Shown here: piece by piece, positions 1-41,688 of the stretch
Layout of the letters: the number at the start of each line of letters is the position of its first letter
Position numbering within the stretch: position 1 is the stretch's first letter
Source: a virus
Virus record (IMG/VR): IMGVR_UViG_3300006737_000062
Coordinates: 1 to 41,688 of that record
Reading direction: 5' to 3' (one strand)
DNA: 41,688 bases
The notes under the pieces: generated by a model
What the model was told of the DNA's origin: nothing
The model's input: the letters and a program-made list of their open reading frames with translations, nothing else
Databases searched by the model: none
Made by a program: the position numbers and the translations under genes

Positions 1-1
1 A

Positions 2-415
2 AATGGCGATGGGAATATCGCATTACTCTTTAGAAACTCAGCAGGAGATAGTAAAGGAAGTATTGTTATTAATGCTAATAGTACAGCATATAACACATCT
101 TCAGACTATAGATTAAAAGAAAACGAAGTAACTATATCTGATGGTATAGAAAGATTAAAACAACTTAAACCTTATAAATTTAATTTTAAAACTGAGCCAG
201 ATACAACAGTAGATGGTTTCTTTGCACATGAAGTAACACCAGTAGTACCAGAAGCTATTAGTGGCGATAAAAATGCTGTTGATAGTGAAGGTAATATTGA
301 GCCACAATCTATTGACCAATCTAAATTAGTTCCTTTACTGACAAGTGCTTTGCAAGAAGCAATAACAAAAATAGAAACTCTTGAAGCTAGAGTACAAACA
401 TTGGAGAACGCATAA
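2..415 (+). CDS. Tail fibre C-terminal part with S74-type intramolecular chaperone domain (5' truncated)
   Basis: The reading frame is open from base 2 to the TAA at 413-415, so the gene enters from outside the window. The visible 137 residues contain YRLKENE at about residue 45, followed by GIERLKQLKPYKFNF and GFFAHEV, and end in a short coiled coil (ALQEAITKIETLEARVQTLENA region). This order is characteristic of peptidase S74 / intramolecular chaperone autoprocessing domains, which trimerise and then cleave themselves from phage tail fibres and spikes. The stop overlaps the next start codon (TAATG). The N-terminal part is probably the open frame at 41347-41688. Domain call is firm; exact fibre role is inferred. 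Confidence 0.8.
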   Translation, partial: NGDGNIALLFRNSAGDSKGSIVINANSTAYNTSSDYRLKENEVTISDGIERLKQLKPYKFNFKTEPDTTVDGFFAHEVTPVVPEAISGDKNAVDSEGNIEPQSIDQSKLVPLLTSALQEAITKIETLEARVQTLENA

Positions 416-960
416 TGCCTTTTACAACTTTGCCAACTTCGGCTTACTCAACTTTAGACGCAACTAAACTTACAGGAAATTTACCTGCTATTAGTGGTGC
501 TAGTTTAACTGGGATTACAACTGGAAAATTATTACAATTAGTTAATGGAAAAAATGTAGGTGGTAATCAATCAACAACAAGTACCTCTTATGTTGCTACT
601 GGTTTTACACTAACTATGACACCAACAGCCGCTAATTCAAAAATTAGAATAGAATACACATTTCCTGCAAATACAAGTAATGCAAATACATCATGTAAAC
701 TTAGAGTATATAGGTCAATTAATGGTGCAAGTTTTGCTCATTTTGACGATGACTTTACTTTTAATGCTGTTTATTTTCACGCATCTGCAAACTCAGTAAG
801 TGGCTTACCCTCTTTTCAAGTTGTAGATACTCCAAGTTATTCTGTCGGACAAACAGTAGCTTACAAAATTTATTTTGCAAGTTCAGATGGTGGACAAGTT
901 CATATTCATAATGAAGGTGGCAATAAAAGTAACTTAACATTAATGGAGATTGGTGCATGA
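415..960 (+). CDS. Short tail fibre-like protein
   Basis: 181 residues, rich in Thr, Ser, Asn and aromatic residues. The N terminus has the ATKLTGNLPAISGASLTGI type of sequence that is common in phage fibre shafts. The rest looks like a beta-rich head domain (STTSTSYVATGFTLTMTP, then alternating hydrophobic strands ending LTLMEIGA). Its start overlaps the preceding stop and its own stop overlaps the next gene, so it is one cistron of a translationally coupled fibre cassette. A receptor-binding or decoration role on the virion is inferred from context; I recognise no specific family. Confidence 0.65.
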   Translation: MPFTTLPTSAYSTLDATKLTGNLPAISGASLTGITTGKLLQLVNGKNVGGNQSTTSTSYVATGFTLTMTPTAANSKIRIEYTFPANTSNANTSCKLRVYRSINGASFAHFDDDFTFNAVYFHASANSVSGLPSFQVVDTPSYSVGQTVAYKIYFASSDGGQVHIHNEGGNKSNLTLMEIGA

Positions 961-1184
961 TTAGTAATTTTGATAAATTTGTAAAAGCTGTTAAAAATTT
1001 AAAAACTACAGCGATGTTTAATTTAAGTTATCAAGAAGAAGATACTATTATTGATGAAACTTTATTTAACAAAATTGATTGGGTTACAGATAAAGATGCT
1101 GATGATACAGCAATCACAACAAAAACAAATCCTCATTCAGAATTGTCATGGGATAAGGTTTCAGAGGAGATGTCAAAATTATGA
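957..1184 (+). CDS. Hypothetical small acidic protein of the tail-fibre cassette
   Basis: 75 residues, starting four bases before the end of the previous gene (ATGA overlap) and overlapping the next start. It is acidic in the middle (YQEEDTIIDETLFNKIDW) and has no signal peptide or membrane segment. It is not recognised. Position between fibre genes suggests a fibre assembly factor or accessory protein, by analogy with small chaperones encoded next to fibre genes in other phages, but the sequence gives no direct support. Confidence 0.55.
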   Translation: MISNFDKFVKAVKNLKTTAMFNLSYQEEDTIIDETLFNKIDWVTDKDADDTAITTKTNPHSELSWDKVSEEMSKL

Positions 1185-1621
1185 GTTACATAGGCAATAG
1201 TCCTGAAATAGGCACAAAGAAGCTACTAAGTTTATCAGGCAGTTCACCTGCAACTTCTTTTACTTTACAACATAATTCACAAAACTTTAGTACAGAAACG
1301 CAAAATATTTTAGTGTCTGTAAATGGTGTTGTTCAGGCTATGGACGGAACAGCTTATACAGTAGCTAACTCAACTATAACTTTCTCAGAAAGTGTAGCTA
1401 CAGGTGATGTTGATTTTATTATTACTACAGGTGAAAAAATAGACACAAGTAATATATCTGACGGAACAGTTAATACATCATCTTTAAATTCTAATTTTGT
1501 TTTACAAAACAACAATACGTTTACTGACATAACAGTAGACGCAAATAAAAATGCCATGCTAGTCGGTACAGTGACAGTAAATGGTACAGCAACAGTTAAT
1601 GGAGTCTTAGTAATAGTATGA
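1181..1621 (+). CDS. Tail fibre-like protein with T7-fibre-type beta repeats
   Basis: 146 residues. The N-terminal region (MSYIGNSPEIGT, then FTLQHNSQNFSTETQNILVSVNGV and AYTVANSTITFSES) resembles the virion-anchoring N-terminal domains of marine podovirus tail proteins, including the partial protein at 41347. The C terminus has short repeated GTVTVNGTATVNGV strands typical of beta-helical shafts, and ends without a globular head. Overlaps both neighbours by four bases. Probably a virion adsorption component; exact role unknown. Confidence 0.6.
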   Translation: MSYIGNSPEIGTKKLLSLSGSSPATSFTLQHNSQNFSTETQNILVSVNGVVQAMDGTAYTVANSTITFSESVATGDVDFIITTGEKIDTSNISDGTVNTSSLNSNFVLQNNNTFTDITVDANKNAMLVGTVTVNGTATVNGVLVIV

Positions 1622-2199
1622 GTGAAATACAAGCAAACAAACTTTCCCCTGCAAGTGGAACATCATTACAAATTGCCGACTCAGGGGACACAATAACGAT
1701 TCCGTCAGGGGCAACAATAACAAATAATGGTACTGCTAATAACTTTGGAAGTGAATTTGCTAACGTTCAATATTCAGCAGCAGCAATGCGAGCATCAGCA
1801 GTTAGTATTGCTCATAACACTTGGACTAAATTTACAATGTCGGGTGCTTCTGAACAATGGGATAAAGGAAATATATTAGATGTATCTAATGCAAAAATAA
1901 CTGTGCCAAGTGGAGCAGGAGGAATTTGGATGCTTAAAGCTTCTTGTAAAAATCAAACTTATTCAGCAGATAGAATGTTAGTAAGAATGTATAAAAATGG
2001 AAGTGATTTAGAATCATTAGGTGCTGCACAAGAAATAACTGATTTAAGAACAAGTCAATACCCTAATAACCAGTTAGTGCATTTTCTTAATTTATCAGCA
2101 AGTGATTACATCGAGCCTTATGCTTATCAAAATAGTGGAAGCACACAAAATTTGTATGATTTTTATTTTTCAGCAACATATTTAGGAACAGCATCATGA
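1618..2199 (+). CDS. Tail fibre-like protein with C1q/TNF-like head
   Basis: 193 residues. Residues about 1-35 contain SEIQANKLSPASG and SGDTITIPSGATI, a short anchor module also found in the next gene (SGDTISIPSGTTL). The C-terminal 130 residues have jelly-roll features: HNTWTKFTMSG, ITVPSGAGGIWMLKASCK, MLVRMYKNGS and the ending LVHFLNLSASDYIEPYAYQNSG. The pattern resembles C1q-like or TNF-like beta-sandwich trimers, which in phages serve as receptor- or glycan-binding tips. Start overlaps the upstream stop (ATGAG). Fold assignment is by eye. Confidence 0.65.
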   Translation: MSEIQANKLSPASGTSLQIADSGDTITIPSGATITNNGTANNFGSEFANVQYSAAAMRASAVSIAHNTWTKFTMSGASEQWDKGNILDVSNAKITVPSGAGGIWMLKASCKNQTYSADRMLVRMYKNGSDLESLGAAQEITDLRTSQYPNNQLVHFLNLSASDYIEPYAYQNSGSTQNLYDFYFSATYLGTAS

Positions 2200-2774
2200 G
2201 TACATTAAAAGTAGATAATATATTAAAAAGAACAGGAACAGGCACAATCACACTTGGACAATCTGGTGATACTATAAGTATTCCATCTGGTACAACACTA
2301 GCAGTAACAGGAACAGCAACAGGAGTTGGTGGAGTAAATACACCATCTTTTCACGCTTATCTTTCTGGTAATCAAAGTGTTTCAGACAATACTTTAACTG
2401 TATTAGCTTGTAATACAGAAGTATTTGATACCGCTTCTAAATATGACACATCAAATTATAGATTTACTCCGACAGCAGGAAAATATTTTATTTATGGTGC
2501 GGCTAGTGTTTATGCAAATCATGTTTCTCAATTAGTTAATGCACAAATTAATATAAGAAAAAACGGAAGCACAATACTTCGTCATGCTGCACCTGATTAT
2601 AGAAATAATAGTATTTATGGAGATGGACTAAGTATAAGTTCAATAGTTGTTGCAAATGGCACAGACTATTTTGAAATAATGGTAAAAATTAATGACAGTT
2701 CAAATGCAGGTTGTGTTGTGTCAGGAAATTCTGAACAACCCACATACTTTGGTGCATTTAAAATAATAGAATAA
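2196..2774 (+). CDS. Tail fibre-like protein with C1q-like head
   Basis: 192 residues. It shares the SGDTISIPSG anchor module (about residues 24-34) with the upstream gene, followed by a C1q-like domain: NTEVFDT, YDTSNYRFTPTAGKYFIYGAA, NIRKNGSTIL and NGTDYFEIMVKI. The phrase YD.SNYRFT also occurs in the gene at 3144, so these are diverged paralogues. Likely forms a trimeric tip for host recognition. Overlaps the preceding gene by four bases. Confidence 0.68.
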   Translation: MSTLKVDNILKRTGTGTITLGQSGDTISIPSGTTLAVTGTATGVGGVNTPSFHAYLSGNQSVSDNTLTVLACNTEVFDTASKYDTSNYRFTPTAGKYFIYGAASVYANHVSQLVNAQINIRKNGSTILRHAAPDYRNNSIYGDGLSISSIVVANGTDYFEIMVKINDSSNAGCVVSGNSEQPTYFGAFKIIE

Positions 2775-2802
2775 GTTTAACAATAAATAGAGGAGGTGCA
2801 TA

Positions 2803-3132
2803 ATGGCACAATTATCTACAAAAATAAAATTGTATTGCGAAGCCAACAGTAAGGTTGCAGATTTCTCAAACAATGTAATACTACAAGACGACTCTGACGG
2901 AAAAGGAGCATATATTAAAACTTGGTCAGTAGATGGTTTAGCAAAACCAACTGACGAACAAATAGCTTCTTATGAAGCTGACGCAGACAAGCAAGAGTCT
3001 AATAATCAAGTTAAAGCAAAACGAAAAGCAGAATATGGCGATATAGGTGAGCAATTAGATGAAATTTATAAAGACACTGACGCATGGAAAGCTAGAATTA
3101 AATCAATTAAAGACGCAAACCCTAAATCATAA
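2803..3132 (+). CDS. Hypothetical charged protein, tail-fibre-assembly-like
   Basis: 109 residues, preceded by an excellent ribosome site (GAGGAGG at 2789-2795). The C-terminal half is alpha-helical and charged, with KPTDEQIASYEADADKQ and RKAEYGDIGEQLDEIYKD near the end. This AYPSI.DQLDAIYH-like arrangement is common in small phage proteins encoded next to tail fibres (DUF4376/XkdW-like), whose function is not established. Soluble, no signal peptide. Location inside the fibre cassette supports a role in fibre assembly. Confidence 0.6.
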   Translation: MAQLSTKIKLYCEANSKVADFSNNVILQDDSDGKGAYIKTWSVDGLAKPTDEQIASYEADADKQESNNQVKAKRKAEYGDIGEQLDEIYKDTDAWKARIKSIKDANPKS

Positions 3133-3143
3133 GGCATAATTAA

Positions 3144-3620
3144 ATGGCAAGTATAATACGAGTAGATGAATTGCAAGATAGTGGAGGTGTAAATAAATTT
3201 TATAATACTCCTACTTTTATGGCACAAATATCAGTAACACAAGCAGTACCAACTGGTACTTATACAAAAATACAATTTAATAATGAAATTTTTGATACTG
3301 ATTCAGCATACGATAATTCATCTAATTATAGATTTACTGCTCCTTTAACTGCTAAATATAATTTTAGTGCAACTGTTACTCATGCCACTGGCACAGCAAC
3401 AGATTTTAGATTAAAGTTTTATAAAAATGGAAGTAATTTAAACTCTACACAAGCACAGGGAGTAAATGGAGCAAATAATACTGATTGGACACAAACAATT
3501 ACAAGTACATTAAGTTTATCTGCAAATGACTATATTGAGGTATATGCTTATCATAATAGAGGTAGTAATTCAAATTTTGAACTAGGTCAATTTGAAGGTC
3601 ATAAATTAATAGGAGCATAG
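3144..3620 (+). CDS. Tail fibre-like protein with C1q-like head
   Basis: 158 residues. After a short leader (ASIIRVDELQDSGGVNKF), the body reads like a C1q-like jelly roll: IQFNNEIFDTDSAYDNSSNYRFTAPLTAKYNFSA, LKFYKNGSNLNS and LSLSANDYIEVYAYHN (shown here in separate motifs). The same motifs recur in the genes at 1618 and 2196, showing duplication and divergence. Ends one base before the next start. Presumed virion receptor-binding component. Confidence 0.65.
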   Translation: MASIIRVDELQDSGGVNKFYNTPTFMAQISVTQAVPTGTYTKIQFNNEIFDTDSAYDNSSNYRFTAPLTAKYNFSATVTHATGTATDFRLKFYKNGSNLNSTQAQGVNGANNTDWTQTITSTLSLSANDYIEVYAYHNRGSNSNFELGQFEGHKLIGA

Positions 3621-3621
3621 A

Positions 3622-4182
3622 ATGGCATTAACAAAATTAAATTTAGCAAGTGGTGTTACAGGAAACTTAAACTTAGCTACTAATGTTACAGGTACTTTAA
3701 GTACAAGTAATTATGTTCAAGGTGGAATTACAGAATTTGACCAATGGAGAGTAAGCACAGCTTTTAGTGGTGATGCCGAGCCAATAGCTTCTAACTGGGA
3801 AAGACCTGATACTGGTAATTTTGAAAAAATTGGAACTGGAGTATCACAAAGTTCTGGTATTTGGACTTTTCCATCAACAGGAAAATGGTGGATACAATTT
3901 GCGGGAGGTTTTAATTATAATGGTAATAGTAATTATAATCATGTTTATATAGGAGCAACAACAAATAATAGTAGTTATACTTATGTAGCACAAGGTACTG
4001 TTAGTTCTTCATCAAATGCAAGGTCTTCATCGGCACATGTAACATATCTTTTTGATGTTACTAATACAACCACACATAAAGTACGATTTAGTATAATTTT
4101 GCATGATGACAGTACAACTGTAAATGCAGATACAGGCATGAATGTTGTTTATGCTTCATTTATAAAAATTGGAGATACATAA
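3622..4182 (+). CDS. Tail fibre-like protein with C1q/TNF-like head
   Basis: 186 residues. The N-terminal ALTKLNLASGVTGNL is typical of marine phage fibre anchors. The C-terminal body has beta-sandwich-like strands (GIWTFPSTGKWWIQFAGG, HVTYLFDVTNTTTHKVRFSI) and ends NVVYASFIKIGDT, as C1q-like fibre tips often do. It is the last of the adhesin-like genes before the small membrane-protein genes. Function inferred from context and composition. Confidence 0.65.
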   Translation: MALTKLNLASGVTGNLNLATNVTGTLSTSNYVQGGITEFDQWRVSTAFSGDAEPIASNWERPDTGNFEKIGTGVSQSSGIWTFPSTGKWWIQFAGGFNYNGNSNYNHVYIGATTNNSSYTYVAQGTVSSSSNARSSSAHVTYLFDVTNTTTHKVRFSIILHDDSTTVNADTGMNVVYASFIKIGDT

Positions 4183-4183
4183 A

Positions 4184-4420
4184 ATGAGAATTGATGGCAG
4201 ACCAAATCACATAGAAGATGCATTGTGTCAAATGCACAGTAATCAATGGTTTACTTGGACAGACAGTAAAAATAAAGTTTATGCTAATTTAAAACTTTCT
4301 GAAAAAATAGGAGTTAATGGTAATATTGTAGATAATACAGTAACGGAATTACCAACTGAGTCAGCAGTAAATACAAAGCTAAAAGAATTACAAGACGCAT
4401 GGGATAGTGCTAATGATTAA
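4184..4420 (+). CDS. Hypothetical small protein of the fibre cassette
   Basis: 78 residues from the ATG at 4184, directly after the previous stop (TAAAATG). An upstream ATG in frame at 4169 would add five residues but lies inside the preceding gene, and is less likely. It contains MHSNQWFTWTDSKNKVYANLKL and ends in a short acidic helix (KLKELQDAWDSAND). Not recognised. It resembles the gene at 957 in size, acidity and position after a fibre gene. Confidence 0.55.
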   Translation: MRIDGRPNHIEDALCQMHSNQWFTWTDSKNKVYANLKLSEKIGVNGNIVDNTVTELPTESAVNTKLKELQDAWDSAND

Positions 4421-4442
4421 TCCTTGTCCTGATTGTGAATGA
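4413..4442 (+). CDS. Possible nine-residue minigene (MINPCPDCE)
   Basis: A nine-codon frame starts inside the end of the preceding gene and stops inside the ATG of the next one, so all three would be translationally coupled. It encodes a CPDC motif like a zinc-ribbon or redox knuckle. It is too short to prove by sequence; it could be only a coupling element or chance. Confidence 0.25.
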   Translation: MINPCPDCE

Positions 4443-4798
4443 AGATTTCAGAAAATACGGCAATTTCAATGCCAATGCGAAACCTAATAAGCATACTTAT
4501 AGCGACAGCAATAGGTGTGTGGGCTTACTTTGGAACGATTGAAAGATTAAATAATTTAGAGCTAAGAGCAACATTATTTGAAGCTGACTTATTAAAAGCC
4601 GCAGACCAAAAGCCAATAGACAATGAACAGTATATGTTGATTGAGTTTACAGCTACGCAATTAGAAAAAATACAAACAGAGATGGAGTCTATGATGAATA
4701 ACAGAGTTAACATTGAAAGGCTACAAAAAGACATGGATAAAGTTTTAATAGATGTAGAAAAATTAAAAGACAAGGTAAGACAAAATGGTAATCATTAA
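4439..4798 (+). CDS. Membrane-anchored coiled-coil protein (possible i-spanin-like)
   Basis: 119 residues. One transmembrane helix at about residues 14-31 (NLISILIATAIGVWAYFG) is followed by a long periplasm-length coiled coil rich in Leu, Glu and Lys up to the C terminus (IERLQKDMDKVLIDVEKLKDKV). This N-in membrane anchor plus helix architecture is that of Rz-like inner-membrane spanins and of many small marine phage lysis-module proteins. The next gene has a signal peptide and overlaps it, as o-spanin genes often do. Role inferred. Confidence 0.55.
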   Translation: MKISENTAISMPMRNLISILIATAIGVWAYFGTIERLNNLELRATLFEADLLKAADQKPIDNEQYMLIEFTATQLEKIQTEMESMMNNRVNIERLQKDMDKVLIDVEKLKDKVRQNGNH

Positions 4799-5021
4799 AT
4801 CAGTTTTTGCTCTTTGCATGTTTGTTAATGCGAGTCTTGATGGTCACATGCTTACAGAAGGAATGTCAGACTGCTTAAAGTTAAAGCGTGAGGCTGAGCG
4901 TAACTTAGCAAGTGGCAGAGAAAATGTAATTCGTTATGAGTGTGGCTTAGTCAAAGCTGAACTAGAACCTGACTCAGAAGGTAATCTAAAAATTAAAAAA
5001 ATATTAGAGGGTAAATACTAA
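4785..5021 (+). CDS. Small secreted protein with signal peptide (possible o-spanin-like partner)
   Basis: 78 residues. The N-terminal IIKSVFALCMFVNASLDG looks like a signal sequence with a Cys at residue 11, followed by a mature part with two more Cys (SDCLKLK, YECGLV) that could form a disulphide. The start overlaps the end of the upstream membrane coiled-coil gene by 14 bases, the arrangement seen in overlapping Rz/Rz1 pairs. No convincing lipobox is visible, so a spanin function is only a suggestion. Confidence 0.5.
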   Translation: MVIIKSVFALCMFVNASLDGHMLTEGMSDCLKLKREAERNLASGRENVIRYECGLVKAELEPDSEGNLKIKKILEGKY

Positions 5022-5221
5022 TGAGTGATTGGGAACAACAAGTAGCTGACATTAAAAAATCTTTAGATGAGATAAAGACAGAAGTTAAAGAAAATAGGTC
5101 AGCTATACAATCACTTAAACAAGAAATGGCTACAGGCAAAGGCAGTATCAAAGCAGTCATGTGGATTGGTGGTGCAGTCGGTGCAGTATGGACAATAATG
5201 AAAATTTTAAAGATAGGATAA
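5021..5221 (+). CDS. Small coiled-coil plus C-terminal membrane protein (XhlA-like)
   Basis: 66 residues: an N-terminal coiled coil (WEQQVADIKKSLDEIKTEV, RSAIQSLKQEM) and a C-terminal membrane segment with GG turns (AVMWIGGAVGAVWTIMKIL). Order and size match haemolysin XhlA-type phage membrane proteins linked to holin function. Start overlaps the previous stop by one base (TAATG). It sits just upstream of the holin gene, supporting a lysis role, which remains inferred. Confidence 0.55.
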   Translation: MSDWEQQVADIKKSLDEIKTEVKENRSAIQSLKQEMATGKGSIKAVMWIGGAVGAVWTIMKILKIG

Positions 5222-5224
5222 CAA

Positions 5225-5275
5225 ATGCCAAAAAAACCAAAACCTAAACCAAAACCAAAACCTAAAGGATACTAA
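5225..5275 (+). CDS. Very small Lys-Pro repeat peptide (16 aa)
   Basis: ATG at 5225 follows the preceding stop by three bases and its TAA overlaps the next ATG (TAATG). The product is MPKK followed by PK repeats and GY. The compact coupling on both sides suggests it is translated, but it could simply serve to couple ribosomes between neighbours. Similar Lys/Pro-rich minigenes occur in marine podoviruses to my recollection; no function is known. Confidence 0.4.
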   Translation: MPKKPKPKPKPKPKGY

Positions 5276-5406
5276 TGGATAAAAAATCAGACATGATAGG
5301 AAGTTTACTAATGAACGATATTTCAGCTTTAAACTTAATCATATTAGTAGTCTTACTGTTCTTAGTAAGAAAAAATAAATGTAACTGTGGGTGTGGTAAA
5401 TGTTAA
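5275..5406 (+). CDS. Small membrane protein with Cys-rich C-terminal tail
   Basis: 43 residues. A hydrophobic helix at about residues 18-32 (LNLIILVVLLFLV) is followed by RKNKCNCGCGKC, a short tail with four cysteines and basic residues that could bind metal. It overlaps the minigene upstream by one base and the holin gene downstream by seven. Probably a membrane peptide of the lysis region; function unknown. Confidence 0.5.
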   Translation: MDKKSDMIGSLLMNDISALNLIILVVLLFLVRKNKCNCGCGKC

Positions 5407-5780
5407 ATTTACTTTTAGCTCCAATGGTTGATATTGTTTCTACAAGCGTAAAGGGCTTTGTAGATACTAAGAAAGCTAAAGCAGAACAAAAAGTAACAGA
5501 AATAAAAGCTAAAACATCATTAATGGAAGCTCAGATAAAAGGTGAGGCTGAATGGGACTTAGAAGCAATTAAAGGTTCACAAGGTTCGTGGAAAGACGAA
5601 TACTTAACTATTGTCTTCTCACTACCATTAATTTTATGCTTCATACCTTTTACAGTTACTTATGTAGAAAGAGGGTTTGAAGCTCTTTCAAAAACGCCTG
5701 ACTGGTATTTTTACAGTTTAGGATTAATTGTAAGTGCGTCTTTTGGAATTAAAGGTGCAACTAAATTATTTAAGAAATAG
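5400..5780 (+). CDS. Three-TM holin (GTA_holin_3TM-like)
   Basis: 126 residues. An amphipathic N-terminal part (MLNLLLAPMVDIVSTSV, then a charged helix up to about residue 55) is followed by WKDEYLTIVFSLPLILCFIPF, GFEALSKTPDWYFYSLGLIV and a final ASFGIKGATK segment. The WKDEY...SLPLI..FIP..GFEAL..TPDWY..L..IV.ASFG pattern is the signature of the 3TM holin family described from gene transfer agents and marine phages. Holins form lesions that release or activate endolysin at lysis. It lies two enzymes' distance upstream of both endolysins, with terminase between, as in T7 (17.5-18-19). Confidence 0.8.
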   Translation: MLNLLLAPMVDIVSTSVKGFVDTKKAKAEQKVTEIKAKTSLMEAQIKGEAEWDLEAIKGSQGSWKDEYLTIVFSLPLILCFIPFTVTYVERGFEALSKTPDWYFYSLGLIVSASFGIKGATKLFKK

Positions 5781-5788
5781 GAGAACAA

Positions 5789-5908
5789 ATGCAAAATTTT
5801 TTAGACGAGTTTAAATATACATGGAAAGGTTTAAACAAAAATTTTAGACGTTTTTTAATAGGTGTAGGAATTATCCTGCTAGTTATTCTTTGGAATAACA
5901 TCTTTTAA
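5789..5908 (+). CDS. Small membrane protein (39 aa)
   Basis: Begins eight bases after the holin stop behind AGGAGA, and its TAA overlaps the next ATG (TAATG). The basic N-terminal half (FKYTWKGLNKNFRRF) is followed by one hydrophobic segment (LIGVGIILLVILW). Single-TM peptide of the lysis/packaging module; function unknown. Spacing, ribosome site and overlap support a real gene. Confidence 0.55.
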   Translation: MQNFLDEFKYTWKGLNKNFRRFLIGVGIILLVILWNNIF

Positions 5909-6135
5909 TGAATGAAAAGGAAAATCCACAAGTAAAACCAAACATAGAAAAGATAATAGAAGAGTTACCTGTTCTATTAGTCACACAAGCCTATAAAAAA
6001 CTAACTTCAGGTGAAGACCTAACAGCTTCAGAAATGAAAGTGTGTTTAGACGTATGTAAAACATACAGTAGTGAAACTATAGTTGAGAAAGCTAAGAATA
6101 TACTTGAGGACTTACCTTATGACACTGAAGGATAA
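5908..6135 (+). CDS. Terminase small subunit-like (DNA maturase A, T7 gp18-like)
   Basis: 75 residues, acidic and helical (EKIIEELPVLLVTQAYKKL, SGEDLTASEMKVCLDVCK). The helix-turn SGE-LTASE-K-C-D pattern is like T7-group small terminases, which recognise concatemeric DNA and load the large subunit. It lies directly before and overlaps the large subunit, the same order as T7 genes 18-19. It is slightly shorter than T7 gp18 (89 aa). Family call rests largely on position. Confidence 0.65.
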   Translation: MNEKENPQVKPNIEKIIEELPVLLVTQAYKKLTSGEDLTASEMKVCLDVCKTYSSETIVEKAKNILEDLPYDTEG

Positions 6136-7768
6136 ACGTATAAAGAATTTTAAAAACTTTTTATACTTATGTTGGAAACATTTAAACTTACCTGAACCAA
6201 CACCCATACAATATGACATAGCTGATTATCTGCAATCAGATGAGAAAAGAATAGTTATAGAAGCATTTAGGGGTGTAGGTAAATCTTGGATTACAAGTGC
6301 ATTTGTTTGTCACCAACTATTATTAAATCCTCAAAGAAATATCTTGGTTGTATCTGCAAGTAAAAGTAGAGCAGATGACTTTAGTACATTTACACAGCGT
6401 CTCATAGCTGAGATGCCACTATTACAACACTTACAGCCTAGAAATGAACAACGACAAAGTAAAGTTAGCTTTGATGTTGCACCTGCATTAGCGTCACATG
6501 CACCCTCAGTTAAATCTATGGGTATTACAGGACAGCTTACAGGTTCAAGAGCAGACTTAATTATTGCTGATGACGTTGAGTCAGCTAATAACTCTCAAAC
6601 ACAACTAATGAGAGACAGATTAGGTGAAACAGTAAAAGAATTTGATGCAATCATAAAACCTAAAGTTGGTAGAATTGTATTTCTAGGAACACCACAAACT
6701 GAAATGTCATTATATAATGATTTAGAAGAGCGTGGGTTTAAAACTAGAATATGGACAGCTTTATATCCTGATAAAACACAGACAATAGGGTATGGTCATA
6801 AGATAGCACCAATAATAAGTGCTATTATAGACAAAGAAGGTAAACCTACAGACCCTAACAGGTTTAATGAAATAGATTTGATGGAACGATTGAGTTCTTA
6901 TGGTCGTTCAGGGTTTAACTTACAGTTTATGTTAGATACTTCTTTATCTGACGCAAACAAACACCCTCTTAAACTTAATGATTTAATAACTGTATCAGGT
7001 AGTTCTACATGGGAAGAAGCTCCTGCTAAGATACAATGGGCTTCAGGACAAGACCAAATAAAAGCGGTTGACCCTGAGTTACCTAATGTTGGACTTAAAG
7101 GTGATTATTGGACGTCTCCTCTGTATATGTCAGAAGAGTTTACACCATTTGAAGGTGTAGCTATGTCTATTGACCCTTCAGGTCGTGGTGCAGATAAGAC
7201 AGCGTATGCTGTTCTTAAAATGTTACATGGTGTTCTGTATTTAACAGACATAGGAGCATTAGAAGGTGGGTATTCTGATACTGTATTAGAGAAATTATCT
7301 AACATTGCTAAAAGAAACAAAGTTAATCATGTAGTTATCGAGAGTAACTTTGGTGATGGTATGGCTACAGCCTTACTAAAACCTGTTATGGCTAAGATAC
7401 ACCCATGTGAAATAGAAGAAGTAAGACATAATATTCAGAAAGAAAAGAGAATTATAGACACATTAGAGCCTATTATGAATACTCATAGGCTTGTTATTGA
7501 TGAATTACTCGTCAAAGAAGACTTTAAACTAGACCCTGACCACCAGTTATTCAGACAGATGACTAGAATAACAAGAGAGAAGGGTGCGTTAAGACATGAT
7601 GACCAAATAGACGCTTTAGCTATTGCGGCAAACTATTGGGTTGAGAGAATTGACAGAGACCAAACTCTAGCTTTTGACCAACATAAAGATGATTTGATTA
7701 ACAAAGATTTAGAGAGATTTATGGAACATACCATTGGTAGAAAACCAAGAGATGAGAGGTGGATATAG
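6119..7768 (+). CDS. terL: Terminase large subunit (T7 gp19-like DNA maturase B)
   Basis: 549 residues from the ATG at 6119, chosen over 6083 because GAGGAC lies seven bases upstream and the overlap with the small subunit is shorter. Walker A is EAFRGVGKSW (about residues 48-57), Walker B LIIADDVE (148-154), and the coupling motif FLGTPQTE (188-195). The RNase H-like nuclease has MSIDPSGRG (about 349-357), VVIESNFGDG (405-414) and HDDQIDALA (493-501), giving the three acidic metal ligands. It powers DNA translocation and cuts concatemers. Length close to T7 gp19 (586 aa). Its stop lies in a promoter-like motif. Confidence 0.95.
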   Translation: MTLKDKRIKNFKNFLYLCWKHLNLPEPTPIQYDIADYLQSDEKRIVIEAFRGVGKSWITSAFVCHQLLLNPQRNILVVSASKSRADDFSTFTQRLIAEMPLLQHLQPRNEQRQSKVSFDVAPALASHAPSVKSMGITGQLTGSRADLIIADDVESANNSQTQLMRDRLGETVKEFDAIIKPKVGRIVFLGTPQTEMSLYNDLEERGFKTRIWTALYPDKTQTIGYGHKIAPIISAIIDKEGKPTDPNRFNEIDLMERLSSYGRSGFNLQFMLDTSLSDANKHPLKLNDLITVSGSSTWEEAPAKIQWASGQDQIKAVDPELPNVGLKGDYWTSPLYMSEEFTPFEGVAMSIDPSGRGADKTAYAVLKMLHGVLYLTDIGALEGGYSDTVLEKLSNIAKRNKVNHVVIESNFGDGMATALLKPVMAKIHPCEIEEVRHNIQKEKRIIDTLEPIMNTHRLVIDELLVKEDFKLDPDHQLFRQMTRITREKGALRHDDQIDALAIAANYWVERIDRDQTLAFDQHKDDLINKDLERFMEHTIGRKPRDERWI

Positions 7769-7781
7769 TTCCCATCTAAGA
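7765..7781 (+). promoter_or_regulatory. Putative phage RNA polymerase promoter, lysis module
   Basis: ATAGTTCCCATCTAAGA matches the motif AAAGTNCCCNTNNTAGA found at other module boundaries with two mismatches. It overlaps the terL stop codon and is 10 bases upstream of the endolysin start. It would allow late expression of the two lysis enzymes. Confidence 0.5.
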
Positions 7782-7791
7782 CGAGGTTCTT

Positions 7792-8295
7792 ATGAGATTA
7801 TTATTTATTTTATTAACATTTATTATGGTTGTAGCAGTTGCAACTAGCAGTAAAAGTTCTTCAGAAGACAATTATCAAGAAAGATTTATTAGTACCATAA
7901 AAGCATGTTTAAAAGCTCATAATAGCGTCTCTGAGACGTCTATACCTGAGAGCTTAGTGATTGCTCAAGGTGCTATAGAGTCTAACTGGGGTCGTAGTCG
8001 ATTTGCTACGGAAGGTAACGCTTTATTCGGTGTACGCACTTATGATTTAAGTGTACCTCACATGAAACCTTTAAATAATCTTCATGCTAATTTTGGTGTA
8101 AAGATATATGAAAGTAGTTGTGACTCAGTAAGTGATTATCTTATCTTATTAGAAACATCACATCATTATGAAGGATTTAGACAAACATTAACGTATGAGA
8201 ACTATACTATGAAAGATTTAGTATATTCTCTTGAAGTATATTCAGAAAACTCTGAGTATCCTGTAATATTATTATCTATAACAAGGAAATTTTAA
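7792..8295 (+). CDS. Endolysin-like glucosaminidase (Bax/FlgJ-like) with signal/SAR sequence
   Basis: 167 residues. The N terminus (LLFILLTFIMVVAVATSS) is a signal or signal-anchor sequence. The body has IPESLVIAQGAIESNWGRSRF at about residues 51-70 and GNALFGVRTYD, with the Glu of AIESNWG as the probable catalytic acid. This is the signature of the Bax/FlgJ mannosyl-glycoprotein endo-beta-N-acetylglucosaminidase family, which cuts the glycan strand of peptidoglycan. It follows a promoter-like motif and precedes a second muramidase, so the phage seems to encode two wall hydrolases, one exported on its own. Confidence 0.75.
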   Translation: MRLLFILLTFIMVVAVATSSKSSSEDNYQERFISTIKACLKAHNSVSETSIPESLVIAQGAIESNWGRSRFATEGNALFGVRTYDLSVPHMKPLNNLHANFGVKIYESSCDSVSDYLILLETSHHYEGFRQTLTYENYTMKDLVYSLEVYSENSEYPVILLSITRKF

Positions 8296-8297
8296 CT

Positions 8298-8708
8298 ATG
8301 GAAGACGTCAAAGCTCGTATTAAAGAACATGAAGGATACAGATTAGAAGCCTATAAGTGTACTGAAGGTTACTTAACAGGTGGATACGGACACAGAATTA
8401 TGGACGGAGAGTCTATACCTTCAACTAAAGAAGGTTGGGAAGAGATATTTGAGTCAGACTTTAAGATAGCTTGTGCAGGTGCTTCAGAGCTTGTGACTAA
8501 TCCTGAAGTTAATCAAACCGCTCATGGCTTAGTTGTGGAAATGGTATTCCAAATGGGGACTTATGGTGTCTCTAAGTTTGTTAAGTTTTTAAAAGCGGTA
8601 AATGACCAACAGTATAAAGTTGCGAGTATGGAAATGCTAGACTCAAGGTGGGCAAAGCAGACTCCTGCGAGAGCTAAAAGTATGTCAGAGGTAATGGCAA
8701 ATATTTGA
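8298..8708 (+). CDS. GH24 phage lysozyme (T4-like muramidase)
   Basis: 136 residues with no signal peptide. The N-terminal motif EHEGYRLEAYKCTEGYLTGG YGH aligns with T4 lysozyme: catalytic Glu is E12, Asp20 of T4 is replaced by C21, and Thr26 matches T27. Cys at this position is known to be functional in T4 D20C and in P1 Lyz, so activity is expected. It hydrolyses the MurNAc-GlcNAc bond at lysis and would need the holin for release. Starts three bases after the glucosaminidase stop. It ends the late (rightward) gene block. Confidence 0.85.
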   Translation: MEDVKARIKEHEGYRLEAYKCTEGYLTGGYGHRIMDGESIPSTKEGWEEIFESDFKIACAGASELVTNPEVNQTAHGLVVEMVFQMGTYGVSKFVKFLKAVNDQQYKVASMEMLDSRWAKQTPARAKSMSEVMANI

Positions 8709-8923
8709 TAAAAAAATATGAGGAGGTATATCGTATAGCACTAGCCAAATTTTCCCCATAGCCCACGCCAAAAACACCAAAGACAGCCCAAAAAAAGCCA
8801 ATGAATAAGCCAAAAATCCTACATATAATAGGATATTCAATCCTTTGTATATCAAAGCTAATAAAATGTTTTGTTTGTGTGTGAGGTAGGGTCTATTTTT
8901 TTCTGATACTATTAATATGTATT

Positions 8924-8940
8924 AAAGTACCCATAGTAGA
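8924..8940 (+). promoter_or_regulatory. Putative phage RNA polymerase promoter (left-end, phiOL-like)
   Basis: AAAGTACCCATAGTAGA, identical in its last eleven bases to the motifs before the RNA polymerase gene and the SSB module. It is 84 bases upstream of a strong terminator and 430 upstream of the first early gene. Position recalls the T7 phiOL/phiOR promoters at genome ends, used for replication. Confidence 0.65.
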
Positions 8941-9020
8941 GATAAGAAGCTAAACACTAGCTATATAGTACAGCATCATTACTCCTTATTAATACAATTA
9001 GTTATCATTACATATACATT

Positions 9021-9060
9021 AAATAGATAGGCTTATAATTATAGGCTTATCTATTTTTTT
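9021..9060 (+). terminator. Rho-independent terminator at the late/early junction
   Basis: AAATAGATA pairs with TATCTATTT, and the inner GGCU/GGCU segments pair through two G-C and two G-U pairs, continuing into UAUAA/UUAUA-type pairing around a small loop. The hairpin is followed by a run of seven to nine T residues. It would stop late transcripts after the lysozyme gene, or attenuate transcripts from the promoter at 8924. Confidence 0.7.
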
Positions 9061-9077
9061 AAATTAATTACAAGTTA

Positions 9078-9095
9078 TCAACAATCCGTTGTTGA
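9078..9095. repeat. Inverted repeat, possible operator or early promoter element
   Basis: TCAACAA, four bases TCCG, then TTGTTGA: a perfect 7-bp dyad. It overlaps TTGACT (9092-9097), which could be a -35 box, though the sequence 16-17 bases downstream (TAGATA) is a poor -10. There is no T-run after it, so a terminator is unlikely. A repressor site at the early promoter is a reasonable guess. Confidence 0.35.
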
Positions 9096-9124
9096 CTTTA
9101 ATTCATAAATGATTAGATAGGTAT

Positions 9125-9225
9125 ATGAAGAGGTTTAAAACAGCTTTTTAGCTAATGCGGAAAAACCTAACGCGAAACAACGTAAAAAAATCCTGAGCTA
9201 TATCAGAGCAGTAGATAAGAGCTAA
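9125..9225 (+). pseudogene. Possible early basic peptide split by a -1 frameshift
   Basis: The ATG at 9125 gives MKRFKTAF and then TAG at 9149. In the -1 frame, reading TTA at 9148, the frame continues with LANAEKPNAKQRKKILSYIR and AVDKS before TAA at 9223-9225. The junction is a run of five T bases, so one extra T, or a -1 slip on TTT before TAG, would give a 33-residue Lys/Arg-rich peptide. The second half has no usable start codon of its own. It may be a decayed gene, a sequencing indel, a programmed frameshift or chance. Confidence 0.3.
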
Positions 9226-9279
9226 ATCCTGCTTCGCATGAGTCAAGCGTATAGGTGGTATAGGAGTCCTCGTCAAAAT

Positions 9280-9337
9280 TTGTTTGTCTGTAATTATTTA
9301 TTACATTGATAAGAGCAATTAAGCTCGAAACAAACAA
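9280..9337 (+). ncRNA. Hammerhead ribozyme A (type III) with C3U/G8A core pair
   Basis: Stem III is open: TTGTTTG (9280-9286) pairs with CAAACAA (9331-9337), with the U16.1-A15.1 pair at 9287/9330. GTC is at 9286-9288 and cleavage is predicted after C9288. Stem I is TGTAAT (9289-9294)/ATTACA (9300-9305) with a five-base loop. The core is TTGATAA (9306-9312) in place of CTGANGA. Stem II is GAGC/GCTC (9313-9316/9323-9326), then GAAA at 9327-9330. C3 to U and G8 to A change together, preserving the 3-8 base pair. It lies 20 bases upstream of the first early gene. All geometry other than this pair is canonical. Confidence 0.7.
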
Positions 9338-9356
9338 CAACAAGGAAAACAACACA

Positions 9357-9506
9357 ATGACAAAACAACAAGTTGAACAACGACAACATCAACAATGGTT
9401 AAAGCGTCAGGTTAAAATTAAAAAGCCTGATACATCAAAGCATGATTTAAAAGTTGCTGAAATGTATATCAACAACCCATTTTTTAAAAGGGGGTTTTAT
9501 GCTTAA
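9357..9506 (+). CDS. Small basic early protein (49 aa), unknown function
   Basis: Start ATG at 9357 behind AAGGAAAA, in a CAA-rich leader that begins inside hammerhead ribozyme A. The in-frame start at 9306 would lie within the ribozyme and is rejected. The product is rich in Gln, Lys and Arg (TKQQVEQRQHQQWLKRQVK) and ends NNPFFKRGFYA. Small basic early proteins of T7-like phages often target host proteins, but no family is recognisable. The next gene starts inside its last codons. Confidence 0.55.
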   Translation: MTKQQVEQRQHQQWLKRQVKIKKPDTSKHDLKVAEMYINNPFFKRGFYA

Positions 9507-9594
9507 TGCTTTCGCACCTTTTTTAATTATTGGCGGCTGTTTCATTACAGCCTACGCCGCTATTTCTATTATCTTTTTACTAGGGGGCATTTAA
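9499..9594 (+). CDS. Early membrane micro-protein (31 aa)
   Basis: ATG at 9499 overlaps the end of the previous gene by eight bases. The whole product is one hydrophobic segment (APFLIIGGCFITAYAAISII, then FLLGG). It is followed one base later by another membrane gene. Overlap and a GGGG ribosome-binding stretch at 9490-9494 support translation. Possibly modifies the host membrane or excludes superinfection; no direct evidence. Confidence 0.5.
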   Translation: MLNAFAPFLIIGGCFITAYAAISIIFLLGGI

Positions 9595-9595
9595 T

Positions 9596-9766
9596 ATGCT
9601 TAAAGATATAATAGACGCTTTCACAGTTGGGTTATTAATGCCGCTTTTAGTCTTCGCACCGATTACGGCGTTAATCGCTTTCGTTAATAATTACAATGAT
9701 TTAGCCTTTATAAGTTTTTTATTATTTTTAATGGCTCTTATTGTTTGGGTTAAAGGAGAGGCATAA
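9596..9766 (+). CDS. Early membrane micro-protein (56 aa), two hydrophobic segments
   Basis: ATG at 9596, one base after the upstream stop, with a GGGGGC site at 9583-9588. Two predicted membrane helices: about residues 8-26 (AFTVGLLMPLLVFAPITALI) and about 35-50 (LAFISFLLFLMALIVWV). It ends KGEA; an AGGAGAGG site inside its last codons serves the next gene. One of three consecutive tiny membrane proteins; role unknown. Confidence 0.55.
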   Translation: MLKDIIDAFTVGLLMPLLVFAPITALIAFVNNYNDLAFISFLLFLMALIVWVKGEA

Positions 9767-9767
9767 T

Positions 9768-9872
9768 ATGGATATATTAATTTTTCTAGCCGTATCAAAT
9801 ATTATTTGTTTGGGCTTAGGTGCTTTGATTATGTTTTTAAGATGCACCGATAGTAACACTGACGAGCTTTAA
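9768..9872 (+). CDS. Early membrane micro-protein (34 aa) whose 3' end lies in a ribozyme
   Basis: ATG at 9768, one base after the upstream stop. A single hydrophobic helix (ILIFLAVSNIICLGLGALIMF) is followed by a short polar tail ending RCTDSNTDEL. The codons for SNTDEL and the TAA (9870-9872) are the stem I strand, the CTGACGA core and half of stem II of hammerhead ribozyme B. The same bases must therefore satisfy both coding and ribozyme constraints. Predicted cleavage (after 9902) is downstream of the stop, leaving the message whole. Confidence 0.55.
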   Translation: MDILIFLAVSNIICLGLGALIMFLRCTDSNTDEL

Positions 9873-9908
9873 ATAAGCGAAACGCCCTGCAATATGGGCG
9901 TCTGTTAC
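9853..9908 (+). ncRNA. Hammerhead ribozyme B (type I)
   Basis: Open stem I: GTAACA (9853-9858) pairs with TGTTAC (9903-9908). Core CTGACGA at 9859-9865. Stem II GCTT/AAGC (9866-9869/9875-9878) with loop TAAAT. GAAA at 9879-9882. Stem III CGCCC/GGGCG (9883-9887/9896-9900) with an eight-base loop. GTC at 9900-9902, with cleavage predicted after C9902. Every invariant core base is present. It overlaps the last codons of the membrane micro-gene and separates it from the gene at 9945. Confidence 0.9.
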
Positions 9909-9944
9909 ATAGTAACTAAAACAACAACAACAAAAGGACAAACA

Positions 9945-10367
9945 ATGCTAACTATTAAACAAGTTACAAGACTACATGAATTAAATAAAAAAACTAAATC
10001 TTGCGAGGCTTTCACAACTGAAGAAATACATGAAAGAAATGATTTACAGTTTTTACGCAATAAAGAAAATGTAAATATGAGATTGTCAGGCGATAATAAA
10101 TATTATCATGCTAACCAGTGTGCAATGTTTATTCGACATATAGAAAAACATGGTTTCAACGGATACCATGAGGACGACATTGAAAGCGTTTATATAACTA
10201 GCTCACCATATTACGGAGCTAGTGCAAATGCTCGTTTAATTTCAGGCGGTGAGACTCATATAAAAGCGTTTAATTCAAATAAGGAGCTTTTAGGGTTTAT
10301 TATTGGCTACAATTCGGCTGTTTATAATTGCACTAAATCAAAAGCTAAAAAAGGTATTATTAATTAA
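9945..10367 (+). CDS. Hypothetical early protein (140 aa)
   Basis: Start ATG at 9945 behind AAAGGA in a CAA-rich leader. An in-frame ATG at 9894 lies inside stem III of ribozyme B and is rejected. The protein is polar with IKQVTRLHELNKKTKSCEAF, NVNMRLSGDNKYYHANQ and a C-terminal SKAKKGIIN. No signal or membrane segment, no recognised domain. It forms its own transcript unit between ribozymes B and C. Phage-early host-takeover function is a guess from position. Confidence 0.6.
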   Translation: MLTIKQVTRLHELNKKTKSCEAFTTEEIHERNDLQFLRNKENVNMRLSGDNKYYHANQCAMFIRHIEKHGFNGYHEDDIESVYITSSPYYGASANARLISGGETHIKAFNSNKELLGFIIGYNSAVYNCTKSKAKKGIIN

Positions 10368-10373
10368 AAAGCA

Positions 10374-10435
10374 GTAACACTGATGAGCCTTGAAGAGGCG
10401 AAACAGAGCCGCCTTTGTGCGGCTTTGTCTGTTAC
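10374..10435 (+). ncRNA. Hammerhead ribozyme C (type I)
   Basis: Open stem I: GTAACA (10374-10379) with TGTTAC (10430-10435), the same sequence as in ribozyme B. Core CTGATGA at 10380-10386. Stem II GCCT/AGGC (10387-10390/10396-10399) with loop TGAAG. GAAA at 10400-10403. A long stem III, CAGAGCCG (10404-10411) with CGGCTTTG (10420-10427), including one G-U pair. GTC at 10427-10429, cleavage after C10429. Begins six bases after the stop codon of the gene at 9945. All invariant bases present. Confidence 0.92.
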
Positions 10436-10512
10436 AATCTAACATTTTTTAGAATTGCAACGCCAAACAATCTAATTTTTAGGGATAATCTTACCCTAAT
10501 TTTTCTATTTTG

Positions 10513-10595
10513 TGATGACTAGACGGCAATCATTATTTCATAATGTGATGACTAGACGGCAATGCTCAAAATTCCATTTGATGACTAGACGGCAA
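10513..10595. repeat. Three 17-bp direct repeats with exact 33-nt period
   Basis: TGATGACTAGACGGCAA occurs at 10513-10529, 10546-10562 and 10579-10595. The spacers are 16 nt and unrelated. The first two copies agree over 20 bases. A 33-nt period is about three helical turns, so proteins would sit on the same face of the DNA. The array is 31 bases upstream of the gene at 10627 and within the leader released by ribozyme C. It could be an operator, iteron-type origin, or RNA-binding site. Too short and too few for CRISPR. Confidence 0.85.
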
Positions 10596-10626
10596 CAACA
10601 AACAACAACAATAAGGAAAATATATT

Positions 10627-11082
10627 ATGCTTGATGATACTCTATTGGAAATTCCTAAATTTCTAAAAGACCTAGCTATGAAGCCTGATACTATCAAATC
10701 TGAACCTAAGTCTAAAATAGGTGACACCTATATAACTAAAGATGGTTGGGAAATGAAGTATAGCTCAGGCGGCTATTGGATACCAGTTAAGGATACCAAT
10801 GCTGTTAAAACTAATAACATTGAGGAGGTTCGACAATTTATTTTAGAGAAAGTCTCTTATAGAAATCGCACTGCTCCTATGTGCTTATTAAAGAAAAAAC
10901 CTATGCTTAAATGGTTAAGAGAGCAGATGTCTTTTAGAAGACCTGACTTAAATCCTAGCTCTATTAATAGACAGCTTAACAACTTGTTAAAGCTGAGAGC
11001 TTTAGAGATAGCTCAGGAATATAAAACGAAACGATTTGTTATCGAAGGTAAAAACTTTCACGCACATTATAAAAAACTATAA
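10627..11082 (+). CDS. Hypothetical early protein (151 aa), possible winged-helix DNA-binding
   Basis: ATG at 10627 behind TAAGGAAAA. The N-terminal 60 residues are polar with DTYITKDGWEMKYSSGGYWIP. The C-terminal half (EEVRQFILEKVSYRNR, LKKKPMLKWLREQM, NPSSINRQLNNLLKLRALEI, FVIEGKNFHAHY) has the spacing of a helix-turn-helix with a beta wing. The three direct repeats lie just upstream, so autoregulation is possible. The TAA stop (11080-11082) is directly followed by ribozyme D. No family recognised; the fold suggestion is weak. Confidence 0.6.
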   Translation: MLDDTLLEIPKFLKDLAMKPDTIKSEPKSKIGDTYITKDGWEMKYSSGGYWIPVKDTNAVKTNNIEEVRQFILEKVSYRNRTAPMCLLKKKPMLKWLREQMSFRRPDLNPSSINRQLNNLLKLRALEIAQEYKTKRFVIEGKNFHAHYKKL

Positions 11083-11136
11083 GAACGAAACGCCTAGAAA
11101 TAGGCGTCTGTGGATATTGTCCACACTGATGAGTTC
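11083..11136 (+). ncRNA. Hammerhead ribozyme D (type II)
   Basis: Stem II is open: GAAC (11083-11086) pairs with GTTC (11133-11136). GAAA at 11087-11090. Stem III CGCCT/AGGCG (11091-11095/11102-11106) with loop AGAAAT. GTC at 11106-11108, cleavage after C11108. Stem I TGTGGA/TCCACA (11109-11114/11120-11125) with loop TATTG. Core CTGATGA at 11126-11132. It begins at the base after the upstream stop codon. All invariant bases are present; only stem II is short (4 bp). A separate hairpin ACGCA/TGCGT follows at 11148-11161. Confidence 0.88.
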
Positions 11137-11207
11137 GGTACATATTGACGCAGTAGTGCGTTATATGCTTTAATGACTTAAAATTAGTAAAGGAGGTGAA
11201 TTTAATA

Positions 11208-11417
11208 ATGGCAAATAGAAAAAAACTAATAATTAAAAAAAATACACATTGGGTAAACCATGCAAAGCAAGTTGTGGCGTGGATAGCTTACAATGCGTTA
11301 TTCGCACATAATTATTCATATTGGTCAAGCACTACAAGTAAAGTAACTAGCATGGGATTAGGCAGTCAAAAAGGATTTATTGCTAACCCTGTTAACGCAC
11401 CCAATATAACGAGTTAG
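11208..11417 (+). CDS. Hypothetical small basic protein (69 aa)
   Basis: ATG at 11208 with AGGAGG at 11191-11196, a little far (11 bases). A GTG in frame at 11196 overlaps that Shine-Dalgarno and is rejected. The product starts ANRKKLIIKKNTHWVNHAKQ and is rich in aromatic residues and Asn/Ser. No domain recognised. It is the first gene of the transcript that begins after ribozyme D. Its TAG overlaps the ribosome site of the next gene. Confidence 0.55.
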   Translation: MANRKKLIIKKNTHWVNHAKQVVAWIAYNALFAHNYSYWSSTTSKVTSMGLGSQKGFIANPVNAPNITS

Positions 11418-11425
11418 GAGTCAAG

Positions 11426-11551
11426 ATGGATTTTTATTTATTCAGCATTTATGTTGAAAAATATACGAAGTGGAGTTCTTTTAAAACTATCACTAATAAA
11501 TACGAGTTCATTGTTGATTTTGGCTATTGGAGAATATATTTGACCAATTAG
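11426..11551 (+). CDS. Hypothetical micro-protein (41 aa)
   Basis: ATG at 11426 behind AGGAGTC. The product is rich in aromatic residues (MDFYLFSIYVEKYTKWSSF, then YEFIVDFGYWRIYLTN). Not recognised. A minus-strand frame covers the same bases, but the good ribosome site and the direction of all neighbours favour this one. The 84 bases up to the next gene hold no other feature I can see. Confidence 0.45.
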   Translation: MDFYLFSIYVEKYTKWSSFKTITNKYEFIVDFGYWRIYLTN

Positions 11552-11635
11552 CTTTAGCTCGTTCTGCGTTTTATGATTGAATGTTCTCTCTTCCGCAGGA
11601 TAAAAAAATAAATGTAACATTAGAGAAAGAAATGT

Positions 11636-11977
11636 ATGATGACTAAGAAAGGACTAAACTTACTCAAGATAATTGAAGAAATGCGAAAATTTGACCCTCT
11701 ACTTGAGAGCCAAGCTATCGCTATTTTTTTTGTTGTGTGTCTTGATGGAGGAGATGACGGAATATCTATGCAGGATATTTCTGAGAAGTTAGACCTAGCT
11801 CAATCGACTGTTAGTAGGAACGTATTTAAACTATCATTTACTAATAGGCACAGAGAAAGGGGCATAGATTTATTAGAGGCGTTTGAAGACCCTATGGAAC
11901 GAAGACGTAAGCTAGTAAAATTAACGGCTAAAGGTAGACGAGTGTATGATACACTGTCTGATTTAGTTAAAAAATAG
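11636..11977 (+). CDS. Winged helix-turn-helix regulator (MarR-like)
   Basis: 113 residues. The core GISMQDISEKLDLAQSTVSR NVFKL (about residues 43-68) is a helix-turn-helix of MarR type: the recognition helix has LAQSTVSRNV. It is followed by a wing with DPMERRRKLVKLTAKGRRVY, the R..V.LT..G...Y pattern that ends MarR wings. It lies directly upstream of the integrase, whose frame opens at the base after its stop, so a lysogeny or integrase regulator is likely. It could bind the inverted repeat at 9078 or the 17-bp repeats, but this is not shown. Start at one of two adjacent ATGs (11636 or 11639). Confidence 0.78.
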   Translation: MMTKKGLNLLKIIEEMRKFDPLLESQAIAIFFVVCLDGGDDGISMQDISEKLDLAQSTVSRNVFKLSFTNRHRERGIDLLEAFEDPMERRRKLVKLTAKGRRVYDTLSDLVKK

Positions 11978-11989
11978 AAGGAGGATATT

Positions 11990-12868
11990 ATTAAAAATCC
12001 AAAACTACTAACTGAAATACGCCGTAAACTTGACCTAAAGAATTGGGAAAAGTTACAGTCACGCAGAGCCGAGAAAATTATAGAATTACTTGGCAATGGT
12101 ATGTTAGTGACTGAGGTGAATGAGACTCATGTCGAGCATTTAGTGAGTACGCTTGAAGAGCGAGGGTTGAGCGGTAGCACAATCAATCGTTACTTGGCGG
12201 CATTATCTAAAATGCTCTCTTACGCACATAAGAGACACGCAATCTATCATATGGAGCGTATGCCTTTTATTGAGTGGCATGAGGAGTCTGATGGACGAGA
12301 CCGCTATCTAATGCCTGAAGAGGAGCAAGAGATAATTAGTACACTTACTAATTGGGGTGATACTGATTATTTAGACTTGTATCTCTTCTTAGTAGATACT
12401 GGTATGAGACTTAACGAGGCTTTATCTTTTAAGAAGTCTATGGTTAATACTGATGTTAATAATAACATGATAGTATTATTACCTGCCTCTATTACCAAGA
12501 ATGGTCATAAGAGGGGAGTACCATTGACAGAAAGAGCTTCAGGAATAGTCTCACGATTACTGGCTAATTGCGAAAGTAATGACAAAGTTTTTAGTCACCT
12601 GAAATATTGGAGATGTGAAAACTTATGGATTAAACTTCGTAAGGCTATGGGGTTACAAGATGACAAGGACTTTGTGATACATTGTCTGAGACACACTTGT
12701 GCCACTAGATTAGCACAGTCAGGTAAAATCGAATTACACCTTGTAGGTCAAATGTTAGGGCATAGGTCTTGGCAGATGATACAACGCTATGCACATTTAG
12801 TGCCTAGTAACTTAATGGGTGCAATTAACGTCCTGAATACACATAATAAGCAATCCGCAAGTGGATAG
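11990..12868 (+). CDS. int: Tyrosine integrase, probably initiated at AUU
   Basis: The ATG at 12101 has no ribosome site. The frame is open back to 11978 and continues with integrase-like helix sequence (KNPKLLTEIRRKLDLKNW, RRAEKIIELLGNG) up to an ATT at 11990, five bases after AAGGAGG (11978-11984). From there the protein is 292 aa, a usual length. Numbered from 11990, catalytic residues are R140 (TGMRLNEAL), K170 (ITKNGHKRG), H231 and R234 (HCLRHTCAT), H258 (LGHRSW) and the nucleophile Y267 (QRYAHL). It recombines phage and host att sites. The att core is about 90 bases downstream. Confidence 0.88.
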   Translation: MKNPKLLTEIRRKLDLKNWEKLQSRRAEKIIELLGNGMLVTEVNETHVEHLVSTLEERGLSGSTINRYLAALSKMLSYAHKRHAIYHMERMPFIEWHEESDGRDRYLMPEEEQEIISTLTNWGDTDYLDLYLFLVDTGMRLNEALSFKKSMVNTDVNNNMIVLLPASITKNGHKRGVPLTERASGIVSRLLANCESNDKVFSHLKYWRCENLWIKLRKAMGLQDDKDFVIHCLRHTCATRLAQSGKIELHLVGQMLGHRSWQMIQRYAHLVPSNLMGAINVLNTHNKQSASG

Positions 12869-12907
12869 CCTTACAAATAAGGTTTATCCTATTGTGAAAA
12901 TATAATG

Positions 12908-12936
12908 TTGTAGGAGCGTGATTTTGGCTTTATACA
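12908..12936 (+). promoter_or_regulatory. Possible sigma70-type promoter upstream of the tRNA-like att segment
   Basis: TTGTAG (12908-12913) and TATACA (12931-12936) are separated by 17 bases. Transcription would begin about 12 bases before the tRNA-like segment. After integration this could drive the restored host tRNA. There is another -10-like box, TATAAT, at 12901-12906. Match is moderate. Confidence 0.35.
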
Positions 12937-12954
12937 GGGAAAAATTAATTCATA

Positions 12955-12993
12955 GCCTCGTGGTGGAATGGTAGACACAAAGGACTTAAAATC
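12955..12993 (+). other. attP: attP candidate: 5' half of a tRNA-Leu(UAA) gene
   Basis: The segment from GCCTCG through GTGGAATGGTAGACAC to GGACTTAAAATCC aligns with the acceptor, D-arm and anticodon arm of bacterial tRNA-Leu(UAA), including anticodon TAA at about 12986. After TCCT the similarity ends: there is no variable arm or T-arm, and base 27 would mispair with 43. It therefore is not a functional tRNA but a tRNA-derived core. It lies directly after the integrase. Published pelagiphages are known to integrate into tRNA genes, which supports attP. Confidence 0.75.
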
Positions 12994-13072
12994 CTATTGC
13001 ACCAATCCTCAAGTAATTAGCTAGATTAAAATTTCCCCAAAAAGTAGTATATAGCCACTATCCGCTCCTATT

Positions 13073-13089
13073 AAAGTTCCCATAGTAGA
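13073..13089 (+). promoter_or_regulatory. Putative phage RNA polymerase promoter before the RNA polymerase gene
   Basis: AAAGTTCCCATAGTAGA. It differs by one base from the motifs at 8924 and 15617. It lies 37 bases upstream of the RNA polymerase start, so the polymerase may amplify its own expression. Confidence 0.65.
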
Positions 13090-13126
13090 TACTTAAACTA
13101 TTAACACAATTAATAAGGAGTTAATT

Positions 13127-15577
13127 TTGACAACAACTAAACTTTTAGAAGTAGTACCTAATTATAATGACGAATTATCTCACGAAAAAGAGATGAAATC
13201 ACTTGGTCAACAACGCACCAATAAGCGTTTAAATTCCCATATACAAAGAGAAGAAGAGTCTGTGACTAGCTATGGTAAAGTTATGGTAGCCACAACAATC
13301 AGACCTTTAGCAGATGCCATTGAACAATATTTTAAAACTTGTCACCATGCTACTATTGGTCAGCCACCTATTGCCTATGTAAAGATGTCAAATATTTCAC
13401 CTGACATTTTAGCCTTAATTACAGGTAAACACATTATCAATACAATTACACAATCAAAACCATTAACCGCTACGAGTATATCACTAGGCGGTAAAGTTGA
13501 GACTGAGGAAGCCTTAAAGAATTTTCAGGCGTTAAATCCTGAGCTATACGAGACAGTAAAACAAGACCTAGACAAAAGGTCATACAATTACGGATACAAG
13601 AGACGTAAACTAAAAGAAAGTGCTAAAAGAGGTGAGGTTCATTGGGAAGAGTGGACTACTCCTCAAAAACTACATGTAGGATTAAGACTAATTGAGCTTA
13701 TGATACAAGCTACAGGAATGATTGAAATAGGTACAGAGACTATCAATCGTAAGAAGACTAAGATTATTAAACAGACTCAGAAAACTAGAGAGTGGATTAA
13801 AAATAGAAACGGCTTTAATGAGCTTTTAAATCCTGAGTATCTTCCAACTGTAATGACACCTAAACAATGGACTTCTCCTGAAGGTGGAGGTTATTGGACT
13901 AAAGAGCTTCCTGAGCTAGACTTGGTTAAACAAAAAAATAAGATGTTTAAAAAAGAGCTTGAGAATTTTGAGATGCCTGAAGTTTATAGTGCAGTTAACA
14001 ACATGCAGAATACACCATTTAAAATTAACAATTATATTTTAGGTGTATTGCAGGAAGCATGGGACAGGGGTTTAGCTGTTGGCGGTCTTCCTCCAAGTGA
14101 GAATATAGATGTACCTAACAAGCCTACTGACATTGATACGAATGAAGTGGCTCGTAAAGCATGGAAGAAAGAAGCTGTAATAGCTCATACTGAAAATGCT
14201 AGAATGTTTAGTAAGAGACTACTGTATGCTAAAATAATTTGGTCTGCACAAAAATTTAAAGACTACGAGTCTATTTACTTTCCTCTACAAATGGATTTCA
14301 GAGGAAGAGTGTATTGTGTACCTGCGTTTTTAAACTATCAGAGCATTGAAGGTGCTAAGGCTTTATTACAATTCTCTAATGGTAAAGAAATAACAGAAGA
14401 GAATAATGGTGCGTTTTGGTTAGCCGTACATGGAGCTAACATGTGGGGTGAGGATAAAATTACTCTTGAGGAACGAGTTAAGTGGGTACATGAAAACGAA
14501 GACATGTTTTTTAAATGTGCTGATGACCCATTTACAAATAGAGAGTGGGAACAAGCCTCAAATCCTTTCATGGCTTTAGCGTGGTGTGAGGAGTGGTGGC
14601 AGTTTAAACAACAAGGCTACGGATATGTGTCTAACTTACCAGTATCTATTGATGGCTCTTGTAATGGTCTACAGCTTTATTCTTTAATGTTAAAAGATGA
14701 ACAAGCAGGTAAGCTAGTTAATGTAGTGCCGTCAGATAAGCCTCAAGACATTTATCAAATAGTAGCGGATAATGTTAATGAGAAATTAAAAGAAGACGCA
14801 AGAGAAGGGAAGCCTTACGCACAGCAGTGGTTAGACTATGGCGTTAAACGTAGCACAACTAAAAGAAGTATTATGACAATTTGTTATGGTTCAACAAGGT
14901 ACTCATGCACAGACTTTGTTGTTGAAGACTTAACAAAAAGAAAAGATAAAGGAGAAGACCACCCTTTTGATATTGATGTATTTAGACCTGCTTCTTATTT
15001 AGCAGGTGTAATATGGGATAGCATTGGAGATAACTTAACCTCTGCAAGAATAGGAATGGATTATCTACAAAGCATAGCGAGGATTGTTTCAAAAGAACAA
15101 TTACCTATTCACTGGTTAACACCTATAGGATTTCCAGTATATCAATCATATCCTGAGATGAAGTCTAAAAGAGTTAAGGCAATGTTAATGGGTGAGGTAA
15201 TTAAACCTCGTATTAATACTGAAACAGATAAGACAGACAGGCTTAGAATGTCTAATGCAATAGCACCTAATGTTATTCATTCAATAGACTCTGCTTGTCT
15301 TTTAAAAACTGTAAACTTAGCCTATGAAAATGGGGTAAGAAATTTTGCAAATGTGCATGATAGTTTTGGAACAACGGCGGCAGATGTAGAGACTTTAATT
15401 ACATGTTTAAAAGAGTCATTCATCAATGTGTTTACACAAACAAACGTCCTCCAAGATTTTAGAGATGATGTAGAAGCTCAGTTACCTGAGAAGTTACGTC
15501 ATAAATTACCGCAAGTGCCTCAGCAGGGTAGTTTGGAAATAGAAAATCTCAGACAATGTGACTTTTTCTTTGCCTAA
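13127..15577 (+). CDS. rpo: T7-like single-subunit RNA polymerase (TTG start)
   Basis: 816 residues; starts at TTG 13127, six bases after AAGGAG. Palm motif A is SIDGSCNGLQLYS (Asp at about residue 509), the fingers motif B KRSTTKRSIMTICYGS follows at about 575, and motif C is NVHDSFGTT (Asp at about 745). MDFRGRVYCVP (about residue 388) is the conserved thumb/palm entry. NAIAPNVIHSIDSA precedes motif C, and the C terminus ends CDFFFA, like the FAFA foot of T7 polymerase. It transcribes middle and late genes from phage promoters. Length is a little less than T7 (883 aa), mostly in the N-terminal domain. Confidence 0.97.
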   Translation: MTTTKLLEVVPNYNDELSHEKEMKSLGQQRTNKRLNSHIQREEESVTSYGKVMVATTIRPLADAIEQYFKTCHHATIGQPPIAYVKMSNISPDILALITGKHIINTITQSKPLTATSISLGGKVETEEALKNFQALNPELYETVKQDLDKRSYNYGYKRRKLKESAKRGEVHWEEWTTPQKLHVGLRLIELMIQATGMIEIGTETINRKKTKIIKQTQKTREWIKNRNGFNELLNPEYLPTVMTPKQWTSPEGGGYWTKELPELDLVKQKNKMFKKELENFEMPEVYSAVNNMQNTPFKINNYILGVLQEAWDRGLAVGGLPPSENIDVPNKPTDIDTNEVARKAWKKEAVIAHTENARMFSKRLLYAKIIWSAQKFKDYESIYFPLQMDFRGRVYCVPAFLNYQSIEGAKALLQFSNGKEITEENNGAFWLAVHGANMWGEDKITLEERVKWVHENEDMFFKCADDPFTNREWEQASNPFMALAWCEEWWQFKQQGYGYVSNLPVSIDGSCNGLQLYSLMLKDEQAGKLVNVVPSDKPQDIYQIVADNVNEKLKEDAREGKPYAQQWLDYGVKRSTTKRSIMTICYGSTRYSCTDFVVEDLTKRKDKGEDHPFDIDVFRPASYLAGVIWDSIGDNLTSARIGMDYLQSIARIVSKEQLPIHWLTPIGFPVYQSYPEMKSKRVKAMLMGEVIKPRINTETDKTDRLRMSNAIAPNVIHSIDSACLLKTVNLAYENGVRNFANVHDSFGTTAADVETLITCLKESFINVFTQTNVLQDFRDDVEAQLPEKLRHKLPQVPQQGSLEIENLRQCDFFFA

Positions 15578-15616
15578 ACCTATGCACCTACGGATTGTAA
15601 ACCGATATGGGATAGT

Positions 15617-15633
15617 AAAGTACCCATAGTAGA
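15617..15633 (+). promoter_or_regulatory. Putative phage RNA polymerase promoter before SSB module
   Basis: AAAGTACCCATAGTAGA, identical over 17 bases to the motif at 8924. It lies 18 bases before the micro-gene at 15652 and 40 after the RNA polymerase stop. Drives the replication genes. Confidence 0.7.
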
Positions 15634-15651
15634 CATGAAAGGTCAACTAAC

Positions 15652-15756
15652 ATGATTAATGAAAAATATAGAAACTTACCATTAGACGAAGCAGTCGCAC
15701 TAATGGCTAAAGGTTGGATACTAGAGGAGATTGACGAAGATGCCGAAGAACAATAA
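15652..15756 (+). CDS. Small acidic protein (34 aa)
   Basis: ATG at 15652, directly after the promoter-like motif. The product is INEKYRNLPLDEAVALMAKG followed by WILEEIDEDAEEQ, a soluble acidic helix. It overlaps the start of the SSB gene by 17 bases, and the GAGGAG inside it serves as the SSB ribosome site. It may mainly couple translation. Not recognised. Confidence 0.5.
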   Translation: MINEKYRNLPLDEAVALMAKGWILEEIDEDAEEQ

Positions 15757-16357
15757 TACAAAAATAATTACACCAGTTGGTGTTAGTCAGTACGCATGGC
15801 TTACAACGGCTGATACTCGTTTTGATGAAATAGGTCATTTTAAAACGAACCTTATTTTGGAGACTGATAAAGTTCAGAAAACAATAAAAGCTATTGATGA
15901 TGAGCTTTCTAAAAGTTTATCTCTTGCACAAGAGAAAAACAAAGGGAAGAAAATCAAACAAGCTGACGCTCCATATTTTGAAGAGCTTGATGATGATGGT
16001 AAACCTACAGGGAATACTATTTTCAAGTTCAAAACTAAAGCACAAATTATTTCTAAGGACGGCAAGGTAATACCTAATAGGGTAGCTATCTTTGACAGCA
16101 AGGGGACACCAATGGTGGACGCTAATGTGTGGTCAGGTTCAGAGATGAAAGTTAGTGCGGAGTTAATTCCTTACTACACCGCTATGGCAGGTGCAGGTGT
16201 GTCACTTAGATTGAGAGCAGTACAAATAACAAAACTTGTTGAAGGCGGTAGCAGTAACGCAAAAGGCTATGGCTTTGATGAGGTTGAAGACGGCTATAAA
16301 TTCGAAAGTAAGGAAGCAAATGTTCAAGAGACGGCTGAAGAGGAGTCTGACTTCTAA
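15740..16357 (+). CDS. Single-stranded DNA-binding protein (T7 gp2.5-like)
   Basis: 205 residues from ATG 15740 (GAGGAG 10 bases upstream); the TTG at 15731 is too close to that site. The body has an OB-fold type layout (IITPVGVSQYAWLTTADTRF, then GHFKTNLILE; NTIFKFKTKAQI; VWSGSEMKVSAELIPYYT; AGVSLRLRAVQI). The C-terminal 30 residues are acidic and end ETAEEESDF, the acidic tail with terminal Phe that binds DNA polymerase and helicase in T7. It coats single-stranded DNA in replication and recombination. Its end overlaps the endonuclease gene by 38 bases, as in the compact T7 order 2.5-3. Confidence 0.85.
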   Translation: MPKNNNTKIITPVGVSQYAWLTTADTRFDEIGHFKTNLILETDKVQKTIKAIDDELSKSLSLAQEKNKGKKIKQADAPYFEELDDDGKPTGNTIFKFKTKAQIISKDGKVIPNRVAIFDSKGTPMVDANVWSGSEMKVSAELIPYYTAMAGAGVSLRLRAVQITKLVEGGSSNAKGYGFDEVEDGYKFESKEANVQETAEEESDF

Positions 16358-16736
16358 ACAAGTCGGACTTAGACATGGCTTCAGGTCAGGACTCGAAGAG
16401 CGTATTGCAGATGAGTTACGAAGTTATCGTGTTAGGTATGAATTTGAAGAGACTAAGTTGAAATATACTAAGCCTGAGAAAATCCATACCTATACACCTG
16501 ACTTTTATTTACCTAAGCAAGATATTTATATTGAAACTAAGGGGTTGTTTACCAGTCAAGACCGCCAGAAAATGCGGTTCATAAAAGAACAACACCCTGA
16601 GTTAGACATACGATTTGTCTTTAGTAATGCTAAAGCAAAGATAAGTAAGAAGTCAAAAACTACCTACGGAATGTGGGCAGAGAAATATGGTTTTAAATAT
16701 GCAGATAAGCATATTCCTAAAGAATGGTTAAAATGA
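16320..16736 (+). CDS. Endonuclease I, Holliday junction resolvase (T7 gp3-like)
   Basis: 138 residues from the ATG at 16320, inside the end of the SSB gene. HGFRSGLEERIADEL (about 20-34) matches the T7 gp3 N-terminal RSGLE helix. The catalytic PD-(D/E)XK core is HTYTPDFYLPKQDIYIETKG (Asp at about 62, Glu-x-Lys at 72-74). It continues EQHPELDIRFVFSNAK and SKTTYGMWAEKYGFKYADK HIPKEWLK, all close to T7 gp3. It resolves branched DNA and degrades host DNA. T7 gp3 is 149 aa. Overlaps gp3.5 by four bases. Confidence 0.93.
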   Translation: MFKRRLKRSLTSKQVGLRHGFRSGLEERIADELRSYRVRYEFEETKLKYTKPEKIHTYTPDFYLPKQDIYIETKGLFTSQDRQKMRFIKEQHPELDIRFVFSNAKAKISKKSKTTYGMWAEKYGFKYADKHIPKEWLK

Positions 16737-17158
16737 GAAATGAAAGATTAGAAACAAAATATATTGTTATTCATTCGTCTGATACATCTCCTGAAAAGGA
16801 TTTGAATGTAGAAGACCTTGATACACAACACCGCAAGGAAGGTATTTTTTCTGTTGGCTTTCATAAAATAATTACTCGTTCAGGTGAGATACAAAATGGA
16901 CGAGACATAAAATTATCTGGTGTTCATGTAAACAACGCAGGAAAGATTACTAATGCTAATAGTATTGGTATTTGTCTGGTTGGTGGTAGCACTAAAGATA
17001 ATATGCCTGATTGTAATTTTACTTTTAGTCAGTACCAAGCACTTGTGGAGCTTGTAAATGATTTAAAAAAAGATTATAAGTCGGCTGTTGTTGTTGGCTA
17101 CAGAGATGTAGCTGACGTCCTGACTCCACACTTCAATATAACGGAGTTGTTGAGTTAG
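16733..17158 (+). CDS. T7 gp3.5-like protein lacking amidase catalytic residues (probable RNA polymerase regulator)
   Basis: 141 residues from ATG 16733 (the start at 16724 lies in gp3). The fold is clear by alignment with T7 lysozyme: IHSSDTS, SVGFHKIITRSGEIQNGRD, NSIGICLVGG, NFTFSQYQALVELVNDL. H14 matches Zn ligand H17. But T7 Tyr46 is F43, Zn ligand His122 is Y123, Lys128 is V129 and Zn ligand Cys130 is T131. It should therefore lack amidase activity. T7 gp3.5 also binds and inhibits T7 RNA polymerase, and this role may be all that remains. A terminator follows. Confidence 0.85.
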   Translation: MRNERLETKYIVIHSSDTSPEKDLNVEDLDTQHRKEGIFSVGFHKIITRSGEIQNGRDIKLSGVHVNNAGKITNANSIGICLVGGSTKDNMPDCNFTFSQYQALVELVNDLKKDYKSAVVVGYRDVADVLTPHFNITELLS

Positions 17159-17166
17159 TTGTTGTA

Positions 17167-17198
17167 CCCTCTGAGTAGAAATACTCAGGGGGTTTTTT
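17167..17198 (+). terminator. Rho-independent terminator after gp3.5
   Basis: CCCTCTGAGT (17167-17176) pairs with ACTCAGGGGG (17183-17192) over ten pairs with one G-U, around a six-base loop, followed by TTTTTT. It starts eight bases after the gp3.5 stop. It lies upstream of the primase-helicase gene, whose real start must therefore be downstream at 17231. Confidence 0.9.
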
Positions 17199-17230
17199 AT
17201 TTCCCCAAATATTTTACCCAAAAAATTTAT

Positions 17231-18832
17231 ATGCAAAACACAGAAAGCAATTTTCTATACCATGCTCCATGCGAGGTATGTAATTCCAAAGATAACAAAG
17301 CAGTTTATGATGATGGACATTCATATTGCTTTGGCTGTCAAACAACAACTAAAGAAGGAGACAATTCATTGCAACAAACATTCACACCTATTAATACTGA
17401 CTTTATTCAAGGTCAGATAACTCCCCTAACAAAAAGAAAAATAGATACTAATACAGTACAAAAATATAAGTATGAAACTGGTACACATAACAATCAGCCA
17501 GTACAAATTGCAAACTATTATAATAAAGATAAACAATTAGTAGCACAGAAACTACGTTACCCTGATAAAACTTTTCAATGGGTAGGTGACAGTAAACAAG
17601 CAGGTTTATTTGGTCAGCAACTTTGGAGAGATAAAGGACGTATGATAATCGTCACTGAAGGTGAAGTCGATTGTCTATCTGTAAGTAAAACTAATCAAAA
17701 TAAATTTCCAGTAGTAAGTATTAAAACTGGTGCGGCAGGAGCTAAAAAAGATATAGCTAAAGAGCTTGAGTTTTTAGAAGGCTATGAGTCTGTCGTATTA
17801 ATGTTTGACCAAGATGATGCAGGTCAAAAAGCGGCACTAGATTGTGCTAAATTATTTTCCCCAAACAAGGCAAAGATTTGTACCTTACCTCTTAAAGACG
17901 CTAACGAAATGTTAGTGGCAGGTAAAGTAAAAGAATTAACTGACTGTATATTTTCAAGTAAAGAATATAAACCTGATGGAATAGTATTAGGTTCTGATTT
18001 ATGGAATGAGATTAAGAAGGAAGACAAGTATGTCAGTGTTGATTATCCATTTCCTAGTCTTAATATAAAAACACATGGTCTTAGAAAAGGTGAGTTAGTT
18101 ACAATAACAGCAGGTAGTGGTGTAGGTAAGAGTTCATTCTGTAGGCATGTTGCTTTAGATTTATTAAAAAAAGATTTTAAGGTTGGTTACATAGCATTAG
18201 AAGAAAGCGTTAAGCGTTCAGCACTAGGTATTATGGGTGTGGAATTAAAGAAGCCATTACATTTAACAAGAGAAGGAGTAGATGAACAACAACTGGAAAC
18301 CATCTTTAAATCAACTGTTGGTAATGGGAATTTTTATTTATATAATCACTTCGGTTCTACCATTGCTGATAACTTACTTAATAAAATAAGATACTTAGCT
18401 AAATCATGTGAGGTAGACTTTGTTATCTTAGACCACTTACACATGGCTCTATCAGCATTAGGTGATGAGCATACAAGTGATGAGCGTAAACTCATAGACT
18501 ACACAGTATCTAAACTTAGGACATTAGTAGAAGAGACAGGCATAGGTATGATTTTAGTATCACATCTAAGCAGAACAAAAGATGGCAACAAGGGATATGA
18601 AGATGGCGTTGCTGTTAGTATGAATAGTCTTAGAGGGTCAGCTAGTATTGGTCAGCTATCAGATTTAATTCTATCTATTTCAAGAGACTTACAAGATGAG
18701 AAAAATGTAGCTCAAGTCAACGTACTTAAAAATCGTTTTAGTGGAGAGACAGGTAAGGCTTGTCATTTATATTATGATTTAGAAACTGGTTGCTTGAATG
18801 AAATTAAGGAGGACACAATTAATGAGTTCTAA
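17231..18832 (+). CDS. Primase-helicase (T7 gp4-like)
   Basis: 533 residues from ATG 17231; the frame extends upstream only through the terminator. The N-terminal zinc ribbon has C14, C17, C33, C36 (CEVC, CFGC). The TOPRIM primase has VTEGEVDCLS (Glu at 143) and LMFDQDDAGQ (Asp at 193 and 195). The RecA-like helicase has Walker A TAGSGVGKSS (293-302), Walker B FVILDHLHM (about 400), and LVSHLSRT (about 440). The conserved C-terminal arginine finger region VLKNRFSGETG is present. It unwinds the fork and makes primers. Only a weak ribosome site is seen before the start. Confidence 0.95.
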   Translation: MQNTESNFLYHAPCEVCNSKDNKAVYDDGHSYCFGCQTTTKEGDNSLQQTFTPINTDFIQGQITPLTKRKIDTNTVQKYKYETGTHNNQPVQIANYYNKDKQLVAQKLRYPDKTFQWVGDSKQAGLFGQQLWRDKGRMIIVTEGEVDCLSVSKTNQNKFPVVSIKTGAAGAKKDIAKELEFLEGYESVVLMFDQDDAGQKAALDCAKLFSPNKAKICTLPLKDANEMLVAGKVKELTDCIFSSKEYKPDGIVLGSDLWNEIKKEDKYVSVDYPFPSLNIKTHGLRKGELVTITAGSGVGKSSFCRHVALDLLKKDFKVGYIALEESVKRSALGIMGVELKKPLHLTREGVDEQQLETIFKSTVGNGNFYLYNHFGSTIADNLLNKIRYLAKSCEVDFVILDHLHMALSALGDEHTSDERKLIDYTVSKLRTLVEETGIGMILVSHLSRTKDGNKGYEDGVAVSMNSLRGSASIGQLSDLILSISRDLQDEKNVAQVNVLKNRFSGETGKACHLYYDLETGCLNEIKEDTINEF

Positions 18833-19019
18833 ATTGTGGACTGTAACAGAGGAGATTAGTAAAGCTATAAAGTTTGCAAAAGAAAATCCATTTCATAACG
18901 TAACAATAGAAGTACCTAATGCAAACACACAGATAGCCGCAGAAATAACACTGAATGAGTTATCAATGATTGATGAGGCGGCTTCAAGAGTAATCGTTTC
19001 AATAGCCACAGTTCATTAA
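18822..19019 (+). CDS. Small hypothetical protein (65 aa)
   Basis: ATG at 18822, inside the helicase end, behind AAGGAGG (18807-18813). Product SSKLWTVTEEISKAIKFAKE, then NPFHNVTIEVPNANTQIAAEI and a helical end, with no signal or membrane segment. The next gene begins at its last base (TAATG). Small genes at this position in T7-like phages (4.x) are mostly of unknown function. Confidence 0.6.
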   Translation: MSSKLWTVTEEISKAIKFAKENPFHNVTIEVPNANTQIAAEITLNELSMIDEAASRVIVSIATVH

Positions 19020-19138
19020 TGGAAATGTGGGAAGCGTGGTTACTTGCGATGGTAACAATAAACACAGTTCAAAATGTAATAGTATTTTTTGTAGGAAGGA
19101 AATTTAAGCGTGAAAAAAAGAAAATTAAAACTACCTAG
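19019..19138 (+). CDS. Small membrane protein (39 aa)
   Basis: ATG at 19019 overlaps the previous TAA. One hydrophobic segment (MWEAWLLAMVTINTVQNV, then IVFFVG) is followed by a strongly basic tail (RKFKREKKKIKTT). This is a type of single-TM basic-tail peptide. It overlaps the next gene by 29 bases. Function unknown. Confidence 0.5.
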   Translation: MEMWEAWLLAMVTINTVQNVIVFFVGRKFKREKKKIKTT

Positions 19139-19403
19139 TATTCCATTTAACTATGGGTTCTATGTTGCTTATTGGAAAGACATTGAGTCAGACCCTTCAT
19201 GGAAAGATATTTCAGAAGTATTAAAATCTAAACCATGTGTATGTGTTAGCACAGGTTGGCTCATAAAAAAAGATGAAGACGTACACATTTTAATGAGTGA
19301 TTTTAATTATAAAAAAGATGAGACGTTAGGTGACGCAGGTTCTTCTACTGTCATTCCGTCATGCAACATTATTAAATTAGTAAAGGTGGATATAAATGTC
19401 TAG
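19110..19403 (+). CDS. Hypothetical protein (97 aa, GTG start)
   Basis: GTG start at 19110 with AGGAAGG upstream. The product has KKRKLKLPSIPFNYGFYVAY, WKDIESDPSWKDISEVLK and a compact beta-like core (CVCVSTGWLIKKDEDVHILM) ending IPSCNIIKLVKVDINV. The final VIPSCNIIKL pattern resembles short phage proteins that are encoded before DNA polymerase in marine T7-like phages. No established function. Its last codons overlap the polymerase start. Confidence 0.6.
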   Translation: MKKRKLKLPSIPFNYGFYVAYWKDIESDPSWKDISEVLKSKPCVCVSTGWLIKKDEDVHILMSDFNYKKDETLGDAGSSTVIPSCNIIKLVKVDINV

Positions 19404-21105
19404 TTATGTATTTGATATTGAAACTGATGGATTACTTGATGATGTTTCTAAGGTACATTGTTTAGTTTTAAAAGACATAGACACTCAAGAGATAACTCAT
19501 TACGAAAGAGAAGACTGGTACATTGGTACAAATAAATTAGAGAAAGCTGATTTAATTATTGGTCACAATATAATTAAGTATGACATTCCAGTATTAGAAA
19601 AATTATTTCAGTTTAAAACTGAGGCAAAAATTTTTGACACTTTAGTAGCAACTCGTTTACTATATCCTGACGTAAGAGACCAAGATTTTAGACGTAAAGA
19701 TTTTCCTACTAAAATGATAGGGCGTCATAGTCTTGCGGCATGGGGTCATAGAATAGGTGAGTACAAACAATCTATTGAAACAGATTGGTCAGAATATACT
19801 CAGGAAATGTTAGAGTATTGTATTCAAGATGTTGAGGTAACACATTCTTTATATAATTTAATTGAGAAAAAAGGTTACTCAAAAGAAGCTATGAAATTAG
19901 AGCATGATGTTGTCTCTATTATTCATAAGCAAGAACAACATGGTTTTACATTTAATACTGAGGGTGCAGAAAAATTATATTCTAAATTAAATGCTAGACG
20001 TATGGAATTAGAAGAGGAGTTTCAAAAATTATTCTTACCTATTACTACTAAAAGAATATCAGAGAAGACAGGTAAACAATTAAAAGATAAAGTAACTGTA
20101 TTCAATCCTTCTAGTAGATTACACATTGCTGATAGGTTAACAACTAAGTATGGTTGGACACCTAAAGAATACACAGCAGATGGTAAACCTAAATTAGATG
20201 ATATAGTTTTAAGTAAGTTAAATTATCCTGAAGCAAAACTATTAGCTGAACATTTTTTATTAGATAAAAGGATAGCACAGATTGCTACAGGTACACAGGC
20301 ATGGTTAAAGACTGAGAAGAATGGTAAAATACATGGGACTTGTAATACAAACTCAACTGTAACAGCCAGAGCTTCTCATTCGTTTCCAAATTTAGGACAA
20401 GTACCAAGTGTATCTGTACCTTATGGTAAAGATTGTAGAGCATTATTTACAGTACCATCATCAAGGAAGTTAGTAGGTATAGATATTTCAGGACTTGAGG
20501 TACGCATGTTAGCTCACTTCATGTCTAAGTATGATGACGGAGAATATTCTAAAGTAGTTTTAGAAGGTGACATACATACAGAGACACAAAAACTAGCAGG
20601 ACTAGAGTCAAGAAATATTGCTAAAGTTTTTTACTACGCATTTTTATATGGAAGTGGCGTGAAAAAAATAGCACAGATAACAGGTAAGAAAATAAAAGAA
20701 GCCTCAGCAATTCGTAAGAGGTTCTTAAATAATTTACCTGCATTAAATAAATTAATACAACAAGCACAGAAAGCGGCAGAGCGTGGGTACATAATAGGTC
20801 TTGATAAAAGACATGTTAAGGTTCGTAGTTCTCACGCCGCATTGAATACTCTTCTACAAAGTTCAGGAAGTTTAGTATCAAAGCAGTGGTTGATTGAGTT
20901 TAATAAAGTAACAAAAGATATTCCAAATTGTCAGCAGGTAGTTTGGGTACATGACGAAATACAAGTCGAGTGTGAAGAGAAAGATGCTGACTTGGTAGGA
21001 AGGTTAGCTGTCGAGTCTATTCAACGTTCAGGCGAACACTTCAATCTGCGTATTCCTCTTACTGGTGAATACAAAATAGGAAATAATTGGAGCGAGACAC
21101 ATTAA
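19396..21105 (+). CDS. DNA polymerase, A family (T7 gp5-like)
   Basis: 569 residues. The 3'-5' exonuclease has VFDIETDGL (Asp 7, Glu 9), LIIGHNIIKYDIPVL (about 54-68) and YCIQDVEVTHSLY (about 144). The polymerase has motif A KLVGIDISGLEVRML (Asp about 363), motif B RNIAKVFYYAFLYGSG (about 407-422, with the Lys and Tyr at the T7 522/526 positions) and motif C VWVHDEIQVE (His-Asp about 519-520). It is about 135 residues shorter than T7 gp5, and the thioredoxin-binding loop appears missing, so host thioredoxin is probably not its processivity factor. Replicates the phage DNA. Confidence 0.95.
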   Translation: MSSYVFDIETDGLLDDVSKVHCLVLKDIDTQEITHYEREDWYIGTNKLEKADLIIGHNIIKYDIPVLEKLFQFKTEAKIFDTLVATRLLYPDVRDQDFRRKDFPTKMIGRHSLAAWGHRIGEYKQSIETDWSEYTQEMLEYCIQDVEVTHSLYNLIEKKGYSKEAMKLEHDVVSIIHKQEQHGFTFNTEGAEKLYSKLNARRMELEEEFQKLFLPITTKRISEKTGKQLKDKVTVFNPSSRLHIADRLTTKYGWTPKEYTADGKPKLDDIVLSKLNYPEAKLLAEHFLLDKRIAQIATGTQAWLKTEKNGKIHGTCNTNSTVTARASHSFPNLGQVPSVSVPYGKDCRALFTVPSSRKLVGIDISGLEVRMLAHFMSKYDDGEYSKVVLEGDIHTETQKLAGLESRNIAKVFYYAFLYGSGVKKIAQITGKKIKEASAIRKRFLNNLPALNKLIQQAQKAAERGYIIGLDKRHVKVRSSHAALNTLLQSSGSLVSKQWLIEFNKVTKDIPNCQQVVWVHDEIQVECEEKDADLVGRLAVESIQRSGEHFNLRIPLTGEYKIGNNWSETH

Positions 21106-21106
21106 T

Positions 21107-21505
21107 ATGACAGCAAATTTTAAACCTGACTTAGCCTTTGGTGAGAGTCACGAACAAAAAATATTTAAAATACTTAACATGGATAAGTCTACTGTAGAAG
21201 TTAAGACTGAAAAGTTTGAGTCTTGGACTCGTAATGGTAACATGTGTATTGAAGTAGAATGTTATGGTAAGCCTAGCGGTGTTTATCACCCTGCACATAA
21301 AAAGAATAAAGTAAAATATTGGATACATAATTTATGTGACAAAGGTAATGAGAATTATTTAGGCTCATTATTATTGCCATTAAAGAATGTAAAAAAACTA
21401 GCAGAGAAATATAAAAATAAATACGTCATGGGTGGAGACAATCGTGCAAGTAAATTAATTCTTGTACCTTTATCAGAAGTATTTTCAGAAAAAAATTTTA
21501 ACTAA
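21107..21505 (+). CDS. Putative PD-(D/E)XK-type nuclease
   Basis: 132 residues. FGESHEQKIFKIL (about 11-23), VEVKTEKFESW (about 31-41) and the tract RNGNMCIEVECYGKPSGVYH follow the E-VKTE-W-TGN-IE---GKPSG arrangement of small phage endonucleases of the PD-(D/E)XK fold. Expected acidic residues and Lys are visible. It lies between DNA polymerase and the 5' exonuclease, so a role in DNA degradation or recombination is likely. Starts one base after the polymerase stop. The catalytic assignment is inferred by eye. Confidence 0.65.
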   Translation: MTANFKPDLAFGESHEQKIFKILNMDKSTVEVKTEKFESWTRNGNMCIEVECYGKPSGVYHPAHKKNKVKYWIHNLCDKGNENYLGSLLLPLKNVKKLAEKYKNKYVMGGDNRASKLILVPLSEVFSEKNFN

Positions 21506-21528
21506 TCTATGCAGGAAAGGATAGTAAA

Positions 21529-22275
21529 ATGAAGAGACGTTTATTAATAGATGGTGATATATTAATTTATAAAATCGCTACACAAAATGAAGTAGATACA
21601 CATTGGGGTGATGGTATGTGGACTCTTCATTGTGATGAGAACATTTGTAAAGCTCATGTTGATAGTACCTTAGATGATTTAATGACAAACTTAGATGCTA
21701 ACGATTTTACAATCGCACTAACTGATAAATATAATTTTAGAAAAGATGTACTACCTTCCTATAAAGATAATCGTAAAGCTAAAAGAAAGCCAATGGTTCT
21801 TAATTCTTTAAGAGAGTATGTAATAGAAAAATATAATGCAGTTGTATTTAAAAACTTAGAAGCTGATGATGTCTTAGGTATTCTAGCTACAGAAGACCAT
21901 GATGAATACCGCATAATTGTTTCTATAGATAAAGACTTAAAACAAATACCTTCTGTAATTTCTAGTAGTGGTTCGGATACTGAGAGTGTAACTCAAGGTC
22001 AAGCTGATTACTGGTTCATGTTACAAACATTAGCAGGTGACAAAGTTGATGGCTATGATGGTATTGCAGGAGTAGGGATTAAGACAGCCCAAAAAATATT
22101 AGGAGATGATACTAATGTTCCCCTCTTAGATTTATGGCAGAAAGTTGTGAGTGCATATACTTCAAAAGGTTACACAGAGAAGGAAGCATTACAACAAGCT
22201 AGAGTTGCAAGAATATTAACAGACAAAGAATATAATAGAGAGACAGGAGAAGTAACATTATGGCAAGTAAAGTAA
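21529..22275 (+). CDS. 5'-3' exonuclease (T7 gp6-like, FEN/PIN family)
   Basis: 248 residues behind AGGAAAGG. N-terminal LLIDGDILIYKIA (Asp 7 and Asp 9), PSYKDNRKAKRKP (about 84-96), NLEADDVLGILA (about 110-121) and VSIDKDLKQIP (about 129-139) are the FEN-family acidic and basic motifs. A helix-hairpin-helix like stretch follows, GVGIKTAQKIL (about 183-193), with LAGDKVDGYDGI upstream. It removes primers and degrades host DNA for nucleotides. T7 gp6 is 300 aa. A promoter-like motif is inside its 3' half. Confidence 0.9.
   Translation: MKRRLLIDGDILIYKIATQNEVDTHWGDGMWTLHCDENICKAHVDSTLDDLMTNLDANDFTIALTDKYNFRKDVLPSYKDNRKAKRKPMVLNSLREYVIEKYNAVVFKNLEADDVLGILATEDHDEYRIIVSIDKDLKQIPSVISSSGSDTESVTQGQADYWFMLQTLAGDKVDGYDGIAGVGIKTAQKILGDDTNVPLLDLWQKVVSAYTSKGYTEKEALQQARVARILTDKEYNRETGEVTLWQVK
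22114..22130 (+). promoter_or_regulatory. Putative intragenic phage promoter upstream of the RNR genes
   Basis: AATGTTCCCCTCTTAGA. It fits AAAGTNCCCNTNNTAGA with a single mismatch, and is close to the motifs at 25389 and 39400. It lies inside the exonuclease gene, 146 bases before the DUF6378-like gene and the ribonucleotide reductase genes. Being coding sequence, it could be chance. Confidence 0.4.
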
Positions 22276-22541
22276 CAAGTGATTTATTAGTTGAGGCAAA
22301 TAAATTAGTGGGTGGAGATAGGCAAAAAGACTATGGTGATAAAGTAGATAACCATAGTAACATAGCTAAGTTATGGTCAGCCTATTTACATATTCCTGTT
22401 ACTGCACATGATGTAGCTTTGATGATGGTTCTTTTAAAAATGGCTCGTACTAAACTTGGTGCAGTAAGTAGAGATACTTATGTTGACATGGCGGCTTATG
22501 GTGCGATTGCAGGAGAGATAAAATTCAGGGAGGAGAAATGA
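22260..22541 (+). CDS. DUF6378-like protein
   Basis: 93 residues, overlapping the exonuclease end by 16 bases. The sequence LLVEANKLVGGDRQKDYGD, then NIAKLWSAYLHIPVTAHDVA, MMVLLKMARTK and DTYVDMAAYGAIAG agrees with the DUF6378 family, common in phages, helical and related by motif to nucleotide-binding MazG-like proteins, which hydrolyse nucleoside triphosphates. It lies before the ribonucleotide reductase, suggesting nucleotide metabolism. Biochemical function is not established. Confidence 0.75.
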   Translation: MASKVTSDLLVEANKLVGGDRQKDYGDKVDNHSNIAKLWSAYLHIPVTAHDVALMMVLLKMARTKLGAVSRDTYVDMAAYGAIAGEIKFREEK

Positions 22542-24295
22542 TAGATTATACAAGAGATGATTTATTAACTCACTTTGGTAAGACTACATTAAAAGATAGA
22601 TACTTATTACCTGAAGAACAATCACCGCAAGACGCATTTATGAGAGCGGCTAAAGCCTTCTCAGATAATGATGAGATGGCTGAACGTATCTATAATTATT
22701 CTTCTAAGTTATGGTTTATGTTCTCTACTCCTATACTTACTAATGGTGGAACAAAAAGAGGTCAGCCTATTTCTTGTTTCTTAAATTATGTTCCTGATAG
22801 TAGAGAAGGATTAACAGGACACTACACAGAGAACGCATGGTTAGCTTCTGTAGGTGGTGGCATTGGTGGTTACTGGGGAGATATAAGAAGTGATGGTACT
22901 GCTACGTCAGGCGGCAGTCAAAGCTCAGGGTCAATACCTTTTCTTCATGTAGTTGACTCAGAGATGTTAGCATTTTCTCAAGGCAAAACTAGAAGAGGAA
23001 GCTACGCCGCTTACATGGATATAACACACCCTGAGATTATAGAGTTCTTAGATATGCGTAAACCTAGTGGTGGAGACGTTCACAGAAAATGTTTGAACCT
23101 ACACCATGGCGTTAACATATCAAATGAGTTTATGCAGTTAATTGATAACTGTATTAGTGAACCAACGTATGACGATAGTTGGGATTTGATTGACCCTCAT
23201 ACAAAGAAGATAGTTAAAACTGTATCAGCTAGAGAGTTGTGGCAAAAGATTTTAGAAAATCGTGTAGCTACTGGTGAGCCTTACCTAAGTTTTATTGATA
23301 CTATCAATGAAGCGTTACCTCAATCACAAAAAGATTTAGGATTAAAAGTACATCATTCAAATTTATGTAGTGAAATAACTTTACCAACTGATGAACACCG
23401 CACTGCTGTGTGTTGTTTATCTAGTGTAAACTTAGAGAAGTATGATGAATGGAAAAATGATAGTATGTTTATTCCTGATTTGATTAGGTTCTTAGATAAT
23501 GTCATTCAACATTTTATAGACAATGCTCCTGAAGAAGTATTCAGAGCTAAGTTTAGTGCAATGAATGAAAGAAGTCTTGGCTTAGGAGCTATGGGTTTCC
23601 ATGCTTACTTACAATCTAAAGGTATTCCTTTTGAGTCTGCACTAGCTAAGAGTCAAAACCTACAAATATTTAAAAGTATAAAAGAACAAGCAGTAGAAGA
23701 GTCTAAACGTCTTGCAGTTAAAAGAGGTGAAGCTCCTGACATGGAGGGGACAGGTATGCGTAACGCTCACTTGTTAGCTATTGCACCTAATGCTTCTAGT
23801 TCAATTATATGTGGTACAACATCACCATCAATAGAACCTTTTAGAGCTAATGCGTATGTTCAAAAAACTATGTCTGGTTCTTTCTTAGTAAAAAATAAAT
23901 TCTTAGAAAAAGTTTTAGAAAAGAAAGGTATTAATAATGATGATACATGGCAGAAGATACTTGCTAATCGAGGGTCAGTTTCTAACATAAAAGAATTAAC
24001 AGAGTATGAAAAAGATACCTTTAAGACTGCTATAGAAATAAACCAACAATGGATAATAGAACATGCAACTGATAGGCAAAAATATATATGCCAAGCACAA
24101 TCAGTAAATGTGTTTGTCCCTGCTGATGTTGATATAAAAGATTTACATAACATGCACATGTTGGCGTGGAAAAAGAAATTAAAAACTCTTTACTATTGTA
24201 GGTCGGAAGCAATTAAACGAGCAGAATTAGTCTCACAAAAAATAGAAAGAACAGTAATACCAGAAGCAGATGAATGTCTAGCTTGTCAAGCATAG
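22538..24295 (+). CDS. nrdA: Ribonucleotide reductase class I, large subunit
   Basis: 585 residues, overlapping the upstream gene by four bases. GQPISCFLN (about residue 75) has the first active-site Cys, NLCSEI (about 275) has the radical-transfer Asn, Cys and Glu, and AVCCLSSVNL carries the second redox Cys. NERSLGLGAMGFH (about 345) and IAPNASSSIICGTTSPSIEPF (about 410) are family signatures, and the C-terminal tail ECLACQA holds the CxxC for reduction by glutaredoxin or thioredoxin. The N-terminal ATP-cone is absent, as in many phage enzymes, so allosteric activity control is probably lost. It reduces NDPs to dNDPs. Confidence 0.95.
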   Translation: MIDYTRDDLLTHFGKTTLKDRYLLPEEQSPQDAFMRAAKAFSDNDEMAERIYNYSSKLWFMFSTPILTNGGTKRGQPISCFLNYVPDSREGLTGHYTENAWLASVGGGIGGYWGDIRSDGTATSGGSQSSGSIPFLHVVDSEMLAFSQGKTRRGSYAAYMDITHPEIIEFLDMRKPSGGDVHRKCLNLHHGVNISNEFMQLIDNCISEPTYDDSWDLIDPHTKKIVKTVSARELWQKILENRVATGEPYLSFIDTINEALPQSQKDLGLKVHHSNLCSEITLPTDEHRTAVCCLSSVNLEKYDEWKNDSMFIPDLIRFLDNVIQHFIDNAPEEVFRAKFSAMNERSLGLGAMGFHAYLQSKGIPFESALAKSQNLQIFKSIKEQAVEESKRLAVKRGEAPDMEGTGMRNAHLLAIAPNASSSIICGTTSPSIEPFRANAYVQKTMSGSFLVKNKFLEKVLEKKGINNDDTWQKILANRGSVSNIKELTEYEKDTFKTAIEINQQWIIEHATDRQKYICQAQSVNVFVPADVDIKDLHNMHMLAWKKKLKTLYYCRSEAIKRAELVSQKIERTVIPEADECLACQA

Positions 24296-24302
24296 GAGTA
24301 AA

Positions 24303-24443
24303 ATGAAAGAATATAAATCAATAGATGGTAATAAACAGTCTGTCTTATGGACTGTATATCACACAGTCTTAGCAGTTGAGTTAGCAATAATAATTGTAAT
24401 AGAAGCCTTAGAGTTATTCGATTGGTGGGGGTGGTTTGTATGA
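24303..24443 (+). CDS. Small membrane protein between nrdA and nrdB (46 aa)
   Basis: ATG at 24303 behind AGGAG, seven bases after nrdA. A polar N terminus (KEYKSIDGNKQS) is followed by a hydrophobic segment (VYHTVLAVELAIIIVIEALEL) and FDWWGWFV. Its TGA overlaps the nrdB ATG (ATGA), so it may couple nrdB translation. Possibly a phage-specific insert; not recognised. Confidence 0.5.
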   Translation: MKEYKSIDGNKQSVLWTVYHTVLAVELAIIIVIEALELFDWWGWFV

Positions 24444-25390
24444 GTTTATTTAAAGAGCGAGTACACTATAAACCTTTTGATTATGAGTGGGCTTTTGAAG
24501 CCTATGACTTACAACAAAAAATGCACTGGCTTCCTAGTGAAGTTCCATTGCATGAAGACGTAAGAGATTGGAATGAACGATTAACTCCTGAAGAAAAAAA
24601 TTTAATTAATCAAATATTAAAATTCTTTACTCAAGGAGATGTTGACATAGCTCAGGCTTATAATGATAAATACATTCCTAAGTTTAAACCTCCTGAAATT
24701 AGAATGATGTTATCAGCTATTGCAACGAGTGAATGTAATCACGCACATTCTTATTCATTACTTAATGATACTATTGGTTTACCTGATAGTGAGTACAAAG
24801 CATTTCAAGAATATAAAGAAATGTCTGATAAACATAATTATCTTTTTGAAGATAAAGGTGAAGGCGTATCAGGACTAGCTAGAGAGATGGCTTGTTTCTC
24901 TGCGTTTGGAGAAGGCTTACAGTTGTTTGCTTCCTTTGTTATGCTCCTTAACTTTAGTCGTTATGGTCGTATGAAGGGTATGTCTCAAATAGTTACATGG
25001 TCTATTAGAGATGAGACACATCATGTGGAGTCTATGATAAAACTTTTTAAAGAGCTTATCAAAGAACACCCTGAGATATGGACGGAAGAATTTAAAGCGT
25101 CTATCTATCAAACATGTAGAGACATGGTTGACTTAGAAGATAGATTTATTGACCTTGCATTTCAAATGGGTGGGATACGAGGATTAAAAGCTGAAGAAGT
25201 TAAGCAGTACATAAGGTACATTGCTGATAGAAGGCTGTTACAATTATCATTAAAACCTAACTATGGCGTTAAAGATAATCCTTTAGGTTGGTTAGACTGG
25301 GTTCTTAATGGTGTAGAACATGCAAACTTCTTTGAAAACAGAGCGACTGAGTACAATAAAGGCACAGTATCAGGCTCATTATGGGGATAA
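24440..25390 (+). CDS. nrdB: Ribonucleotide reductase class I, small subunit
   Basis: 316 residues from the ATG at 24440; an upstream TTG at 24422 lies in the preceding gene. Ferritin-like iron site: ATSECNHAHSYSLL (about 96-109) has Glu and His ligands with Tyr at +7, matching the E. coli radical Tyr122. EMACFSAFGEG has another Glu ligand, and WSIRDETHHVESM carries the final Glu/His. The C terminus (YNKGTVSGSLWG) has the acidic/aromatic end that docks with NrdA. Supplies the tyrosyl radical for dNTP synthesis. A promoter-like motif overlaps its stop. Confidence 0.95.
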   Translation: MSLFKERVHYKPFDYEWAFEAYDLQQKMHWLPSEVPLHEDVRDWNERLTPEEKNLINQILKFFTQGDVDIAQAYNDKYIPKFKPPEIRMMLSAIATSECNHAHSYSLLNDTIGLPDSEYKAFQEYKEMSDKHNYLFEDKGEGVSGLAREMACFSAFGEGLQLFASFVMLLNFSRYGRMKGMSQIVTWSIRDETHHVESMIKLFKELIKEHPEIWTEEFKASIYQTCRDMVDLEDRFIDLAFQMGGIRGLKAEEVKQYIRYIADRRLLQLSLKPNYGVKDNPLGWLDWVLNGVEHANFFENRATEYNKGTVSGSLWG

Positions 25391-25405
25391 AGTTCCCTTT
25401 TTAGA
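25389..25405 (+). promoter_or_regulatory. Putative phage promoter before the head genes
   Basis: AAAGTTCCCTTTTTAGA fits AAAGTNCCCNTNNTAGA exactly. It starts inside the nrdB stop codon and lies nine bases before the next start. It would begin the late head gene transcript. Confidence 0.55.
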
Positions 25406-25413
25406 GGATATAC

Positions 25414-25596
25414 ATGAATACATTAAATGATTTAGTTCTTCCTAAGACAGTTGATGACTTACTAGAGCTATTAAATAAGACATATCCTGAACAATCTGCG
25501 TCTATTGAAGACAATGCTAAAGAAATATATTTCAAAGCAGGTCAACGAGACGTAGTGCGTTTCATTAATGTTTTAAAAAAGAGGAGTGAGGACTAA
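25414..25596 (+). CDS. Hypothetical protein (60 aa)
   Basis: ATG at 25414 behind AGAGGATA. Product NTLNDLVLPKTVDDLLELLN, then KTYPEQSASIEDNAKEIYF and AGQRDVVRFINVLKKRSED: an all-helical soluble protein. The VVRFINVL.KR end is frequently seen in short proteins encoded before the portal in marine T7-like phages, but no function is known. Overlaps the next gene by one base. Confidence 0.6.
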   Translation: MNTLNDLVLPKTVDDLLELLNKTYPEQSASIEDNAKEIYFKAGQRDVVRFINVLKKRSED

Positions 25597-25793
25597 TGTG
25601 TATGAGTAATAGAACACCAAGCTACGCTAGACCTGACCCTCATATTAAATACAATAATGGTAATGTATTTGACCCTAAAATTCCTGAAGAAAAACCTGAA
25701 ACATCTGCTACAGATTTAGCTGAAAACCTTGCCATAGATAATTATGGTCAAGGCGATATTGAGGGTTCTAACTCAGGATTAAATATAAACTAA
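25596..25793 (+). CDS. Small virion protein, T7 gp6.7-like
   Basis: 65 residues. It begins MCMSNRTPSYARPDPHIK and ends SNSGLNIN. T7 gp6.7 begins MCFSPKIK and T7 gp7.3 ends SSGGGINI; both are small ejected virion proteins lying just before the portal. The same N-terminal MCM and C-terminal SNSGLNI are in the next gene. The central part is disordered-looking. Homology is by ends and location, so moderate. Confidence 0.6.
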   Translation: MCMSNRTPSYARPDPHIKYNNGNVFDPKIPEEKPETSATDLAENLAIDNYGQGDIEGSNSGLNIN

Positions 25794-25820
25794 AGGAAAA
25801 TATAAAATGAGGAAACTATA

Positions 25821-26042
25821 ATGTGTATGGGTGGCGGCGGTGGACGTCCTGAACCTGCTCCTTCTCCAGTAGTAAATGCTTCACCAATAGGTGATGACTT
25901 AGCTCCTGAGTTGGTAACAGCAGATGAATTAGATGAAGATACTAAGAAAAAGAAAAAAATTAAAGATGGTACTTCAATGCTACAAACTTCAGGTACTAAT
26001 ACTGCTACAAGTTCTTCAAATTCTGGTCTTAATATTCAATAA
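25821..26042 (+). CDS. Small virion protein, T7 gp7.3-like
   Basis: 73 residues. It begins MCMGGGGGRPEPAPSP and ends SSSNSGLNIQ. The ending is shared with the gene at 25596 and resembles the T7 gp7.3 end, SSGGGINI. The centre is acidic, then a Lys run (TKKKKKIKDG), and it lacks a stable fold by appearance. It lies three bases before the portal, the position of gene 7.3 in T7, where it is part of the ejected set. Function inferred. Confidence 0.6.
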   Translation: MCMGGGGGRPEPAPSPVVNASPIGDDLAPELVTADELDEDTKKKKKIKDGTSMLQTSGTNTATSSSNSGLNIQ

Positions 26043-26045
26043 TAG

Positions 26046-27599
26046 ATGGAAAATATAAAGCAAGATACAGCTAAAGAACGCTACGAAAAATTAAAACACG
26101 ATAGACAACATTACTTAGATAGAGCAAGAGAATGTTCTGAAATAACTATACCTGCTCTCATTCCTGATGATACATTTACAACTTCGTCAGACTTATATAC
26201 TCCCTTCCAGTCAATAGGAGCAAGAGGTGTTAATAACCTTGCTTCCAAACTCCTCCTTTTACTACTTCCTCCCAACTCTCCCTTCTTTAGACTATCCGTA
26301 AGTGGAAAGACTAAAGAAGAATTGGAGAGTCAAAAAGAATTAAAATCTGAAATTGAAAAATCTCTTGCTAGTATTGAAAGAGAAGTATCAAGTAAGATTG
26401 AACAACTTGCAATTAGAACAAGTGTTTTTGAAGCATTAAAACATCTTATAGTAAGTGGTAATGTCTTAACATACTTACCTAAGAATGGGACAATGCGAGT
26501 TTATCCTTTATCTCAATATGTATGTAGAAGAGATAACGCAGGAAATTTATTAGAAATAATTATTAAAGAAAGTATTACACCATTAAGTTTAGACGAAACT
26601 GTGCGTGAAGAAATAGCAAAAGATGCTGATTATAAAGAAGATGAAGAGTGTGATTTATATACACATATTTATAAATTAGATGATAAGAAATTTTATATAT
26701 GTCAGGAAGTAAAAGGAATAAAAATACCTGACTCTGTAGGTACTATTGTATCTGACAACATGGCTTATCAAGCCTTACGAATGGTAAGAGTAGACGGCGA
26801 AGATTATGGTAGAGGTTATGTTGAGGAATTTTTAGGAGATTTAAAATCCCTTGAAGGTTTATCTCAAGCTCTGGTTGAGTCTGCGGCGGCTAGTTCAAAA
26901 GTTGTATTTATGGTTAAACCTAATGCAGTAACTCGTAAAAGAGATTTAGCTTTAACTAGAAATGGTGACATTATAACTGGTGCTAAAGATGATGTATCAG
27001 TATTACAAACTGAAAAACAATACGATTTACAAGTAGTACAACAATCAATACAAAAAATAGAAGAGCGTATGTCTTATGCTTTCTTATTACATACAGCAAT
27101 ACAAAGAGATGCAGAGCGTGTAACAGCACAAGAAATTAGATATATGGCTGAACAACTTGAGACAAGTATGGGTGGTATATATTCTTTATTATCTCAAGAG
27201 TTTCAACTTCCATTAGTTTCTGTACTAATGAAACGTATGCAACAAAACAAAGAGATACCTGCATTACCTAAAAATAGTGTTAAGCCTACAATTATAACAG
27301 GCATAGAAGCATTAGGACGAGGAAATGATTTACAAAAATTAAGAGAATTTGTAGCTGAGATTGCAAACTTAGCTCAAATAAATCCACAAGTAGTAAGTGC
27401 CTTAAACCCTAACGATTTAATTAAACGTATAGCTACTGGTCTAGGAATAGATACAGAAGGTTTAATGAAAACGGAAGAAGAGTTAATGGCAGAGCAACAA
27501 GCTCAACAAGAACAAATGCAACAACAACAAATGATGGGCATGGCTGAGAAAGCTGTTGCACCAGTTGCAAATAACTTATCGAAACAGGATACTCAATAA
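26046..27599 (+). CDS. Portal (head-tail connector, T7 gp8-like)
   Basis: 517 residues, close to T7 gp8 (536). AKERYEKLKHDRQHYLDRAR, then SEITIPALIPDD, SIGARGVNNLASKLLLLLLP and PNSPFFRL are characteristic of the T7-type portal N terminus. RDAERVTAQEIRYMAEQLE, about residue 357, is the conserved clip/stem region. The C terminus is Gln/Met-rich (QQEQMQQQQMMGM). It forms the dodecameric DNA channel at one vertex. Followed directly by the scaffold gene (TAATGG). Confidence 0.93.
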   Translation: MENIKQDTAKERYEKLKHDRQHYLDRARECSEITIPALIPDDTFTTSSDLYTPFQSIGARGVNNLASKLLLLLLPPNSPFFRLSVSGKTKEELESQKELKSEIEKSLASIEREVSSKIEQLAIRTSVFEALKHLIVSGNVLTYLPKNGTMRVYPLSQYVCRRDNAGNLLEIIIKESITPLSLDETVREEIAKDADYKEDEECDLYTHIYKLDDKKFYICQEVKGIKIPDSVGTIVSDNMAYQALRMVRVDGEDYGRGYVEEFLGDLKSLEGLSQALVESAAASSKVVFMVKPNAVTRKRDLALTRNGDIITGAKDDVSVLQTEKQYDLQVVQQSIQKIEERMSYAFLLHTAIQRDAERVTAQEIRYMAEQLETSMGGIYSLLSQEFQLPLVSVLMKRMQQNKEIPALPKNSVKPTIITGIEALGRGNDLQKLREFVAEIANLAQINPQVVSALNPNDLIKRIATGLGIDTEGLMKTEEELMAEQQAQQEQMQQQQMMGMAEKAVAPVANNLSKQDTQ

Positions 27600-28333
27600 T
27601 GGTAGAACAAGTAGAAATTAGACAAGAAGAAACTACGGCTGAAAAACCAGTCGAAGAAAAATCAGATAGACCTGAGTGGCTACCTGAAAAATTTAATTCA
27701 CCTGAAGATATGGCTAAAGCCTATGGAGAATTAGAAACAAAATTAGGACAGCCAAAAGAAGAAGCTCCTAAAGAAGAACCTAAGAAAGAAGAAACTAAAT
27801 CTGAAGAGTCATTAGAGATAGCTGAAAAAGCTGTAGAGAACGCAGGTTTAGATATGAGTAATTTACAAACACAATATAATGAAAATGGTAAACTAGATGA
27901 TAGCTCTTACGAGTCTTTAGAGAAAGCAGGAATACCAAAAGATTATGTTGACGCTTTTATACAAGGGCAACAAGCTCTTGCAACACAACAACAAAGCGAA
28001 GTTAAAAATATTGTAGGTGGAGATGAAGCCTATAAGAACATGTCTGAATGGGCGGCAGGTAATATGTCTGAAGGTGAGAAAAAAGCATATAACACAGCCG
28101 TTAATAGTAGAGACATGGATACTGTTAAGTTAGCAGTAGAAGGACTAAAAGCAAAATATGAACAAGCTAATGGCACTGAACCAAGTTTAGTACAAGGTAA
28201 GGCGTCAGCAACTAGCGAACAAGGTTATCGTTCATGGGCTGAAGTTACAACTGCAATGAATGATAGTAGATATGCAAGTGACCCTGCTTACCAAGCAGAC
28301 GTTAAAGCAAAACTAGCGAACAGTAAAATATAG
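27599..28333 (+). CDS. Scaffolding / capsid assembly protein (T7 gp9-like)
   Basis: 244 residues, acidic and Glu/Lys-rich N terminus with EWLPEKFNSPEDMAKAYGEL (about 28-47), which is conserved in T7-like scaffold proteins of marine phages. The middle is low complexity with EEAPKEEPKKEETKSEE; the C-terminal region is helical and basic (QADVKAKLANSKI), the usual capsid-binding end. Lies between portal and capsid as gene 9 does in T7. Needed for procapsid assembly and then released. Confidence 0.88.
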   Translation: MVEQVEIRQEETTAEKPVEEKSDRPEWLPEKFNSPEDMAKAYGELETKLGQPKEEAPKEEPKKEETKSEESLEIAEKAVENAGLDMSNLQTQYNENGKLDDSSYESLEKAGIPKDYVDAFIQGQQALATQQQSEVKNIVGGDEAYKNMSEWAAGNMSEGEKKAYNTAVNSRDMDTVKLAVEGLKAKYEQANGTEPSLVQGKASATSEQGYRSWAEVTTAMNDSRYASDPAYQADVKAKLANSKI

Positions 28334-28385
28334 TTGTGCGACATGGTATATGTGGCAACTGCCAAACATAATTAAGTTAAGTAAC

Positions 28386-28402
28386 TTTACCCTTTGCGGA
28401 GG
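28386..28402 (+). promoter_or_regulatory. Weak promoter-like match upstream of capsid
   Basis: CTTTACCCTTTGCGGAG resembles the phage motif around CCCTTT and GAG but differs at several positions. The strong T7 phi10 promoter is in this location, so a promoter would be expected in the 136-base gap before the capsid gene. Support is weak. Confidence 0.25.
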
Positions 28403-28414
28403 ACAATTCTGATT

Positions 28415-28468
28415 ATGAAACTGAACAATGTAAGGCTTTCTCAAATAACCTTAACTAAAGGAGACTAA
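28415..28468 (+). CDS. Possible leader peptide before capsid (17 aa)
   Basis: ATG at 28415 with GGAGG 12 bases upstream. The peptide KLNNVRLSQITLTKGD ends at a TAA one base before the capsid ATG, and the AAAGGAG inside its last codons is the capsid ribosome site. It could couple or tune capsid translation. It may also be an accident of a leader region. Confidence 0.3.
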   Translation: MKLNNVRLSQITLTKGD

Positions 28469-28469
28469 A

Positions 28470-29447
28470 ATGGCAAATGCAACACCAGTATCGGTGGGCA
28501 GAGTCAATGCTTCTGGTAGTGAAGACGCCCTATTTCTGAAAGTTTTTGCAGGAGAAGTATTAACTTCTTTTGAAAGAGCTTCAGTAACATCAGGTGCAGA
28601 GATGGTACGTTCTATCTCTAATGGTAAGTCAGCGACATTTCCCGTCATGGGCAGAGTTGCGGCGGCATACCACACAGCAGGTGCGGAAATCACAGGAAGT
28701 GACGTAAACCACAACGAAAAAGTCATTACAATTAATGACTTACTATTAAGCTCAGTATTCCTTAGCAACATTGAAGAAGCTAAGAACCACTGGGACGTAA
28801 GAAGTGCTTACTCTACAGAAATTGGTAGAGCTTTGGCTTTCCAAAAAGATAAGCATATCTTACAAACTATCGGTCAAGCGACATTAGCCGCTACCAACGT
28901 AACAGGCGGAGACGCAGGTACAGTATTAACTAATACAGGTATCGCTTCTGCGACTGCGGCTACTGCGGCAAACGCAATGATTGACTCATTGTTTGACGCC
29001 GCTTCTAACTTAGACTCTCACTACGTTCCAAAAGAAGGTAGAAAGTGTTTTCTAAGATTAGAAGAATACTACAAATTAGCTAACGCTACAAATGCAGTCA
29101 ATGTTGACTTCAGTGGTGGTGCTAATGGTGGTGTGGCTGAAGGTAAAGTAATTAAAGTAGCAGGAATTGAGTTAATTCCAACTCCTCACTTTGTTTCTTC
29201 AAACGTCAACTCAGGCGTAGACCAAGGTTCAGCTACAGCAGGAGGTTCAAATCCTCAAGCTGTTAACTTGTCTAACTTTGTGGCATTAGTTTGTCACCCT
29301 AGTGCGGCAGGTACAGTTAAGCTGATGGATTTATCAACTGAAATGGAATATGACATAAGACGTCAAGGTACATTAATGGTTGCTAAATACGCAATGGGAC
29401 ATGGCGTCCTAAGACCTGAAGCGGCTGTAGGTATTAAAGAAGCGTAA
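28470..29447 (+). CDS. Major capsid protein (T7 gp10A-like)
   Basis: 325 residues, similar to T7 gp10A (345). AGEVLTSFERASVTSGAEMV, then RSISNGKSATFPVMGR, YHTAGAEITGSDVNHNEKVI and INDLLLSSVFLSNIEEAKNH follow the T7 capsid N-terminal arm and E-loop order. The middle has AALAFQKDKHILQTIGQA-like helix and the end is LMDLSTEMEYDIRRQGTLM, then YAMGHGVLRPEAAV, the P-domain end. Codon use is richer in GC and C-ending codons than its neighbours, as is typical for highly expressed genes. AAAGGAG is upstream; a terminator follows. Confidence 0.96.
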   Translation: MANATPVSVGRVNASGSEDALFLKVFAGEVLTSFERASVTSGAEMVRSISNGKSATFPVMGRVAAAYHTAGAEITGSDVNHNEKVITINDLLLSSVFLSNIEEAKNHWDVRSAYSTEIGRALAFQKDKHILQTIGQATLAATNVTGGDAGTVLTNTGIASATAATAANAMIDSLFDAASNLDSHYVPKEGRKCFLRLEEYYKLANATNAVNVDFSGGANGGVAEGKVIKVAGIELIPTPHFVSSNVNSGVDQGSATAGGSNPQAVNLSNFVALVCHPSAAGTVKLMDLSTEMEYDIRRQGTLMVAKYAMGHGVLRPEAAVGIKEA

Positions 29448-29475
29448 GCCTCTTTAACTACATAATCTTAACTAG

Positions 29476-29506
29476 AGGGCGGACTTAGTTCCGCCTTCTT
29501 CTTTTT
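29476..29506 (+). terminator. Rho-independent terminator after the capsid gene (T-phi-like)
   Basis: AGGGCGGA (29476-29483) pairs with TCCGCCTT (29490-29497) around the six-base loop CTTAGT, followed by a T-rich tail TTCTTCTTTTT. It lies 28 bases after the capsid stop and just before the tail tube gene. T7 has its T-phi terminator in exactly this position, limiting transcription into tail genes while leaving capsid messages abundant. Confidence 0.88.
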
Positions 29507-29516
29507 AAGGGAAACT

Positions 29517-30119
29517 ATGACAACACAGATTACTCCAACTACTGAGCTTCAAGCTGTTAATACTATGTTATCAGTAATAGGTGAAGCTCCTGTTAATACA
29601 ATTACAGGTAATACGAATGTAGATGTATCAGTCGCTAAAAATATTTTAGATGAAACATCTATGTCAGTTCAAACTCAAGGTTGGAATTTTAATACACAAT
29701 ATAAGTATGTAGTTTCTTTAGACACTGACAATAAAATACCACTACCCTCAAACTGCGTCCAAGCTGACGCCTCAGCAGATTTCCGTTATATGAATGTTGT
29801 TATTCGTGATGGCTTTTTATATGATATGGATAATCATACTGACGTTTTTACAACTGTACCTACACTTGATGTAGTTCTAGTACAGCAATTTGAACATCTC
29901 CCTGAATATGCAAGACAATATATTACATTAAAATCAGCTAGAAGATTTGCGGCTCGTTTTATTGGTGATAAAGAAATTACTCAATTAGTTGGTACTGATG
30001 AGCAAGAAGCACATAATACTTTTAAACAATCTGATACAAGAAGTGCTGATGTAAATATTCTTTCAGGAGACGCTAACACTTACTCAATTATTAACAGACC
30101 TCCACGAAGGACATACTAA
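29517..30119 (+). CDS. Tail tubular protein A (T7 gp11-like)
   Basis: 200 residues (T7 gp11 is 196). N-terminal TTELQAVNTMLSVIGEAPVN (about 8-27) is the signature of this adaptor family. FNTQYKYVVSLDTDNKIPLP and YARQYITLKSARRFAARFIG follow. It forms the gatekeeper ring between portal and nozzle. Starts ten bases after the terminator T-run and overlaps the next gene (TAATG). AAGGGAA precedes the start. Confidence 0.93.
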   Translation: MTTQITPTTELQAVNTMLSVIGEAPVNTITGNTNVDVSVAKNILDETSMSVQTQGWNFNTQYKYVVSLDTDNKIPLPSNCVQADASADFRYMNVVIRDGFLYDMDNHTDVFTTVPTLDVVLVQQFEHLPEYARQYITLKSARRFAARFIGDKEITQLVGTDEQEAHNTFKQSDTRSADVNILSGDANTYSIINRPPRRTY

Positions 30120-32611
30120 TGCCAGTTGTATCGCAGAGTATCCCTAATTTTATAAATGGTATATCTCAGCAAACACCTACACAAAGAGGTATTAATCAAG
30201 CTACTGACCAAGTAAATTTACAAAACAATATTGTAAATGGTTTATCAAAGCGTCCTCCTCTTGAATATGTAGCAACACTTGACTCTTCAAATGTATTCCC
30301 TAACACAACAAAATTATGGAACATACAGCGTGATGAAAGTAATCAATATTTATGTGCTTTCTATGACAATGGTGTAAAGGTATATGATTTAGCAGGTAAT
30401 GAAAAGACTGTTTCTTATCCTAATGGTAATACTTATCTTAATTCAACTAATCCAAAAGAAGATTTTAAATTAGTTAACATTGCTGATTTTACTTTTATTG
30501 CTAATAAATCTATTACACCAACAGCAGATAGTACAACGTCTGCGGCTAAAGTAGAAGAGTTTTTAATTTATGCTAAGACTTCAAATTATGGTCGAGAGTA
30601 TAAAGTTGCACTTAAACACCCTAGTATGGCACAAGAGATAGAAGTTATATTTCAAATGCCTAGTGGTAATGATGCAACTACTGATAGTGAATTTAGAGAT
30701 ACAAATAAGATTACAGATATACTTTTAAAAGGTACTTCAAGTACACACTGGAATGGAAGTGCGTCACAAATAGGATTTAAAACTGTTCGTACTGATACAG
30801 GAGCTACGTTATCTACAACTGAAGGCTTAACAAATTATTCTGGTATTAGTAACTACTTTACTTTTGAGTCTTATGACTCTGTTATCTATGGTAAACCTAC
30901 TGATGGAAACGCAAACTATACTGTTTCTACTTCTGATGGTGCAGGTAACGCTTCTATGTATGCTATCAAAGATAAGATACAAGATTTTACTAAACTTCCT
31001 TACTATGGAAAAGATGATGTTATTATACAAGTAACAGGTGATGAAGGAGATACTCTTTCTGATTATTTTGTCCAATTTAAAGGTAATGGTATTTGGAATG
31101 AATGTATTGCTCCTGCTACAAGTGTAGGACTAACAGACACTACAATGCCTCATGCTTTAGTTAATAATAATAATGGTACATTTACATTTAAAAAATTAGA
31201 TTGGAATGACAGAATATGTGGGGACTCTTCATCAAACTCTGACCCTTCTTTTGTTGGTAAAGCAATTCAAAATTTAACATTTTATAAAAGTAGATTAGGT
31301 ATTCTTTCAGGAGAAAATTTAATTCTATCTGAAAATGCTAGTTACTTTAATTTCTTTGCTACAACAGTTACACAAGTTTTAGACACTGACCCTATTGATA
31401 TAGCGGCGTCAGGCACACAAGTTAATACACTTAAAAATTCAGTAGCATTTAATGAAACTTTATTATTATTCTCTGATACAGCACAATATAAATTAGACTC
31501 AGGTGGAGATACAATCACACCTACGTCAGCTATACTAAATGAAGTCTCAGTGTTTGAGCATGATGATAATGTAACTCCTGTAGCGGCAGGTAAGTTCGCA
31601 TACTTTTGTCAATCAAGAAATAATAATACAGCAGTAAGAGAATACTATGCTGATGATGATACTTTAACAAATGATGGTTTAGATATTAGTGTAGCAGTGC
31701 AAAATTTAATTCCTGCTAATCCATATCAAATTATAAGTAATACGATTGAAGATACTTTGTTATTTTTAGTATCTGATACGGCAGATGGCACAGTAGCTCC
31801 TGCTTCTGTAGGCTCTGCTGTTACTCCAACAAATGCTGACACAATATATCTTTATAAATATTTCTTTGATAAAGGTGAGAAGGTTCAAACAGCATGGTCT
31901 AAATGGACATTTAATGGAGTAAAAATATTAGGAGGCATGACTAGCGATAGTTTTGTTTATTTATTTACTGCTGAAGGACAGGATACAAAATTATTTAAAA
32001 TAGATTTAAGAAACTTAGAAGACTCAACTGTAGGTTTTAATGTTCATTTAGATTTTCGAAAAAAAGTTACTGGCACATATAGTGCAGTTACAGGCTTAAC
32101 TACAGTAACATCTCCCTATGGTTCTAAGACAGGACTTATGGCAGTTGATGCAACTAATGGGTCTAACTATGCGTTAACGTATGTCAGTGGTTCTAATTAT
32201 ACATTAGTAGGTAATCACACAAATGTTTACATAGGCGTTCCGTATGAGTCTTTATATACTTTATCACCTCAATATATTCGAGAAGATACAGGTAGAGGAC
32301 TTATGGCTATTACGTCAGGTCGCTATCAAATACGAACAATAAATTTTGATTTTGAAAACTCAGGGTATTTTCAAGTAGAAGTATCTCCTGAAAATAGAAG
32401 TACAAATACGACATTTATGAATGGTTATATTATTGGTACAGCAGGAAGTACAATCGGTACACCTGCAATTAGTTCAGGTACACTAAGAGTTCCTGTTCAA
32501 TGCCGTAACACAGATTTTACTCTTAATATTAAAAGTAGTTCTCACTTACCTATGTTTATAGCAAGTGCAGAAGTTGAGGGTTACTATCATAGACGCTCAA
32601 GGAGAATGTAA
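30119..32611 (+). CDS. Tail tubular protein B (T7 gp12-like nozzle)
   Basis: 830 residues (T7 gp12 is 794). It begins PVVSQSIPNFINGISQQTPTQ, the typical gp12 N terminus, and QATDQVNLQNNIVNGLSKRP follows. The rest is a beta-propeller like Gly/Ser/Thr/Asn-rich sequence. The ending SSSHLPMFIASAEVEGYYHRRSRRM carries the conserved YHRRSRR end. It makes the tail nozzle through which DNA is ejected. Start and stop overlap both neighbours by one base. Confidence 0.93.
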   Translation: MPVVSQSIPNFINGISQQTPTQRGINQATDQVNLQNNIVNGLSKRPPLEYVATLDSSNVFPNTTKLWNIQRDESNQYLCAFYDNGVKVYDLAGNEKTVSYPNGNTYLNSTNPKEDFKLVNIADFTFIANKSITPTADSTTSAAKVEEFLIYAKTSNYGREYKVALKHPSMAQEIEVIFQMPSGNDATTDSEFRDTNKITDILLKGTSSTHWNGSASQIGFKTVRTDTGATLSTTEGLTNYSGISNYFTFESYDSVIYGKPTDGNANYTVSTSDGAGNASMYAIKDKIQDFTKLPYYGKDDVIIQVTGDEGDTLSDYFVQFKGNGIWNECIAPATSVGLTDTTMPHALVNNNNGTFTFKKLDWNDRICGDSSSNSDPSFVGKAIQNLTFYKSRLGILSGENLILSENASYFNFFATTVTQVLDTDPIDIAASGTQVNTLKNSVAFNETLLLFSDTAQYKLDSGGDTITPTSAILNEVSVFEHDDNVTPVAAGKFAYFCQSRNNNTAVREYYADDDTLTNDGLDISVAVQNLIPANPYQIISNTIEDTLLFLVSDTADGTVAPASVGSAVTPTNADTIYLYKYFFDKGEKVQTAWSKWTFNGVKILGGMTSDSFVYLFTAEGQDTKLFKIDLRNLEDSTVGFNVHLDFRKKVTGTYSAVTGLTTVTSPYGSKTGLMAVDATNGSNYALTYVSGSNYTLVGNHTNVYIGVPYESLYTLSPQYIREDTGRGLMAITSGRYQIRTINFDFENSGYFQVEVSPENRSTNTTFMNGYIIGTAGSTIGTPAISSGTLRVPVQCRNTDFTLNIKSSSHLPMFIASAEVEGYYHRRSRRM

Positions 32612-33096
32612 TGAAAGAAAAATATGTACGCATTGCTAAGTTAGCAGATGTACTAGAGTTAGCTCCTAAAATTAGAAAAGGAGATAGAGCAGAAATTAGA
32701 GCTTCCGATAATGTTTCACCATTAGAAGCCTTAATCGTTCCTTTTACAATCGAAGGGCATAAAACTTATTCTATCATTGGTACTAAAGAAGAAGGTGTCA
32801 TAGGTATGTTTGGGTCAACGCCAAGTGCAGAAAAAGGTTATGGCTGTGCATGGTTATTATCAAGTGAAAATTTATTTAATCATACAAGACAATTTTTAAA
32901 AGAGTGTCCTTACTGGATAGAGCAAATGAGTGAAGGGTATGAACACTTATATAACTTTGTCGATAAAAGAAATTGGCAATCGCTAAAATGGTTACAGTTT
33001 TTAGGATTTGAGGTGAAAGAAGAATTAGGAGAATATGGGCATGAGAAAATACCATTCTTATTAGTGATGAAGGAGACTGAAGTATGTGTGGCGTAA
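32611..33096 (+). CDS. Internal virion protein A-like (T7 gp13-like, GNAT-like fold)
   Basis: 161 residues (T7 gp13 is 138). It has the acetyltransferase-like pattern seen in this family: VRIAKLADVLELAPKIRKGD, then EIRASDNVSPLEAL, TYSIIGTKEEGVIGMFGS and the C-terminal LYNFVDKRNWQSLKWLQFLG with FEVKEELG. In T7, gp13 is required for virion morphogenesis but is not itself in mature particles in quantity. Overlaps the next gene by 13 bases. Enzyme activity is not implied. Confidence 0.8.
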   Translation: MKEKYVRIAKLADVLELAPKIRKGDRAEIRASDNVSPLEALIVPFTIEGHKTYSIIGTKEEGVIGMFGSTPSAEKGYGCAWLLSSENLFNHTRQFLKECPYWIEQMSEGYEHLYNFVDKRNWQSLKWLQFLGFEVKEELGEYGHEKIPFLLVMKETEVCVA

Positions 33097-33623
33097 ATGA
33101 AGCTATGGCAGTAATGAAAATAGGTACTGCTGTAATGGGACACCAAGCTAAAAAACAATCGGCTAAAGACCAAGCATGGGCTAACGCTAGAGCTAAAATG
33201 ACAGCTAATAAAGCCTACTTAGTTGATATATCTAAAATAGAAACTGAGAGAGGTATGGCGGCAAGAGAAAAAGCCTTAGAAGAATTTAAAGTTACACAAG
33301 AAAAGAAAAAAGCAATGGCACAAGCTCTTAACTTAGGATTTGGTAATCCTAATAGAGTCGTTCAAGATATTGGTACAATGGCAGACACAGACTATAATCA
33401 AATATCAACAGAGTATATGACGGACATGTTTACTCTTAATAACCAAACAGATGACGCATACGCAAACTTACAACGTACTTATAATAGTTTAGAGCCTGTA
33501 GTTCAGCCTAGTGTTATGTCATTAGGATTAGAGATAGCAGGTGCAGGAGCAGGGTATTTAGATAAACCTGCAAGTGAGAGAAAGTATTTTAAAGGATATG
33601 GAACACAAACGGACACAGCATAA
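33084..33623 (+). CDS. Internal virion protein B (T7 gp14-like)
   Basis: 179 residues (T7 gp14 is 196). Begins MCGVNEAMAVMKIGTAVMGH, and T7 gp14 also begins with MCW followed by a hydrophobic stretch. The middle is a long helix, with KIETERGMAAREKALEEFKV, KKKAMAQALNLGFGNPNRV, and the C-terminal SVMSLGLEIAGAGAGYLDKP resembles the Gly-rich end of gp14. It forms the outer membrane part of the ejected channel in T7. Order 13-14-15-16 is conserved here. Confidence 0.8.
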   Translation: MCGVNEAMAVMKIGTAVMGHQAKKQSAKDQAWANARAKMTANKAYLVDISKIETERGMAAREKALEEFKVTQEKKKAMAQALNLGFGNPNRVVQDIGTMADTDYNQISTEYMTDMFTLNNQTDDAYANLQRTYNSLEPVVQPSVMSLGLEIAGAGAGYLDKPASERKYFKGYGTQTDTA

Positions 33624-35608
33624 TGGCATATAAATCAAGAGTATCAAATAAATATTATGGTTCTACCTACGGCGGTAGACCTAATGTCGCTAGAAGTAAT
33701 GAGTTATTGCAAGTAGTCGATACATTAAAAACTATAACACCATCACTAGAAAGATATTCTCAAAATTATATTGATGATAAAAAAGCACAAGCTGACGCAA
33801 CACTATCAGCTTTGTACGCTCAAGGTAAAACACCTGAAATCATAGGTTCTGAAATTTTAGCAGGTAAACATTCCACACTGACAAACATGTATGCAGAGAA
33901 AGTTATTCAAGGACATAACGGAAGATTTGTAGCAAATGATGCTATTAGACAAATAAATGACAGAAAAGATGACTACAATCCATTAAAACAAACTTGGGTA
34001 GAATGGGTATCAAGTTTACGGAATGATGATGGTAATAAAATTATTCCTAACATGGCAGATAAAGATAGTGCTTATCAAATGGGTTTTGCCAATACTTTTG
34101 ACTTATATAAAAATCAAGAAGTTGTTACAGACGCTGAGAACAGAGCCGTATATTGGAATGAAAAGAAACAACAAGATGCTATAGGATTTATGGACACTCA
34201 CCTAATGATTTTAGATAATGTCGAAGGTGATTACTGGAAAGTGTTACAAACATTAAATACTGAGCTTCCTGCTGTAGATGGTAAAAAACAATCGTTCTTT
34301 ACGAATGAAGAATTAAATGATGTTGCTGTTCGACATGCGGCAAGTATTCTTGCAACAGCTACCAGTGTAGACGAGCTTGATAGAGCTATGTCTATTCTTA
34401 AAGCAAACAGAGGGACAGGTTCAGGTGGAAATGCGTTAGGCTCTTTAATGAGTACAAAAAGAAAAGATGTATTAGAATTAGTTAATAAAATAGAAACTAA
34501 AAGAGTAAGCCTAGACCAAATAAATAGAGCGGCTGAAGATAGGGCAGAAAAAGATGACATAAAAGCTATCTTTGTTGAAGCTATGGAGAATACAGATAAG
34601 CCTGAAAAAAGAATAGAGATTAGAGAAAAATTAATACCATTTGGTAATCCTAATTTATTAGACGCTTATGATGATTTATGGAACAAAAGTCGATTTGTTA
34701 CAACGTCTTCTCAAGATATATCTAATTTTTATACAGATGTTTTAAGAGGGGAATACAAATCAATAGATGAATTTATTATTGGATTTAATAGTAATAATAT
34801 TCCAACAGGTAATCTCTCAACTGCTTTAGCATATTTTAACACTTGGGAAACAGATAGCGAGTCAGGAAAAGTACAAATACAATTTACTAGCCCAGTTTAT
34901 ACGAACTCAACACAAAAAGTATTATCGGCAGTAAGAGGCTCGTTTACCGATAATATGGGTGTTGAAGACCCTAATACTGGTTTAGCCGTTATGAACGCTG
35001 ATAATTATATCTTTCTTGAAATAGCTGATTTTGAAGCTGATACGCTAAAAAATGAAGGAAGAGAACCTACTCCTGCGGAAAGACAAGAGTTTATGACTAA
35101 ACTAGGTAAATATGTAACTGAAACTTTCTCAAAAACTCAAGAAGCAAATACGCCTTTAAAATCTATGGACGAAATTTCAATAGAAAACCAAGAGAAGGAA
35201 CAAGAAGAACAATTATTTAAATTTCAAAATGAAAACATGACTAAAAGTTTATTAGATGAGTTTGAGTTAGATGATAAACTTCCATTTAATAAACAAATAT
35301 TTAAAAAAGAAGATAAGTCATTTTGGTCTCATAAAGATACGGAAGTAAGTGAATTTATTAAGAATAAAGTTTTACCTCCATTCACTGAATATATTAGAGA
35401 TAACATTGAAAGTACAATAGGTATAAATAATCTTGGAAGAGTTTTAGATTATATACCTCAAGAACAATATGATGCCCTCATTGATAGTTTAGTGACATTA
35501 ATTAATGATAATGTAACTTCTTATATGCCAAATAGAAAAATAGAAATTACAAGAGACCAAATTTTAGCAATATTCGCACAAATAGCAGAAGAGGGGGAAA
35601 ATGGCTGA
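33623..35608 (+). CDS. Internal virion protein C (T7 gp15-like)
   Basis: 661 residues (T7 gp15 is 747). A largely helical, charged protein. The N terminus (YKSRVSNKYYGSTYGGRPNV) and LLQVVDTLKTITPSLERYSQ, then ADATLSALYAQGKTPEIIGS match the general gp15 layout, and the location between the gp14- and gp16-like genes supports the call. In T7 it is ejected and makes part of the periplasmic tunnel. Overlaps gp16 by eight bases. Confidence 0.82.
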   Translation: MAYKSRVSNKYYGSTYGGRPNVARSNELLQVVDTLKTITPSLERYSQNYIDDKKAQADATLSALYAQGKTPEIIGSEILAGKHSTLTNMYAEKVIQGHNGRFVANDAIRQINDRKDDYNPLKQTWVEWVSSLRNDDGNKIIPNMADKDSAYQMGFANTFDLYKNQEVVTDAENRAVYWNEKKQQDAIGFMDTHLMILDNVEGDYWKVLQTLNTELPAVDGKKQSFFTNEELNDVAVRHAASILATATSVDELDRAMSILKANRGTGSGGNALGSLMSTKRKDVLELVNKIETKRVSLDQINRAAEDRAEKDDIKAIFVEAMENTDKPEKRIEIREKLIPFGNPNLLDAYDDLWNKSRFVTTSSQDISNFYTDVLRGEYKSIDEFIIGFNSNNIPTGNLSTALAYFNTWETDSESGKVQIQFTSPVYTNSTQKVLSAVRGSFTDNMGVEDPNTGLAVMNADNYIFLEIADFEADTLKNEGREPTPAERQEFMTKLGKYVTETFSKTQEANTPLKSMDEISIENQEKEQEEQLFKFQNENMTKSLLDEFELDDKLPFNKQIFKKEDKSFWSHKDTEVSEFIKNKVLPPFTEYIRDNIESTIGINNLGRVLDYIPQEQYDALIDSLVTLINDNVTSYMPNRKIEITRDQILAIFAQIAEEGENG

Positions 35609-38600
35609 TTGGAGAACTACGAAAATAGAAGAACCTAAAGTAGAATTTCCTAGTGTCTTTAATGCAGTTGATACTATTACACAGGAAAAAATAAATAATT
35701 TACCTGCTGAAAATTTAAAGAAAGCTAAAAATGCTAAATATGCTTTAGAAGAAATACAAACAAAAAAATTTTATGAGACGTTAAAAAGTTATTATACATG
35801 GCGAGATGGTGACAGTGAGTTGACAACTAAAGGTATTAAAACTTTTAGTGAAATGAACCATGAAGAAATGTTAGAATTTTTCTACAATGATAGAGCGTGG
35901 AGGAATAATAATACGATTGCAATGGGTAAAGATATGGCAAATGTTTTTGGCATTGAAGACCCTGAAAAATTAAAACAGTTTGCCTATATACAAGAAACTT
36001 ACGCTATGCTTCCTAGCTTTTGGAATGACCCTAATGTTACATGGGCTGACTTCTTAATTAATAGTGGTGGTGCAATGGTGGCTGACCCAGTAAATTTAAT
36101 TGGGTTTGGTGTTGGAGGTCAAGCGGCAAAGCAAGGATATAAAACAGCATTAAAAGAATTACTTAAAGGTCGTATGGCTAAAGAGCTAAATAAAAAACAG
36201 CTATTAGAAATGCAGAAACGAGTACAAAAAGAAGCTATGGGTAAAGCTATTAAAAAGGGTGCTTTATATGAAGGATTTATAGGAGGGACTTTTGCAGGTA
36301 GCCATGACGCTATGTTACAAACAACAGCAATTCAATCAGGAATTTCAGATGAATTTAGCTTAAAGCAATTAGGTCTTTCTACGGCGGCAGGGTTTGGATT
36401 TGGTACAGTATTTGGTGCAGGATTTACCGCAGGGTCATTTAAACTGACAAATCGTTCTTTGAAGAATACGTCAATTAAACAATTAAATGATTTACATAAC
36501 TATGGTCGAGGAGACATTACAGGTAAACGATTATTTACAGATTTAGCAGAAAAGAAAAAAAAGAAATTTTATTATAAGAATTTATCTAAAGAGAAGATAG
36601 ATGAGATAGAAGCTAACAGTCGAGTTAAAGGTAATACCACAGAAGAAAGAATATTAAATCTTCGTAAGACAGCAGATGAAGGTATTAGAAGTGACGATAA
36701 ACCACCTAAAGAAAAATTTAATTATACAAAGTTTAAATCTGGTAAAGCGTTAATATTTTTAAAAGCGTCGGCAAGACAAATAGCAGATGAACTTGGGTCA
36801 GATAGAGTTTCTTTTAAAGATATGGAACGAGTTGCAGAAGAATTATCCATTGACCCAGTTAAATTAAGAAAACTTGCTTTATCAAAATCTAAAGAAGATA
36901 GAGAATTATATGGCTTAATTATTGCTCATGGGGACTCCATGATAAAAGAAGCTGATGATATAGTTAAATTAGCAAACGAATTACAGCGTGTCGATTTATC
37001 ACCTGATGAAAGAGCCGCAATTAAAACAGAAATACAATTAAGAGAAGAAGTTTTAGCTGAATTGATGAGTGTGCAAAAATCAATGCAAGAGAATTATGCT
37101 AGAGCAACAACGGCAGGACGAGTTATTAAAGATAAAGAGAGGGCTGTAAAATTAATTATAGAGCCTGAAGACCCTAAAATGAAACAATTAAAAGAAGGGG
37201 ATAGTGATGCTTACTATGAAGCTATATCTAAACTAGACGATAATAACCATGTTATTCTTGCTTTACAAAATTCGAGAAAAGTTAACAAGTGGGATTTAGC
37301 GGCAGAGTATGTCAATAACAACTTACTTTCATCTCCTGACACGCACATCTTAAATATTATTTCAGGACTAACACAAACACAATGGAAACCTTTTGTTATG
37401 TTACTTCGTTCTGCAAGACTACTTACAAAAGATAGAAGCAGAGCAAAAATTGTAGCTAGAGAAGCCTTAATGACTTGGACATACCAAGCAGTATTTACAA
37501 AACATGCTTTGGCAAGAGCATTAAAATCTTTCTATATGGGAAGACCTGTTCTTGATAGTGTGCAGATGAAATATGACTCTAATATTAGACAAGGACAGCT
37601 TCAACAATTTATTAATGGTGTTGGGGAAATGTTAACTGAACCTTTTGGTATGTTAGGGAAACCTGTTCAAAAAGCTATTAATGTGGCGGCATATACAACA
37701 AGTCTACCTATGCGTGTATTATCAGCAGGTGATGAGTTCTTAAAAACTATGTTATTTAAAGGAAGAATGGCGGCTCAGATTAATAGTAATATGATGAGAT
37801 TACACCCTGAAATTTTATCCTCTTCTTTTGATACAAAAAGATGGACGAATAGGAAAGCCTACATTGATAAATTTAGAGAAATGGAAGCTGAGTATGTAGC
37901 TAATAAGGGTGAAGGTATTGGTACACCTGATATGAAAAGTAAAAATCTTAGTGACGCTGATAGGCTTGAAGTTAATGACCCTCTTCAATATGCAAGAGAA
38001 GGCTCATATACACAGTCAGCTACTTCTATTAATCCTTTAACTGGTAATAAAGAAGGTAGAATTACAGGGTGGCTTTTAAGTACAACAAAAAAGGCTAAGT
38101 GGTTAAGAGTTATAGGATTACACTTTATTAATACTCCTTCAAATTTATTAAGATGGAATTTTCAACATTTCCCTTTTCTTGGACGTTTCCAATTTCAAAT
38201 GAAGCACATGTTAGCTAAAGGTAAAGATGGTAAATTTCTTAATCCTGAAGCGGCGGCAGAAGCTCAAGCTCGTATGGACGCAGGATTGCTATTATGGGGT
38301 AGTGCTGTAACGGCAGTATTGTCAGGTAAAATTACAGGCGGAGGTAGTAGAGATTATAAAGTTAATAAAGAAAAACAAGAATTAACTAATTGGAAACCTT
38401 ACGCATGGGTACAAAATGATGGGACACATGTTTCAATAAATAGGTTAGACCCAATATTTATGCCATTTTTTGTAGTTGCTGATGTTGTAGATGGTATGAA
38501 ACAATTTATGGAAGTAAATGAAGACTTACCTGAGTCAGTTGCAAATCAATATTTAGAGTTAGGTATGGCTACAGTAGCTATGATAACAAGGAATTTAACT

Positions 38601-39398
38601 TCAAAATTCTATACTCGTAATATTTTAGAGACAGCTAACGCTTTATTAAGTGATGATTTTATGGCGGCAAGGTCTCCTGATAGAGTATTCTCTTCTATTC
38701 TAGCAAGAGCAATGTTTAAAATTGTACCTTTATCTGGTGGTCTTCGCTATTTAGATAGAGTTGGAGATGAGTGGCAACGAGAATTATTAACATTTACAGA
38801 TAGAATGAGAACCTTAGACCCTTTTGATTTTATATCTAATCAAGATTACATTATGCCTAAAAGAAATATGTTAGGTGAAATTATCAAAAGAGATAATGGT
38901 TGGTTATTTGGTTTAGGTGGAGACACAGGTTTATGGTCTTCTCCTTTCGCTATGCAAAAATGGAAAAATAATGCAACAGTGCAATTCTTTGAAAACAGAG
39001 ATATTGAATATCGTGAACCTAATAAAAAAGATAAGTACACACAATTAGATTTAAGAGATGTGAGACACCCTGAAACAGGTCAAACAGCTTATGATAGAAT
39101 GTTGGAAATTAAAACAGAAATTAAAATTCCGTATAAAGGTAAAAAGTATTCACTTCCTGATTTAATAGAAATACTAATAGCAGATAAAAAAAGTAACTTA
39201 TATAAACTTCCTAGTGGAGAAGTAGCAGGAGTTGATTATCAACAAAAAAAGATTTTAAGTATTATCACTAACGCTGAGAGAGTAGCATACAATAGAATGT
39301 TTAAAGAGTTTCCAATACTTAAAGAAACAATGAAATTAAGAAACATTTTCATTAAAGAAAAATTTAATGAAGCTAAGATACAGTGGAATTTAGAATAA
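35601..39398 (+). CDS. Internal virion protein D (T7 gp16-like), no transglycosylase motif seen
   Basis: 1265 residues (T7 gp16 is 1318). Helical throughout, with RVDLSPDERAAIKTEIQLRE, NLLSSPDTHILNIISGLTQT and QWKPFVMLLRSARLL (about 575-615), then AAYTTSLPMRVLSAGDEFLK and TMLFKGRMAAQIN, which are typical of the marine gp16-like family. T7 gp16 has an N-terminal lytic transglycosylase domain; here the first 150 residues show no ES-G or AES-W catalytic motif. Wall digestion at entry may thus rely on another protein. It spans the inner membrane in T7. Its stop is followed by a promoter-like motif. Confidence 0.85.
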   Translation: MADWRTTKIEEPKVEFPSVFNAVDTITQEKINNLPAENLKKAKNAKYALEEIQTKKFYETLKSYYTWRDGDSELTTKGIKTFSEMNHEEMLEFFYNDRAWRNNNTIAMGKDMANVFGIEDPEKLKQFAYIQETYAMLPSFWNDPNVTWADFLINSGGAMVADPVNLIGFGVGGQAAKQGYKTALKELLKGRMAKELNKKQLLEMQKRVQKEAMGKAIKKGALYEGFIGGTFAGSHDAMLQTTAIQSGISDEFSLKQLGLSTAAGFGFGTVFGAGFTAGSFKLTNRSLKNTSIKQLNDLHNYGRGDITGKRLFTDLAEKKKKKFYYKNLSKEKIDEIEANSRVKGNTTEERILNLRKTADEGIRSDDKPPKEKFNYTKFKSGKALIFLKASARQIADELGSDRVSFKDMERVAEELSIDPVKLRKLALSKSKEDRELYGLIIAHGDSMIKEADDIVKLANELQRVDLSPDERAAIKTEIQLREEVLAELMSVQKSMQENYARATTAGRVIKDKERAVKLIIEPEDPKMKQLKEGDSDAYYEAISKLDDNNHVILALQNSRKVNKWDLAAEYVNNNLLSSPDTHILNIISGLTQTQWKPFVMLLRSARLLTKDRSRAKIVAREALMTWTYQAVFTKHALARALKSFYMGRPVLDSVQMKYDSNIRQGQLQQFINGVGEMLTEPFGMLGKPVQKAINVAAYTTSLPMRVLSAGDEFLKTMLFKGRMAAQINSNMMRLHPEILSSSFDTKRWTNRKAYIDKFREMEAEYVANKGEGIGTPDMKSKNLSDADRLEVNDPLQYAREGSYTQSATSINPLTGNKEGRITGWLLSTTKKAKWLRVIGLHFINTPSNLLRWNFQHFPFLGRFQFQMKHMLAKGKDGKFLNPEAAAEAQARMDAGLLLWGSAVTAVLSGKITGGGSRDYKVNKEKQELTNWKPYAWVQNDGTHVSINRLDPIFMPFFVVADVVDGMKQFMEVNEDLPESVANQYLELGMATVAMITRNLTSKFYTRNILETANALLSDDFMAARSPDRVFSSILARAMFKIVPLSGGLRYLDRVGDEWQRELLTFTDRMRTLDPFDFISNQDYIMPKRNMLGEIIKRDNGWLFGLGGDTGLWSSPFAMQKWKNNATVQFFENRDIEYREPNKKDKYTQLDLRDVRHPETGQTAYDRMLEIKTEIKIPYKGKKYSLPDLIEILIADKKSNLYKLPSGEVAGVDYQQKKILSIITNAERVAYNRMFKEFPILKETMKLRNIFIKEKFNEAKIQWNLE

Positions 39399-39399
39399 T

Positions 39400-39416
39400 A
39401 AAGTCCCCTTCTTAGA
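39400..39416 (+). promoter_or_regulatory. Putative phage promoter before the tail fibre genes
   Basis: AAAGTCCCCTTCTTAGA fits AAAGTNCCCNTNNTAGA exactly. It lies two bases after the gp16-like stop and 27 before the fibre start. Would drive the tail fibre cassette at the right-hand end of the structural genes. Confidence 0.55.
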
Positions 39417-39443
39417 AGAGAAATTCACAAATAAAGGATAAAT

Positions 39444-41018
39444 ATGGCTAATAGTTTTGTACGTTACACTGGTAACGGCAGTACAACTGCGTATTCTGTA
39501 CCTTTTAGTTACAGAGACCAAGCAGATATTACTGTTACTGTAGCAGGTTCAGCTACAACAGCTTTTAGTTGGAATGGTGCAGGTACAACAATTACCTTTA
39601 GTTCCGCTCCTGCTAATAGTGCCGCTATTGAAATTAGACGTACAACAAGTCAAGGAACAAAATTAGTAGATTATGCTTCAGGCTCAGTATTAACAGAAAA
39701 TGATTTAGATACAGACTCAAATCAAGGTTTCTTTATGTCTCAGGAAGCTATTGATGACGCAGATGATGTTATCAAAATATCAAACTCAGACTTTCAATAT
39801 GATGTAGGTACTAAAAAATTAAGAAATGTTGTAGACCCTACGTCAGCACAAGACGCCGCAACAAAGAATTATGTTGATACGGCGGCTACTTCACAGGTTA
39901 ATCAAGCAACAACTCAAGCGACTGCGGCGGCTAGTTCAGCTACGGCGGCGGCTTCGAGTGCTACAAGTGCTTCGACTTCAGCTTCTACAGCAACAACTAA
40001 AGCTAGTGAGGCTAGTACGTCAGCTACTTCAGCTTCGACTTCAGCTTCAACAGCTACGACAAAAGCCTCTGAAGCAAGTACGTCAGCTTCGACAGCGACA
40101 ACAAAAGCTAGTGAAGCAAGTACGTCAGCTACAAATGCGGCTAGTTCAGCTAGTACAGCATCAACTCAAGCTACTAATGCGGCTTCTTCAGCAACGTCTG
40201 CGGCGGCTAGTTATGATAGCTTTGATGACAGATATTTAGGAGCTAAGGCTTCAAACCCTTCAGTTGACAATGATGGTGCGACTCTAATTGATGGTGCATT
40301 ATATTTCAATACAACAAACAATGTAATGATGGTGTATGACTTAGGTAGTACAACATGGCTTAGAACAACGCCAACATCTTCAGACCAAACAGCAATTAAT
40401 ACAGTCAATTCAAATGCGAGTAACATTAATACAGTTGCCGCTCAAAATTCTAACATAACAACTTTGGCAGGTATTTCTAGTGACATTACAAGCGTAGCAG
40501 GTATTGCTAGTGATGTAGCGGCAGTAGAAAATAAACTAACAGAAATAGAAGCTGTAGCTGATGATTTAGCTGAAGCTAGTTCTGAAATAGATGTAGTGGC
40601 AGGTTCAATCGCTAACGTAAATACAGTTGGTAGTGCAATCGCTAATGTCAATTTAACAGGTGGTTCAATAGCTAATGTCAATACAGTAGCCTCTAATATT
40701 AGTGGCGTAAATAGTTTTGCTGATAGATATAGAGTAGACTCAAGTGACCCTACATCTTCCTTAGATGAAGGTGACTTAGTTTATAATACTTCATCTAACG
40801 CTTTAAAATATTACAATGGTAGCTCTTGGGCTTCTGTTGGAGTAAACACAGATGAGACTTCTAAAGTATCATCTAACGACACCACAGCAGGTTACTTAAA
40901 TGGTAAACTTGTAGCAGGTACGAATGTTACTTTCACTGAGAATAATAATGGAAGTAATGAAACTTTAACCATTGCGGCAACGGATAACAGTATCCCATTC
41001 GCAATAGCATTAGGATAA
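39444..41018 (+). CDS. Tail fibre protein (T7 gp17-like N-terminal domain)
   Basis: 524 residues. The N-terminal ~150 residues (FVRYTGNGSTTAYSVPFSYR, then IEIRRTTSQGT, DYASGSVLTENDLDTDSNQG and QDAATKNYVD) are the T7 gp17 N-terminal virion-anchoring domain. An Ala/Ser/Thr repeat shaft follows (about 150-255), then about 265 residues with NINTVA, SITSVAG and SIANVNTVA-type repeats of a beta-helical shaft. It ends TIAATDNSIPFAIALG. It lacks an obvious receptor-binding head, which the following short proteins may supply. Confidence 0.9.
   Translation: MANSFVRYTGNGSTTAYSVPFSYRDQADITVTVAGSATTAFSWNGAGTTITFSSAPANSAAIEIRRTTSQGTKLVDYASGSVLTENDLDTDSNQGFFMSQEAIDDADDVIKISNSDFQYDVGTKKLRNVVDPTSAQDAATKNYVDTAATSQVNQATTQATAAASSATAAASSATSASTSASTATTKASEASTSATSASTSASTATTKASEASTSASTATTKASEASTSATNAASSASTASTQATNAASSATSAAASYDSFDDRYLGAKASNPSVDNDGATLIDGALYFNTTNNVMMVYDLGSTTWLRTTPTSSDQTAINTVNSNASNINTVAAQNSNITTLAGISSDITSVAGIASDVAAVENKLTEIEAVADDLAEASSEIDVVAGSIANVNTVGSAIANVNLTGGSIANVNTVASNISGVNSFADRYRVDSSDPTSSLDEGDLVYNTSSNALKYYNGSSWASVGVNTDETSKVSSNDTTAGYLNGKLVAGTNVTFTENNNGSNETLTIAATDNSIPFAIALG
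39892..40213 (+). repeat. Ala/Ser/Thr repeat tract in the tail fibre shaft
   Basis: The DNA repeats GCTTCAACAGC- and AAAGCTAGTGAAGCAAGTAC-like units, encoding copies of SASTATTKASEASTSAT. At least three copies of TATTKASEAST are seen (about residues 185-225). Such tracts form coiled-coil trimeric shafts and are prone to recombination and length change. Confidence 0.85.
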
Positions 41019-41021
41019 CAC

Positions 41022-41339
41022 ATGGCAAATAATTTTTCACAAGCTGACGCAACATTAGCTAATAATAATTTGACTACTGTTGTCTCTGCAACTTCTAATA
41101 AGCAAATCGTAATAGGTTTACTTATTTCAAACACAGGTACGTCTTCTATTAATGTAGATGCAGTAATGAATGATGGGTCTAACGATAGATACATTATTAA
41201 AAATGCACCTCTACCAACTGGAAGTTCACTAGAGTGTGTTCAAGGAAAAATAGTTATTCCTAGTGGTGGAGCAATAAAAGTCAAAAAAGACAGTGGCACA
41301 GCAGACGTAATTGTTTCTTTATTAACTGACGTAGCATAG
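41022..41339 (+). CDS. Small tail-associated protein (105 aa)
   Basis: Begins ANNFSQADATLANNNLTTVV and has a beta-rich body (IVIGLLISNTGTSSINVDAV, RYIIKNAPLPTGSSLECVQG, KIVIPSGGAIKVKKDSGTA). The PLPTGSSLE-KIVIPSGG-I pattern is that of small phage proteins often annotated as tail or head-closure accessory in marine phages. Starts three bases after the fibre stop and precedes the next fibre gene. Probably a fibre or tail accessory subunit. Confidence 0.6.
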   Translation: MANNFSQADATLANNNLTTVVSATSNKQIVIGLLISNTGTSSINVDAVMNDGSNDRYIIKNAPLPTGSSLECVQGKIVIPSGGAIKVKKDSGTADVIVSLLTDVA

Positions 41340-41346
41340 GAGATAC

Positions 41347-41688
41347 ATGGCATATTTAGGTAGTAAACCTCAAAGTGGTTTTATAAGTAACGCTAAAGAG
41401 CGATACACTGGTTTAACTACAAATTATGTAGACCTCAATCATAGTATAGGTTCATTAGCTGACTGTATAGTATGGGTCAATTATGTAAAACAAGACGCAA
41501 CTAATTTAACTTTAACAAGTTCTACAAGAATTACATTAGGAGCAACTTTAGTCGCAAGTGATATTGTAGAAATTGCCTATCTAGGAAAAGCAGTTAATAC
41601 TCAAACACCTTCTACTGGTAGTGTGTCAGTTGATATGCTTTCTGCTAGTGGAACAAAATCAAGTTCAACTTTCCTTGCAGGAGATAAT
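41347..41688 (+). CDS. Tail fibre N-terminal part (3' truncated at window end)
   Basis: 114 residues are visible from the ATG at 41347, behind AGGAGATAC, and the frame is still open at the last base. It begins AYLGSKPQSGFISNAKERYT, then VDLNHSIGSLADCIVWVNYV, TNLTLTSSTRITLGATLVAS and IVEIAYLGKAVNTQTPS, and ends SSSTFLAGDN. These are typical of the N-terminal anchors of S74-chaperoned marine podovirus fibres. It probably joins the C-terminal fragment at 2-415. The join needs at least two missing bases (gap of 3n+2) to keep frame. Confidence 0.75.
   Translation, partial: MAYLGSKPQSGFISNAKERYTGLTTNYVDLNHSIGSLADCIVWVNYVKQDATNLTLTSSTRITLGATLVASDIVEIAYLGKAVNTQTPSTGSVSVDMLSASGTKSSSTFLAGDN

Follow-up and report, generated by a model that had tools for sequence, protein, structure and literature searches.

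Hammerhead ribozymes between the early genes of a T7-like pelagiphage and its relatives

The early genes of the virus analysed here raise the question of what four hammerhead-like sequences are doing between cistrons, and whether they could cut the transcript in which they lie. The window, i.e., the whole stretch of DNA that was analysed, is the 41,688-base virus record IMGVR_UViG_3300006737_000062. Its single-subunit phage RNA polymerase (RNAP), encoded on the + strand at 13127..15577, matches phrog_414 and shares 77% amino acid identity with the enzyme of Pelagibacter phage HTVC109P and 62.5% with that of HTVC019P. We assign the window to the T7-like pelagiphages of the HTVC019P type; the phage is probably temperate.

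The early region is bounded by the end of the lysozyme gene (8708) and the RNAP gene, and it is multicistronic, with all the genes described below on the + strand. ORF1 (9357..9506; 49 aa), the first cistron past the first hammerhead (HHR1), is preceded by a (CAA)n leader and an AAGGA site and gave no match in the family search. ORF2 (9499..9594; 31 aa) shares 94% identity with an ORF of the related locus L002, and ORF3 (9596..9766; 56 aa) and ORF6 (10627..11082; 151 aa) are further early ORFs. ORF4 (9768..9872; 34 aa) runs into the second hammerhead (HHR2). ORF5 (9945..10367; 140 aa) is found with 97% identity in L002 and L003, and another gene takes its place in L082. ORF7 and ORF8 (11208..11551) open the last unit, and after them come genes encoding a winged-helix (MarR-like) regulator (11636..11977; phrog_9665, E 2e-29), a tyrosine integrase (12101..12868; PF00589, E 2e-23) and the RNAP. 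In the infection transcriptome of HTVC022P, the genes are expressed in adjacent early, middle and late blocks, and those of the RNAP and MarR are strongly expressed early (PMC12753301).

Several other elements were observed in this region. The C-terminal part of ORF6 (about 45-95 aa) is shared with early proteins of related phages that otherwise differ, and it resembles a shuffled domain. The leader between HHR3 and ORF6 carries three direct repeats of GTGATGACTAGACGGCAA with 33-bp spacing (10510-10595); ACTAGACGG is clustered in related phages, and it is also found within the hammerhead stem III of HTVC019P, 022P, 304P and 201P. These repeats are possibly a binding site for a regulator or an RNA-binding protein. 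Past the integrase gene, positions 12954-12996 resemble the 5' part of a tRNA-Leu(UAA), probably the attP core; the tRNA-like sequence of L003 and L082 scores above the Rfam tRNA threshold, and another locus (L007) has a complete tRNA-Cys upstream of the RNAP gene. Phage Ran EXVC014P (L255), a relative with a hammerhead, has ArdA anti-restriction genes in its early region.

The original prediction, made by reading the sequence, placed four hammerheads of types III, I, I and II in the early operon, with cuts after 9288, 9902, 10429 and 11108, and all of this was confirmed by a structural descriptor and by covariance models. HHR1 (9280..9336; type III), HHR2 (9853..9908; type I), HHR3 (10374..10435; type I) and HHR4 (11083..11136; type II) all lie on the + strand. 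A descriptor comprising the core and three stems found exactly these four in the window and nothing further when both strands were scanned, the - strand giving no hammerhead. The number expected by chance per 41.7-kb strand is about 0.001-0.004 for the canonical core and 0.002-0.035 when a U3-A8 pair is allowed. The three helices are arranged around the core in the circular permutations III, I, I and II in all four copies. HHR2, HHR3 and HHR4 have the canonical core (C3UGANGA9 / G12AAA15.1 / NUH17) with GUC, and HHR1 carries the paired change that had been noted in it, U3-A8 replacing C3-G8. Minimum free energy (MFE) folding returned the expected three-way junction for HHR1, HHR2 and HHR3, and for HHR4 a competing 3' hairpin in place of the 4-bp stem II. 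As a possible tertiary contact of the loop I-loop II or pseudoknot kind, a candidate GGUA/UAUU pairing was seen by eye in HHR4, which is not obviously kept in relatives.

The four copies may be related to one another. Over 32 nt, the similarity of HHR2 to HHR3 is 84%, HHR2 and HHR4 have their stem III sequence in common, and common descent by permutation is plausible from these resemblances. The shared stem I formula that had been put forward (UGUNNN/NNNACA) holds inside the window but not in relatives, where what is conserved is a stem I of 6 bp and a stem II of 4 bp.

For an independent assessment, we used three covariance models, one per type, trained on other phages only, from which the window and its near relatives had been excluded. 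They matched HHR3 (10372-10437, E 6e-19), HHR2 (9851-9910, E 3e-17), HHR4 (11081-11142, E 3e-16) and, despite its U3-A8 core, HHR1 (9280-9336, E 8e-14). These purpose-built models thus recover all four copies, but the Rfam models missed them or produced only sub-threshold scores: the best in the window was that of RF03152 for HHR3 (28.8 bits, gathering score 56.3), and RF00163 gave 23.9 bits for HHR2 (gathering score 34). At gathering scores, Rfam reported no hammerhead in the window nor in nine related loci with canonical arrays, and thus Rfam-based annotation misses the array. The gathering score is an annotation threshold and not a defining chemical feature, and the low scores reflect the narrowness of the Rfam models. 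RF00163, RF00008, RF02276 and RF03152 describe the same core and three-stem junction, and they match the copies or their relatives weakly.

Exchanges of the hammerhead core pair 3-8 can be tolerated. The U3-A8 core (UUGAUAA) is also present in the related loci L002, L003, L082 and L124, i.e., in five phages including the window. Among them, stem II changes from GAGC/GCUC to GAAC/GUUC, and stem I from UGUAAU/AUUACA to UGCAAU/AUUGCA and UGCAUU/AAUGCA, all of them compensatory changes. With stems that vary in a compensatory manner among the phages that share this core, it looks like a functional variant rather than a product of decay. We found no paper on the activity of a U3-A8 hammerhead in the open-access literature.

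If the elements act as RNA, their stems should be kept in related phages, and they are: the stems are maintained by compensatory change. Between one and six hammerheads occupy the corresponding region in IMG/VR relatives and in cultured phages, HTVC019P and HTVC022P among them, and every stem shows compensatory changes. Of the stem cells in the type I alignment, 99% are paired, and 15 of 18 pairs have changed on both sides, a covariation reached in none of 500 shuffles; in the type III alignment, the figures are 97.5% and 12 of 17. For both types, pairing and covariation are far above shuffled and slid controls. The members were picked by a descriptor that demands some of the stem pairs, and the pairs it does not demand (stem I positions 5-6 and stem II position 4) are 100% paired. 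The stems end sharply, stem I at 6 bp and stem II at 4 bp. When the search was made with the core only, a 4-bp stem II was found in 58 of 123 distinct sequences on the + strand, but in neither of the 2 on the - strand and in none of the 34 from random sequence.

The position and the strand of the hammerheads are equally constrained. In 39 loci anchored on the RNAP gene, 87 hammerheads lie upstream of this gene in 185 kb, all on the coding strand. The 342 kb downstream of it contain none, and neither does the opposite strand. When whole genomes of cultured pelagiphages were searched, every strong match fell in the interval from the end of the lysozyme gene to the RNAP gene. HTVC031P has four hammerheads, HTVC109P and HTVC168P at least three each, and HTVC019P two; a single one was found in the examined stretches of HTVC022P and of HTVC131P. 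That of HTVC022P is of type I and lies between gp07 and the MarR gene, its predicted cut following position 2353 of MH598798. The gene map of the window upstream of the RNAP gene likewise supports the proposed placement in an early operon at cistron boundaries. The array is documented in its sequence, structure, covariation, position, strand and conservation. Whole-genome searches detected no hammerhead in HTVC105P, HTVC134P, HTVC200P and the roseophage CRP-171. As three sister phages lack a detectable hammerhead and a single copy is all that others carry, this lifestyle does not require the array.

Some further observations were made during these searches. In HTVC109P (L130), the annotated starts of gp03 and gp05 fall within hammerheads (at 589 and 1121), and the true starts are probably further downstream. 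A SAR11 prophage copy was sought by means of the RNAP gene, and the only match was a phage contig in a Neomarinimicrobiota MAG (L141); this contig, which has a hammerhead array, belongs to a T7-like pelagiphage relative and was likely mis-binned. A generic scan revealed further tandem hammerheads in unrelated phage contigs, and three of higher G+C (L149, L158 and L176) each carry between four and six type I hammerheads in tandem, all on the same strand.

Taken together, we consider it probable that the four elements are genuine hammerheads that cut the polycistronic early transcript of this T7-like pelagiphage during transcription. RNase III makes cuts at five sites in the early precursor of T7, which is about 7,000 nt long (PMC4858673). 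In the pelagiphage, co-transcriptional self-cleavage would split the early transcript into mRNAs, doing the job of RNase III without a host enzyme. HHR1, of type III, would remove the leader, and the first mRNA would keep both HHR1 hairpins at its 5' end; the hairpins of HHR2 and HHR3, of type I, would stay at the 3' end of the upstream mRNA; and HHR4, of type II, would leave one hairpin on each side of the cut. Every cut would produce a 5'-OH and a 2',3'-cyclic phosphate, and the outcome would be short mRNAs, each starting near its own ribosome-binding site. The predicted unit lengths of 614, 527 and 679 nt were correct. We infer from the array that cleavage occurs in vivo, that it sets transcript boundaries and that it affects stability and translation; the originally proposed resistance of the ends to decay and separate control of each cistron would be possible consequences.

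The leader to be removed may be defined by a phage promoter. A T7-type promoter-like site, TATTAAAGTACCCATAGTAGAGA, lies upstream of the array on the + strand at 8920..8942, as judged by the recurrence of its motif. The motif, TTAAAGTNCCCATAGTAGA, has three copies in the window versus 0.1 expected, at 8920 (before the array), 13069 (before the polymerase) and 15613 (after it); relatives keep both polymerase-flanking sites, and several also have one upstream of the first hammerhead. This motif may be the promoter of the phage polymerase and, if so, HHR1 would remove a leader of about 350 nt from transcripts starting at 8920. A strong 16-bp hairpin followed by a U tract, terminator-like, is found at 9021-9056, between the 8920 site and HHR1. 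A scan for sigma-70 promoters was uninformative (15 found versus 19.8 expected). We also considered a (CAA)n leader past each ribozyme as a general rule, which was rejected: it follows three of the four hammerheads in the window and 25 of the 122 in the set that have a recognisable start codon downstream, and thus it is a local trait.

The sister phages HTVC105P, HTVC134P and HTVC200P, in which no hammerhead is detectable, argue against early-transcript processing as the role of the array, as do the competing fold of HHR4 and the stop codon in loop II of HHR2, which perhaps exposes this copy to blocking by translating ribosomes. We looked for signs that an RNase III-like process takes over where hammerheads are missing, and the counts of long hairpins did not tell phages with hammerheads from those without, nor either group from shuffles. 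Striking hairpins occur at junctions of HTVC105P, and they carry no weight because these counts give no discrimination.

The stop codons near the ribozymes allow another reading, in which cleavage is regulated, for instance by ribosomes terminating in or beside a ribozyme, so that the array is a timing device and not a set of constitutive scissors. It had been claimed that a stop codon lies at each cut site; stops are indeed located just before or inside ribozymes (9870-9872, 10365-10367 and 11080-11082), but not at the cut sites. The stop within HHR2, those directly before HHR3 and HHR4, and the alternative fold of HHR4 would fit regulation. However, tight gene packing alone would place stops there, and no ligand-binding domain was seen, so we judge regulated cleavage to be improbable. 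It is far less credible still that the segments freed by flanking ribozymes become circularised or religated, yielding circular or spliced early RNAs. Hammerhead products do bear the ends needed for ligation, and the segments between ribozymes measure 527-679 nt, but the mixed topologies found here provide no matching ends for a simple circle, and Perreault et al., who looked for such RNAs from bacterial arrays, found none (PMC3088659).

The order of the types along the arrays bears on what the cuts are for. Every one of the 38 arrays that combine type III with I or II (32 of them distinct by type and spacing) has type III in the 5'-most position, and shuffling gave a mean of 12 and a maximum of 22 in 2000 trials; since the arrays are related, these are not 38 independent events. 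The order is mechanistically sensible, because the hairpins of type III stay with the product downstream of the cut, and those of type I with the product upstream of it. This raises the possibility, to which we give a little less than an even chance, that the ribozymes mainly set mRNA ends for stability, with 5'-OH groups and terminal hairpins slowing decay, and that the separation of cistrons is a by-product. The dependence of type on position, III first and I or II later, is what would be expected if the product that keeps the hairpin matters. Against this, type I gives the downstream product no 5' hairpin, and the shared ancestry of the arrays means that the order was possibly inherited and not repeatedly selected.

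Comparison of the window with L002, L003 and L082, whose polymerases are 98% identical, showed that units of gene plus ribozyme are gained, lost or swapped whole. A type III hammerhead with an 81-aa gene and a 59-aa gene with a type II hammerhead are present in some and absent in others, and in one case two ribozymes were kept while the gene between them was replaced. Module borders are marked by the ribozymes. Such swapping of genes as cassettes would also be compatible with motifs that are inactive remnants, or recombination boundaries at the DNA level, devoid of RNA function. We find this scarcely believable in view of the compensatory changes in all stems, the invariant core nucleotides and the strict bias of strand and position, given that DNA recombination sites need neither covariation nor a single strand. 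Returning to cleavage of the early transcript, we tentatively suggest, as a rather speculative extension, that in this abundant group of ocean phages a self-contained ribozyme system replaces the RNase III step of T7, with the type at each junction selected according to which product keeps the protective hairpins (III for 5' ends, I or II for 3' ends); gene and ribozyme cassettes would be swappable because each carries its own processing site.

That tandem hammerheads exist in phages is already known, and the original suggestion that such an operon array may be new was overstated. Perreault et al. described in 2011 clustered hammerheads in prophages and proposed that they process long phage RNAs; three arrays cleaved in vitro and one, from A. 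tumefaciens, in E. coli, and the A. tumefaciens array also flanks ardA (PMC3088659). Like the window array, these clusters combine hammerheads of all three types on a single strand, around individual genes or small gene blocks, but they are scattered and their genes inconstant, whereas the array described here is lineage-wide in a T7-like early region, with type III first and sub-threshold Rfam scores. In the haloviruses HF1 and HF2, a mapped 5' end of an early transcript lies within 3 nt of the hammerhead cut site (PMC3088659); there too the ribozyme (HHphage) is just upstream of an early gene, but it is single, has core insertions and belongs to an archaeal virus. The RNase III sites of T7 (PMC4858673) are alike in that a polycistronic early transcript is cut several times, upstream of the RNAP gene and around it, and differ in that a host protein enzyme acts on hairpins, whereas here the RNA would cut itself. 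We found no report of hammerheads in pelagiphages in open-access papers, and with respect to that literature, the occurrence of a T7-like early array across the lineage, its III-first order, the conservation of the U3-A8 variant and the blindness of Rfam to these elements appear to be new.

Annotation based on Rfam overlooks hammerheads in this pelagiphage lineage, where they form a set with fixed position, strand and topology order. The arrays are also natural designs for RNA-insulated multi-gene constructs. Directional RNA-seq data of HTCC1062 infected with HTVC022P are public (PRJNA1253180; PMC12753301). With this large natural aligned set, and with cultured phages of the most abundant ocean bacteria, the role of bacterial and phage hammerheads becomes testable.
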